Origin: Hericium rajendrae
Lineage: Eukaryota; Basidiomycota; Agaricomycetes; Russulales; Hericiaceae
Assembly (NCBI GenBank): GCA_033439255.1
Contig: CM065882.1
Coordinates: 1,240,001 to 1,304,000, forward strand
DNA: 64,000 nucleotides
Direction: 5' to 3'
The notes beneath the pieces were generated by a model. That model worked only from the letters and a program-made list of their open reading frames with translations. It was not told the origin of the DNA and did not search any database. The stretch's first letter is position 1. The number at the start of each line of letters is the position of its first letter. The position numbers and the translations under genes were made by a program. Positions 1 to 64,000 of the stretch are shown here, in pieces.

Positions 1-101
1 GACTTGACAGCAGCTGGACGTGTAGCACAGATCTGGAAGTACTTGGGGTCAAGGAGGACTCGATCTGAGTTGTCATCGTCCACACCCTCTCTATGGTCAG
101 G

Positions 102-1508
102 TCATCTCGACATGGCATCTGGCCGGTGATGAACACCGGGTTTGTGGATCAGGGTGAAGTCGAAACGAGTGAGGAAGAGAGCCCAGTGAGCTTGACAACG
201 ACTCAGCTTTTGGGCAGACTTGAAGTATTCCAGGTTCTTATGGTCGGTCCAGATCTCCACAGTATGGGGAGAACCTTCCAGGTAGTGGCGCCAGGCTTCG
301 AGGGCATGGATGATGGCCAGGAGTTCCTTGTCATAGATGTCATAGTTGCGTTCAGGGGCGGTGAAGGCCTTGGAGATGTAAGCAACAGGGTGCCATTGCT
401 CGTCCTCCCCGCGCTGGGATAGGATGCCTCCTGTGGCATAGTCTGAGGCATCGACCTCAACTAGGTAGGGTTTGGATGGGTCAGGCATGATAAGGACTGG
501 GGATGAGGTGAACGCAGCTTTAAGAGCCTCAAAGGCATGTTGACATTCAGCAGACCAGGCCCAAGGATGGTCTTTCTTGGTAAGGTCAAACATGGGACAA
601 GCGACTTTGGAGAAGTCCTGGATAAAGCGTCGATAGAAGTTGCCAAAGCCAACAAAGGACTGGACGTCCTTGACATTACGAGGGGCAGGCCATTCAGCAA
701 TGCCTGCAACCTTGATGGGGTCCATGGCGAGCATGTTATGGGAGACGATGAGACCGAGGAACTCAACTGAGGGCTGCTCGAAAGAGCACTTCTCTGGTTT
801 GAGGAAGAGGTCATTGTCCTGGAGGCGTTGGAGGACCTTGCGCACAAGGTCGCGATGTTCTTCGAGGGTTTCGGTGAAAATGAGGATATCGTCCATGTAG
901 ATGACGACTTTGCCTGTGTCGATGAGATCCTTGAAAAGTTCATTCATCATTCCTTGGAACGTGGCAGGGGAGTTTGTAAGACCAAAAAACATCACCAGGG
1001 GTTCAAAGAGATCGCGGTTGGTTTTGAAGGCAGCTTTCCATTCGTTGCCCTCCTTGATGCGAACGTTGTTGTAACCCCAACGAACGTCCATCTTGGAGAA
1101 GACTTTGGCACCCTTGAGCTTGTCAATGAGTTCAGAGATGAGGGGCAGGGGATATTCATTCTTGATGGTGCCTTTGTTGAGGGTGCGATAGTCCTGGACG
1201 GGGCGTAGTTTTCCATCCTTTTTCTTGATAAAGAAGAAGGGACTCGCCATAGGAGATTTGGAAGGACGGATGTAGCCTTTCTTGACCTGGTCATCAAGGA
1301 ATGAATCGAGGTCCTCCTGCTCAGTAGGAGCCATGGGATAGACCTTGCAGGAGCGGGGTTCAAACCCATCTTTCAGGTCAATGGCGTGATCCCAAGGGCG
1401 ACGTTCGGGGAGGCGATGGGAGGATTCCTCGTCGAAGACAGGTTGGAAATCCTGATACTGAGGGGGAACCATCTCAGCAAAGGACTTCTCTGCAACACGA
1501 GTGGCCAC
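102..1508 (-). CDS. Gypsy-1 pol fossil: reverse transcriptase and RNase H
   Basis: Encodes a Ty3/Gypsy reverse transcriptase followed by RNase H. Visible motifs are the catalytic YMDD box (VIYMDDILIF), the LGLIVS thumb segment after it, and the RNase H stretch beginning VEVDASDYATGGILSQ with a later TDHKNLEYF. The order RT then RNase H is standard for Ty3/Gypsy pol. Protease and gag of the same element follow upstream on the minus strand. Family assignment is secure from motifs and from the matching block in Gypsy-3; it is part of a fossil element. Confidence 0.9.
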   Translation of the reverse strand: MATRVAEKSFAEMVPPQYQDFQPVFDEESSHRLPERRPWDHAIDLKDGFEPRSCKVYPMAPTEQEDLDSFLDDQVKKGYIRPSKSPMASPFFFIKKKDGKLRPVQDYRTLNKGTIKNEYPLPLISELIDKLKGAKVFSKMDVRWGYNNVRIKEGNEWKAAFKTNRDLFEPLVMFFGLTNSPATFQGMMNELFKDLIDTGKVVIYMDDILIFTETLEEHRDLVRKVLQRLQDNDLFLKPEKCSFEQPSVEFLGLIVSHNMLAMDPIKVAGIAEWPAPRNVKDVQSFVGFGNFYRRFIQDFSKVACPMFDLTKKDHPWAWSAECQHAFEALKAAFTSSPVLIMPDPSKPYLVEVDASDYATGGILSQRGEDEQWHPVAYISKAFTAPERNYDIYDKELLAIIHALEAWRHYLEGSPHTVEIWTDHKNLEYFKSAQKLSRCQAHWALFLTRFDFTLIHKPGVHHRPDAMSR

Positions 1509-2444
1509 ACGCTCAGCCAGTTTCTGAGCATTGGTGAAAGAGCGACGGATACGGATGGTGTGTTGGTAGTCGGGGTCGTCGTCTGGTGGGGGTGGTGTGT
1601 CCCAGTCAGAGAGAACACCGGCTAGGCGAAGGCCCTCTTCAACCCAGTCATCATCGACATTAGGTCGGGGGTCATCGTCCTCGGTGAATAGGCGTGCAGG
1701 GACTTTGGACAGGTGGATGCAGCAAAGGCGGACACCTTGGACTCAGCGGGCAGGAATCACGTATTTGGGAAGTGGAGCAGCGACAAATGGTGGGGGCAGT
1801 GGGAGCAATGGAGGGGGGCAAGGTGGGGGGAGCAGTACTGCAGCAGTGCTGAGGACTGGTGGACGAGGGGCTGACTGGCAGCGTTCAGTGCGAGTGGACA
1901 GGTTCTTGACCAGGGGTTTATTCAGAGTGCAAGAGGGAGGGCAGCGAGTCATGTCGACACGACGAGAGACCCAATCAATTTCAGGGTTGTGCTCCTGTAA
2001 CCAATCGGTCCCAAGGATGATGTCGTAGTCGCCAATGTCAACGAGATAGAACTCAGCTGTCTCCTCATGGAAGGGCGTCGAGTCCTTGGCATAAATGCGG
2101 ATGTTCTAGTTGACTGAATAGCGAACCCAGCCCATCATGTTTTCGGAGTTGTCCACATTGCGAACGGAAAAGGGTTTAGGGAGTTTCTTGAGGGGAAACT
2201 GGTGTTTCTTGGCAAACTCGGGGTGCATAATGATGCCTTCTGCACCACTATCAAGAAGTGCCTCAGTGTCGATTTGTTTCTTGATCGGGGCAGTGATAAT
2301 CTTGGCCTGGAGCGTAATGGATGGTGTCTGATGGTTGGGCATGATAGCGGACATGCACAAAGACGATGGATATGATTGCTCACAGGGGTCGGATAGTACA
2401 GAGAAGCGATTCGACAGATCAAAGAAATGTTTCTTGCCACCCAC
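1509..2444 (-). CDS. Gypsy-1 pol fossil: protease and linker
   Basis: Retropepsin-type aspartic protease region of Gypsy-1. The active-site signature is visible as ALLDSGAEGIIM (DSG triad) near the right end. It is followed by a proline-rich linker leading to RT. The same arrangement, with near-identical residues, is found in Gypsy-3 at about 31532-32460. Fossil. Confidence 0.8.
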
Positions 2445-2479
2445 GGACGACGTGACCGGGGGGCGCTTTAAAAACCCTC

Positions 2480-3457
2480 AACCATATCCTTGAATGCAGC
2501 CTTTGCCTCTTCCCTCTCTTCCTCGCTCAAGTCCTTCAACTGCGATGATAAGTCGGCAATGGACCTGTTGATGGCGGGGACAGCGAGGGCAGCAGCTGCA
2601 TCTTCTGGAGCTACTCCCGGGGCAGAGCTGGTTTCTAGCGCTCAGACACGAGGGATTGGGGCATGGGGGTTGGAGTCGGCATTGAGGGGGCAGTCGCGGA
2701 AGCCATGGCCCTTCTGGCGGCAGCGAAAGCAACCGCCCTCACGCCTGAGGCGCTCACAGTCAGGCTCCGAGAGTTTGGGCAGTTGGGCACCTGTAGCAGC
2801 AACTGTGCGGGATCGGCCAGTAGATGTGGACTGAGGGGAGCGAGTGCTCACCGGGGTGTGCCCAGTTGTAGGGCGGGGACTCTGGAACCGGGTGCGCATG
2901 AGGTAGGCAGCATTCCTGTCACGGGCCCTTGCCTTCCACTCAGCCAGGGTGGTGGGCGTGGGGTAGCTGCGCTGACAATCATCTCGCAGGGCGCTGTTGA
3001 GGCCATGCAGGAACCAATCGATCAGGGCCACATCATTGTAGCCGGTGCGAGGAGCGAAGGACTCGAACTCAGTGATGTAGTCAACTACCGGGCACGTACC
3101 CATCTGGAGGGTCTGGATGGCATGGGAGGCGTCCTTGGAGTCGTCAAGGGGGGAGAAGTCCAAATTGAAGCGAGTTCGAAGGGCAGCGAGGTTGGCATAG
3201 CGAGGGACATGAGCTGGAGATGTGTTTGCAGCCACAAGATCATCATCCTCAAGGATCTCCTCGACACGCTGGGTGGCCCACTGGCTGGCAATAGGGCCCT
3301 GGCAGAGGTCGAGGAAGAGGGAGATCTGGGCGGTATCATCTTTATATCGGACAGAGTTGACACGAAGGAATAAGCGAATACGCAACTGGAACTCCTTGGA
3401 CTTGGGACGATCTCCCTCAAAGGGAGCAGGTTTGACGCCAATCTCGGGGTTGGACAT
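2480..3457 (-). CDS. Gypsy-1 gag fossil
   Basis: Gag of Gypsy-1, starting MSNPEIGVKPAPFEGD at position 3457 on the minus strand. A capsid-like helical domain (LFLRVNSVRYKDDTAQISLF ...) is followed by a basic Ser/Thr/Pro-rich stretch and one CCHC zinc knuckle (CFRCRQKGHGFRDC). It aligns along its length with Gypsy-3 gag at 30519-31508. Gag would form the virus-like particle and the knuckle would bind element RNA. Fossil. Confidence 0.85.
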
Positions 3458-4682
3458 GTCGTCGGACAGCTGAACAGTGGGAGCTGGAGCAATGATTGGT
3501 TTGACGTTGACGGTGGATGTGGATGTAACAGTGGTGACAGGTGGAGCAGGTGAGGGGACTGGTATCGGGGTTGGGATGCGAGGGGGTAGCGGTGAACGGA
3601 GGACTGCGAGCTGGGCAACTCGCTCTTGCTCGCGTGCTTCTAGGACTTGGTGAGAGAGAGCGAGTTCAGGTTCAGTGATGAAAACGCTACTGGCCTGCCA
3701 AAACCACTGATCTCTTCCTTCTACTAGGTTTGGTCTCCAGCCAATGACTAGGCGTTGAGAGTTGGAACGGTATGTGTAGTACTTCCTGGTAACGGCATTG
3801 AAGATGATACCTGTTGGTACAAAGAGGAGTTTGGTGCATGCAGGAGGGGAGTTGATACTAGGAGGGGCAATGGTGGGGAGCAGTGGAGTGGCTGGGTGTA
3901 GGCGGTGGTGTTCTTCTCTGGCAATGTCGAAGTCAACGAGTTCGAGGTAGGGGAAGTCTTCGCGCTCAGTGAAGTACCACTGGTGGGTGGCAGCATCTTG
4001 GTGAGAAAAGTAGATCCGGGCGATGCCAGCAAGGGTGTAAACGTGGTAGTCCCCAAGGGACTCGAAGATCCCGAGTGGGAAGGGTGCAGTGGTCTGGAAG
4101 CGGGGGTCGGTGGAATCAATGGTGACAACCTACAGGAAGTCTGCCGCAACTGGACGACATCCAAGGGCACGAGGGTACAAGGTGGTGGAGTATGGGGTTC
4201 TGAGGAATCAGTGGCCGAGGCGTTCTCTGGCCCACACAGGCTCAGGCGAGGGTTCTGGGGTAAAGAAACCTAGTGTGCAAAAGGTGAACGGGGTCGATGG
4301 CAGGATGCTCGCAGGGGATCCTCGGTTGGGTTGGCGACAGTGGTAGGTGATGTCCGAGGCACCAAACGTGAATTCTTGCAAGTCGACGTCAAAAGCAACT
4401 CGAATTCGAACGTATAAGGCAATGGAGATAGCACCTGCACGTGGTTTCCACGATCTCAATCGAAACCAAACTCCTTCGGCTTCCCAACGCTTCACAGCAC
4501 AATAGCGGAGGAGGGGAATGAGTGCACTGCCCTCGATGGTGTTGGCGATGGGGAAGGGGAGATGAGGTTGATGGAATGGATGTCGAGATACGGTGAAGAT
4601 GTCGGCGGTGAAGGGTTCAAAGAAGAGAGGTATGATGAGCGATAGTAGGGAGGTGAGGCGGGTGTATGAGAGATTGTCCAGG
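3458..4682 (-). other. Gypsy-1 leader between LTR and gag start
   Basis: About 1.2 kb between the LTR and the MSNPEIGV start of gag. It holds a minus-strand open frame at 4208-4495 (MKRWEAEGVWFRLRSW...) that is also present in the Gypsy-3 leader at 29467-29832, so the frame is shared by the family. It may be an upstream ORF or an N-terminal gag extension; I do not recognise a domain. Confidence 0.5.
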
Positions 4683-4785
4683 TGTCAAGACTCGGTCGTA
4701 GACAGCAGAGAACCACCCAAGTCACCAGCGATGATGAGAGCGAGAGAGCAGAGAGCGACTAGCAGCGCAGTGACCTGTATTGGAG
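4683..4785 (-). repeat. Gypsy-1 5' LTR, first piece
   Basis: On the plus strand begins TGTCAAGACTCGG, the complement of the Gypsy-3 LTR 3' end (...CCGAGTCTTGACA). The LTR is interrupted after ...TATTGGAG by MITE-A, with a 2-bp AG duplication, and resumes at 17552. Confidence 0.9.
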
Positions 4786-5154
4786 CATCAGGAAGGTTGA
4801 CAACTTTCTGATTGACCTGACAATTTCTAACCCTACTGACAGCTTCTGATTGACCTGATCCACCTGAAAGCAATCTTGAGAAGCAAATATCTGATCAGAC
4901 TTTTACATTCAAGAAAAGACATTTATTGTCAGATATATAAGTTTTTAATCTCTAACTAATAGATATATCAAAATCTTTGATATCTGAAATTTTTGAAAAT
5001 CTGAGAGTGTCTGATTTCAAATCTGGAGGTCAAATATCAGTCAGATAGATCAGACAGTGTCAGACACCATCAGATGCTCTCAGACAGTTGCAGATAATTT
5101 TCAGATATTTGACCTCCAGATTTGAAAAAAAATCTCAGATCAGACACTCTCAGA
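4786..5154. mobile_element. MITE-A left piece: foldback element with CATCAGG ends
   Basis: Begins CATCAGGAAGGTTGACAAC and consists of CAGA/TCTGA-rich sequence that is nearly self-complementary with the piece at 17288-17551. Complete relatives are MITE-B and MITE-C (about 581 bp). Target is the Gypsy-1 LTR, with AG duplicated at 4784-4785 and 17552-17553. It is interrupted by X2. No coding capacity. Confidence 0.9.
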
Positions 5155-5168
5155 CTTGGTGGAAGAGG

Positions 5169-5186
5169 GCCAATGCTGTGCATGGC
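5169..5186 (-). other. X2 right-end hairpin
   Basis: Minus strand reads GCCATGC-ACA-GCA-T-TGGC: a seven-pair stem with one bulged T, 14 nt from the element end. In X4 and X1 the same stem is GCCG/CGGC and GCTG/CGGC, so pairing is kept while the sequence changes. Confidence 0.7.
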
Positions 5187-5289
5187 AAAACGATTCCTTT
5201 TTTTATCATCAATGAAGGTATATAAATTACCATCATGTATGGCCATGTACAGGTACACTGACATCTTGCATGCAGGCCCATACCTCATG

Positions 5290-6083
5290 CCTTATACTTG
5301 ACATGTAGCATTGTGCTGGGGCCAGTGCCTCATGCATGCCTGCTATACCTCATGCCAGCCCACTATGCCTCATGTTCACTGGTCACACCCTATGCTGGTC
5401 TACTACATCTCGATGTACCTTGTGGATGGGCCAGTGACAGCTTAGAGATGACTACAGCTGAATGTGAGCATGTCAGCCAGCACAACCATATACATGCATT
5501 GTGTGTTGCTATGTGCAGATGTGTCACCTGCCTGTACCTTGTGCCTTATGCCTCATACACAGACATACTGAGCCATGCATAGGCTTAGTGCCTTATGCAT
5601 GCTCATCATGCTACACTATATCTTGCATACAAGCCACCATCCCATAGATGCTTACTGTACTTCATGTACAGGCCCACAGCATCTTGACACTCTGCACATG
5701 CTTGCAGCACCCTGTGCATGGCCACTACACTCTGTTGATCTCCTGTACAAGCTAGTAGCAGCCCTACATATGGGCCTGCATGCCTTATGCTCACCCTCTA
5801 TGCCTCATGCATGGCTCTCAATATCTCACACATCCTCACTGCACATTGCATCTTACATATAGGCCCACTACAGCTTAACATTGGTGAGCATGGCCACTGG
5901 ACCTTCTGCACAGCTATGACACTTATCATGCCTTGTGCATGAACCTAGTGCCTTATGCACATATGTACTTTTGTTGTGTCTTATCAGTGCACACATATGG
6001 TGGCATAAATAGTGATAGACCTTATAGTGCTATGATAAAACATATAGATCAATACTGGGCTATGTGAAATTTCAATTTTTCAG
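5290..6083. repeat. CpG-decayed M-like remnant (M4) inside X2
   Basis: Sequence made of CATG, TGTGCA and GCATGAGG-type words almost without CpG, ending at a CATCTGAAAAATTG-type terminus (complement at about 6060-6083). It resembles the GC-rich cassette of M1, M2 and M3 after CpG loss. The same block is in X1 (40706-41548) and, shortened, in X3 (about 62087-62150), so it predates X amplification. No coding support. Confidence 0.6.
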
Positions 6084-6902
6084 ATGATACACACTACATC
6101 AACTCATATATGCACTCTTGGCTCACATTTTTTGACCTATGCATACTTTTGTTGATCTGCTTACACATGTATCAACCTATGGGCATCACAGCAAACTTAT
6201 ATATGCTTCTACTACCTCATACATTTTCTGTTAGCCTGTGCACCTTCTATTGATTTGTATGCATTGCTGCTAGCACCAAAGGCAGAATTTAATTTCTATA
6301 TTTGGATTTTTTTTTCTGACTTTTACAAAAAATAACATAAATCATACCAGTTTTTTTTTAAATAGGGCTTATATCTCTTCAATGTATTATACAATCTAGT
6401 CAGTATTTTTCTATTTTACATGCATAAAATACTATTAAAATTGAATTCTCACCTTCAAACCATATTTTGTATACTGGCAGAAATTAGTGACCAAATATGG
6501 CAACTACTTTCTGGTAAAATTGCCTGTTGATTAGCATGAAGGTCCAGAGTAACAAAAAACTTATACAAATGTATAAGAGCATCAATTGTGCAAACATCAC
6601 TTTAAGTATATTAGGGTTCAACACAAGTGCACTCATGAGTGACCTAGATCTGAACTTGCAGGTATTCTATCTGTCCAAGGTGTTGACCTGGATCCATGCA
6701 GGTTTGCACCACTGGGTGATTTGGAGCTGTGGGTCAGGTATCTGTGACATCACAGATCACTTGCAGGTCAGTTGGTCTTGAAGTTGTGTCTCACTTTTAT
6801 GATGCCCTCCTCTTTGTTTCTTCATCTGGATCCTCCCCTTTTCACCATATCTTCTCAATTCAATGGCAGGATGGGTGTTATGGAGATTCAAGAGGCTTCT
6901 AG

Positions 6903-6999
6903 GTGAGTCCAAAAGCCTTTTATTTCATTGTATTGTACTGATCTCAAGAGTCTTGCTCGATAACAAGCAAGGCTCTCATTTTTCACTGTTCTTTGACAG
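6903..6999 (+). other. H1 intron-like segment with stem-loop
   Basis: AG/GTGAGTC donor, ACTGATC branch-like site, then stem GAGTCTTGCT (6948-6957) / AGCAAGGCTC (6966-6975), then TTCTTTGACAG acceptor; 97 nt. H2 has the same 97-nt arrangement on the other strand and h3 has 95 nt. Splicing is inferred from consensus and conservation only. Confidence 0.55.
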
Positions 7000-7908
7000 G
7001 TTTCATGATGTTTGACAGGTTTCATGATGTCCCACCATTTTTTGACATCATCCACCATATCTCGTGCACCATCTGTGCTTCTCCCATCGTTCTCATCAAC
7101 AGGTCAACCAGCCAACCGGCCCTCACCCATCTTCGACAACTAGCACTCATGTGCACCAGAGATTTAATTCCCACTCACAATGGTAAGAGTATGCACAGTG
7201 CCAGTCTAGCACTGCAACTGCAAGGCCCACAATGCCTGTCAGGTCTTGTTGCTACAGCATTGTTGCTACAACAGCAAGGCTCGACATCTTTTTGCTGATC
7301 ATCTGAGCAGTGCCTAGCATGCCTCGACAATGCACAGTTGTTCGCAAACAGCTTTGCATATCCTTGCATGTCTGAGACAGTGTGCATCTACCAATACATG
7401 CCTTGCTAGTATACACGTTTTTGACTACATGCCCCCACCATCCCATAGTCCATTGCTCAAACTACATGTGTGCATTCATGCCCATGGACATCACACATGC
7501 CACTATGCATGCTGTCATGTCATTCATCTGGCAGAAGCCCAATGTGAGGCAAGTTTTATATGTCATCAGTGCTATTCAACAACCAAAATGCACCCTCCCC
7601 GGTCTCATTCTCAATTCCTATCCAAGCTGGTGATGTTATTTGTGTGTGCATGCCCACAGCTATGCCAGTAAACCAGCACCCACACATGCTCCCCTCGCAC
7701 ATGTGCCAGCCCATGTGCACACACATACTCAAAGCTGCCCCACCGGCATGTGCACGCCCATGTCGATGCCACAAGTATGTTGCATGTAGCCTTTTGAATC
7801 CATACCTTGCTTGTAAACTTCATACACTTCATGGGTATGACAAGATATAGTGATAATGGGCATATGTGATTGGAGCTGTAAGTTAGTGTTGGCAGATGGC
7901 ATATAGTA
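7000..7908 (+). other. H1 interior, no supported gene
   Basis: Moderate-complexity DNA after the intron-like segment. An open frame at 6993-7298 has a counterpart in H2 (39499-39792) and a distant one in h3, but it matches no family I know. It most likely reflects shared ancestry of non-coding hAT DNA. Confidence 0.4.
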
Positions 7909-8239
7909 CATCTGAAAAATTGTTATTCCACATAGTACAGTGTTCATTTATGTGTCCTATCATAGTGCTATGAGGTCTATGGCCATCTATGTAGCTACTC
8001 CTCTCAACTATGTAGGTCTACAAGGCCTATCATAGCTTCCATAGCAGTAGTGAGACATTATACAGTGCTATATATTTCTGAGGGGCAGCTATAGTTGCTA
8101 TGTAAACTCATTGCTTGCTATGGTCCCTATGGTTCCTATGACCCCTACTATTAGTACCATCTCAAGTCAACCAGGTATGAAAGATATAAAGTCAAAATTG
8201 ATTACATTTTATATAGCTACTAATACAGTCAACTACACT

Positions 8240-9500
8240 ACAAGTTGAAAGGTGTATCACAGAATGGCATGCACGCGCACAAGGCGCTGGGTCCGTGCAC
8301 GAGGCACGGCAGGCGCAGTTGCTGTGCAGGAGGCGCAGTGAGCGCGGCAGGCATGCAGTGGCCATGCATGCTGGCATCAGGCTGCGGCGAATCTGCGCGC
8401 GAGGTGAGTGGGGCGCAGCGGTATGCGCAAGACACCGGGCCCATGGGCGAGGTACTGGGCCCATGGGCGAGGTGCAGCAGGGCACAATGTATGAGCGCGA
8501 GGCACGGCGGATGCATGCGGGGTGCTTGGCAGCCACTGGTTTGTGTGCAAGGTACGGTGGGGCACAGTGGCCAGGCACGAGGTGTAACGGGATGCGGCAG
8601 GTGAGCACAAGGCACCGGGCCCATGTGCGAGGTGCAGCAGGTGGGCGCAGGACATGATGGGCAGCTGTGAAGCATGGCAGAGGCACGGCGAGGGTACATG
8701 AGCCGTAGTACGATGTGCATCGCAGGGCGTGGGGAGTTGCGCAGTGTGGGCCTGCCACAGATTCATCCGCGAAGGGCGGCGAGGTGTCACTGGGTGTGAG
8801 GCATTGCAGGGTGGTGGGGCGTCGCTGGGCGTGGGCTGATGCAGGCTCATCTGCGAGGTGCCACGGGGCGTTGTGAGGTATCGGGCGTCGAGAGGCATTG
8901 CGGGACGTGGGGCGTTGTGGGACATGGGATTGCTGCGGACTCATCCGCACATGCAACGAGGCGTCGTTGGACATGGGGCTGTCATGGGCTCATCCACGAG
9001 GTGCGGCGAGGCATCGCGGGCATGAGACGTTGTGATGCGTGGGGCATCGCGGGGCACGGTGCTGGTGCTGGCTTGTTCGCGAGGCGCGGCAGGCATGGGC
9101 AAGGCGTGGTGAATGTGAGCGAGGCACAGCGAGCACGCTGGTGGGCCCGCACGCAGCACGGCGGGGTTGTGCACAAGGCGTGGGCTCATGTGCGAGACGG
9201 GCCATGCACAGCACGTCTGGCCTGCACGCCACACAGCAGTGTGACACCCGGATTGCAAGGCCATGCGCGAGGGGTGGAGCCCATGCGTGAGGCAACGGGC
9301 TGACGTGGGCATTGTTCGGTGGGGTGCATGCGCTGGCAACGTGGGTGTGGGCATTGGGAGACAGCACGCCAGCCACTGCAGGCATGACGGCGATGCTAAG
9401 TGATGAGAAGGCGACGGGGGGTGATGGTGATGCTGAGCAATGGGGAGATGATGGCGGGAGGTGACGGCGGGAGGCAAGGGGCATCGAGAGGTGCAGAGAG
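8240..9500. repeat. M1 GC-rich cassette
   Basis: Imperfect reiteration of words such as GGGCCCATGCGCGAGGC and GCACGGCAGG in units of roughly 30 bp. It gives long open frames on both strands simply because stops are rare in this composition. Partial CpG loss compared with M2 and M3. Not a gene. Confidence 0.7.
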
Positions 9501-9932
9501 AGAAGGAGGTCGAGAGTACTGCTCTCTATATTAGCACGAATAGACACAATTAGATTTTTTTTGACTCACCTTGTGGCCCCTCGTCACCCTACTATCCTCC
9601 TTCGGTGTTCCGTTCGATGGGAGAGGACGGAGAGATGGGAGGAGGGGGTTGGATGGTGGGAGAAGAGTCGAACATTGAACGTTTGAACATTCGAACTTCG
9701 ACAAATGTTTTGAGCATAGTAAATCAATTTAAATAGGAAAAAATCAAAGAAAAAGAGAGTATATACAATTCATTAAGAGAATGCGACTGAATGAGCTCAG
9801 TATCTATCTACTGTACTACAGGCTACTGGGTAGCGACACGAACTTAATGATGTCTGCCGTCTTAGCCTCTAATGCAGCGTCCGGCATCACCCGGGCCGAG
9901 TTGCGTCACCCACATTTAGTGCTCGCCACGTC

Positions 9933-9942
9933 TATATAAGGC
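9933..9942 (+). promoter_or_regulatory. M1 TATA box
   Basis: TATATAAGGC followed within about 30 bp by a pyrimidine-rich CTTGCTCTCTCTC stretch, then introns. M3 and M5 have the same TATATAAGGC at the same place, and M2 has TTTATAACGC. Predicted pol II core promoter firing rightward. Confidence 0.55.
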
Positions 9943-10035
9943 GTGTGCGATGCGCTTGCTCTCTCTCTTCCCTACCACCACCATCTCTCATCTTTTGTCA
10001 CTCTCTCCTCTTTTGCTGTAACCTTCTTATGTTCG

Positions 10036-10291
10036 GTAAGTTGTTTTATTGTTTTATTGTCTCTAACCTTGTGTTTTTTTCTATAGCCTTTGCATTTTCG
10101 CTTTTTTATTTTCTTTGGTATGTTGTTATTTTGTTTGATTGTTTCTAACCCTAATGTTTTTCACAGACTTTGCATTTTCGCTTTTATTTCTTTAGGTAAG
10201 CCTTAGATCTTTCATTTATTACATCTTGTAATATTAATTTGTTGACTTGACTTGTAGATCATTTTCGCTTTTTCTTATCTCTAGAGTAAGT
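10036..10291 (+). other. M1 ladder of micro-exons and introns
   Basis: Intron-like GTAAGT...CTAAC...CTATAG 10036-10086 (51 nt); GTATGT...CTAAC...TCACAG 10118-10166 (49 nt); GTAAGC...TTGTAG 10196-10257 (62 nt); then GTAAGT at 10286. The exons between are 31, 29 and 28 nt and repeat the words TTTGCATTTTCGCTTTT or ATTTTCGCTTTT. Related ladders occur in M2, M3 and M5. Predicted from consensus signals; transcript evidence is absent. Confidence 0.5.
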
Positions 10292-10923
10292 CTTATCTTT
10301 TATCTTTCTATCTTATCTTTTATCTTATGTTTATCATTGATCTTATCTCAACTTTTGTTTATCACTTATCTTATCTTATCTTTTAGTTTTATCATATTTT
10401 GTAGTGTATTATACATTTGTTAATAATGTTTGTAGTAATATACTAGATGTGTTGTAATCAAATATTACTTGAAATATAATACTTTTCAATATTTCAGATG
10501 TGTTATGATTATTTTATTTCATTCATAAGTTTATACATTGTTGGCAGAGGTGACGTAGAGTAAATAGTAGTCTTACTAGCTAGATGTAATACAATACTAG
10601 GGATATACATCATAGCTCATATAGCCATGATAGCCATCATATGCTATGGTAGCTATGATAGCTATGGTAGCTGCTGCCTTATACTATGGCAGCTATGATA
10701 GCTATGATAGCTGTCATCTCACACTATGATAGCTATGGTAGCTATGATAGCTCTATGTAGATTGCCTTGCTGCTATGTAAAGCTATGTATAAAAGGACAC
10801 TGCTACGGACCTATGAGATCTATGTAGGCTATATAAGTCTGTATACCACTGTCATATTTCTTAGATGTATGTAGTTAGTTAGGGATCACAACATATAGAT
10901 TTGAACTTTGCAATATAATATAT

Positions 10924-12302
10924 TAGGGTTCGACACGAGTGCACCCATGGATGACCCGGATCCGAACCCATGAGTATTCAACATGGCGCAAGGCCTGACC
11001 TGAATCTGTGTGAGTTTCAGCCACTGGGTGATCCGGAGCCGTGGGTCAGGTACCTGTGACATTACGGGTCACTCGCAGGTCAGTACGTTCATTTTTCTCT
11101 TACACCTCACCACACCCTCCAATTGTTCTCTCTTCGTTGTTCCTCGTCAACACAGCCGCAGGAAGGGTTTTGGAAGAGTTAGAGAGGCATAAAGTGAGTC
11201 TAAATGGCCTTTTTTCCATTTTGCTGTACTGATCACAAGTCTCGCTCACATTATCAAGCGAGACTCATCTTTTGTTGTTCTTCGACAGTCCCCAATGCTT
11301 CACCATCCTTCGACAGCTATCTCGCTTATCGCGCACCACCCATATCCCCCCTCATCATTCCTGGTTCTAAAATCCCTCGAGAGCCCATAATACTATCGTT
11401 CAATCAGCAGCCCGGCCCTTTTCCACAACCTGCGCTCATATGTGCAAGGGATTTTACCTCCCATTCATGCCCCCAAAGGCAAGTGCTGTCTTGCTATAGT
11501 GTGTTCACAGCCAGCAACGTGTTATCAACCACAACTGATCATTTGTTGATCACCCACACAGGGGCCGCATGCGTCTGATGACTTCAAGACTGTCCATGCC
11601 TGTATTTCTCCCATCCTCCGCCGTACGCCTCCCTGATGGCGCGCATCTGCTGCACACATCTTCGTGCAAACATGCGACTCCATTAAGAGCCATGCATCCT
11701 CGCATCCTCGTCTGCCGTGCCAGACTGATTTGTGCTGATACTTTGAGCACGATGATCCCGAGCAGACATGCTGCACATCAGATGCACCACAAGGACATCA
11801 AGAACACGTACGTGCACGTCATGCGTCGTATCCAGGACACATATGTGCATGTCATGCAGTGCGTCCGAGACACATCGCATTTGGTACGTTTATAGCCGAG
11901 ATGCTCAACGTGAGTGGGGTAGAATGTGCAGTGTGCATGGCAGTGGGGCTAGTGAACGTGCATGCACAGAGGCACCGTGACGATAAGTGAGTGAGGCAGC
12001 AGTGGTAAACAGGTGGTGGCGTGCAATGAAATTGGCCTCAGATCTGCAGCTAATAAGACATTCTGGTACATTATGTAGTGCAATTCATGTACATATCAAT
12101 GTCTATTTAATAAATAAGAGTTGGAATTGCAGATCATTATCGGGTGACTTGCGGGTCAATGCACTTCAGCAAATCCTTGACCTGGATCCGGACAGGTCTC
12201 AGCCACCAAGTGATCTGGATCTGCGGGTCCGATACCTACGAGTAAATTTGACAGGTATACCTGTATCAACCCGCAGGTGACTCTGAATCGTGTCAATTCC
12301 TA
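10924..12302 (+). mobile_element. h3: 1.38 kb hAT-like element nested in H1
   Basis: Starts TAGGGTTCGACACGAGTG and ends ...GTGTCAATTCCTA. 8-bp duplications TAATATAT (10916-10923) and TAATATGT (12303-12310). The empty site is preserved in H2 at 28824-28831. Subterminal GACCYGGATC/GGGTCA words. Contains a 95-nt intron-like segment with a stem-loop. Shorter relative of the H family. Confidence 0.85.
11194..11288 (+). other. h3 intron-like segment with stem-loop
   Basis: GTGAGTC donor, TACTGATC branch-like site, stem AGTCTCGCT (11238-11246) / AGCGAGACT (11257-11265), acceptor TTCTTCGACAG. Same plan as H1 and H2. Confidence 0.55.
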
Positions 12303-12848
12303 TAATATGTTAACCAAAATAAAGTTTGGATAGCAGGTCACCTGCAGGTCACTCACAGGTCAATGGGTTTGAGCACAACCTTGATCTGGATTTGTGCAGG
12401 TCTCAGCCACCAGGTGATCTGGATCTATGAGTTAGATCCCTGCAGGTCAATTTTGTGGGTATACCTGTGTTGACCTACAGGTAACTCTGACTCGTGTTGA
12501 ACCCTTAAGCATATAAAAAAAACACTATTTAATCTAATCTAATCATGAGTAGTTCAGCTCCTACCTCTGATAACTCTACATTTTCTGCTATGTTATATAT
12601 CTTAGCACCTTATTTTATATATAATCTTGTATGTTATACAGTACACACTTGTCATATCTTATTATACTCAGCTCAATATATGATATACACTATTATATAT
12701 GCTTATACTATAGATACTTGTAATATTTACAATTATAGTAGTAGTCTAGTTGTATGTCTAATCAAACAAGATTCAAGATTGAATATATGATCAATGTCAA
12801 ACATTGTATTGTTGAACAAAGCTAATGGCCAATCACGTGATCAATAGC

Positions 12849-12874
12849 AGACCTTGTTCGGCCGCACAAGGTCT
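12849..12874. repeat. X2 palindrome 1 (CGGCCG core)
   Basis: 26-bp near-perfect palindrome with arms AGACCTTGT/ACAAGGTCT around TCGGCCGC. A palindromic TGATCACGTGATTG-type word (complement) lies just left of it. Every full X has two such palindromes. Confidence 0.8.
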
Positions 12875-13603
12875 GGTGGCTGTGCTTAGCTTATGTCTGG
12901 TGGCTGTGCTTAGCTTATGTCAGCAGTAGCTGATGTTGCGCTCTCTGCTCTCTCTTCTTTTCTTCAGACAGCTTTGAAGTCAGTGTGATACTACCAGTAG
13001 CATCTGAAAAATATACCACTGCTATATTGTTCTATATAATCTATATAGAAGTCATAGTTTCATAGCAATCCCCTTTTATATATAGAATTCCCATAGTTGA
13101 AGGGCAGTCTATGGTAAGCTATGTAGTCAAATAGGACAGCTATACCTAGCTATGATAGCTATGATAGTTATCAGAGCATAAGGCATAGCTATGATAACTA
13201 TACAAGCTATATTGGCTATATTTTGTATACTTATTATCATATTATATCTAGCCAATTAGGATTGCTATCTAGCCTATATTATCTCTGCTTCATATATGGC
13301 TTAGGCTTACTATAAACATTCAATAGACTTTAAAACTTTCAAAGCCTCAGTAAGCTAATTATAGATCAAGCAACCAAAACATCAGAAATTCAAAAATAAT
13401 ATATTTTCAATTATATACATATACAAATGCTACATTAAATCATTAAGATCTACATACATTATCATATCAATATATAAGATATAAACATAAGTCAAGCTAA
13501 CTCAACTGAACAATATATAAAACTTACCAAGCATAAAAAGTTGAAAAATAGTCTAACAAAAGTGCCACATCATCAGCATAAGTTATAACAAATATAACAG
13601 AAG

Positions 13604-13696
13604 ACTTACCCCAAAGAAGATGAAAAGCGAAAATATAAGTCTATAGAATCAATACAACAATATATTAATACCAATGAACAAAAGATAGATACTTAC
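13604..13696 (-). other. M2 intron-like ladder
   Basis: Minus strand: GTAAGT (13691-13696) ... TCTATAG (ends 13641), 56 nt; exon ACTTATATTTTCGCTTTTC...; next donor GTAAGT at 13604-13609. The exon shares ATTTTCGCTTTT with M1. Confidence 0.5.
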
Positions 13697-13800
13697 TGAA
13701 GATAAAAAAGTCAAAGATGAATGACGGAGAGAGGAAGAAGGGAGAACGAGAGGAGATGGTAGTGGTTGAGAGACAAGAGAGAACGCGCGTCGTGCGAGCG

Positions 13801-13807
13801 TTATAAA
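13801..13807 (-). promoter_or_regulatory. M2 TATA box
   Basis: Minus strand GGTTTATAACGC, then GCACGACGCGCGTTCTCTCTTG, matching the position and downstream bases of the M3 and M5 promoters. Confidence 0.5.
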
Positions 13808-14260
13808 CCCGAGTCCGGGTTTGTCCGGCGGAGCCCGAAATGTGGCTGCCGGATGCCGCGGCCGAGGCTAGCCATTAGATCTCACTAAATTGGCTCGACT
13901 GCCCAAGTAACTAGAGTAGAGTAGATACATTTACGGATCATCCATTGTGCTCAAACGAATAAAATACACTTTGTGCGTTTTTTTAGGAATTTAAACGGTT
14001 TTATTTGATTTGTTGCAGTCGAAATCGCCAAACGTGCGAGTCGAATGCTCTGTGGCTGCATTCGACGCGCGACTCTGCGTTTCTTCGCAGTCTCTCCCTC
14101 CTCCTCTCACTTCCTCTCCTCTCCTCTCCCCTTTTCTCCCCTCTTATCTCCTTCGTCACGCAGCGCACGTCGTCATCCGATGGTCGGGAGGGCTAGGAGG
14201 GGTTGAGGGCCTCAGGTAAGCAAAGTATCGTTCTTTTTTTTTTGTCTTCGTGCTAATCAA

Positions 14261-14294
14261 ACGAGTATCGTTCGTTCGCACGAACGATACTCGT
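14261..14294. other. M2 stem-loop beside splice-like signals
   Basis: ACGAGTATCGTTCG / CGAACGATACTCGT, a 14-bp perfect stem with a 6-nt loop, downstream of AGGTAAGC (about 14214) and TGCTAAT (14250s). The M3 and M6 equivalents are GAGAGTATCGCTC/GAGCGATACTCTC, so both sides changed together. Confidence 0.7.
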
Positions 14295-14299
14295 ATGTC

Positions 14300-15420
14300 T
14301 TCTTGCCCTCGCCTTCGACACCCCGCGGCCACGCCCACGAGCCCACCCCATGCCACTCGCTCGACGGCGCCGTCGACGACGCAGACGTCGAGTCTCGTTG
14401 CCGTGGCAACGAGACCCGACTAAACGTCGTACGACGTGTCCTGCCGCCGCCCTCTACCTCAACGCCCACGCTCAAGCCCCCGCCCCCGCCTCCACTTCCC
14501 CCACTCGCCCTCGCCTCCACTGCCAGCACGCGCACGCACACCCGGAGATGCGCGCATGTGGCCCCGCTGGCATGCGTGGGGCCATGCGCCGGCAAGTCCA
14601 CGCACGGCCACTGACGACCGCCAGCGCACCCGCGCACGCACCCGCTGCATGGCAGCTGCGGACTGCGCGCGCGGGACAGGCACGTCGTGGACAACCGCCC
14701 AGTGCACGCGACTGCGGGCGACCCCAACGGCCGCGACTGCCCCGCTAGCGCACGCACGGCGTGGGCAGCCGTGCACGGCCCTGCCAGCGCGCGGGTTGTC
14801 ATGCACGGCACCGCCCCGCCTCCGCACGGCCGCAGCGACGGCCGCAGCGCACGTCCGCACGCACGACGAGAGAGCCGAGCACGGACGTGCCAGCGCGCGG
14901 GCTGCCAGCCTCGCCTACCAACGCGGAGCCACGCAAGCCGGTGACTGAGCGCGCACGGCCGTGCACGGCAGCGCCAGGCATGCACGGGCCCACGCACCGT
15001 GTGTGCAACCGCGCACGGCCCCACCTGCGTGCGCGAGGCTGCGCGGTCCCGTCCACGCGCGCGAGGCTACGTGCACCGGCGACTGCGCGCGCACAACCGC
15101 AACGCACACCCAACGACGGCGCAGGCACGTACGGCGCCATCTGCGTGCACGAGTGCCACGCACGCCGGTGACAATGCGCGCACGGCCGCGATAGCGCAGT
15201 TGCGTTCGCACACGCGCTCGGACAGCGGCCGGGAAGCCCGTCTGTGCGCGCCAGGCCACGCACATCGACGACGGCGCGCGCACGGCCGTAGACGGCTGCG
15301 CCAGCGCGCACACAGCCCCGTCTGCTGCGTGCGTGGATCCACGCGCACCGGCGTATGACCATGCCGACGCAGTCGCGCACGCATGCGAGTGACTGGATGC
15401 GCGCCAATGGCCGCAATGAT
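14300..15420. repeat. M2 GC-rich cassette
   Basis: About 1.1 kb of CpG-dense CGCACGGCC / CACGCGCGAGGC words. Long open frames exist on both strands but are made of Arg/Ala/Pro/His repeats without any domain. Treated as non-coding. Confidence 0.7.
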
Positions 15421-15779
15421 GGGTGCTGCGTTGTCTGCGAGTGCAATTACTTGTACAATATAGTAGACTTCTTTGTAACATCCTTCATCCTTTAAATTTA
15501 AGAAATATGGCTTGAAATCTTTGATAGCTCTATGAATTAGCATAGTCAGTATAGTAGTCATAGGAGCCATAGTTCCTCTTAATAAGTAGAATAGCACTAT
15601 GTACTCAATACCACTAGCTATGAAGGCTATATATTTGACACTGTCTGCTATAGAAGCTATGGTAGCTCCCATAGCTCTACATAGCTTGACAAGAAAAAGC
15701 TATAGGCTCCATAGCATACCTGTAGGATCTATAGCTTGAGCCTTTGCTATATAAAATTTAGATTTTTCAGATGAGTGCA

Positions 15780-16400
15780 CACTAACTACAAGGCTTGGAC
15801 ACGCCCAGTCCCCATCTGCAGCGAGTTGCGGCTGAGGTGTCCAATGATGGTGTGGGGCCATCACCAACTTTTTGGATATCTTCTGATGATGTGGCATAGA
15901 GATCAGGCCATAGCTCTCTCAATACCACATCAATCAGAATGAGTTAAAGCTTGTTAGAATCAGATTTACAATAGCTCTAGAATAGTGCCACAAACAACAA
16001 AATAGCATGACAAAATGCTGACCTATTGGACTATATGTCTGTGATGATGTGGCAGACTGTTTGCTTTATAGCTCTGCTGATACTGCATCAATCATAATGT
16101 ATGAGGGCTTGTTGAACTCAGATTTACAATAGCTTTCTAACAATACAGTGTACAACATCATAGCACCATTGGTTGTTGAGATAGGAGACAATACTGTTTT
16201 GCTAATATGGCATATAAATCGAGGAATATCTCTGCTTACAGCAATCCGATTTTGATATTCTAAATTGGGTTGGAAAGATGTAATTCAAGGTATATGAAGA
16301 CAATTTACCGTTTGTCAATTGATTGCTTTGTTGCAGAGCTATAAAGCAATCACTGTATACAGTGTATTGGCTCTCTAAGCGACTTATGCTTATGTAAGCG
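15780..16400 (-). other. X2 central part, no gene seen
   Basis: AT-rich X-specific DNA, matched in reverse at 27530-28150 (X1) and 60480-61110 (X3). Contains short repeats CCACATCATC and CTATAAAGCAATC. Confidence 0.6.
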
Positions 16401-16406
16401 GGCGCT

Positions 16407-16434
16407 AAGACCTTGTTCGGCCGCACAAGGTCTT
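16407..16434. repeat. X2 palindrome 2 (CGGCCG core)
   Basis: 28-bp palindrome, arms AAGACCTTGT/ACAAGGTCTT around TCGGCCGC; partner of 12849-12874. Confidence 0.8.
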
Positions 16435-16559
16435 GTAAGATCACATGACCGAGTCTCAGGACCCACTGCTACCGATAAATTGCATTTTTTGCTCATTTTA
16501 TCAATAAACAGTATGTACATTTGTTTGCTGTGTATCATTTTAGTGGCTGTATCTTTCTA

Positions 16560-17110
16560 TAAGTAGTAAATTGTGTTAGAGACCAGCTTTCTGATATATT
16601 TGGATGCATTTGAGAACAAGTGAATCGGTTGAGTACTGATTAAGTTAGCTAGAGTTCAAGCATTCTAGGGGGAAAATGCAGAAACAATTCGCATTCTGCG
16701 AGTTTTGCACCGATCCTAACGCCTGAGGTACCGTCAGAAAGCTATCAATAAGTAGATTCTGATGCATTTTAGAATGAGTAAATTGGTTGAGAATTGGCCT
16801 AGTTAGCTAGAGTTCAAGCATTTTAGAACAGGAAAAAAAGAAACACTTTGCATTCTGTGAGTTCTTAACCGATTTGGATGCATGAAGTATGATAGCAAAG
16901 CTATAAGTGAGTAAATTTAGACGCATTTGAGAACGAGTAAATCGGTGAAGAATGGACTGAGTTAGCTCAAGTTCAAGTGTCATAGAGGGAAAATGTAGAA
17001 ATTCATTGCATTCTATGAGTTCTGCACAGATCAGGATGCAAAAAATACTGTCAGAAAGCAATAAATGAGCAGATCCAGAGGCATTTGAGAACAGGTGAAT
17101 TGGTTGAGAA
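16560..17110 (-). repeat. X2 tandem units of about 165 bp
   Basis: Three and a bit diverged units carrying GAAAGC...ATGCATTTGAGAAC...GAATNGGTTGAGAA. Same block in X1 (26800-27340) and X3 (59760-60290). Confidence 0.7.
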
Positions 17111-17139
17111 CTGATCAAGTTACATTAAATCAACAAAGT

Positions 17140-17215
17140 TTGGCTAGAGCTGGAGTTGAACCTGCAAACTCGTTAGATTGAAGATATGTGATTATATAAG
17201 CCAACTGCCTAATGG
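17140..17215 (-). other. X2 tRNA-like pol III promoter
   Basis: Minus strand carries box A TTAGGCAGTTGGC and box B GGTTCAACTCC about 50 bp apart, 70-130 bp inside the X left end. Acceptor arms do not pair, so it is a promoter relic and not a tRNA gene. Confidence 0.6.
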
Positions 17216-17287
17216 GCATAGTCATCGTTTTGGTGTCGTTTTCACTATGAAAAGGCGGTATAGAGTAAACGATTCTAAGGAATCGTA

Positions 17288-17551
17288 ATTTAGAAAATTT
17301 TAAATATTAGAGATTTTGATATATCTATTAGTTAGAGATTAAAAACTTATATATCTGACAATAAATGTTTTTACTTAAATGTAAAAGTTTGGTCAGATAT
17401 TTGCCTGTTAAGATTACTTTCAGGTGGATCAGATCAATCAGGAGCTGTCAGTAGGGTTAGAAATTGTTAGATCAATCAGAAAGTTGTCAACCTTCCTGAT
17501 GTAGAGTTAGAAATTGTCAGGTCAATCAGAAAGTTGTCAACCTTCCTGATG
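17288..17551. mobile_element. MITE-A right piece
   Basis: Completes MITE-A, ending CCTTCCTGATG. The last roughly 60 bp are present twice (first terminus near 17500, second at 17551), a duplicated end not seen in MITE-B or MITE-C. Confidence 0.85.
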
Positions 17552-17873
17552 AGGTACAGTACGGTACAGACGAAATGGACAATCTAGGGAAATAGGCGAG
17601 CGACAGGGAGCCTATAAGTACTGGGACGACAATGGGAAAAGAACAATGGACACCATAATGGGTCGAACAATAGAGTGAGAACAATGGTGGCCAAAAGGAG
17701 AACAATGAGAGGGAGAACAATAGGATGTCCCAAAGGGGAACAAGGGCATGGGTGAAGGATAGCCCCAGGTCATGTGAGGAAGTGAACATGTGATGGGGCT
17801 GCTGGAGCACATGACTGACGCGATGCCTTGATGGCAGAGAAGAAGGCAGAGAGAAATGGAGCGATCTGTGACA
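17552..17873 (-). repeat. Gypsy-1 5' LTR, second piece
   Basis: Continues the LTR from AGGTACAGTACGG to ...GGAGCGATCTGTGACA. The next bases GGAAT (17874-17878) are the presumed target copy; the partner lies outside the window. Confidence 0.9.
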
Positions 17874-18167
17874 GGAATGCTTTACATTCTGCAAGTTCTG
17901 CATGGATCAAGATGCATAAAATATGACTAAAAAGTGATAAATGATCAGATTTTGATACATTTAAGAATGAGTGAATTGATCTGACCAAGTTACAGTAAAC
18001 AAAGTGTAAAAGAAAAAGTTTGGTCAGAGCTGGAATTGAACCTGCAAACGTGTCAGATTGAAGATGTGTGATTATATAAGCCAACTGCCTAATGGGCATA
18101 GTCATCGTTTGCATGTCGTTTTCACTATGAAAAGGCGGTATAGAGTAAATGATTCTAAGAAATCATA
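17874..18167 (-). mobile_element. X6: left end of an older X copy hosting Gypsy-1
   Basis: Minus strand starts with a decayed TATGATTTCTTAGAATCAT end at 18167, then the tRNA-like box A/box B (about 18020-18095) and the first GAATGCA tandem unit. Interrupted by Gypsy-1 at 17873; the rest would be left of the window. Confidence 0.7.
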
Positions 18168-18720
18168 ATTTGAACAATTATATAGTATAGCATGTATGTT
18201 ATCTCTAACAATTCTTATAAGACTCAATGCATATATCAAAGTAATTTCAAGAAATAGGCTATTCAAGAATATATGTAGCTATTCAACTACAAACTTCTAT
18301 ATATAGTAGTTTATATTAGTATATAAGTCTCAAATTTTGAATTTAGCTTGCAAGATAGAGCAAATTAATATATATATTGTATAATTACCTAATTTAAAAA
18401 TTTATACTGCTTATATAATCACATAATCATCAGATTCAGAATTAGCTCACAGTTCTGAGCAAAATGATATATATATTGTATATTTACCAAATTAAGAAAT
18501 TTATAATGCTTATATAATAATTTGAACATCAGACTAGAGCTCAGCTCACAGTTCTGAGCAAAATGATATATATATTGTATATTTGCCAAATTAGGAAATT
18601 ACCCCTGATTATATAAGCTGACTAATGCCGGATTTGAATTCTACCCATCAATATGGTTGCAGCTATATATAGAACACCCCAATCCATTCACTAGATCAGC
18701 CACAATCATCTGGAGAATAT
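18168..18720. repeat. AT-rich DNA with three ~98-bp direct repeats
   Basis: About three units starting near 18350, 18448 and 18546, each with CACAGTTCTGAGCAAAATG-like start, a TATATATATTGTATA run and ACCAAATTA. No gene seen; flank of X6. Confidence 0.55.
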
Positions 18721-18721
18721 T

Positions 18722-18834
18722 AATAGGGGTGGTTTTAAACCCCTCTCCCTCCCTATAATGTTACTGGAAAGCTTACTGTAGGGTTTGTAACCTGGCTTCC
18801 AATAACTACTACGGAGGTTTTTAAACACCCTACA
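18722..18834. repeat. Short inverted-repeat segment
   Basis: TAGGGGTGGTTTTAAACC near the left and GGTTTTTAAACACCCTA near the right are inverted repeats about 110 bp apart. Could be a tiny MITE or the edge of the next element; no target duplication is convincing. Confidence 0.4.
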
Positions 18835-18835
18835 G

Positions 18836-19440
18836 GGTCTGGTGGGGAGGCGCAGTGGCCAAAAGCAGGAGGGCGACGTGGGGTGGGGCTCGAGATGTGG
18901 GGCCGCATGCAAGGCATCGGGCTGCGATGCACGTGGGTGCCCATCTCGTGTCGTGCTCCGCTGGTGAGACCATCCGTATGCATGATGATGGGATCGTGCG
19001 CAACCCATGGGCCGTGCGTGAGATGGCGAGGCCGCGTACAGCGGGCCTATCCCGTGCACCAAGCAACAGCGCTGCACATGGGACAGCAGTGCTATGCGGG
19101 AGGGGCGGAGTCCGTGCGTGAGATGGCAGGCTCGTGTATGCATTGTCCGGCATGTGCCAGTGCCCACGGTCATGGTTGTTGGTCATCAGAGACGGTGCGC
19201 TAGCCTCTGTGGGCATTGCACGATGTCGCAGGATGGGTTGACGGGCGGAAGACGGCAGCAAGAGGCGAGAGGAAGGGAGAGAGGCACGGCACAAGGCAGT
19301 CGAGAGTATCGCTCATTTGAGCGATACTCTCAACGTTAGCACAAATAAACACAAAGAAATTTTGTATTACTTACCTGCGGGGCCCTCAGCATCCCTTTCC
19401 CTCCTTCAATGTTCGATTTGGCGGAGGAAACAGAGGATGG
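18836..19440 (+). mobile_element. M6: partial GC-rich cassette with hairpin, cut by Gypsy-2
   Basis: GC-rich words as in M1 and M3, perfect 13-bp hairpin at 19302-19331, then GTTAGCAC and ACTTACCT (minus strand AGGTAAGT donor and GCTAAC). Stops exactly where the Gypsy-2 LTR begins, so the promoter half should lie beyond Gypsy-2, outside the window. The left CATCTGA terminus was not found. Confidence 0.6.
19302..19331. other. M6 stem-loop
   Basis: GAGAGTATCGCTC / GAGCGATACTCTC, 13 bp, loop ATTT. On the minus strand it follows AGGTAAGT and TGCTAAC. Confidence 0.75.
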
Positions 19441-19612
19441 TGTCGTGACGGTGGTGTCGTTTGAAGGATATGGATATATATTCCAGGCTTATGAACAACC
19501 CAAAATATAAATCAAATCACACTACCCTAGATACTATCAGGTTAGCTGGGTCATAAAAGTCGTAAGAGTGCCGAAACTCTGAGAAGGCTTGAGCTTGAAG
19601 TGTTGAGACTTG

Positions 19613-19657
19613 AGGTCGTAAAGGTCGTAAAGGTCGTAAAGGTCGTAAAGGTCGTAA
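19613..19657. repeat. AGGTCGTAA x5 minisatellite in LTR
   Basis: Five perfect 9-bp units; the other LTR has six (55682-55735). Confidence 0.95.
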
Positions 19658-20935
19658 CTTGGTCTTGCGTGAACTGAAACAGGATGGCGATATTCAATAC
19701 GTACTATGGACGTCGAATGGAACTAGACTTGAATTGATGAGTTGCTTACGTACCACAGACGTAAAAGCAAAGATAGGACTTAAGTGAACCAACTAACTAA
19801 CTAGCCTTCCAATCGGTCTAGTAGCTAAACTTACCTTAACTCAAATGCTTCACACTAATTCTCACTCTGGAGATGGTGGTTTTAAAGTCAAGTGGTTGAT
19901 TGGGGGGGGTTAGGTCAATCTGGAGCTCCTTATATACCTTTTGAGGCCCCGAGAATGAACTTCCATATATGTACATGATGCTACACTACTGTGAGAACTA
20001 TCTACTATGTATGTAACCTTAGAGTATTTCCTGCATTTATTAGTGATTTATAATGAGCTTTATAAGCAAACTTGGCTTTGTAATGCTGCATTCTTTGCTT
20101 ATTAAGTGCATTTGTAATCACCTTCTCGCTTACTGATCTGATTCATAATCACATTTCCTGCTTATAAATCTACTTTCTTAGCACTCTGCATGCTTTATAA
20201 TACATCTTTCCTGCTTTGTAATCCCAAATCTTGCTTTGTAGTCAGAGATTCTGCTTTATAAGCTTTGTTTATTACTATTTGACACTTTATCAGTGTTCTT
20301 GTAAGCAAATGTGCTTACAAATCCACTGCTCTGTCAGCCTGTGACTAGGCAGACTCATCACTTGTAAACTTGTTGAACCATGGACTAGAGCTATTCTTCC
20401 TTCTTAGACTATTTACAAATTTGAGTATTTATTTTTACTTAAATTTTACAGTCATTCAGACTTAGTTCTGAGTCCTGGCACTTGTTCCCACTCTATTACT
20501 AGGCATAGAATAGCTCAAGTTTACTTTCAAATATCTTTAAGATTTATCTAGCTTTTACTGTGAACCTTCAAGCTTTCTGAACATGTCACCGAACGAATGT
20601 ATTCCATCATGATGAACAAACTACGGACAACTGCTGCACGTGACGTATAGTATGCGCGCTCATCATAGCCGAGTAAACAATAGTAGTAAAATCCACGTAG
20701 CACTTCCTAACTCGTGACAGATGAGGAAAAATGATGAAGTCGACGAAGGAGGGTGCGATGGGGCAGATGGTCGTGTGATTAATGTAGAAGGTCCGAATAG
20801 CTCGCGTGCAAAGATCGACATGCGGAATATGATGACAGATAGCGTAGATGCAAAATGAGTGACGATGATGTGATAGCAAGCAAAGCATGAGACAAAACAA
20901 AACATACGGGCAGTCCATGGCTGCATTCCCTCTCC

Positions 20936-21268
20936 TCAGATGTAGTACCGTTCCTTCCCTGTCAAGATATCCATCTTGCATGACCACCGCCGCAACTGCT
21001 CCACCCTCTCCACATCCTCAGGGTCGACATTGTCGGGGAGGACGAATGGCCGGTTGTGGATCTGCCTGTCACCTGCTGGGTCGAACGGTTCGTGGATGTC
21101 GATCAGATGGCGGCAGCTAAGGAGAGCGAGGATGGGATAGTAGTGAGGGAGCTCGGTCCAGATGTGAGGGACCACGAGCTGGACACTTGTCGGTTCGTAC
21201 CCCTGAGTGTCTTCACGCTCTGCTCGGAAGTGCACCCAGGTTGGGCCGACGTGCGAGATCTTGGCCAA
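20936..21268 (-). CDS. Open frame inside Gypsy-2 LTR (110 aa), unknown
   Basis: Encodes MAKISHVGPTWVHFRAERED..., with an acidic, mixed composition that looks protein-like (LPDNVDPEDVERVEQLRRW near the C end). The same frame and length occur in the other LTR at 58524-58856. I recognise no domain. A second frame on the same strand lies just upstream. It may be host-derived sequence captured in the LTR or chance; preservation reflects LTR youth as well as any selection. Confidence 0.4.
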   Translation of the reverse strand: MAKISHVGPTWVHFRAEREDTQGYEPTSVQLVVPHIWTELPHYYPILALLSCRHLIDIHEPFDPAGDRQIHNRPFVLPDNVDPEDVERVEQLRRWSCKMDILTGKERYYI

Positions 21269-21274
21269 GTGAGC

Positions 21275-21874
21275 TCAGGTGGTGAGGGTGGTCTCCTTGT
21301 AAGTCAGCACCAGCTCGACGAGCAGGTCTTTGCAGATGCGAAGGGATGGGCGCTGCATGACGAACCAGCTGAGCGAGTAGGCAGGATACCGTGCCTCTAC
21401 CGAGAGATGACGATAGGAGGAGGGATACATGAGGTGGTCATCATCATCGAGGTCATTGACGATCTGGAGAGGAGAGGAGGGACGAGGTGGTAGGGCATGC
21501 TGGTCCGGTGGGGCTATGCCACCTGGCCGTTGACACGAGGCAGGGCGCACGGCACTTATCAATGCTCTGCTCGAGATAGACATCCTGGGGAATCCTGACG
21601 TGGGCTGTACACCTGAGATGACTGAATTAGGTAGCACGTGGCGGGTGTATTCACGGGTTACTCGGACTTCGATGGGATTGTCCTTGAAGATTGGATTGAC
21701 GAGCAGCGGATAAAGCTGTACGTCAAGAGATGAGCGGTGAGGGCAGAAAATACCGAGCATGGTTGCCAGGTGGCACTGTGTGTCAACGCGAACCCTCATC
21801 AGGAAGGTTGACAACTTTCTGATTGATCTGACAATTTCTAACCCTACTGACAGCTCCTGATTGATCTGATCCAC
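21275..21874 (-). CDS. Open frame inside Gypsy-2 LTR (199 aa), unknown
   Basis: Minus-strand frame containing MLGIFCPHRSSLD and, near its end, MQRPSLRICKDLLVELVLTY. The outermost part overlaps MITE-B (21797-22378), so the genuine LTR portion starts near 21790. The matching part in the other LTR is at 58863-59347. No recognised domain. Confidence 0.35.
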   Translation of the reverse strand: MDQINQELSVGLEIVRSIRKLSTFLMRVRVDTQCHLATMLGIFCPHRSSLDVQLYPLLVNPIFKDNPIEVRVTREYTRHVLPNSVISGVQPTSGFPRMSISSRALISAVRPASCQRPGGIAPPDQHALPPRPSSPLQIVNDLDDDDHLMYPSSYRHLSVEARYPAYSLSWFVMQRPSLRICKDLLVELVLTYKETTLTT

Positions 21875-22378
21875 CTGAAAGTAATCTTAACAGGCAAATA
21901 TCTGACCAAACTTTTACATTTAAGTAAAAACATTTATTGTCAGATATATAAGTTTTTAATCTCTAACTAATAGATATATCAAAATCTCTAATATTTAAAA
22001 TTTTCTAAATCTGAGAGTGTCTGATCTGAGATTTTTTTTCAAATCTGGAGGTCAAATATCTGAAAATTATCTGCAACTGTCTGAGAGCATCTGATGGTGT
22101 CTGACACTGTCTGATCTATCTGACTGATATTTGACCTCCAGATTTGAAATCAGACACTCTCAGATTTTCAAAAATTTCAGATATCAAAGATTTTGATATA
22201 TCTATTAGTTAGAGATTAAAAACTTATATATCTGACAATAAATGTCTTTTCTTGAATGTAAAAGTCTGATCAGATATTTGCTTCTCAAGATTGCTTTCAG
22301 GTGGATCAGGTCAATCAGAAGCTGTCAGTAGGGTTAGAAATTGTCAGGTCAATCAGAAAGTTGTCAACCTTCCTGATG
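21797..22378. mobile_element. MITE-B: complete foldback element, 582 bp
   Basis: CATCAGGAAGGTTGAC ... GTCAACCTTCCTGATG; each half is the near-complete inverse of the other (about 290-bp arms). CT duplicated (21795-21796, 22379-22380). The empty site survives in the other LTR at 59382-59383. Rich in CAGA/TCTGA words; no open frame of note. Confidence 0.95.
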
Positions 22379-22702
22379 CTTTAATATCATTCTTGCTTCC
22401 ACATGAATATTACTGAATCTTAAGATCGGGCGCCAGACTGCAGGTTGATGGTGATCGGGATCTTGAATCTGGGTCTCGACTTGGTCCGGTCGCTTGGTTC
22501 TTGCTGATCAGGTCCCATAGTGTTCAGCAACCCATTTATCGGCCCATACTGATCTATCGCACACCGATACCGATCTATCGTACAATTTTAATCACTGAAT
22601 CACTTAGGTCGATGATCAAAATGGGTTTTGTTCACGACATCCGCGGGGAACTTGAAAATCAACCGTCCTCGGTTGTCAAACTTGCTGGATGATCTTGTTA
22701 CG

Positions 22703-24466
22703 TTAATCTTCTTCTTCATCAGATAACTCCACATGAGAGCCCTTGGTAAGCTTCTTTAGTAGCTTCTTATTGTGAGCGATATACGGAATAAGTCTAAATG
22801 CGGCAACTGCATCTCGTTTAAAAGTGCCGGTGAGTTCCTTAATTACATAAGATCCACCTGATGTGCGTCTATCAACTTCATAAGGTCCGAGATATCTTGG
22901 CAATGGTTTTCTGTCATGCTGCGTCTCAATTTCAGAGTTTCAGAGTAATACTAAATCTCCTGGTTCAAATTCTTCCTTCATCAGTCTTGCCTTGAACTTT
23001 TCTTCGAAGTCTTCCTTGGACTTCATGCGATATTGGCTGAGTCTAAATGCAGCATGTTCCTGATCTTCCTCTCTTTTCTCCAATTGACGAAGATGTAATG
23101 ACAGTAAATCTTCTGGACTCATTCCCGACGTAAATCCTTCTACCATAAATGTTGCTTCTGTGAGATCGAAGGGTAAGATGGGTTCTACACCATGCAGTAG
23201 GTAATATGGTGAATATCCTGTGACTTGACTGGTGGTAACTTTATCAGCGAAAAAGGCTGCCGGCACTTTTGAAGGCCATTGATTCATTTTGTGTTCACAA
23301 GCCTTAACAATAGATTCACAAATGATAAAGTGTCCACGTTCAACGACTCCATTGGCTCTCGAATTGTATGGTGATATTGGAATGTGAGAAATATTCATTC
23401 TGTCCATAAGATCTGCAAATGCTGCTCTTACTTCTGGGCCATTATCCGTTGTAACTTGCCCTACTGCTCCATATCTGCAAAATATTTCTTCCCAGAAGAA
23501 ATTGGCAAGAGTCCTAGAATTTGCTTTTCTGATTGCACGTCCTTCTGAGGCTCTTGATAAGTCATCTCTTGCTGCAACTATATATTCAAAGTCTCCTGCT
23601 TTTGGCATGTACATTACATCAATATAGACTCGTGTCCATATCGTTGAAGAAGTTGATACAATTATTGGCATACGAACTTTCTTTGTACTGCGTACTTGAC
23701 ATTGATGACAAGATGCGACGTGATGTTTAACGTCAGCTCGCATATAAGGCCAGTAGAATCTAACCCTAATAGTTTCAAATACTGCAACCTCTCCTCTATG
23801 TCCTAATCCTTCATGTGCTTCTGTCATGATTGAAAGTCGCTGTGCTGTCTTGAGGATAACCTTGAGTGGAGGTCGGCTACCATTGCGCTTGAACAGAATT
23901 TCTGCTTTTACAAAATACTGGGAAACCTTCTTAATGAATCTTTTCTGCTGTTGGACTGACATTGCTCCTGGAGGATATTCCAGGGTTTGTAGAAACTTGA
24001 ATATATCCAGAAGGGTCTGGTCTTGCTTCGATACTGTTGATGCTAATACTGACAGGAGTGTTTTGGGACTATACCAGGGTAATACAGGCTTGTCCAGCGA
24101 AATTTTTAGTGGCTTGGTTCCTATGTACAAGGCAATATCATCCAACCATGCATCATCATCAAAGTCAGGTTTCTCATCATCTGCCAATTTTCTACGTGAC
24201 AGTGCATCTAGTCCCTTAAATTTGTTTGCTAGAACATAGACTAGCACAAAGTCAAACATCAAAATGCCTTGAATCCAACGATTAACTGCTGCATTAGGCT
24301 GGATATCTGGAGAATTTAACATCCCCTTGATATACTTTGCATCTACTTCAACATAAAAGTTTCGTAGTCCTACAATATAAAGACTATAATGCCTTAAAGC
24401 ACGATACAATCCAAACAATTCTAGCTTCGGCTGAGAGTAGCATGATTCGACTTCTGACATGGGCAA
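22703..24466 (-). CDS. Gypsy-2 pol fossil: RNase H end and integrase
   Basis: RNase H end (YCQPKLELFGLYRALRHY... VEVDAKYIKGML), then integrase: H-H-C-C zinc region (HEGLGHRGEVAVFETI ... FYWPYMRADV ... CHQCQ), catalytic core with TTDNGPEVRAAF and GVVERGH, and a basic C-terminal part with GDLVLL. The final segment (22703-22903) has the PYEVDRRTSGGSYVI chromatin-proximal end typical of these integrases. Adjacent to the 3' LTR as expected. Fossil. Confidence 0.9.
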
Positions 24467-24484
24467 GGATCCGTAACGAGCAGG

Positions 24485-25476
24485 TCATCTTCGTCCTTCA
24501 TCATCAAGCTGGGACAAAATAAATCCAACTGCCACATAACTTGAGTCAACTGATAGAATTACAGGATTATCTGAGTGATAGTCAATAGGACGTAAGGCTG
24601 GGGCCGATGTTGCTAACTCCTTAAGGGTTTCAAAAACTTCCTGTCTTCTTTTATTCCAAATGAAAGACTCTTCATGTCTTATAAGCTCTGTCAGGGGTCT
24701 GGCTATCTGAGAGTAATTTGGAATCCAAATTCTCACTGTGCCACATAATCCTAAGAAGCCTCTTACTTCAGTGGTGTTTGTCAATGGAGGCCAAGATAAA
24801 ATCTTCTGAACTTTCTTGTCTTCTGGGACCCTGCCACATGGTGTACACTTTTGACCGACAATGAGCACATCAGGTCTGGCTATTTGGGCTTTATTAGGGG
24901 CAAATGTCCCACCTACATGCTTAATACGATGCATAATCCGATGCACATCCTGGGCATGTTCCCAAATAAATCTCCGGATTTCTGGGTTTTCTTTTAGTTT
25001 CTCTGGGTTTCCATTCTTATCAGGATAAATAGTCTTGGGTCCTCTGACTCCTAAATCATCAATAAAGATATTGGCCTTATCGGGAATTTCTGGCTGCAGA
25101 ATAAATGTCATACAGTTCTGAAATTCTGCTGGAGAATTGGTGAATCCCATTGGTATTGAGGTTATTCTTAATAGGCCTAGAGGTGTTCTGAATGCTGTAA
25201 GATCTCTGCTCCTGGGGTCAACTTTACGTGCATCAAAACCCCAGAACAAATTGAAGACTGTACTACATGCACGTCCTGCGAAGGGTTCAACGAAATCATC
25301 TACAATTGGAGGGAGGCCTGCATCTCGAATGGTGACTTTATTGAGGGGCTGGAGATCATGGACAATACGGAGTTTGCCATTTTTCTTTAAGACACAAAAC
25401 CAACTTGAGCAGTACGCTGACTGACTTGGTTCATATACACCTGCTGCGATTTTGTCTTTAAGCAGTGCTATGACCT
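24485..25476 (-). CDS. Gypsy-2 pol fossil: reverse transcriptase
   Basis: RT with GVYEPSQSAYCSSWFCVLKK, LRIVHDLQPLNKVT, IPMGFTNSPAEFQ and FIDDLGV (catalytic I/YIDD type), then the connection segment VRGFLGLCGTVRIWIPNYS leading to RNase H. Residue pattern is that of Agaricomycete Gypsy elements. Interrupted upstream by MITE-D. Fossil. Confidence 0.9.
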
Positions 25477-25698
25477 CATCAGGAACCTTCAAAACTTTCT
25501 GATTTACCCTGCAGACATCTGATAGTGTCTAACTGTATCTGCATGATCTGCAGCAATTGCATCAGACACATCAGATACTCTCAGACAACATTAGCTACTC
25601 TCAGCTAGTTGCAGAATCAAAAAAGTGTCGATGTAAAATGCTTGCAGACTGATCAGATGTCTGCAGGGTAAATCAGAAAGTTTTGAAGGTTCCTGATG
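25477..25698. mobile_element. MITE-D: 222-bp foldback element in pol
   Basis: CATCAGGAACCTTCAAAACT ... AGTTTTGAAGGTTCCTGATG with CT duplicated (25475-25476, 25699-25700). Variant terminus (GGAACC rather than GGAAGG). Confidence 0.9.
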
Positions 25699-25700
25699 CT

Positions 25701-26646
25701 TGTCCTTAATGCCTGGAGGAATGGGAATATTCCTACAGACCCAAGGTGTATGAGGGACAGTCAGAATTATATATGGCGTAAAGTATGACTCTTTAAGAGT
25801 ACCACGTTCAGTCTCCGTAAATGCTACATCAGGAAGGTTGACAACTTTCTGATTGACCTGACAATTTCTAACCCTACTGACAGCTTCTGATTGACCTGAT
25901 CCACCTGAAAGCAATCTTGAGAAGCAAATATCTGATCAGACTTTTACATTCAAGAAAAGACATTTATTGTCAGATATATAAGTTTTTAATCTCTTACTAA
26001 TAGATATATCAAAATCTTTGATATCTAAAATTTTTGAAAATCTGAGAGTGTCTGATTTCAAATCTGGAGGTCAAATATCAGTCAGATAGATCAGACAGTG
26101 TCAGACACCATCAGATGCTCTCAGACAGTTGCAAATAATTTTCAGATATTTGACCTCCAGATTTGAAAAAATTCTCAGATCAGACACTCTCAGATTTAGA
26201 AAATTTCAGATATCAAAGATTTTGTTATATCTATTAGTTAGAGATTACAAACTTATATATCTGACAATAAATGTCTTTACTTAAATGTAAAAGTTTGATC
26301 AGATATTTGCCTATTAAGATTGCTTTCAGGTGGATCAGGTCAATCAGGAGCTGCCAGTAGGGTTAAAAATTGTCAGGTCAATCAGAAAGTTGTCAACCTT
26401 CCTGATGTAGAGCATCCCGATTCAAGCACATAATATGCTGGAATAACTTCTCTTCTTCGGACCAAAGGAAACCTTCTCCATTTACATTGAGCAGGTCCAT
26501 TTGTTCTTGAGTCATGCGGTCAGATGGGATGAACTGAGGAGGATGTGGCGTCAATTCAGGCAGACTGCTAAGCGGATCTTCCGGGAATTGCCGAGAAACT
26601 CGGGCATTTTCGGGGAAAGTACCAGCCACTGGTCGAATTTTCTTAT
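25701..26646 (-). CDS. Gypsy-2 pol fossil: N-terminal blocks around MITE-C
   Basis: Two coding blocks of pol upstream of RT (about 25701-25824 and 26410-26646) carry motifs known from Agaricomycete Gypsy pol, for instance VPHTPWVCRNIPIPPG and FPEDPLSSLPELTPHPPQF. They are separated by MITE-C and end on the right at the X1 insertion. Fossil. Confidence 0.8.
25827..26407. mobile_element. MITE-C: complete foldback element, 581 bp
   Basis: Near-identical to MITE-B but inserted in pol; TA duplicated (25825-25826, 26408-26409). Confidence 0.95.
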
Positions 26647-26712
26647 TACGATTCCTTAGAATCGTTTACTCTATACCGCCTTTTCATAGTGAAAACGACA
26701 CCAAAACGATGA

Positions 26713-26791
26713 CTATGCCCATTAGGCAGTTGGCTTATATAATCACACATCTTCAATCTAACGAGTTTGCAGGTTCAACTTCAGCTCTGGC
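26713..26791 (+). other. X1 tRNA-like pol III promoter
   Basis: Box A TTAGGCAGTTGGC (26722-26734) and box B GGTTCAACTTC (26772-26782), 50 bp apart. X5 and X4 have GGTTCAATTCC, X3 GGTTCAACTCC. A CTTCAAT word lies where an anticodon loop would be, but stems do not fold, so not a tRNA gene. Confidence 0.6.
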
Positions 26792-26799
26792 CAAACTTT

Positions 26800-27340
26800 C
26801 TTGATTTAATGTAACTTGATCAATTTTTGACTAATTCACCTGTTCTCAAATGCATCTGAATCTGCTCATTTATTGCTTTCTGACAGTATTTTTTGCATCC
26901 TGATCTGTGCAGAAGTCACAGAGTGCAATGAATTTCTACATTTCCCCTCTATAACACTTGAATTTGAGCTAACTCAGTTCATTCTCCACCGATTTACTCA
27001 TTCTCAAATGCATCTAAATCTACTCACTTATAGCTTTGCTACCATACTTTATGTGTCCAAATCGGTTAAGAACTCGCAGAATGCAAAGTGTTTCTTTTTT
27101 TCCTGTTCTAAAATGCTTGAACCCTAGCTAACTAGGCCAATTCTCAACTGATTTACTCGTTCTAAAATGCATCAGAATCTACTTATTGATAGCTTTCTGA
27201 CGGTACCTTAGGCGTTAGGATCGGTGCAAAACTCGCAGAATGCGAATTGTTTCTGCATTTTCCTCCTAAAATGCTTGAACTCCAGCTAACTTAATCAGTA
27301 CTCAACCGATTCACCTGTTCTCAAATGCATCTGAATATAC
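26800..27340 (+). repeat. X1 tandem units of about 165 bp
   Basis: Units with CTCAAATGCATCTGAATCT, ATTGCTTTCTGACAG, CAGAACTCGCAGAATGC. Related to the 158-bp array in X5, but CTAACT stands where X5 units have GTAAGT. Confidence 0.7.
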
Positions 27341-27499
27341 CAGAAAGCCGGTCTCCAATACAATTTACTACTTACAGAAAGATACAGCCACTAAAATGAT
27401 ACACAGCAAACAAATGTACATACTGTTTATTGATAAAATGAGCAAAAAATGCAATTTATCGGTAGCAGTGGGTCCTGAGACTCGGTCATGTGATCTTAC

Positions 27500-27527
27500 A
27501 AGACCTTGTGCGGCCGAACAAGGTCTT
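27500..27527. repeat. X1 palindrome 1 (CGGCCG core)
   Basis: 28 bp, arms AAGACCTTGT/ACAAGGTCTT around GCGGCCGA, with TCATGTGATC immediately upstream. Confidence 0.85.
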
Positions 27528-27529
27528 AG

Positions 27530-28259
27530 CGCCCGCTTACATAAGCATAAGTCGCCTGGAGAGCCAATACACTGTATACAGTGATTGCTTTATAGCTCTG
27601 CAACCAAGCAATCAATCAACAAACGGTAAATTGTGTTCAAATACCTTGGATTACATCTTTCCAACCCAATTTAGAATATGAAACTTGGATCACTGCAAGC
27701 AGAGATATTCTTCGATTTATGTGTCATATCAGCAAAACAATATTGTCTCCTATCTCAACAACCAATGGTGCTATGATGTTTTACACTGTATTGTTAGAAA
27801 GCTACTGTAAATCCGAGTTCAACAAGCCCTCATACATCATGATTGATGCAGTATCAGCAGAGCTATAAAGCAATCAGTCTGCCACATCATCACAGACATA
27901 TAGTCCAATAGGTCAGCATTTTGTCATGCTATTTTGTTGTTTATGGCACTATTCTAGAGCTATTGTAAATCTGATTCTAATAAGCTTTAACTCATTCTAA
28001 TTGATGTGGTATTGAGAGAGCTATGGCCTGATCTCTATGCCACATCATCAGAAGATATCCAGAAAGTTGGTGATGGCCCCACACCATCATTGGACACCTC
28101 AGCCGCAACTCGCTGCAGATGGGGACTGGGCGTGTCCAAGCCTTGTAGTCAGTGTGCACTACTGGTAGTATCACACTGACTTCAAAGCTATCTGAAGAAA
28201 AGAAGAGAGAGCAGAGAGCGCAACATCAACTACTGCTGACATAAGCTAAGCACAGCCAC
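27530..28259 (+). other. X1 central part, no gene seen
   Basis: Collinear with X2 (reverse of 15780-16400, then interrupted by M2) and X3 (60480-61210). Holds the M2 empty site at 28159-28160. Confidence 0.6.
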
Positions 28260-28260
28260 C

Positions 28261-28286
28261 AGACCTTGTGCGGCCGAACAAGGTCT
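28261..28286. repeat. X1 palindrome 2 (CGGCCG core)
   Basis: 26-bp copy of palindrome 1, followed by GATCACGTGATT, 761 bp downstream of the first (same spacing in X3). Confidence 0.85.
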
Positions 28287-28854
28287 GCTATTGATCACGT
28301 GATTGGCCATTAGCTTTGTTCAATAACACAATGTTTGACATTGATCATATATTCAATCTTGAATCTTGTTTGATTAGACATACAACTAGACTACTACTAT
28401 AATTGTAGATATTACAAGTATCTATAGTATAAGCATATATAATAGTGTATATCATATATCGGGCTGAGTATAATAAGATATGACAAGTGTGTACTGTATA
28501 ACATACAAGATTATATATAAAATAAGGTGCTAAGATATATAACATAGCAGAAAATGTAGAGTTATCAGAGGTAGGAGCTGAACTACTCATGATTAGATTA
28601 GATTAAATAGTGTTTTTTTATATGCTTTAGGGTTCGACATGAGTCAGAGCCACCTGTAGGTCAACATGGGTATACCCACGAAATTGACCTGCAGGTATCT
28701 AACTCATAGATCTGAATCACCTGGTGGCTGAGACCTGTACAAATCCAGATCAAGGTTGTGCTCAAACCCATTGACCTGCAAGTGACCTGCGGGTAACCTA
28801 CTATCCAAACTTTATTTTGATTAACATATTATACTGCAAAGTTCAACTCTATAT

Positions 28855-29277
28855 TGTCACGGATCGCTCCATTTCTCTCCGCCTTCTTCTCTGCCATCAA
28901 GGCATCGCGTCGGTCATGTGCTCCAGCAGCCCCATCACATGTTCACTTCCTCACATGACCTGGGGCTATCCTTCACCCATGCCCTTGTTCCCCTTTGGGA
29001 CATCCTATTGTTCTCCCTCCCATTGTTCTCCTTTTGGCCACCATTGTTCTCACTCTATTGTTCGACCCGTTATGGTGTCCATTGTTCTTTTCCCATTGTC
29101 GTCCCAGTACTTATAGTCTCCCTGTCGCTCGCCTATTTCCCTAGATTGTCCATTTCGTCTGTACCGTACTGTACCTCCAATACAGGTCACTGCGCTGCTA
29201 GTCGCTCTCTGCTCTCTCGCTCCCATCATCGCTGGTGACTTGGGTGGTTCTCTGCTGTCTACGACCGAGTCTTGACA
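28855..29277 (+). repeat. Gypsy-3 5' LTR
   Basis: TGTCACGGATCGC ... CCGAGTCTTGACA, 423 bp. TSD TATAT at 28850-28854. Confidence 0.95.
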
Positions 29278-29279
29278 CC

Positions 29280-29297
29280 TGGACAATCTCTCATACA
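29280..29297 (+). other. Gypsy-3 candidate primer binding site
   Basis: TGGACAATCTCTCATACA begins two bases after the LTR. TGG at this place fits pairing with a tRNA CCA end; which tRNA is not clear. Confidence 0.45.
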
Positions 29298-30518
29298 CCC
29301 GCCTCACCTCTCTACTATCGCCCATCATACCTTTCTTCTTTGAACCCTTCACCGCCGACATCTTCACCGAATCTCGACACCCATTCCATCAACCTCATCT
29401 CCCCTTCCCCATCGCCAACACTATCGAGGGCAGTGCACTCATCCCCCTCCTCTCCGCTATTGTGCTGTGAAGCGTTGGGAAGCCGAAGGAGTTTGGTTTC
29501 GATTGAGGTCGTGGAAACCACGTGCAGGTGCTATCTCCATTGCCTTATACGTTCGAATTCGAGTTTCCTTTGACGTCGACTTGCAAGAATTCACGTTTGG
29601 TGCCTCGGACATCGCTTACCACTGTCGCCAACCCAACCGAGGATCCCCTGCAAGCATCCTGCCATCGACCTCGTTCCCCTTTTGCACACTAGGTCTCTTC
29701 ACCCCTGAACCCTCGCCTGAGCCTGTGTGGGCCAGAGAACGCCTCGGCCACCGATTCCTCAGAACCCCATACTCGGATCCCCTGTACCCTCGTGCTCTTG
29801 GTCGTCGCCCAGTTGCGGCTGACTTCCTCTAAAACCTCACCATTGATCCCACCGACCCCCGTTTCCAGACCACTGAACCATACCCACTTGGCATCTTTGC
29901 CTCGCTCGACGAATACTTCATCTACACCCTTTCCGGCATCGTTCGAGTAGACTTCGACACTCCGGACGAGGACGACGACGGTCCTGCACAGTGGTACTTC
30001 GCTGATCGTGACGACCAGGAGGACCTCGAGCTTAACGACTTTGACGTCGCAGCTACAGAACACCGCCGTCAACACCCCGCTACCCCACCGCTTCCCACCG
30101 TTGCCCTTTCTAGCGTAGATTCTCCCCTGCTCGCACCACACCACTTGTTGTTCCCCCAGGTATTACCTTCAACCCGGTAACCAACAACTACTACGCATAC
30201 CGCTCCGACACCAATCGGCTTGTAGTTGGTTGGCAACCCAGCCTCGTAGACGGAAGTGACCTGTGGTTTTGGCAGGCCAGTACCCTCTTCTTAACTGCTG
30301 CAGAACTTGCACTCTCTCAGGCGGTTATAGAGAATCTCGCTCAGCAACAAGCTACCCGCCTCGATACCCTTCGGGCCCCACTACCACCACCTGTTTCAAC
30401 GCCTACCCCAGTACCAGTCCCCTCACCTGCTCCACCCGTTGCCGCTGTTGCATCGACACCCACCGTCAACGTCAAACCAATCATTGCCCCACCTCCCCCT
30501 GTTCCGCCGCCCGACGAC
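29298..30518 (+). other. Gypsy-3 leader with shared open frame
   Basis: Contains a frame at 29467-29832 (MKRWEAEGVWFRLRSW...) also found in Gypsy-1. Could be an upstream ORF. The remainder before gag is Pro/Thr-rich in translation and may belong to an N-terminal extension of gag. Confidence 0.45.
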
Positions 30519-31508
30519 ATGTCCAACCCCGAGATCGGCGTCAAACCTGCTCCCTTTGAGGGAGATCGTTCCAAGTCCAAGGAATTCCAGCTGCGTATTC
30601 GCTTATTCCTTCGTGCCAACTCTGTCAGGTATAAAGAGGATACCGCCCAGATCTCCCTCTTCCTCGACCTCTGCCAGGGCCCTATTGCCGGCCAGTGGGC
30701 CACCCAGCGTGTCGAGGAGATCCTTGAGGATGACGATCTTGTGGCTGCAGCCACATCTCCAGCCCATGTCCCTCGCTACGCCAACCTCACTGCCCTCCGA
30801 ACTCGCTTCAATTTGGACTTCTCCCCCCTTGACGACTCCAAGGACGCCTCCCATGCCATCCAGACCCTCCAGATGGGCACGCGCCCGGTAGTCGACTACA
30901 TCACCGAGTTCGAGTCCTTCGCTCCTCGCACCGGCTACAACGATGTGGCCCTGATCGATTGGTTCCTGCATGGCCTCAACAGTGCCTTGCGAGATGATTG
31001 CCAGCGCAGCTACCCCACGCCCACCACCCTGGTTGAGTGGAAGGCAAGGGCCCGGGACAGGAATGCTGCCTACCTCATGCGCACCCGATTCCAGAGTCCC
31101 CGCCCTACAACTGGGCGCGCCCCGGTGAGCACTCGCTCCCCTCAGTCCACATCTACTGGCCGATCCCGCACAGTTGCTGCTACAGGTGCCCCACTGCCCA
31201 AACTCTCGGAGCCTGACCGTGAGCGTCTCAGGCGTGAGGGTGGTTGCTTCCGCTGCCGCCAGAAGGGCCATGGCTTCCGCGACTGCCCCCTCAATGCCGA
31301 CTCCAACCCCCGTGCCCCAATCCCTCGTGTCCGAGCGCTAGAAACCGGCTCTGCCCCGGGAGTAGCTCCAGAAGATGCAGCCGCCGCCCTCGCTGTCCCC
31401 GCCATCAACAGGTCCATCGCCGACTTATCGTCGCAGTTGAAGGACTTGAGTGAGGAAGAAAGGGAAGAGGCAAAAGCTGCATTAAAGGATATGGTTGAGG
31501 GTTTTTAA
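30519..31508 (+). CDS. Gypsy-3 gag (fossil element)
   Basis: 329 residues. Residues about 1-180 form the capsid-like domain (FLRANSVRYKEDTAQISLFL; VDYITEFESFAPRTGYNDVA), 185-235 are basic and Ser/Thr/Pro-rich, and one CCHC knuckle lies at 243-256 (CFRCRQKGHGFRDC). The C-terminal tail is acidic (DLSEEEREEAKAALKDM). It would assemble the particle and bind genomic RNA. Start chosen at MSNPEIGV, the same start as in Gypsy-1; a longer product using upstream sequence is possible. Confidence 0.85.
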   Translation: MSNPEIGVKPAPFEGDRSKSKEFQLRIRLFLRANSVRYKEDTAQISLFLDLCQGPIAGQWATQRVEEILEDDDLVAAATSPAHVPRYANLTALRTRFNLDFSPLDDSKDASHAIQTLQMGTRPVVDYITEFESFAPRTGYNDVALIDWFLHGLNSALRDDCQRSYPTPTTLVEWKARARDRNAAYLMRTRFQSPRPTTGRAPVSTRSPQSTSTGRSRTVAATGAPLPKLSEPDRERLRREGGCFRCRQKGHGFRDCPLNADSNPRAPIPRVRALETGSAPGVAPEDAAAALAVPAINRSIADLSSQLKDLSEEEREEAKAALKDMVEGF

Positions 31509-31531
31509 AGCGCCCCCCGGTCACGTCGTCC

Positions 31532-34500
31532 GTGGGTGGCAAGAAACATTTCTTTGATCCGTCGAATCGCTTCTCTGTACTATCCGACCCCTGTGAGCAA
31601 TCGTATCCATCGTCTTTGCGCATGTCCGCTATCACGCCCAACCGTCAGACACCGTCCATTACGCTCCAGGCCAAGATTATCACTACCCCGATCAAGAAAC
31701 AAATCGACGCTGAGGCACTCCTCGATAGTGGTGCAGAAGGCATCATTATGCACCCTGAGTTTGCCAAGAAACACCAGTTCCCCCTCAAGAAACTCCCTAA
31801 ACCCTTTCCCGTTCGCAATGTGGACAACTCCGAAAACATCATGGGCTGGGTCCGCTATTCAGTCAACCAGAACATCCGCATTTACGCCAAGGACTCGATG
31901 TCCTTCCATGAGGAGACAGCTGAGTTCTATCTCGTTGACATTGGTGACTACGACATTATCCTTGGGACCGATTGGTTACAGGAACACAACCCTGAAATTG
32001 ATTGGGTCTCTCGTCGTGTCGACATGACTCGATGCCCTCCCTCTTGCACTCTGAATAAACCCCCGGTCAAGAACCTGTCCACTCGCACTGAACGCCGCCA
32101 CTCAGCCCCTCGTCCACCAGTCCTCAGCACTGCTGCAGTACTGCTCCCCCCACCTTGCCCCCCTCCATTGCTCCCACTGCCCCCACCATTTGTTGCTGCT
32201 CCACTTCCCAAATACGTGATCCCTGCTCGCCGAGTCCAAGGTGTCCGCCTTCGCCGCATCCACCTGTCCAAAGTCCCTGCACGTCTATTCACTGAGGACG
32301 ATGACCCCCGACCTAATGTCGATGACGACTGGGTTGAAGAGGGCCTTCGTCTAGCTGGTGTTCTCCCTGACTGGGACACACCACCCCCACCAGACGACGA
32401 CCCCGACTATCAACACACCATCCGTATCCGTCGCTCTTTCACCAATGCTCAGAAACTGGCGGAGCGTGTGGCCACTCGTGTTGCAGAGAAGTCCTTTGCT
32501 GAGATGGTTCCCCCTCAGTATCAGGATTTCCAACCCGTCTTCGACGAGGAATCCTCCCATCGCCTCCCCGAATGTCGCCCTTGGGATCACGCCATTGACC
32601 TGAAAGATGGTTTTGAACCCCGTTCATGCAAGGTCTATCCCATGGCTCCTACCGAGCAGGAGGACCTCGATTCATTCCTTGATGACCAGGTCAAGAAAGG
32701 CTACATCCGTCCTTCCAAATCCCCTATGGCGAGTCCCTTCTTCTTTATCAAGAAAAAGATGGAAAACTACGCCCCGTCCAGGACTATCGCACCCTCAACA
32801 AAGGCACCATCAAGAATGAATATCCCCTGCCCCTCATCTCTGAACTCGTTGACAAGCTCAAGGGTGCCAAAGTCTTCTCCAAGATGGACGTTCGTTGGGG
32901 TTACAACAACGTTCGCATCAAGGAGGGCGACGAATGGAAAGCCGCCTTCAAAACCAACCGCGGTCTCTTTGAACCCCTGGTGATGTTTTTTGGTCTTACC
33001 AACTCCCCTGCCACGTTCCAAGGAATGATGAATGAACTTTTCAAGGATCTCATCGACACGGGCAAGGTCGTCATCTACATGGACGATATCCTCATTTTCA
33101 CCGAAACCCTCGAAGAACATCGCGACCTTGTGCGCAAGGTCCTCCAACGCCTCCAGGACAATGACCTCTTCCTCAAACCAGAGAAGTGCTCGTTCGAGCA
33201 GCCCTCAGTTGAGTTCCTCGGTCTCATCGTCTCCCGTAACACGCTCGCCATGGACCCCGTCAAGGTTGCAGGCATTGCTGAATGGCCTGCCCCTCGTAAC
33301 GTCAAGGACGTTCAGTCCTTTGTTGGCTTTGGCAACTTCTATCGACGCTTTATCCAGGACTTCTCCAAAGTCGCTCGTCCCATGTTTGACCTTACCAAGA
33401 AAGACCATCCTTGGGCCTGGTCTGCTGAATGTCAACATGCCTTTGAGGCTCTTAAAGCTGCGTTCACCTCGTCCCCAGTCCTTATCATGCCTGACCCGTC
33501 CAAACCCTACCTGGTTGAGGTCGATGCCTCAGACTATGCCACAGGAGGTATCCTATCCCAGCGCGGGGAGGACGAGCAATGGCACCCTGTTGCTTACATC
33601 TCCAAGGCCTTCACCGCCCCCGAACACAACTACGACATCTATGACAAGGAACTCCTGGCCATCATCCGCGCCCTCGAAGCCTGGCGCCACTACCTGGAAG
33701 GTTCTCCCCATACTGTGGAGATCTGGACCGACCATAAGAACCTGGAATACTTCAAGTCTGCCCAAAAGCTGAGTCGTCGTCAGGCTCACTGGGCTCTCTT
33801 CCTCACTCGTTTCGACTTCACCCTGATCCACAAACCCGGTATTCATCACCGGCCAGATGCCATGTCGAGACGACCTGACCATAGAGAGGGGGTGGACGAC
33901 GACAACTCAGATCGTGTCCTCCTCGACCCCAAGTACTTCCAGATTCGTGCTACACGTCCAGCCGCTGTCAAGTCCATTGGCAATGCTGATCTTCGCCAAC
34001 GCATTCGCAATGCCAAGACCAAGGATATTGAGGTCGTTCAAGCCCTTGACGTGATCCTGAACAACGGTCCTCGCTCCCTCGTCAAGAACCTCCAAGAATG
34101 GAACTACGAGGATGGCCTCATCCTCTTTCGTGGCAAAGTCTACATCCCTGCTGACAAGGACCTTCGTCGGGACATCGTCAAGCTGCATCATGATACCCCC
34201 ATGGCTGGTCACCCAGGACGCTACAAGACCTATGAGCTCCTCAGTCGCAACTACTGGTGGCCCGGTATGTCTGTCTTCGTTCGTGACTATGTTGATGGCT
34301 GTGCTACCTGCCAGGCCACCAAGGTTCAAAATCACCGCCCTCATGTTGAAACAATTCCCAATGCCATCCCTACCCGTCCCTTCCAAGACATTACCTCGGA
34401 CTTCATTGTCAAACTTCCAGAATGCCAAGGCTATGACTCCATCAATGTGGTCGTCGACCGTTTTACAAAGCATGTCTCCTTCACTCCTTGTAAAGAGACC

Positions 34501-35637
34501 ATTACCAGTGATGGCACAGTCGACATCCTTTTTGACAGGATTTATCGGAACTACGGCCTCTGGGAACGCCTCATCTCTGATCGTGGCCCACAGTATGCAG
34601 GCAAAGTCATGCGTGGCGTCTTCGACAAACTTGGTATCAAGTCCTCCCTCAGCACCGCCTATCATCCACAGACCGACGGCGAGTCAGAACGCGTCAATCA
34701 AGAACTCGAGCAGTTCCTTCGTACCTTCTGCAACTACCGTCAGGATGATTGGGTCCAATGGCTCCCTTATGCTGAGTTCTCGCACAACCACCGTATCCAC
34801 AGCGCCACTAACCGAGCTCCATTTGAAATGCTCCTCGGCTATATTCCCACTGCCATCCCCACTGTCGACCCCACATCGTCTACACCCGCCGTCGAGGATC
34901 GTTTCCGTCACCTCGAACAACTTCGCACTGAGGTCCAGGCCAGCCTTCAAACAGCTGCTGATCTCATGAAGTGCAACAACCAGGACCATATGCACGACAC
35001 CATCCACTTCCAGGTTGGTGACAAGGTCTGGCTCGATGGCAAGAACATCAAAACCACGCGACCCAAAGCTAAGCTTGCTGATCGACGCCTGGGACCTTTC
35101 GAAATCACTGACGTCCTGGGCCCAGTCTCTTATCGACTGAAGCTACCGCCCACCTGGCGTATCCACCCGGTGTTCCACACGTCCCTGTTGTCCCCTTACA
35201 AGGAAACCGACGCTCATGGTCCCAACTTCCCTGCACCACCACCTGACCTTGTGGAGGGCGAGGAAGAGTACGAAGTTGAGTCTGTCCTCGATGCTCGTCT
35301 CACCCGGAACAAACGCGGCATTGAATATCTCGTCAAATGGGCAGGCTACCCTGATTCGGAAAATCAGTGGCTTTCACGTACCTCCCTTTCCAATGCCCAT
35401 GGTGCAATCACCGACTTCTACACCCGCCATCCGCATGCACTCAAGGCTCCCAATCTTCGTGGACTCATCTACCTCGACCCCGTCCATGCTCATCACGCAC
35501 TCCAGGCGAAAGTGCGTCTTAGAGAGGGGGTGATGTCACGGATCGCTCCATTTCTCTCCGCCTTCTTCTCTGCCATCAAGGCATCGCATCGGTCATGTGC
35601 TCCAGCAGCCCCATCACATGTTCACTTCCTCACATGA
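31532..35637 (+). CDS. Gypsy-3 pol region (fossil): protease, RT, RNase H, integrase, chromodomain
   Basis: Protease with ALLDSGAEGIIM near 31710-31750; Pro-rich linker; RT from about 32450 with FFIKKK, FGLTNSPATFQ and YMDD near 33075; RNase H with VEVDASDYATGG near 33520 and TDHKNLEYF; integrase zinc region (HHDTPMAGHPGRYKTYELL ... CATCQ) near 34190-34315 and catalytic core (SDRGPQYAG, YHPQTDGESERVNQ) near 34580-34700; chromodomain (YEVESVLDARLTRN ... YLVKWAGYP) near 35270-35430. Chromodomains of this clade bind H3K9-methylated chromatin, which fits insertion in a repeat nest. The reading frame runs past the PPT into the 3' LTR. Confidence 0.9.
35519..35533 (+). other. Gypsy-3 polypurine tract
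   Basis: TTAGAGAGGGGGTGA directly before the 3' LTR; primes plus-strand synthesis in this family. Confidence 0.8.
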
Positions 35638-35956
35638 CCTGGGGCTATCCTTCACCCATGCCCTTGTTCCCCTTTGGGACATCCTATTGTTCTCCCTCCC
35701 ATTGTTCTCCTTTTGGCCACCATTGTTCTCACTCTATTGTTCGACCCGTTATGGTGTCCATTGTTCTTTTCCCATTGTCGTCCCAGTACTTATAGTCTCC
35801 CTGTCGCTCGCCTATTTCCCTAGATTGTCCATTTCGTCTGTACCGTACTGTACCTCCAATACAGGTCACTGCGCTGCTAGTCGCTCTCTGCTCTCTCGCT
35901 CCCATCATCGCTGGTGACTTGGGTGGTTCTCTGCTGTCTACGACCGAGTCTTGACA
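35534..35956 (+). repeat. Gypsy-3 3' LTR
   Basis: 423 bp, one difference from the 5' LTR (a CG to CA). TSD TATAT at 35957-35961. Confidence 0.95.
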
Positions 35957-36439
35957 TATATGTCATGATCCCTAACTAACTACATACTACTATATGCCAT
36001 CTGCCAACACTAACTTACAGCCCCAATCATATATGCCCATTATCACTATATCTCACCATACATCTCAAAAATGTGAAATCTACATAGCTGCCAGCCAATG
36101 CTATGTCTGGTTTCATAGTGCTATGGCTACTATGTAGTTGGGCCACACATCTATACAGGACTATGGTAGCTATCATAGCTATCATAGTCATAGGTGATGG
36201 GTATATAGTATTACATAGTAACAGGATACTACTATGCCTACTATGTAACTTATGTATCCTCTGTCTACCTCTATGTATCCTATAGAGACTATGTTCCATA
36301 CAGAGCTTCTAAAGGTTACTATGGACCCTCAGGCTGCTATAATATCTGTAGTCAGTGTAGAGTCTATGATTTCGAGCAAAATATACTCGAAACAGGTCAA
36401 ATTTGATTATATTTAATTACTACTACAAACAAGTATACT

Positions 36440-37500
36440 ACGTGACACGTGCGCCCGCGGGGTGCGACAAAGCATGCACCACACAAAGGCACAGCTGGTG
36501 TGCGTGACGCTGCGTGTGAGACGCGTCAGCCACGTGCGAAGCTCGGGGCCCATGTGCAAGAGCGCGGACTGCGCACGGGAAACGTGGAGGCCCAGGGCCT
36601 GTGCGCGACATGCCGGACTGTCGCGGGCTCACGCAGGGCCATAGGGTATGTGCGTGAGATGCGGATGCCCATGCGTGGGGGTGCCGTGCTGCCACAGGCA
36701 CATACGCGAGGCGTGGGGAATGTGCATAAGGGCGGCAGGCGGCAGGCCCATGCATGAGGCGCGAGGGACGTGCAAGGGCCGCGGCGGGCGTGCACGAGGT
36801 GCGGACGGTGTACGCGAGACGGCACCGGTGCTGAGTGCGTGCGTGGTGTGTTGAGGGGCATGAGCGAGACGTGGCAGGCATGTGCAAGGCCCGGGACCTG
36901 TGCGTAAGTGGTTGAGATGCCGGGCCCGTGCGCGAGATAGAGGAGCTGGACGTGGCACGGAGGCCGTGCGCAATGCAGCAGCCTTGCGCGCCGGAGTGTG
37001 ACGCGAGCTGGCGATGTCGACACGCTGCCGCGGGTCCGTGCACGGTGCGGTAAGCCTGCGCGCGAGGCGCACTAGCCGCATGCTGGACGGCGACGTGGAG
37101 TACGACGTGCGGAGCCCGCGTGTGAGGCGTCGGCTGCGACATGATTGCGCACAGCTGTGGATGACGTGCGCGCATGCTTGCCTGTCCCACTGGCCATGCG
37201 CATGGACCACGGCGGGGTCGCGTGCAACGCGTCGGCCCCTGCGTGAGACGAGGAGGCCGCGCACAAGGTGGCTGGCCCATGCGCCAGGCAGCAATTCGGG
37301 ACGCGAGACGGCGAGGTCGTGCGAGAGGGGCGAAGCCCATGTGCGAGGCAGCAGGCCCGCGTACGCATTGTCCGGTGGTGTGCACGCGCCAGCGCATGCG
37401 GTCGCAGTCGTTGGAGACAGCGCGTCAGCCTCTGCGGTGGTAGTGGCGATGTCGGGGGGTGAGTCGATGATGTGGAGACGGCGGCGGGAGGCGAGAGGAA
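36440..37500. repeat. M3 GC-rich cassette
   Basis: CpG-dense GTGCGCGAGAC / GCCCATGCGCGAGG words. Open frames on both strands are compositional. Confidence 0.7.
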
Positions 37501-37528
37501 CGGAGGGGCACGCGAAGGGGAAGATGTC

Positions 37529-37558
37529 GAGAGTATCGCTCGAATGAGCGATACTCTC
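37529..37558. other. M3 stem-loop
   Basis: GAGAGTATCGCTC / GAGCGATACTCTC, loop GAAT. The arms are identical to M6. Confidence 0.8.
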
Positions 37559-37990
37559 TGCGTTAGCAAAAACAAACGAAAGAAGGTAAATTTCTTACTT
37601 ACCTTGAACCCCTCTACATGCTACTTATCCCCCGCGGCTTTCGTTTTGAAGGGAGACAGAGGGGAGGGATGAAGGAAAGAGGGTGACTGGAGGAGTGGCC
37701 AGGGTGGTTGAGGAAGACAGTCGAGACGAACTTCGACGTGCGGTTCGGTGCTTCAGCCACCGAACGAGTCGAAGCTTTAGATTTCGAGCCTTCACTCAGC
37801 TAATAAAATCATATAAATTCAAATAAAAAGGGAACAACTATCTATTGTACATACAATCAAAACTAGTCAGACTTCGAGCCATTTACTATACGTTGCATCC
37901 TTGCATAGCAAAATCTACTTAGTTAAGTCTGGCGCCAGTCTCTGATGCGATGCTCGGCAAGCGTCAAATCCCAGCTCTGCCCGAGCTTCG

Positions 37991-38000
37991 TATATAAGGC
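37991..38000 (+). promoter_or_regulatory. M3 TATA box
   Basis: TATATAAGGC followed by CTCGCGCGACGCGCGTTACC and TCTTGCTCC. The M5 promoter repeats this layout. Confidence 0.55.
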
Positions 38001-38039
38001 TCGCGCGACGCGCGTTACCTCTTGCTCCTAACCTCCACT

Positions 38040-38225
38040 GTCTCCTGCCACGTCGATGCCTTCGTCGACGTCCTTTGCTCACTCGTCGTCGTTTCTTACT
38101 CACTCGTCGTTGTCTCTTACTTGCTCGTCGTTGTCTCTTACTCGCTCGTCGTTGTCTCTTACTTGCTCGTCGTTGTCTCTTACTCGTTGAGCATCATTTC
38201 TTGCTCATTGTTGCTGTCTTTAAGG
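38040..38225 (+). repeat. M3 first-exon repeat CTCGTCGTTGTCTCTTA
   Basis: About six imperfect copies of a ~21-bp unit (TTACTCGCTCGTCGTTGTCTC) between the TATA box and the first donor TTTAAGGTAATC. M5 has a similar TTTGCTCRCTCGTCGT series at 46625-46720. Below them introns with TACTAAT and CTTCTAG signals continue to about 38360. Confidence 0.65.
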
Positions 38226-39797
38226 TAATCTTTTATTGTTAGTCTCTTATTGCTCATACTAATACTGATGTCTTTAAGTTTGTCTTCTAGATTTCACTTT
38301 TTGTTACTTTGGTAAGTTTTTATGTGTTATCTTTATCTTTTCAGACTAATGATTTCTTATCTTTTCTTACTTATATAGTTTCTTATATTCTTTTCTTTAT
38401 CTTATCTTACTCACTCATCTTATCTTATCTTACTCATTCATCTTATCTTACTCACTTATCTTATCTTATCTTACTTTTTTTTAAATAAAAATATATTTGT
38501 TTTGCTCTTTAGTTAGTAGTAGTGTTTATAATATTAGTATAATCTTGATGCATTGAAATAGTTTATATCTGTGTGATTATATGTCACTAATTCTGATATG
38601 ATTGTAAAAAGATTTATAGTTCTAATAGACTTTATGATTTCAATATATATATATCAGGTCTACATACTGAATATAAGATATGTAAGACACATATTGAATA
38701 TAAAATATGTAAGATATATAAGCTTTATAGCTTTGATAGACACTTATAGCTTTCATAGCTAGTCATACTATCATAGCTGCATAGTTAGCTATCATAGCTA
38801 TCATAGTACTCCATAGCATCACTCTTTAGCTCCATAGCACTACATAGCATTCCTCTTTAGCTATGCTGGCTATAGAGAAAAGGGCAGTGCTATGGAACTA
38901 TGAAATCTATATAGACTTTATAGAGCTATGTACCACTTACACATTTTTCTGATGTACCCCAGTGAAGTGTATGAAGTCTACAAGCAAGGTGTGGATTCAA
39001 AAGGCTGCATGCAACATACTTGTGGCATCAACATGGGTGTACGCATGCCAGTGGGGCAGCTTTGAGTATGTGTGCACACATGGGCTGACACATGTGCAAG
39101 GAGAGCATGTGTGGGTGCTGGTGCACTGGCATAGCTGTGGGCATGCACACACAAATGACATCACCAGCTTGGATGGGAATTGGGAATGAGACCGGGGAGG
39201 GTGCATTTTGGTTGTTGAATAGCACTGATGGCATATAAAACTTGCCTCACATTGGGCTTCTGCCAAACAAATGACATGACGGCATGCATAGTGGCGTGTG
39301 TGACGTCCATGGGCACGAATGTACACATGTAGTTTGAGCAATGGACTATGGGATGGTGGGGGCATGCAGTCAAAAATGTGTATGCTGATAGGCATGTATT
39401 GGTAGATGCGCACTGTCTCAAACATGCAAGGATATGCAAAGCTGTTTGCGGACAACTGCGCATTGTCGAGGCATGCTAGGGGGCCACTGCTCAGATGATC
39501 AGCAAAAAGATGTCGAGCCTTGCTGTTGTAGCAACAATGCTGTAACAACAAGACCTGACAGGCATTGTGGGCCTTGCAGTTGCAGCGCTAGACTAGCACT
39601 GTGCATGCTCTTATCGTTGTGAGTAGGAATTAAATCTCTGGTGCACATGAGTGCTGGTTGTCGAAGATGGGTGAGGGCTGGTTGGCCAGTTGACCTGTTG
39701 ATGAGGACGATGGAAGAAGTGCAGATGGTGCACAAGATATGATGGATGATGTCAAAAAATGGTGGGATGTCATGAAACTTGTCAAACATCATGAAAC

Positions 39798-39894
39798 CTG
39801 TTGAAGAACAGTGAAAAATGAGAGCCTCGCTCGTTATCGAGCAAGACTCCTGAGATCAGTATGGTACAATAAAATAAAAGGCTTTCAGACTCAC
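39798..39894 (-). other. H2 intron-like segment with stem-loop
   Basis: Minus strand GTGAGTC, ACTGATC, stem GAGTCTTGCTCG/CGAGCGAGGCTC (39822-39849), CAG acceptor; 97 nt as in H1. Confidence 0.55.
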
Positions 39895-40185
39895 CTAGAA
39901 GCCTCTCAAATCTCCATAACACCCATCCTGCCATTGAATTGGGGAGATATGGTGAAAAGGGGAGGATTAAAATGAAGAAACAGAGGGGAGGGCATCGTAA
40001 AAGTGAGACACAACTTCAAGACCAACTGACTTGCAGGTGACCTGTAATATCACAGATACCTGACCTGCAGCTCTGGATCACCCAGTGGTGCAAATCTGCA
40101 TGGATCCAGGTCAGCACCTTGAACAGATAGAATACATGTGAGTTCAGATCTGGGTCACCTGCGAGTGCACTTGTGTTGAACCCTA

Positions 40186-41548
40186 ATATGCTTAAAGTGA
40201 TATTTGCACAATTGATGCTCTCATGCATTTGTATGAGTTTTTTGGACCTTCATGCTAATTGACAGGCAATTTTACCAGAAAGTAGTTGCCATATTTGGTC
40301 ACTAATTTCTGCCAGTATACAAAATATGGTTTGAAGGTGAGAATTCAATTTTAATAGTGTTTTATGCATGTAAAATAGAAAAATACTGACTAGATTATAC
40401 ATTGAAGAGATATAAGCTCTATTAAAAAAACTGGTATGATTTACAAATGATTTATGTTATTTTTTGTAAAAGTCAGAAATCAAATCCAAATATAGAAATT
40501 AAATTCTGCCTTTGGTGCTAGCAGCAATGCATACAAATTAATAAAAGGTGCACAGGCTAACAGAAAATGTATGAGGTAGTAGGAGCATACATAAGTTTGC
40601 TGTGATGCCTATGGGTTGATACATGTGTAAGCAGATTAACAAAAGTATGCATAGATCAAAAAATGTGAGCCAAGAGTGCATATATGAGTTGGTGTAGTGT
40701 GTATCATCTGAAAATTTGAAATTTCACATAGCCCAGTGTTGATCTATATGTCCTATCATAGCACTATAAAGTCTATCACTATTTATGCAGCCACAGTTCT
40801 CAACTATGTAAGGCTATGAGGTCTATCATAGCTATTATAACAGTAGTTGGACACTATATAGTGCTACATGTTTCTGAAGGATAGCTGTAGTTGTTGTACA
40901 AATTACATAAATTCAAAGACTTGCTCTGATCTATATGGTCCCTACTACGATCTCTGCTATTAGTACTGTCTCAGATCAATCAGGTACAAGAGATATAAAG
41001 CCAGAATCAATTATATTTCATACAGCTACTAGTACAATCAAGTATATTACAAGTTCAAACAGTGCACACATGCACAGTGGTGCACATCATGTACAGGTAG
41101 AGCTATGTGCAGGCATGTGTGCACTAGCAAGGCACAACAAAAGCACATATGTGCATAAGACACTAGGTTCATACACAAGGCATGACAAGCATCATGACTG
41201 TGCAGGAGGTCCAGTGGCTATGCTCACCAATTTTAAGCTGTAGTGGGCCTATATGTAAGATGCAATGGGCAGCGAGGATGTGTGAGATATTGAGAGCCAT
41301 GCATGAGGCATAGAGAGTGAGCATAAGGCATGCAGGTCCATGTGTAGGGCTGCTACTAGCCTGTACAGGAGATCAACAGGGTGTGGTGGCCATGCACAGG
41401 GTGCTGCAAGCATGTGCAGGGTGTCAAGATGCTGTGGGCCTGTACATGAAGTACAGTAAGCATCTATGGGATGGTGGCTTGTATGCAAGATGTAGTGTAG
41501 CATGGTGAGCATGCATAAGGCACTAAGCCTATGCATGGCTCGGTATGT
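40186..41548 (+). other. X1 continuation with CpG-decayed M4 remnant
   Basis: Collinear with X2 (reverse of 5563-6603) and, up to about 62150, with X3. From the CATCTGAAAATTTG end at 40706 it is an M-like remnant with almost no CpG (40706-41548). No gene seen. Confidence 0.6.
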
Positions 41549-42168
41549 TACGATTCCTTAGAATCGTTTACTCTATACCGCCTTTTCATAGTGAAAACGA
41601 CATGCAAACGATGACTATGCCCATTAGGCAGTTGGCTTATATAATCACACATCTTCAATCTAACGAGTTTGCAGGTTCAATTCCAGCTCTGGCCAGACTT
41701 TTTCTTTTACACTTTGTTTACTGTAACTTGGTCAGTTCTTGACCAATTCACACATTCTCAAATGCACCAGAATCTACTCATTTATCGCTTTCTAGCCATA
41801 TATTATGCATCTTGATCCATGCAGATCTTGCAGAATGCAAAGTATTCTTGTATTTTTCCCCCTAGTATGCTTGATCCTCAGCTAGCTCAGTCAGTTCTTG
41901 ACTGATTCACTCATTCTTAGATGTATCAGAATTTACTCATTCATTGCTTTCTAGTCATATTTTATGCATTTTGATCTGTGCAGAACTCGTAGAACACGAA
42001 GTACTTCTGTATTTTTCCTCCTAGTATGCTTGATTCTTAGTTATCTCAATCAATTCTCCACCGATTCACTCGTTCTCAAGTGGATCGAATATTACTCATT
42101 TATAGCTTTCGAACCATATTTTTTGCATTTTGATCCATGCAGAACTCATAGAATGTGAAGCACTTCAT

Positions 42169-42234
42169 CATGGTACAGCTGTACCATGGTTGTGATCACA
42201 TGAGCACTTCACCATGGTACGGCCGTACCATGGT
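42169..42234. repeat. X5 paired palindromes (GTAC type)
   Basis: CATGGTACAGCTGTACCATG (42169-42188) and a perfect 24-bp palindrome at 42211-42234 with centre GGTACGGCCGTACC. Each is followed by GTGATCAYRTGA. Same plan as the AAGACCTTGT palindromes of X1-X3 but with different arms. Confidence 0.85.
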
Positions 42235-42822
42235 GGTGATCATGTGATGATTACATAATCAAAACTCGGTGGTGAAGTGTGAGTTCTCTTGAGTTTGCAA
42301 GTTCAATTCCAGTTCATGCCAGACTTTTTTGATATTTTTTAATACTGAAAATAATATCATCAATGAGCAATTAGCATTAGTACAATGTCTACTCTTATAG
42401 TATATTATAAGTACAGAAATGCCTAGAAATCTATGATTTTGAAGACTGATTATATAATCAAAATTTCAGTTTTGAAGCACCAGCAGTAAAGTCTTGCTTT
42501 CTCATGAGCTTTACATCCTGCATACTTGTCATGTTGGCTGCAAGGCTCGACGGGTATCTCCAAGTCATCCGCTGAGTGGTTGACGGTTTGGAACCAGGAG
42601 GTACTTGACCTGGCGGCTCACCTTGGTCGTCTTGTATGTATCTCACTTGCTGAGCTGGCAGACTAATTTACTTATAGGTCTCTAAATCTGGCACCAACTA
42701 AGGCATATTAGAGCTTATCAAAACCATATTGATAGCTGCTTCCAGATGAGGCCTTCTGAGCTATGCTAGCCTATCTGCCTAGTTGAAAATCAACCAATTA
42801 TCATTATTCTAATGATCTTGAG

Positions 42823-44550
42823 GTAAGTCCATCAATTCTCTGTCAATTCTCTCATTCTAAAATGTATTGGACTCTACTGATTAATCGCTTTCCAGCCATG
42901 CTACATAGCCCCCAAACCATCCAGAACTCGAAAATCAAGACTCAAAATTGGGATTACCCCCTAGAAACCTTGATCTTGAGGTAAGTCCTTCAATTCTCCA
43001 CCGATTCTCTCGTTCTAAAATGCGTTCAACTCTACTAATTAATCGCTTTCCAGCCATGCTATATAACCCCCAAACCATCCAGAACTTAAAAATCAAGACT
43101 CGAAATTGGGATTACCCCCTAGAAACCTTGATCTTGAGGTAAGTCCTTCAATTCTCCACCGATTCTCTCGTTCTAAAATGCGTTCAACTCTACTAATTAA
43201 TCGCTTTCCAGTCATGCTACATAGCCCCCAAACCATCCAGAACTCGAAAATCAAAACTCGAAACTGAGATCTCCCCCCCAAGATCTTGACCTTGAGGTAA
43301 GTCTAGCAGTTCTCCACCGATTCACTCATTCTAAATTGGGCCTGAATGTACTGATTAATCGCTTTCCAGACATGCTACATAGACCCCATGCCATCCACAA
43401 CTTGAAAATCAAAACTCGAAACTGAGATCTCCCCCTCAAGATCTGGACCTTGAGGTAAGTCTAGCAGTTCTCCACCGATTCACTCATTCTAAATTGGGCC
43501 TGAATGTACTGATTAATCGCTTTCCAGCCATGCTACATAGACCCCAATCTGCTCAGAACTCGAAAATCAAAACTCGAAACTGAGATCTCCCCCCCAAGAT
43601 CTTGACCTTGAGGTAAGTCTAGCAGTTCTCCACTGATTCACTCATTCTAAATTGGGTCTGAATGTACTGATTAATCGCTTTCCAGACATGCTACATAGAC
43701 CCCATGCCATCCAGAACTCGAAAATCAAGACTCAAAATTGGGATTACCCCCTAGAAACCTTGATCTTGAGGTAAGTCCTTCAATTCTCCACCGATTCTCT
43801 CGTTCTAAAATGCGTTCAACTCTACTAATTAATCGCTTTCCAGCCATGCTACATAGATCCCAATCTGCTCAGAACTCGAAAATCAAAACTCAAAACTGAG
43901 ATCTCCCCCCCAAGATCTTGACCTTGAGATAAGTCCCTCAGTTCTCCACCGATTCACTCATTCTAAATTGGGCCTGAATGTACTGATTAATCGCTTTCCA
44001 GACATGCTACATAGACCCCATGCCATCCAGAACTCAAAAGTCAAAACTCGAAACTGAGATCTCCCCCCAAGATCTTGACCTTGGGATAAGTCTGGCAGTT
44101 CTCCACCGATTTAATTGTTCTAAATTGCATTGAAATTTACTGATTAATCGCTTTCCAGCCATGCTACATAGACCCCAAACCATCCAGAACTCGAAAATCA
44201 AAACTCAAAACTGAGATCTCTCCCCCAAGATCTTGACCTCGAGGTAAGTCTAGCAGTTCTCCACCGATTCACTCGTTCTAAATTGGGCCTGAATGTACTG
44301 ATTAATCACTTTCCAGCCATGCTACATAGACCCCAATCTGCCCAGAACTCGAAAATCAAAACTCGAAACTGAGATCTCCCCCCCAAGATCTTGACCTTGA
44401 GGTAAGTCTGGCAGTTCTCCACCAATTTAATTGTTCTAAAATGCACTGAAATGTACTGATTAATCACTTTCCAGCCATGCTACATAGGCCTCAGTCCATC
44501 CAGAACTCAAAAATCAAAATTTGAAATTGAGATCTTCCGTTCAAGATCTT
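42823..44550 (+). repeat. X5 tandem array: 11 units of 158 bp, each exon + intron-like
   Basis: Donor-position starts at 42823, 42981, 43139, 43297, 43455, 43613, 43771, 43929, 44086, 44244, 44402: nine of ten intervals are exactly 158. Each unit has GAG/GTAAGTC (nine of eleven keep GTAAGT), TACTRATTAATC as branch-like site and CTTTCCAG or similar acceptor, making a 73-nt intron and an 85-nt exon (e.g. 42823-42895). M5 interrupts the next unit. Too uniform in sequence and with no spacer diversity to be a CRISPR. Confidence 0.85.
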
Positions 44551-46557
44551 CATCTGAGAAATTTGAATTTGACATAGCTGCAGGTTACATTATAGGTGCT
44601 ATCATTGAGCTATCAGAGCTATGAAGTTTGCTTATCCAGCTATGTAGAGCTATGAGAGCTATCATAATCTACATAGTAGACAGTGTGACATTTATCATAG
44701 CCTCCATAGCCTGTAGTCTGATATACATAGGGCTATCATAATTAACAAGGTGTGCTATGGCTACTATGATGCCTATGATTACTACCACAAGTCAGATAAG
44801 CACCAGATATTATAAGTCAGAATTTATCATATTAAATTGTAATAAATCTACTACCATACATATGTAAGCTAGTCGAGCTACTGCGTAGGGCACAGGATGC
44901 GGAGGGCACGCAAGTCGCCATGGAGGGTGCAAGTGCAGGTGCAAAGACAGCACGGGCACACAAAAGACAGCACATGCACACAAAATGGCACGGAGGGCAC
45001 AGGGGTAGGCGTGGGCCGCACACAGCATACATGGTCCATGCACAGCAAGCCGGACCATGTGTAGCTGCGTGCGGGTGGCCATGCCCACAAATGGGGTCAG
45101 AGCTGCTATGCATGCGCGCAGGTTGCATACATGTGCGTGGGATGTTGCACACATACACAGAGCATCTGGAGGGCACAGGGTGTTGAGCGGGCATGTGGGA
45201 GCACGCGTGCATGCAGGGCATTGTAGGCAAGTGGCGTTGAGTGCGAATGCTGAGTGTCGTGTGTGCATTGTTGTGGGATGGGGTCTTGCAGTGCCACCAT
45301 GCGCTGGCATCTGTGCACATGCAGAGGCAGAGCTGGGCACGTGCAGGGGATGTCGGGCACGCACGGGTGTCAAACATGTGCGGGAGGCCTGGAGCGAGCG
45401 TGCAGGACATTCTGCATGCATGAAGAGGCACTGTATGGCACGTCACGCACATGTGGTTGTTGTGCACCTGTGCAGGTCATTGCACACACATGCGGGGCAT
45501 GTTGAGTTGAGCAGGTGCAGGAGCATACATGCAACCGGGCATGGCACACATGTCCGGGGCATTGTGAGCAGGTGCGGGGCATTGTGAGTGGGTGTGGGGG
45601 CTTGAGCGCACAGACGGGATGTTGCAAGCATGCACGGTGTTGAATGCAAGCACGAGGCCTTGCGGGGATTGAGGTGAGCATGTGGGGTCATGGCTGATAG
45701 GCATGAACGATGTCCGAGTCCCATTGCCATGGCAACGGGACTACGATGCATGCACATGCACAAACGTGGGGCATGGGCGATGATGTGGCCCATGTGCACA
45801 TGTCGTTGATGTCACGCAGATGATGTCACGTGGTACACGCATGCACACATGCTGTGGCCTTGTGTATGCTGGTGCACGTGGAAGGGGATGGTGGTCGGAG
45901 GCATGCGCAGGGGTCGCAGCCTGTTGGAGTCAGGCATGGGGTGTACGAGCTGCACGCGGGGCGTGGATGTGGCATAGACAGGCCGAGGAAGGGGCGATGA
46001 GAGTGAAAAAAAGGCAGCGGGATCATAGGATGGTAGCACAGGGATGTGGAGTCAACAGAATAAAAGATATCGACAGTGTCGCTCGAAAAATGATTGACAC
46101 TCTCTTGATTAGTACGAAAAAATGATAAGAGGCTTTTTTTTACTCACCTAAGGCCCTCTAAGTATCTGCTAAAAAAACCATCCCAGCCGTATTGAAAGCT
46201 GATAGAGAACGAAAAAAATGGAAGAAAGGAGGCTGGAGGAGAAAACACGAAGGAGGGGAAGGGAGACTGGTAAAAAGGAGTGAAGTCTCGACATGTTAAA
46301 CTCAGTGCTTCAGCCACCGAACGAGCGAAGCTTCGTTGCTCGAGCCTCAGCAAATCAAATAAACTTGTATAAATTCAACAAAAAAAGGGACAGTGATAGA
46401 TTATACATTTAATTAGAATGTATGAGAACACTGTGTATCTACTGGATTGTGAATCTGTGAGCAGCAGCATCAACGTAGTAAAGTCTGGCGTCCAGTCTCT
46501 GCCACGACACTCGGCAAGCGCCTGGCAACCACAAATTCCGGTTCTATCTGGGATTCT

Positions 46558-46568
46558 TATATAAGGCT
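46558..46568 (+). promoter_or_regulatory. M5 TATA box
   Basis: TTATATAAGGC, then TTTACCTCTTGCTC; matches M3. Confidence 0.5.
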
Positions 46569-46739
46569 GGCGTGATGTGCTTTACCTCTTGCTCTTTAAC
46601 CCCCACCATTCCTTGCCACATTGACACATTTGTCGTTGTTGTTTGCTCACTTGTCATCGTTTGCTCGCTCATCGTCATCATTTGCTCACTCGTCGTTGTC
46701 GTTTGCTCATTTTATTATTATTGTTCTCTTTGTTGTTAA

Positions 46740-46975
46740 AGGTATGCTGTTATTCTTAATTATCTTATAACTTATACTAATGTCTTCATACTTATTACAC
46801 TACCATGTAGTCCTACTAGGTAAGCTTGATTATTTTTTATACTGATGTCTTCAAATTGTCTTGTAGATTTTTGCTTTTTTGCTAATCTGGTAAGTCTTCA
46901 TAGATTATCTTTGTTATCTTCTAATACTCATGTCTTTTCTTATTTGTATCTTTTGCTTTTTGTAGTCATTGTAAG
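46740..46975 (+). other. M5 intron-like ladder
   Basis: Donors GTATGC, GTAAGC, GTAAGT, GTAAGT and acceptors CATGTAG, CTTGTAG, TTTGTAG alternate. The exon ATTTTTGCTTTTTTGC... corresponds to the M1 exon ATTTTCGCTTTT. Confidence 0.45.
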
Positions 46976-47534
46976 TTTGTTACCTTTTGTAGTTTTGTAG
47001 TAGTCTCTGTAGCTATAGTAATGTTTTGTAATGAAATTGTTTGAGTAATATAAGTTATCCAATTTTTGATGTTTGTGACTGTAAGACATCAGACTATTGA
47101 ATCTATAATATAATTATTTTATATGCTATTTTAGCATATTTGATAGAAGTAATATAGAGTAGATAGAAATCTTACTAGCTAGATATAATATAATGATGGA
47201 GATATATTATATAGTTAATATAGCTTCTATAGTTATCTTATACTAGAATAACTATAACAGCTATGATAGCTTATGCCCTATGCTATGACAGCTATGACAA
47301 GCTATGATAGCTTTGCATAGTTTACTTGACTGTTATGTATAAAAGAGGACAGCTATGGACCTAGGAAAGCTATGTAGCTAATATAGTGTTATATACCAGT
47401 GACATATTTCTCAGATGTTGACCTTGAGGTAGCTATAGATTTTATAGAGATTTATAATCAATCTGACAAGTGAGACTTTACATCATTTATGCACTGTTTC
47501 TAAATATAACTAACAATGAAAAAGGAATCGTATT

Positions 47535-47552
47535 GCTGTGCGAAGCATCGGC
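47535..47552 (+). other. X1/X5 right-end hairpin
   Basis: GCTGTGC-GAA-GCA-T-CGGC, 14 nt from the end; GGAATCGTA (47524-47532) precedes it as the inverse of the left terminus. Confidence 0.7.
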
Positions 47553-47566
47553 CCTCTTCCACCAAG

Positions 47567-49240
47567 TCCACTCTCTTGTAGGCTGTAAATATCATGGAAT
47601 TTGATTGATTTAGATTGGGACTCATATTCTGCGCCGATTGGTGAAATAACGGAGTGATTTGGTTAGAAAATGGCTGCTCTAGAATTACTTTCATATGGGA
47701 CTGTTGACTTAGCGCTGGCATCGTGCGGCGCGTTGGGTGCTTAATCGAATCGAAAGGCAGAGGAAGTCGCGGTGGTACTTTGGGATGCGTAGAGTCTGAA
47801 TTCCTGCAGGGAAATATATTGTTGAACATTGTAGCTGTAGGTTCTGAGCTTTATTCAAAGTGCTAAGGCTTGCGTGTGTCGAAACACGATATAACTCAAC
47901 TGTACCTCGAGAGTCTTAAGGGAGTCCGTCATCGGACAGGGAGATCACGCGAAATATTGCACAAACCGGGCATTAGATTCCAGTAAACTACGATACAAAC
48001 ATGTACGCGGGTACTGAACGACTGCCGAGGGTGCAAATTTTATTCCACCTCCACAAACTCCTACTAACTTCCACGAGAAATTGAAGTACTTGAGGCCTGA
48101 ACGAGGCGCGGCGAACAAACGAATGGCGAGGCGGACGAGGTGGCATCAGGACATGGTAAGGTGGTGTAAGTCGACCGGCTGCGAAGTGCGCAGCGACGGC
48201 GTAAATGGAGGAATGGAGGCGAGGCAGGGATCGGGCAACGAGCCATACGGCCCTCCCGTCACCCCAAACTCTCTCTCCGACGTGTCTCCGGGACACGCCA
48301 AGGGACCACTACTTGAAATTGCAATGGATCAACTGCCGGGAGTACTCACGCAGGCCGAGATTGGCATGAGTACGGATAGGATGGGATAGACTGGGGAATC
48401 ACGACAAGGTTAAGGAATTTGATGAAATGAGTGTGCCGTTGGGCAGCGCAGCTTGACGGCATCAAGACACGGTAAGAGGCGATGTAGCCTTGGGTTTTTG
48501 AGGGATTTCGTTCTTTTTCTGGGCCCAGGTAAGTACGTCGTGTCGAGTTCAAGCGAGGTGCATGACTTACTTGGGTTTTTCGAGATTGTTGACGAGATGG
48601 ATGGACAACAAGGCAAAGCGAGTCGGAATCTATGTAAAAGGTTGCACGGCTTATGGCGATCGTGCCGGCATGCGTTCGTTATACACAAGAATCTAGAAAA
48701 TTTAAAACGAGGCGAGGTGGAACAGGGAATGGGCGAGGTCGCACGAGTTAGCCAAAGCTGACTCGAGGCAAAACCGAGGCCACTTACCTAGACCCTCAAC
48801 CTATCTTACATTTCATCCTGAACGAACAAACGCGAAAGTCGAGCGAGTTGTGAGGTGAGTTCAAGATGAGACGAAGAGGGAATGGATGAGCTCTAAGGCA
48901 GAAGGCAGAAAGGCGCGAGGCAAAATGTACCTCCGGCAAAGTCCGGCTGACCCTACGCTGGGGTCACCAGTGACTTCGAGGAGGGGATCGTGGATTTTCG
49001 TTGATTGGAGACCGAGTAATACAATTGCTGACTAGAAAATTCTTGAGGGAGTCTTAGATAGCCCTAGAATACAGAATATAGAGTCGAGATGGGAAGGAAA
49101 GGGAAGTGAGGGGAAATTAAACTTGATTTTCTTGATTTTCGCGAGATCGAGAGGACTTGGGCGAAATATAAGGCTGCGCGTGGGGAACTTGGATATGAGC
49201 CATCCTAGGGCTCGAGATTGAATAAGTAGAACATACATTA
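47567..49240 (-). other. Gypsy-2 interior between pol and ORF1 linker
   Basis: The minus-strand frame at the left edge (about 47567-47829) is the start of pol next to the X1 insertion. The rest (47830-49240) has no convincing frame; it may be the spacer between ORF1 and pol that Agaricomycete Gypsy elements carry, or decayed coding DNA. Confidence 0.5.
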
Positions 49241-51218
49241 TATGGATTGGCCACCGTACTCTTCGAGTTGCTGGTCAAAAACCTCCAAAGAACGGCACTC
49301 CGCACGGCTGAGGCATTGGAAATATGCTTCGTTGGCTGGACGAGACTCCAAAATTCCCGAATCCACCAGCTGCTTGATAAGGTGGTCGTCGCCAAAGCGA
49401 CTCTCCGTGAGGAAATGGACCGCCTCCGAGAACTTGCGGTGGCCCCATAGCTGGTAGACGCTGGACAGAGCTATAAGGAACGTAACCTCTTGAACTCGGA
49501 AGAGAGACGGGTGTGGCGGGGAAAGGATTCAGCGGGCAGTCTCGGCGTGCAAATGATGGGATGCTGGGCCCACCAAAAACATTCGTTGGGCAGGGGTGAG
49601 TGGTGGAGGTAACAGGATAATGTCCAACACGTTGAGGAGGTCGATAATAAACTGATGGAGGCGCTGATGCCAGAACATGTACACCTTGAGGTTCCAGCCT
49701 GCCAGCGTCACATGCTGGACTGTAAGCTGGTCGTTGGAGCGGTCGACGCATAAAGGGTCCTCCAATTGGTCGACGGGCACTCTGTCTTGTGTGCGCGGGA
49801 GGTCGTGGTTCGTGAGGGTTGCCGTCGGAATTGGCTCCGATGCCCGGCCGTAAAGGTCAGGGAACAAATTGCGGAGGACTTGCGGATCGAGCTGACGGAG
49901 CTCGTCGAACAGGCTGGCGAGATATGGGACGAGCGTTGCACACGCGCTGGGGATGCTTTCGTCTGACTTGTCTGAATTAGACTCGTCCGACCCGGGAGAC
50001 TGCCAGGACTCACCATAAGCTGCCTCGCCATGTCCACCATTCTCCACTATAGCCAGTCCTTCCCGCCGAAATTCGTGTGGCGTCGAGGTGTTCTCGGTGG
50101 GTGTAAAGCCCATCGTCAGCGTCGCCGATGAGTTCGACAGTTCAGGCGTCGTGCGAGTGGTAGATGAGAAAGGCATGAGCAGCGGGAGACTTGACTCGCG
50201 GCTGCTAATCGATAAGTGGACCAGTGTGTTGACAGAGTCATCGGACTCGTCGCCTCTGGTGTCCTCTGAAGCAGGGTCAGGCATTGAGCGGAAGAACGAG
50301 TCATCCTCGTCGTGAGCGATTCCTGCCTTGTCGAACAGCGGCATTGGCGTTCTGGAGCGTGAAGTGGGGTTCATGCATCAGGAAGGTTGATAACTTTCTG
50401 CTAGACCTGCGAGCAATCTGAGAGCATCTGAGAGCATCTGATTGACCTGCAGATTTTCTGATCTTATCTGAGAGTGTCTGATTTATTTGTCAGACAAGAT
50501 CAGAAAATCTGCAGATCAATCAGATGCTCTCAGATGCTCTCAGATTGCTCGCAGGTCTAGCAGAAAGTTGTCAACCTTCCTGATGTGATAGGATGGGGAT
50601 AGACTGGGTCGGCGAGCACAGCGAGTACGACTGGCAGCTGGGGCTGAGAGCAATTTGAGTCGGCGGACTTGGCAGCACGAGTCGCAACGTCTTGAGCAGG
50701 GCACGAAGGCTGCGCGGACTGCAAGCGACATCTCTGCGGGGTGTGGTATCGAGCGAGACTGCAGAGTCCACCATCATGCGGGATCCTCCATTGCTCGGGT
50801 CGGATTCGTACTCCATATGAACGGACAGCTCCTCGAGTTCCTCCAAGACGTCGATAGAGCTCTTGCTAGCTTTCTTGATGGTCTTCTTGCGAGTGATAAC
50901 CGCGGGCTTGTCGCGCAGCTTCGGGTCTTCTGGGGCATACAGGTCTTCAATATCGATGATGTCGGAATCATCTCCGTGGCACTTCTTGGAGCTGCAAGAG
51001 CTGGAGCTGTGGCAACTCGAGCTGTCATCAGACTTCGCCTTGCACTTGAGCTCAGCGTCGTGCATCGAGTCGCGCTGCGGGATAGGCGGGCACTGGCCTA
51101 AAGGTGCGGGAGAATGGTCGTCACAAGGCGAACGAGGGTCCAAGAGGCTGGCGAAGATGGGGAAATCATCGGCGCTGGGAGAAATGAAGGATTGGGACAT
51201 AGCGTACCGCGTAGGCAA
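49241..51218 (-). CDS. Gypsy-2 fossil: ORF1 C-terminal linker (around MITE-E)
   Basis: Coding blocks rich in Ser/Asp/Pro (DESDDSVNTLVHLSISS; STCHSSSS-type runs), then a helical part, LKVYMFWHQRLHQFIIDLLN, and near 49250-49450 a conserved C-terminal block with ESRPANEAYFQCLSRAEC. Such a linker follows protease in Agaricomycete Gypsy elements. MITE-E interrupts it. Fossil. Confidence 0.65.
50376..50585. mobile_element. MITE-E: 210-bp foldback element
   Basis: CATCAGGAAGGTTGATAACT ... AGTTGTCAACCTTCCTGATG, nearly full-length hairpin, TG duplicated (50374-50375, 50586-50587). Confidence 0.9.
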
Positions 51219-51467
51219 ATCCCAAATTGAATTTTCACGTTGAACTTGCGCTGAGTGGAAAGAGATGGTCTGCGGTGTCGAGGGCTACATCAGGACCAAG
51301 CCTGAGTACTCGCGAACGATCTGCGAGGAAGGCGCGATGGCAGGATGGTCGCAAAGGAGCTGGGAGATCGGCGGCAGAGGGGAAGACAATGGATGGGGTG
51401 TGTCGAATAAAAATGGGACTTGCAGTGTTGAAGGCCAAGGCATGACACTGGGACCGGAAGCCTGCCG

Positions 51468-52961
51468 TCAAAAGAAATGTACGAGGGCCGAGCCATACTC
51501 AATATTCGGGGAAGTGTTCGGTGGGAAAACCATCTGGGCGACGTGGAGCAACAGAAAATCATCGAACTCCTCACTGGTAGGTCCATCCTGCCCTTGCCGG
51601 CCTAAGGGAATACTGGATTGCGAGGAGAAGAAGGTGTCGCATAACGTACCCTGGCGCTCGAGATTGGCCTCGTCGCTGAGTCCGCAGAGAATAGACTCAT
51701 AGAGCGAGCGTCGGTCACCCGCGTTGGTTAGACGGGCAACTGGGATGGGGTTGTGCTGCTCAGGGATGGAGGTGAGGTCGAGCTGGAGATTTCCGAGGGA
51801 GAACTGAGGCGGGCTGTGGGAGGACATACGAAGGGGAGAGAGTGTTGGGGGTGAGAATTCATTAAGCGACTCACGGAGCTTTATACTAAGCAGATACTCT
51901 ATTTCTTGCCATGTGAATTGAGTACTTACTGGGAATCCGCGCAGGCACAAGAGTCCTGCAGCAGCTTCAAGATCTGCAAGTGTAAAGGTAGGCGCCAAAT
52001 TGGAGGATGCATCCGTGCCTGCTAAGATAAGATCGATCTCAGATTCTTCCGTTCTGTCATTGATCGGATCTGAGTTCTCGCAATCCGAGATTCGAAGTCG
52101 ATCGAGATACGTCAGATCGGGCTCGACTGTGCACGCAAGGACCCACGGCATCGTTTTTCCCTCAAGATACTTTGCTTCCGCGTCGTTAGGTGGATGATAA
52201 TCCACCATAACTTCAAATCGGGACTTATCGACGTCCCAAGGATCCTTGAATACCAGATAAGTCCCTTCAGATCTCTCGTCAATGGTCACGAAATTCTGAC
52301 GCTGCCAGGGTCTTCCGAGGAGCAGCGGGAAGGGTACATGGTCACCCACAAACATATCAGCTTCAGTGTTGAGGTTTCCGATAGCCAAAGGTACGTTGGT
52401 TACTAATCCTACTAATTCCTTTGACTGACCGTTCGTGTCCTTCATTTGAATTGTCTTAGAAATATCGCACGGCAAGCCAATCGCCTCGCGCCAAACACGT
52501 TTATTTACGACATTAAGTTGCGAGCCCGTGTCCACAATAGCGATAATGTAATTCTCGTCGCTTCGTACCTTTATCCGGATGAGATCCCCTTGCAGATCGT
52601 GGTGGTTCACTGAGTCAATTCTGATCTGTCGGTAAGTCACGCCGCCTCGTTCATTCACACGCGATGCTCGGCGCAAGGACTGCGCGATCTTTGAGAATGC
52701 GTCATACCAGATGGATTCAGACTCGTCAAGATCCGATGAGTCTCCCACAATGGCCACTGCGCTAACAGGACTGTAAGGTGTGACTTCACTTGCTGGCTTA
52801 TACTTAATGCTTTCTGACAATACCTGCGCGACATCTTTAGATATTCCTATAATTTCTCCAACCTTCAGGGCTACAGGTGTGTCCAAAACTTGGGCTAAAA
52901 CTTTCGAAGGCTCGACTACTGACGAAATTGCGGACTGCTTAGGCATCCATCGCATCTCCAC
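51468..52961 (-). CDS. Gypsy-2 fossil: aspartic protease and following region
   Basis: Retropepsin signature IVDTGSQLNVVNKRVW with downstream LLGRPWQRQNFVTID (the LLGRPW block after the flap). Residues before it are acidic and include DLDESESIWYDAFSKIAQSL. Lies between the zinc knuckle and the linker, as expected. Fossil. Confidence 0.8.
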   Translation of the reverse strand: MEMRWMPKQSAISSVVEPSKVLAQVLDTPVALKVGEIIGISKDVAQVLSESIKYKPASEVTPYSPVSAVAIVGDSSDLDESESIWYDAFSKIAQSLRRASRVNERGGVTYRQIRIDSVNHHDLQGDLIRIKVRSDENYIIAIVDTGSQLNVVNKRVWREAIGLPCDISKTIQMKDTNGQSKELVGLVTNVPLAIGNLNTEADMFVGDHVPFPLLLGRPWQRQNFVTIDERSEGTYLVFKDPWDVDKSRFEVMVDYHPPNDAEAKYLEGKTMPWVLACTVEPDLTYLDRLRISDCENSDPINDRTEESEIDLILAGTDASSNLAPTFTLADLEAAAGLLCLRGFPVSTQFTWQEIEYLLSIKLRESLNEFSPPTLSPLRMSSHSPPQFSLGNLQLDLTSIPEQHNPIPVARLTNAGDRRSLYESILCGLSDEANLERQGTLCDTFFSSQSSIPLGRQGQDGPTSEEFDDFLLLHVAQMVFPPNTSPNIEYGSALVHFF

Positions 52962-53438
52962 AGCATCTCCTTTTCCTCAGCCATCCACATGCTTCGCCGG
53001 CGCGGGGCGACTGCGATGAGCTCCCGTCTCGCGCATCTCAACATCATCTCGGATGTTTTCATCATGCGTGCCGTCATATGCCAGGGTACGCGTGTCAACT
53101 GGACGGATTGGATCACGAACAGGCAGGGTTTCTTGGCGCGCTGGTGAGTCATTTGTATTCAGTCCCTCTTCAGATTCATTCCATGAACTTCGGGCTCTGG
53201 TCCTTGGATGGCCAGAGATCTCTCCAGGGATCTTCGAGGCATGCATAGGCCTTGGTGCTGATGTATTGTCTTTTGATTCTGGCGCAGGCTGAGGTGGACT
53301 CATGTGGGTGCTGCCAGAGGCTGGACCAGATGAGGATCTGCGAACGCGGGCTCATTGGGCCGGACTCAAAGGAGGTACGTGAACTCCATCGAATAAGTCC
53401 CTTTTTGCTCGTGTTCCTGCTGACTCACATGTACCGGC

Positions 53439-54098
53439 TCACGTACTGACTTTCTTACCACCGTCAACAGGAAACACTTCGACATCGCTACCACTATATT
53501 CACCAGGAATGAAATAACGAGATGGTGCGTCCTCATCTGATGATTCAAAGTCACTCAGGCCTACCGCAGTAACATAATTTGTAGAGGGCGCCGCACGCTG
53601 AGCAGCTTGCTCGCGGTTAATCGCACTTAGGAGGGTCTCACCGGGCAGGCATTGAACACCCTGTCCATTTGCGTAGGTGTACTTACCATCAAGATCGCGT
53701 ACTAACGTTTGCTTATCGATGAGCCTATGCAGCTCGATACAGTTACCCATACCATGTCCGCGCGCTCTGCACCCAAAGCAAGTTATGTCCCCTCCTCGAA
53801 AGGGTGGACTCTCCTGCATTGTCGGGACTGGCGCCGGCTGCGTGAGGCCACTCGCAGACTGCGAGAAACCATTCGTGGCCATACAGGATCGATTGAAGGA
53901 CGGATGAGGCATCTGCAAGGGATTCTGAACATGCGGAGGCAGATCACGCTGGAGGATCATCTTCTGCGGCATAGATGTATGATTATCATTGCTTATACGA
54001 GGTTGGATTGTCGGAGGGGCAGTCACTTCCCTTACGCGTTCATCGAGTCGAATTGCCTTAAAATATACGAGACCGTAATTTGGATCATCTGTCAGCAT
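53439..54098 (-). CDS. Gypsy-2 fossil: gag C-terminal part with zinc knuckle
   Basis: CCHC knuckle CFGCRARGHGMGNC followed by ELHRLIDKQTLVRDLDGKYT, a block typical of Agaricomycete Gypsy gag. Upstream segment is Pro/Gln-rich. Fossil. Confidence 0.8.
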   Translation of the reverse strand: MLTDDPNYGLVYFKAIRLDERVREVTAPPTIQPRISNDNHTSMPQKMILQRDLPPHVQNPLQMPHPSFNRSCMATNGFSQSASGLTQPAPVPTMQESPPFRGGDITCFGCRARGHGMGNCIELHRLIDKQTLVRDLDGKYTYANGQGVQCLPGETLLSAINREQAAQRAAPSTNYVTAVGLSDFESSDEDAPSRYFIPGEYSGSDVEVFPVDGGKKVST

Positions 54099-54167
54099 TG
54101 AATTAAGTTGCTGGATTAAATCTTCAACTTGTCCTTTATCTTGCTGTCTTGGGGAGGGCGATCGCAG

Positions 54168-55178
54168 TCAATTCTTCGGATAAAACTTGATGGCTTCATC
54201 ATGCTTCTGGAATTTAACTCTTCTGTCCTTCTTGTATCTAGAGGACTTAGACTTCTTCTTGATGCGCTCATCCTCAGAGGTCTCAGAGTCAGAATCATCA
54301 CTGTCAGAATCTCCTGACCAGTTTGTTCCTATGCTCTCCTCAAGACCAATATACCCTGCATCTTGCTGAAAACTATTGCGAAGGAGAATCCCTTCAGCAA
54401 CTTCATTGACTTGTTCCATGGTAAATGGCTGAGTATGATCATGGTATGGATATTTCCCATGAATGCGCTGATCAATTTTGGCAAGAAGTCCACTTCCAAT
54501 GCCCATCCAGAAGTATAAGTCTTCTTCTCTTTTATCAATCTTGTGGGCCTTCCTAAGCCAATCTGAAATACTGACAAAACCTCTGCAGTATTTACGCCAG
54601 GCTCCCATATCACCCATTCTCTTATACTGAGACTTCTCAACAAAGTCAACTAAATCTTTCTTGGAATATCTTTTATTCAAACGATCTGCATCGAAGTAAC
54701 GAGCAATATCTTTCTTAAGCTGAGCCCAACTAGGGGTCTGAAAGCTATTTAGAGCCTCAATTAAGTCTGCTGCCTTTCGCGAGCAGTACTGGACTACAAG
54801 CTCACATTTTTCTGCATCAGTAACTACATTGTTCTGACGACAAAGAGATTCAAAGGTCCTCAAGAACCTATCCACCAAGTAATATTCCCCTTTGAACTTG
54901 AGGCGGGCATGCTTGGTGCCAGGCAAGGGCATCGTAAGGGCTGATGGAGTAGCTGGATTCTGCATCAGATTTGGATTTGGATTATTCTGTGTTTGAATTG
55001 GATTTACTGGATTTTGATTTTGAATCTGAACTGGAGGAAGCTGAACTGGCTGGAGAACTGGAGAATGATGGCTAGATGTCACTGGAGAATGTGAACCTGA
55101 ATCAGAATCCAAAAATGGAGAAGATGGAGGTCCTGAATCGGATTGGGATGTTAAATGGATGTCGGGCTGATCAGTCAT
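54168..55178 (-). CDS. Gypsy-2 gag fossil
   Basis: 336 residues. N-terminal 80 are disordered (Ser/Pro/Gln/Asn), then a capsid-like domain (KFKGEYYLVDRFLRTFESL ... WAQLKKDIARYFDAD), and the C-terminus is acidic then Lys-rich (DSDDSDSETSEDERIKKKSK). Located about 130 bp inside the 5' LTR boundary. Confidence 0.85.
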   Translation of the reverse strand: MTDQPDIHLTSQSDSGPPSSPFLDSDSGSHSPVTSSHHSPVLQPVQLPPVQIQNQNPVNPIQTQNNPNPNLMQNPATPSALTMPLPGTKHARLKFKGEYYLVDRFLRTFESLCRQNNVVTDAEKCELVVQYCSRKAADLIEALNSFQTPSWAQLKKDIARYFDADRLNKRYSKKDLVDFVEKSQYKRMGDMGAWRKYCRGFVSISDWLRKAHKIDKREEDLYFWMGIGSGLLAKIDQRIHGKYPYHDHTQPFTMEQVNEVAEGILLRNSFQQDAGYIGLEESIGTNWSGDSDSDDSDSETSEDERIKKKSKSSRYKKDRRVKFQKHDEAIKFYPKN

Positions 55179-55310
55179 GGATCAGAAAGGGGATGGATTT
55201 AATGGATAATACGAAATCTTGCTGTGATCTTGAATTTTCTCTTGAAGGGACTTGCCGAGCACTTGCTGGAAACAAGGGCTTAAAACCAAGCAAAGAACCC
55301 AAAACAACCT

Positions 55311-55328
55311 CCCTCGCGGTGGGCTCCA
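55311..55328 (-). other. Gypsy-2 candidate primer binding site
   Basis: Minus strand TGGAGCCCACCGCGAGGG, two bases after the LTR end. Confidence 0.5.
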
Positions 55329-55681
55329 GATGTCGTGACGGTGGCGTGGTTCGAAGGATATGGATATATATTCCAGGCTTATGAACAACCCAAAATATAA
55401 ATCAAATCACACTACCCTAGATACTATCAGGTTTTCCACTTTCCCGGATGTACCTAGTTGTTCGAGGAGTTTATCAGGTTTTTCTCTTTGTCGTATGGTT
55501 GAACAGCTCTTTGTATGCTTCTCTTTGCTAGTGCTTATTTTGTGGGTTTTATAGCAGAATTGCTTGGTCTTATGTATGCTCTTACAAATAGAACCAAACA
55601 AAATCTCGGAATAGCTGGGTCATAAAAGTTGTAAGAGTGCCAAAACTCTGAGAAGGCTTGAGCTTGAAGTGTTGAGACTTG

Positions 55682-55735
55682 AGGTCGTAAAGGTCGTAAA
55701 GGTCGTAAAGGTCGTAAAGGTCGTAAAGGTCGTAA
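55682..55735. repeat. AGGTCGTAA x6 minisatellite in LTR
   Basis: Six perfect 9-bp units versus five in the other LTR. Confidence 0.95.
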
Positions 55736-57090
55736 CTTGGTCTTGCGTGAACTGAAACAGGATGGCGATATTCAATACGTACTATGGACGTCGAATGGAA
55801 CTAGACTTGAATTGATGAGTTGCTTACGTACCACAGACGTAAAAGCAAAGATAGGACTTAAGTGAACCAACTAACTAACTAGCCTTCCAATCGGTCTAGT
55901 AGCTAAACTTACCTTAACTCAAATGCTTCACACTAATTCTCACTCTGGAGATGGTGGTTTTAAAGTCAAGTGGTTGATTGGGGGGGGGTTAGGTCAATCT
56001 GGAGCTCCTTATATACCTTTTGAGGCCCCGAGAATGAACTTCCATATATGTACATGATGCTACACTACTGTGAGAACTATCTACTATGTATGTAACCTTA
56101 GAGTATTTCCTGCATTTATTAGTGATTTATAATGAGCTTTATAAGCAAACTTGGCTTTGTAATGCTGCATTCTTTGCTTATTAAGTGCATTTGTAATCAC
56201 ATTCTCGCTTACTGATCTGATTCATAATCACATTTCCTGCTTATAAATCCACTTTCTTTACGATTCCTTAGAATCGTTTACTCTATACCGGCTTTTCCTA
56301 TCGAAAACGACACCAAAACGATGACCATCCCCATTTGGCAGTTGGCTTATGTAATTGCAAGATCATCAATCCGATGAGTTTACAGGTTCAATTCCAGCTC
56401 TGGCATGACTTTTTCTTTTACACTTTATTTTATTTATGATTTCTTAGAATTGTTTACTCTAACCCACTTTTCAACTTAAAAAAGATGACACCCAGCCAAT
56501 GTATGCTAGTCTTATTGAAACTGAAAGGTTTTAGTATAAGAAAGTGCAAACTTGTTAAGATAATAAATAAACATATTTAATAGGATATTTGGCACCTTGT
56601 TATTGATGTAAGTGAGTGGGATGTATAATAACATGATGGCAAATTTTACCTCCTCAGAACATTTTTTTCCATGAGAATAGGTTCAGAAATGACTGAGATA
56701 TGAGCAAATCACTTCAAAAGATACCTTTGAGGAGAAGATCATAGTGATTGCATCATAGCGGCACAACGAGTGGTGCTATTTACACGATAAAGATACCATT
56801 GGAAAGATCTGATTCATACCTTTCCAACAGTATATTGTACAAGATGATCGGGTAAGTATTGAGAAAACGCGGTAGCGATTACTGAAGGGTTGGTATTAGA
56901 GGTAGGGGCAAACTTGTTGAGGCCATATCGTTTTATTGACTCATCCAATTGTAGTGTACCTAGCGTCGTTGAAAAGATATAATAGAGATCTTTCTGATGC
57001 GATCAAGGGACCGGTGATATCTCCAGTCTTTAAGGAGGTACACTCAAATTATCACAAAACCTCCTATTTGACTATTTTCAAGGTTTTACA

Positions 57091-57180
57091 TAATCCGCAG
57101 CACGGGCAAAATGACATACTCCCGTCCCATGACATCATGAGGGGGACGGGAGTACGTCATTTTGCCCGTGCTGCGGATTA
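57091..57180. other. 90-bp hairpin in X4
   Basis: Arms of 38 bp (57091-57128 and 57143-57180) with one mismatch around a 14-bp loop; starts TAATCCGCAGCACGGGC. Confidence 0.95.
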
Positions 57181-57498
57181 CATAAGCGATTTATAAGCAG
57201 GAAAAAATCGAAAAAATCATTCAAGTCTAGGGGCAAATCATCAAATCATCTGAGAATAGGCACATACTGAGTAGTGTAAAAAATCAGTAAAAATCTTGAT
57301 AATATGATCATCGATAGTACTATTCAGAAACACTTGAGTTTATGTTTATAGCTAGAGAATTGACAGAGATATAGCCAAATTACTGATTCAGACCCCTAGA
57401 AGGCAAAAATAAAATCGATCTAGGCAACATACAACAGTTGACAGACTTTCAAAGGCCACACTTATGTACTTCATGAATGTAAACACAATTTTTGAAAA

Positions 57499-57544
57499 GT
57501 CACATGCAACAGCGAGCCTGACCAGGCTCGCTGTTGCACGTGAC
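57499..57544. other. 46-bp palindrome in X4
   Basis: 22-bp arms (57499-57520 and 57523-57544), one mismatch, 2-bp centre; arm GTCACATGCAACAGCGAGCC. Confidence 0.95.
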
Positions 57545-57734
57545 CATTATTTTGTCATTGGTTCAACTCTTGCTGGTAACAAAGTTTAAAAATAAGAGAT
57601 AAGTGTAAAACAATATACTTTGAAGATGAAGATCTTTGCAGCATTACAATACTAGTATATTCAATTCTCTGTTATCTTATTAATTCTATGAGAATAACAC
57701 TACAAAGTTAGAACAATTTAAAAGGAATCGTATT

Positions 57735-57752
57735 GCCGTGCAGAGCATCGGC
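57735..57752 (+). other. X4 right-end hairpin
   Basis: GCCGTGC-AGA-GCA-T-CGGC, 14 nt from the end. Confidence 0.7.
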
Positions 57753-58523
57753 CCTCTTCCCCCAAGTAACACTCTGCATGCTTTATAATACATCTTTCCT
57801 GCTTTGTAATCCCAAATCTTGCTTTGTAGTCAGAGATTCTGCTTTATAAGCTTTGTTTATTACTATTTGACACTTTATCAGTGTTCTTGTAAGCAAATGT
57901 GCTTACAAATCCACTGCTCTGTCAGCCTGTGACTAGGCAGACTCATCACTTGTAAACTTGTTGAACCATGGACTAGAGCTATTCTTCCTTCTTAGACTAT
58001 TTACAAATTTGAGTATTTATTTTTACTTAAATTTTACAGTCATTCAGACTTAGTTCTGAGTCCTGGCACTTGTTCCCACTCTATTACTAGGCATAGAATA
58101 GCTCAAGTTTACTTTCAAATATCTTTAAGATTTATCTAGCTTTTACTGTGAACCTTCAAGCTTTCTGAACATGTCACCGAACGAATGTATTCCATCATGA
58201 TGAACAAACTACGGACAACTGCTGCACGTGACGTATAGTATGCGCGCTCATCATAGCCGAGTAAACAATAGTAGTAAAATCCACGTAGCACTTCCTAACT
58301 CGTGACAGATGAGGAAAAATGATGAAGTCGACGAAGGAGGGTGCGATGGGGCAGATGGTCGTGTGATTAATGTAGAAGGTCCGAATAGCTCGCGTGCAAA
58401 GATCGACATGCGGAATATGATGACAGATAGCGTAGATGCAAAATGAGTGACGATGATGTGATAGCAAGCAAAGCATGAGACAAAACAAAACATACGGGCA
58501 GTCCATGGCTGCATTCCCTCTCC

Positions 58524-58856
58524 TCAGATGTAGTACCGTTCCTTCCCTGTCAAGATATCCATCTTGCATGACCACCGCCGCAACTGCTCCACCCTCTCCA
58601 CATCCTCAGGGTCGACATTGTCGGGGAGGACGAATGGCCGGTTGTGGATCTGCCTGTCACCTGCTGGGTCGAACGGTTCGTGGATGTCGATCAGATGGCG
58701 GCAGCTAAGGAGAGCGAGGATGGGATAGTAGCGAGGGAGCTCGGTCCAGATGTGAGGGACCACGAGCTGGACACTTGTCGGTTCATACCCCTGAGTGTCT
58801 TCACGCTCTGCTCGGAAGTGCACCCAGGTTGGGCCGACGTGCGAGATCTTGGCCAA
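58524..58856 (-). CDS. LTR-embedded open frame, second copy (110 aa)
   Basis: Same protein as 20936-21268 with a single residue change visible (H to R near residue 42). Unknown function. Confidence 0.4.
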   Translation of the reverse strand: MAKISHVGPTWVHFRAEREDTQGYEPTSVQLVVPHIWTELPRYYPILALLSCRHLIDIHEPFDPAGDRQIHNRPFVLPDNVDPEDVERVEQLRRWSCKMDILTGKERYYI

Positions 58857-60449
58857 GCGAGCTCAGGTGGTGAGGGTGGTCTCCTTGTAAGTCAGCACCA
58901 GCTCGACGAGCAGGCCTTTGCAGATGCGAAGGGATGGGCGCTGCATGACGAACCAGCTGAGCGAGTAGGCAGGATACCGTGCCTCTACCGAGAGATGACG
59001 ATAGGAGGAGGGATACATGAGGTGGTCATCATCATCGAGGTCATTGACGATCTGGAGAGGAGAGGAGGGACGAGGTGGTAGGGCATGCTGGTCCGGTGGG
59101 GCTATGCCACCTGGCCGTTGACACGAGGCAGGGCGCACGGCACTTATCAATGCTCTGCTTGAGATAGACATCCTGGGGAATCCTGACGTGGGCTGTACAC
59201 CTGAGATGACCAATTAGGTAGCACGTGGCAGGTGTATTCGCGGGTTACTCGGACTTCGATGGGATTGTCCTTGAAGATTGGATTGACGAGCAGCGGATAA
59301 AGCTGTGCATCAAGAGATGAGCGGTGAGGGCAGAAAATACCGAGCATGGTTGCCAGGTGGCATTGTGTGTCAACGCGAACCCTTTAATATCATTCTTGCT
59401 TCCACATGAATATTACTGAATCTTAAGATCGGGCGCCAGACTGCAGGTTGATGGTGATCGGGATCTTGAATCTGGGTCTCGACTTGGTCCGGTCGCTTGG
59501 TTCTTGCCGATCAGGTCCCATAGTGTTCAGCAACCCATTTATCGGCCCATACTGATCTATCGCACACCGATACCGATCTATCGTACAATTTTAATTACGA
59601 TTCCTTAGAATCGTTTACTCTATACCACCTTTTCATAGTGAAAACGACATGCAAACGATGACCATCCCCATTAGGCAGTTGGCTTATATAATCACACATC
59701 TTCAATCTGATGAGTTTGCAGGTTCAACTCCAGCTCTGGCCAAACTTTGTTGATTTAATGTAACTTGATCAGTTCTTGACCAATTCACCTGTTCTCAAAT
59801 GCATCTGGATCTGCTCATTTATTGCTTTCTAACAGTATTTTTTGCATCCTGATCTGCGCAGAACTCATAGAATGCAATGAATTTCTACATTTCCCCTCTA
59901 TGACACTTGAACTTGAGCTAACTCAGTCCATTCTCCACCAATTTACTTGTTCTTAAATGCCTCTAAATCTACTCACTTATAGCTTTGCTACCATATTTTA
60001 TGCATCCAAATCGGTTAAGAACTTGCAGAATGCAAAGTGTTTCTTTTTTTCCTCTTCTAAAATGCTTGAACCCTAGCTAACTAGGTCAATTCCTAGCCGA
60101 TTTACTCGTTCTAAAGTGCATTAGAATCTACTTATTGATAGCTTTCTGACAGTACCTCATGCGTCAGGATCGGTGCAAAACTCGCAGAATGCGAATTGTT
60201 TCTGCATTTTCCCCCTAGAATGCTTGAACTCCAGCTAACTTAATCAGTACTCAACTGATTCACTTGTTCTCAAATGCATCCTAATATATCAGAAAGCTGG
60301 TCTCCAACACAATTGACTGCTCACAGAAAGATACAGCCATTAAAATGATACATAGCAAACAAATGTACATACTGTTTATTGATAAAATGAGCAAAACAAT
60401 GCAATTTATTGGTAGCAGTGGGTCCTGAGACTCGGTCATGTGATCCTAC

Positions 60450-60477
60450 AAGACCTTGTGCGGCCGAACAAGGTCTT
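60450..60477. repeat. X3 palindrome 1
   Basis: Identical to the X1 copy at 27500-27527. Confidence 0.85.
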
Positions 60478-61210
60478 AGCGCCCGCTTACATAAGCATAA
60501 ATCGCCTAGAGAGTCAATACACTGTATACAGTGATTGCTTTATAGCTCTGCAACGAAGCAATCAATCGACAAACGGTAAATTGTGTTCAAATACCTTGGA
60601 TTACATCTTTCCAACCCAATTTAGAATATGAAAATCGGATCACTGCAAGCAGAGATATTCTTCGATTTATGTGCCACATTAGAAAAACAGTATTGTCTCC
60701 TGTCTCAACAACCAATGGTGCTATAATGTTGTAAACTATACTGTTAGAAAGCTACTGTAAATCTGATTTCAACAAGCCCTTATATATCATGATTGATGCA
60801 GTATCAGCAGAGCTATAAAGCAATTAGTCTGCCACATCATCACGGACATATAGTCCAATAGGTCAGCATTTTGCCATGCTATCTTGCTGTTTATAGCACT
60901 ATTCTAAAGCTATTCTAAATCTGATTCCAACAAGCTTTCACTCATTCTGATTCATGTGGTATTGAGAGGGCCATGGTGCAATCTCTATGCCACATCATCA
61001 GAAGAGATCCAGAAAGTTGGTGATGGCCCTACACCATCATTGGACACCTCAGCCGCAACTCGCTGTAGATGGGGACTGGGCGTGTCCAAGCCTTGTAGTC
61101 AGTGTGCACTACTGGTAGTATCACACTGACTTCAAAGCTATCTGAAGAAAAGAACCAAGAGCAGAGAGCGCAACATCAACTACTGCTGACATAAGCTAAG
61201 CACAGCCACC

Positions 61211-61236
61211 AGACCTTGTGCGGCCGAACAAGGTCT
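61211..61236. repeat. X3 palindrome 2
   Basis: Identical to 28261-28286; followed by GATCACGTGATT. Confidence 0.85.
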
Positions 61237-62186
61237 GCTATTGATCACGTGATTGGCCATTAGCTTTGTTCAACAATACAATGTTTGACATTGATCATAT
61301 ATTCAATCTTGAATCTTGTTTGATTAGACATACAACTAGACTACTATTATAATTGTAGATATTACAAGTATCTATAGTATAAGCATATATAATAGTGTAT
61401 ATCATATATCAGGCTAAGTAGAATAAGATATGACAAGTGTGTACTATATAACACACAAGATTATTTATAAAATAAGGTGCTAAGATATATAACATAGCAG
61501 AAAATGTAGAGTTATCAGAGGTAGGAGCTGAACTACTCATGATTAGATTAGATTAAATAGTGTTTTTTTTTATATGCTTAAAGTGATGTTTGCACAATTG
61601 ATGCTCTCATGCATTTGTATGAGTTTTTTGTTACTCTGGACCTTCATGCTAGTCGACAGGTAATTTTATCAGAAAGTAGTTGCCATATTTGGTCACTAAT
61701 TTCTGTCAGTATACAAAATATGATTTGAAAGTGAGAATTCAATTTTAATAGTATTTAATGCATGTAAAATAGAAAAATACTGACTAGATTATACATTGAA
61801 GAGATATAAGCTCTATTAAAAAAACTAGTATGAGTTATGTTATTTTTTGTAAAAGTCAGAAAAAGAAATCCAAATATAGAAATTAAATTCTGCCTTTGGT
61901 GCTAGCAGCAATGCATACAAATCAATAGAAGGTACACAGGCTTATGTATGAGGTAGTAGGAGCATACATAAGTTTGCTGTGATGCTCATGGATTGATACA
62001 CGTGTAAGTAGATCAACAAAGATATACATAGGTCAAAAAATGTGAGCCAAGAGTGCATATATAAGTTGGTGTAGTGTATATCATCTGAAAATTTGAAATT
62101 TCACATAGCCCAGTGTTGATCTATATGTCCTATCATAGTACTAGCTTGAAGTAAACAGACATAGCAGAAAGGCATGATATGCACTG

Positions 62187-62866
62187 CATCAGTACTCTTA
62201 CAAACTTTCTGCTGGAACTTATTCTGTCTGATCTTGTCTGATCACCTTATATATCTGACAGATTGTTCATTCCTGGCCATAAACAAAATCAGGCAAGTCA
62301 GGTAGAGTCAGATTTTATCAGATATGTATTTACACTCAGACTTAATCAGATTTGAAATATCTTTTACTGTCAGACAGATCAGGCAGGGTGTAGTCTCCCA
62401 GACACAGTCAGATTTTAAATGTTGTTCAGATTTTGGATGTTCTTCAGATTTTGGATGTTAATCAGATTTTCTTTTCTTGTCAGGTCAGCCAGGCAGAGTG
62501 TAGTCTCTCAGACACAGTCAGATTTTCAATATCTTCTAGATTTTTTGCTGTTAGACAGATCAGGCAGGGTATAATCTTGACACAGTCAGATTTTGAATAT
62601 TTTCCAGATTCTGAATGTTTATCAGATTAATTTTTTTTGTCAGTTTAGCCAGACAGGTGTAATCTCTCAGACATAGTCAGATATCAACTTACATTTAAAT
62701 TTTAGCTCAATATCAAATCAAGCAGAATAATCAAAAATTAACAAGTGCAGGTACCAACTTGCAAGGCATGTTAGTATCTGATGCAACTGCTATAGGTCAT
62801 GCAGATACAATTAGATATTGTCAGATGTCTTGCAGGTCAAATAAAAAGTTTTGAAGGTTTTTGATA
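62187..62866. mobile_element. MITE-F: degenerate foldback relative
   Basis: CATCAG..CTTACAAACTTTCTGC at the left and AAAGTTTTGAAGGTTTTTGAT at the right resemble MITE-D ends; interior is full of CAGATTTT/CAGACA words. Arms are diverged and no duplication is clear. Confidence 0.5.
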
Positions 62867-62989
62867 AATCAAAGTAAACTAAAAATTGCTCCAATTCATG
62901 TACTAGGCATTTGCTGATATAGAAAGTGATTGACAAAGTTATTACAAACTCAAGGTTCAAGTAGATCACCTTTAGCTGTAAACTTCCTC

Positions 62990-64000
62990 TAGATTAGTAG
63001 ACTAAGGTCACAGATTACATCCAGTGAAACTATGGTCAAAATAGTACAATATAATGCATAAGAGCTTATTGAAAAGCAATTACATAGGACTTTCGACAAA
63101 AACTAATTGAGATAAATCAAGATCTCTAGTTTAAGATCAAAAGCAGAAATGGTCCTACACAAATGAGTTTTGCAGATATCAGACTGTACAAGATCTTATT
63201 GAAATACGGTAAATCAGACCTTTTCAATGCATCTAAGATTAGACAAAACACTTAGAATTGACTAAGATATTATTCAATCTTCTTTCAAAATAAAACTACA
63301 TCACATTCCATGAGTTTTGCACATAACATAGCATATAAAAGCTTGTTGGAAAGCCATTGAAAATATCTTTTGAAAACATCTAAGAACCTTGAAATCAGAT
63401 GTGAATTGAATGAGATACTCTTCTTAGAAGATCAAAAGCAAAAATGGATTGCATCCTATGAATTTTGAACATGACATAGTCTATGAAGGCTTGTTGGAAA
63501 GCTATTTTTCACACCTTTCTGATGCATCTAAGATCGAGAAAAAGCATCCAAAATTGACTAAGATATCATTTAATCTTCCTTCAAAACAAAAATGCATTGC
63601 ATTCCATGAGTTCGGCACATAACACAGTGTATAAAGGCTTGCTGGAAAGCGGCTGACAAGACCTTTCCGACGCATCTAAGAACGTCGAAATCGGATACAA
63701 ATTGAGCAAGGTACCCCTCTATCTTCTTCTCAGAAGATCGAAAACAAAAATGAATTGCATCTTATGAATTTTTCACATGACACAGTCTATGAGGTATTGT
63801 TGGAAAGCGATTATTCATCCCTTTCCAATGCATCCAAGATCGAGAAAAAGCGCCCAGAATTGACTGAGATATCATTCAATCTTCTTCCAAAACAAAAATG
63901 CACCACGTTCCACGAGTTTTGCACATAACATAGCGTATAAAGGCTCGTTGGAAAGCGGTTGAAAAGACCTTTCGAACGCATCTAAGAACGTCGAAATCGG
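62990..64000 (+). repeat. Tandem units of about 155 bp at right edge
   Basis: GGAAAGC words recur near 63343, 63498, 63640, 63797 and 63951, each followed by GCATCTAAGA(A/T)C. Complementary in sense to the X tandem units (GCTTTCC... TGCAT...), so probably the same monomer family. Continues off the window. Confidence 0.65.

Follow-up and report, generated by a model that had tools for sequence, protein, structure and literature searches.

A probable Helitron2-type transposon of Hericium rajendrae carries a 158-bp tandem repeat with intron-like signals

A tandem array of eleven 158-bp units bearing intron-like signals (designated here as X5) was located within a 6020-bp element in a 64,000-nucleotide stretch of Hericium rajendrae contig CM065882.1 (referred to here as the window). 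The array most probably represents the central satellite-like repeat of a non-autonomous Helitron2-type transposon with a HINE-like build. The element exhibits a defined terminal anatomy, was found to have inserted precisely and without target duplication at two sites, varies in unit number between copies and has coding relatives that carry its 3′ terminus. Its movement would depend on RepHel proteins supplied by Helitrons elsewhere in the genome. The following features were assigned to the element:

41548–47567, plus strand: whole putative non-autonomous Helitron2/HINE-like element, 6020 bp (copy ends, differing flanks and empty sites)
41548–41567, plus strand: 5′ terminal palindrome, a hairpin with a 7-bp stem, which holds TACGATTCCTT
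41731–42147, plus strand: X array of 159-bp units (~2.6 copies), related to the X5 unit but lacking GTAAGT (TRF, nhmmer)
42166–42235: two palindromic copies of ~25 bp, which also pair with each other
42508–42677, plus strand: exon-like open segment of 42 codons (42508–42633), followed by a 44-nt intron-like stretch (42634–42677)
42813–44550, plus strand: X5 array of eleven 158-bp units, in which an intron-like part of 73 nt and an exon-like part of 85 nt alternate (TRF, motif scan)
44900–46000: stretch rich in GC and in TpG/CpA, which varies more between copies than any other part outside the array
46301–46866, plus strand: 3′ block containing TATATAAGG, seen by eye at 46558, and an intron-like stretch of 47 nt (46820–46866)
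47522–47532, plus strand: AAGGAATCGTA, which forms the 3′ half of the asymmetric terminal inverted repeat and ends 35 bp short of the element's 3′ end
47545–47567, plus strand: 3′ terminus, identical in two RepHel-coding Helitron copies

The X5 array was detected by TRF as a tandem repeat at 42813–44550 (period 158, 11.0 copies, 86% matches), and the original prediction of an eleven-unit tandem array starting at 42823 was borne out by both TRF and a motif scan. The latter placed the donor positions at 42823, 42981, 43139, 43297, 43455, 43613, 43771, 43929, 44086, 44244 and 44402, confirming the predicted spacing of 158 bp in nine of the ten intervals, with 157 bp in the remaining one. The predicted donors (GTAAGT in nine units and ATAAGT in two) were likewise recovered, the latter in units 8 and 9, and the predicted TACTRAT and TTTCCAG motifs were present in all eleven units. 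Sizes of 73 nt for the intron and 85 nt for the exon also held, with the exon-like part measuring 84 nt from donor to donor in a single case; the last unit is not followed by a donor. A full set of donor, branch and acceptor at intron spacing was observed in nine of the eleven units.

When the consensus unit was dinucleotide-shuffled 5000 times, the strict motif (GTAAGT..CTRAY..YAG at intron spacing, on either strand) appeared in 0.4% of the shuffles and a looser version in 10%. The intron motif of X5 is therefore not trivial, yet it arose once and was then copied, and the eleven units represent a single observation copied eleven times, without independence. The intron look is real as a pattern and, as the motif is rare by chance in one unit, some units of a plus-strand transcript, if any, could be spliced as cryptic introns.

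To delimit the element carrying the array, a genome search with the X5 array was performed, which yielded at least 66 matches in the 46.8-Mb genome (40 of 200 candidates being scored), and the 12 kb around the array were compared with 20 genome stretches, two of which represent the window's own place. Similarity was shown to start at 41548 (± a few bases) in stretches L013 to L027 and to stop at 47567 in ten of the stretches L013 to L028; it stopped earlier in the others, where some of the stops correspond to the end of the sequence read or to a broken copy. Outside these boundaries, the flanks of the lined-up copies (16 5′ ends and 11 3′ ends, window included) were unrelated, except for L011 and L012, which have the flanks of the window copy. 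The first 29 bases of the element matched 319 places in the genome at no more than two mismatches and the 3′ end motif matched 75, compared with none for either reversed control. Further exact 5′ ends were observed in the window at 17288 (minus strand), 26646, 56258 and 59595 (all plus strand), bringing the number of such elements or fragments in the window to five or more.

None of the ten copies with both ends, window included, exhibited a direct repeat of more than 3 bp at the element ends. Two clean empty sites without target duplication were identified: that of L019 reads GAAG-TT-GCC, the insertion splitting the TT, and is supported by two window paralogues, which look Ty3/gypsy-like by eye, while that of L018 splits a T run, its paralogues at four places differing in T number or small gaps. 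A third empty-site match, for L022, was weak (76% identity), with a junction that is not cleanly aligned. In the 3′ flanks of the 11 lined-up copies, the final T is followed by any of the four bases, and the outermost T at each end of the element is possibly host sequence. Among the ten copies with both ends, the number of X5 units ranged from four to eleven, and element length increased by 153 bp per unit (10 copies, r=0.95).

The 5′ end of the element, TTACGATTCCTTAGAATCGT, folds as a hairpin (hairpin motif TTACGATTCC) and includes the 11-bp TACGATTCCTT at element positions 2–12, the inverted complement of which is located 35 bp from the 3′ end. The last 70 bases gave a weak fold only (−8.4 kcal mol–1, RNA parameters, without shuffle control). 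An asymmetric terminal inverted repeat with a hairpin, together with insertion without target duplication, represents a Helitron2/HINE-like anatomy, while its ends (5′ TTACG... and 3′ ...CCAAGT) are not those of a canonical Helitron (Helitron1; 5′ TC, 3′ CTRR).

Helitron2 and Helentrons are described as having asymmetric inverted repeats and as inserting into TT or T-rich targets without duplicating them (PMC5148889, PMC4067079). Among HINEs, i.e. non-autonomous Helentrons such as oyster Cg_HINE, Drosophila DINE-1 and those of a mite, subterminal inverted repeats are similarly placed: those of the mite lie 2–4 nt from the 5′ end and 38–60 bp from the 3′ end (PMC4067079), compared with 1 nt and 35 bp, respectively, in the present element. 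HINEs are also alike in the lack of target duplication and the presence of central satellite-like repeats (PMC4067079, PMC7492417), which in oyster average 140–180 bp (PMC7492417), and their TT or T-rich target may be compared with the TT and the T run at the two clean empty sites. Unlike HINEs, the present element has a fungal host, two successive arrays (X and X5), a length of 6 kb and a monomer bearing intron-like signals. FoHeli, a Helitron2-type element of Fusarium oxysporum, resembles it in its 5′ hairpin, in an asymmetric inverted repeat situated 20–40 bp inside the 3′ end and in insertion sites that were confirmed via pre-insertion sequences (PMC5148889); the terminal letters differ, and central satellite-like arrays are not mentioned for FoHeli in the available text of that report (PMC5148889). 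HELPO of Pleurotus ostreatus is likewise a fungal RepHel element, with PF14214 and PF05970, yet it has T[C/G] and CTRR ends (CTTG in HELPO2) and an A/T target (PMC4289320), unlike the TTACG/CCAAGT ends and the T/T target, at one readable site, of the element described here.

Candidate sources of RepHel proteins were identified in the same genome, in which the Rep domain PF14214 yielded 67 matches. Two coding copies, at C5:1056201 and C12:2084523 (L037 and L038, respectively), are 99.5% alike over 11.2 kb, and their ORFs encode, between the two copies, DUF6570, PF14214 and a PIF1 helicase. Compared with the element, their last 23 bp are letter-identical and their last 91 bp are 85% identical. 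The 5′ end of the element was not found within 14.9 kb upstream of the 3′ end of the coding copy; the 5′ end of the partner would lie beyond this distance, and we therefore infer the partnership from the 3′ end. No endonuclease family was present among the Pfam matches (E up to 0.001) of five L037/L038 ORFs, a scan in which the stretch of the two terminal L037 ORFs (312 and 886 aa) was represented by the corresponding L038 ORF only. In this respect the coding relatives differ from Helentrons, and the element does not correspond to a Helentron in the strict sense. On C1, a 5′ end (4244867), a Rep match (4241153–4241779) and a 3′ end (4224930), all on the minus strand, are positioned in a row and, by coordinates only, may represent one element of ~20 kb.

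The GTRNGY..CTNAY..YAG pattern was observed 18 times on the coding strand and three times on the other strand of the coding Helitron over 14.9 kb, with the 18 candidate introns measuring 43–99 nt (43–62 nt in 11 cases). In the element, the same pattern occurred 12 times on the plus strand, nine of these representing the X5 array and one being located in the X array, and was absent from the minus strand.

The X5 units were compared with those of X arrays, for which units scoring below 90 bits (94 of 237 matches) were classed as X-type or partial. The original prediction that the older X arrays have CTAACT at the donor position was correct in part: CTAACT is the commonest form in the three other X arrays of the window, but the X array within the 41548–47567 element has GTAACT, CTAGCT and TTATCT. 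In all four X arrays of the window, the first unit reads GTAACT at this position. X units overall mostly exhibit GTAACT, CTAACT, CTAGCT or TTATCT, plus a few others, and never GTAAGT; some keep GT, and some, but not all, retain the acceptor AG (TTTCTAG). Of the five exact 5′ ends listed for the window, four (17288 on the minus strand; 26646, 41548 and 59595 on the plus strand) have an X array that starts 178–196 bp further in, while the fifth (56258, plus strand) is without one. The X5 monomer may have drifted from an X-type monomer, with the conversion of GTAACT into GTAAGT requiring one change, and the finished intron signal would then have been multiplied passively along with the monomer. 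Growth and shrinkage of the array could proceed via slippage, unequal exchange or rolling-circle copying.

Whether the intron signals are subject to selection was assessed through the check put forward with the original prediction, i.e. a comparison of donor conservation with the rest of the unit, the outcome of which went against conservation of the donor. The 19 stretches supplied 143 units, of which 119 have G and 24 have A at donor +1, and on a tree of units this G required 10 parsimony changes, compared with an average of 6.0 across G columns, 38% of which exhibited as many changes. The tree comprised 121 of the 143 units (99 distinct), L011 and L012 being omitted as near-identical to the window copy and the six units of L028 being derived from two arrays (about four plus two). 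Genome-wide, 158 strict units with GTAAGT and 27 with ATAAGT were counted, reversed controls yielding none. The eight splice-essential columns displayed 17 changes against 26.9 expected (base-matched, P=0.15, not significant), or seven against 20.9 when the donor G was left aside (base-matched, P=0.037). Donor T+2 and G+5, branch A and acceptor AG are nearly invariant in X5 units, and GTAAGT donors form the majority in each of the 19 stretches; variation is concentrated at G/C columns, however, and the invariant A/T bases therefore say little.

The other intron-like stretches were analysed in a similar manner. For 42508–42677, 16 of 19 aligned stretches were used (L011, L012 and one of other length being dropped, and partial matches in L016, L017 and L018 left out), among which GTATGT at 42634–42677 is kept in all 16 copies and AG in 14, with a variation of 0.013 compared with 0.030 and 0.043 in the immediate flanks. 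Among copies L013–L028, with HSPs of <84% identity and overlapping HSPs dropped, 29% and 44% of equal windows in the respective segments were as quiet as, or quieter than, 42634–42677 and 46820–46866, and neither stretch formed a conservation peak within its segment. A genome search for joined exons at no more than three mismatches returned 23 places, in 21 of which the exon is preceded by ..CAG, as in an acceptor; the other two, both with three mismatches, read differently, compared with two in the reversed control; no convincing exon–exon joined copy was thus obtained in this search. Taken together, the X5 intron signals are without a clear sign of selection. The original reading of each unit as an intron-bearing one stands insofar as the signals are well formed and like the candidate introns of the coding Helitron, but donor +1 is not conserved and the array forms the central repeat of a transposon.

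A working intron array, in which a plus-strand transcript would be spliced at each unit and would load many spliceosomes, is accordingly considered unlikely. Complete and well-spaced signals in nine of the eleven units, their resemblance to the coding Helitron's candidate introns, the confinement of the element's intron-like matches to one strand, the quieter essential columns without the donor G (P=0.037) and the presence of Piwi-domain matches at four gene places (10 matches, nine above the cut-off) would favour it, while the loss of donor +1 G (24 of the 143 units; 27 of the 185 strict units counted across the genome), the lack of conservation peaks in the other intron-like stretches examined and the failure to find a convincing joined exon copy in the genome argue against it. 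Such an array could feed small-RNA silencing of the element or protect the transcript; in Cryptococcus, poorly spliced transposon RNA gives rise to small RNAs (SCANR, PMC5851062), which would be the nearest mechanism if the X5 introns worked, the counterpart here being Piwi-domain genes only. A further version, judged to be very unlikely, is that a satellite monomer evolved into a working mini-intron, with the spliceosome load deciding between small-RNA silencing and tolerance of the element; if true, the transcripts of each copy would carry several (here up to eleven) successive introns with no coding role. Capture by a Helitron of a host exon–intron fragment, followed by tandem amplification, appears highly unlikely. 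Helitrons do capture genes (PMC4289320), and the 42 open codons at 42508–42633 are located just upstream of the array, are followed by the 44-nt intron-like stretch and exhibit an excess of variation at third codon positions (0.045, compared with 0.028 and 0.016, in 16 copies). Conversely, X relatives of the 158-bp unit occur in other elements without the full signal, the 52-aa frame at 42508–42663 matched no Pfam family at E up to 1 and no solved structure convincingly (PDB, E of 0.31 and 0.63 only), and no host gene was noticed among the 73 genome matches of the 42508–42677 block, which were not examined individually and many of which are situated just upstream of X5-type arrays.

A role of the repeats as a binding or chromatin-organising sequence is tentatively regarded as possible and is compatible with the transposon explanation. 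The length of 158 bp is near that of one nucleosome repeat. Given a unit of ~158 bp and X arrays ~180 bp inside the 5′ ends, the repeats may aid replication, transposase loading or heterochromatin formation. The placement of X arrays close to 5′ ends (four of five exact ones in the window) and the clustering of copies on several contigs are in line with such a role, although clustering may merely mirror where insertions survive, unit number varies freely and a conservation peak is absent.

Assignment of the array to a Helitron2-type, HINE-like element would extend a build that, with satellite central repeats, has been described from animals (PMC7492417, PMC4067079). Within the open-licence literature, surveyed mostly by title, neither a fungal HINE-like element with satellite central repeats nor a satellite with an intron monomer was named, which leaves their absence unproven. 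The case shows how complete splice signals can arise within a tandem repeat and be multiplied, which makes it a natural setting for asking whether non-coding transposon RNA can be spliced on the basis of its sequence alone.

Regarding genomic distribution, the copies at C5:1219096 (L012) and C5:1461691 (L011) are 99.8% identical to the window copy and share its flanks, which means that the window contig holds three copies of a segment measuring 9.5 kb or more. Places of the 42-aa block were confined to one region per contig on C2, C4, C5, C6 and C9 (e.g. 15 places within 0.33 Mb of the 2.68 Mb of C9), while they extend over 1.0 Mb on C12 and the listed 5′ ends on C1 form two groups. Clustering in one region is what pericentromeric heterochromatin might give. 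Although copies do cluster, a centromeric or classical satellite was rejected, given that the X5 arrays read are bounded by fixed transposon ends and none of them exceeds eleven units.

Several minor features were noted in the remainder of the element. The palindromes at 42166–42235 are built on CATGGTAC/GTACCATG, with 42210–42235 representing a perfect palindrome, and a longer hairpin by mutual pairing is possible. TpG/CpA observed/expected ratios of 2.0–2.3 were obtained in two 500-bp windows of the 44900–46000 stretch, which looks as though it were decaying by deamination, while 46302–46708 resembles 37745–38143 (69% identity). By eye, GGTTCAATTCC, which resembles a pol III B box, was seen ahead of a T run at 41674 (stretch 41665–41705), and a one-change variant of GGTTCAATTCC with a T run at 42300 (stretch 42285–42330). 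A tRNA-derived promoter was rejected for these stretches, as ARAGORN (bacterial settings) detected no tRNA in the window and Rfam yielded no match of any kind at the gathering score. Relaxed Rfam thresholds returned two microRNA families (E of 0.043 and 0.99) on the 42166–42235 palindromes and a viral intron RNA family (E of 0.91) in the GC-rich stretch; these matches are weak, and all three were taken as chance. Finally, a further tandem array (148/306 bp) occupies 63214–64000 of the window; one of its segments, on the minus strand, is similar to the 3′ portion of the X5 intron-like region.
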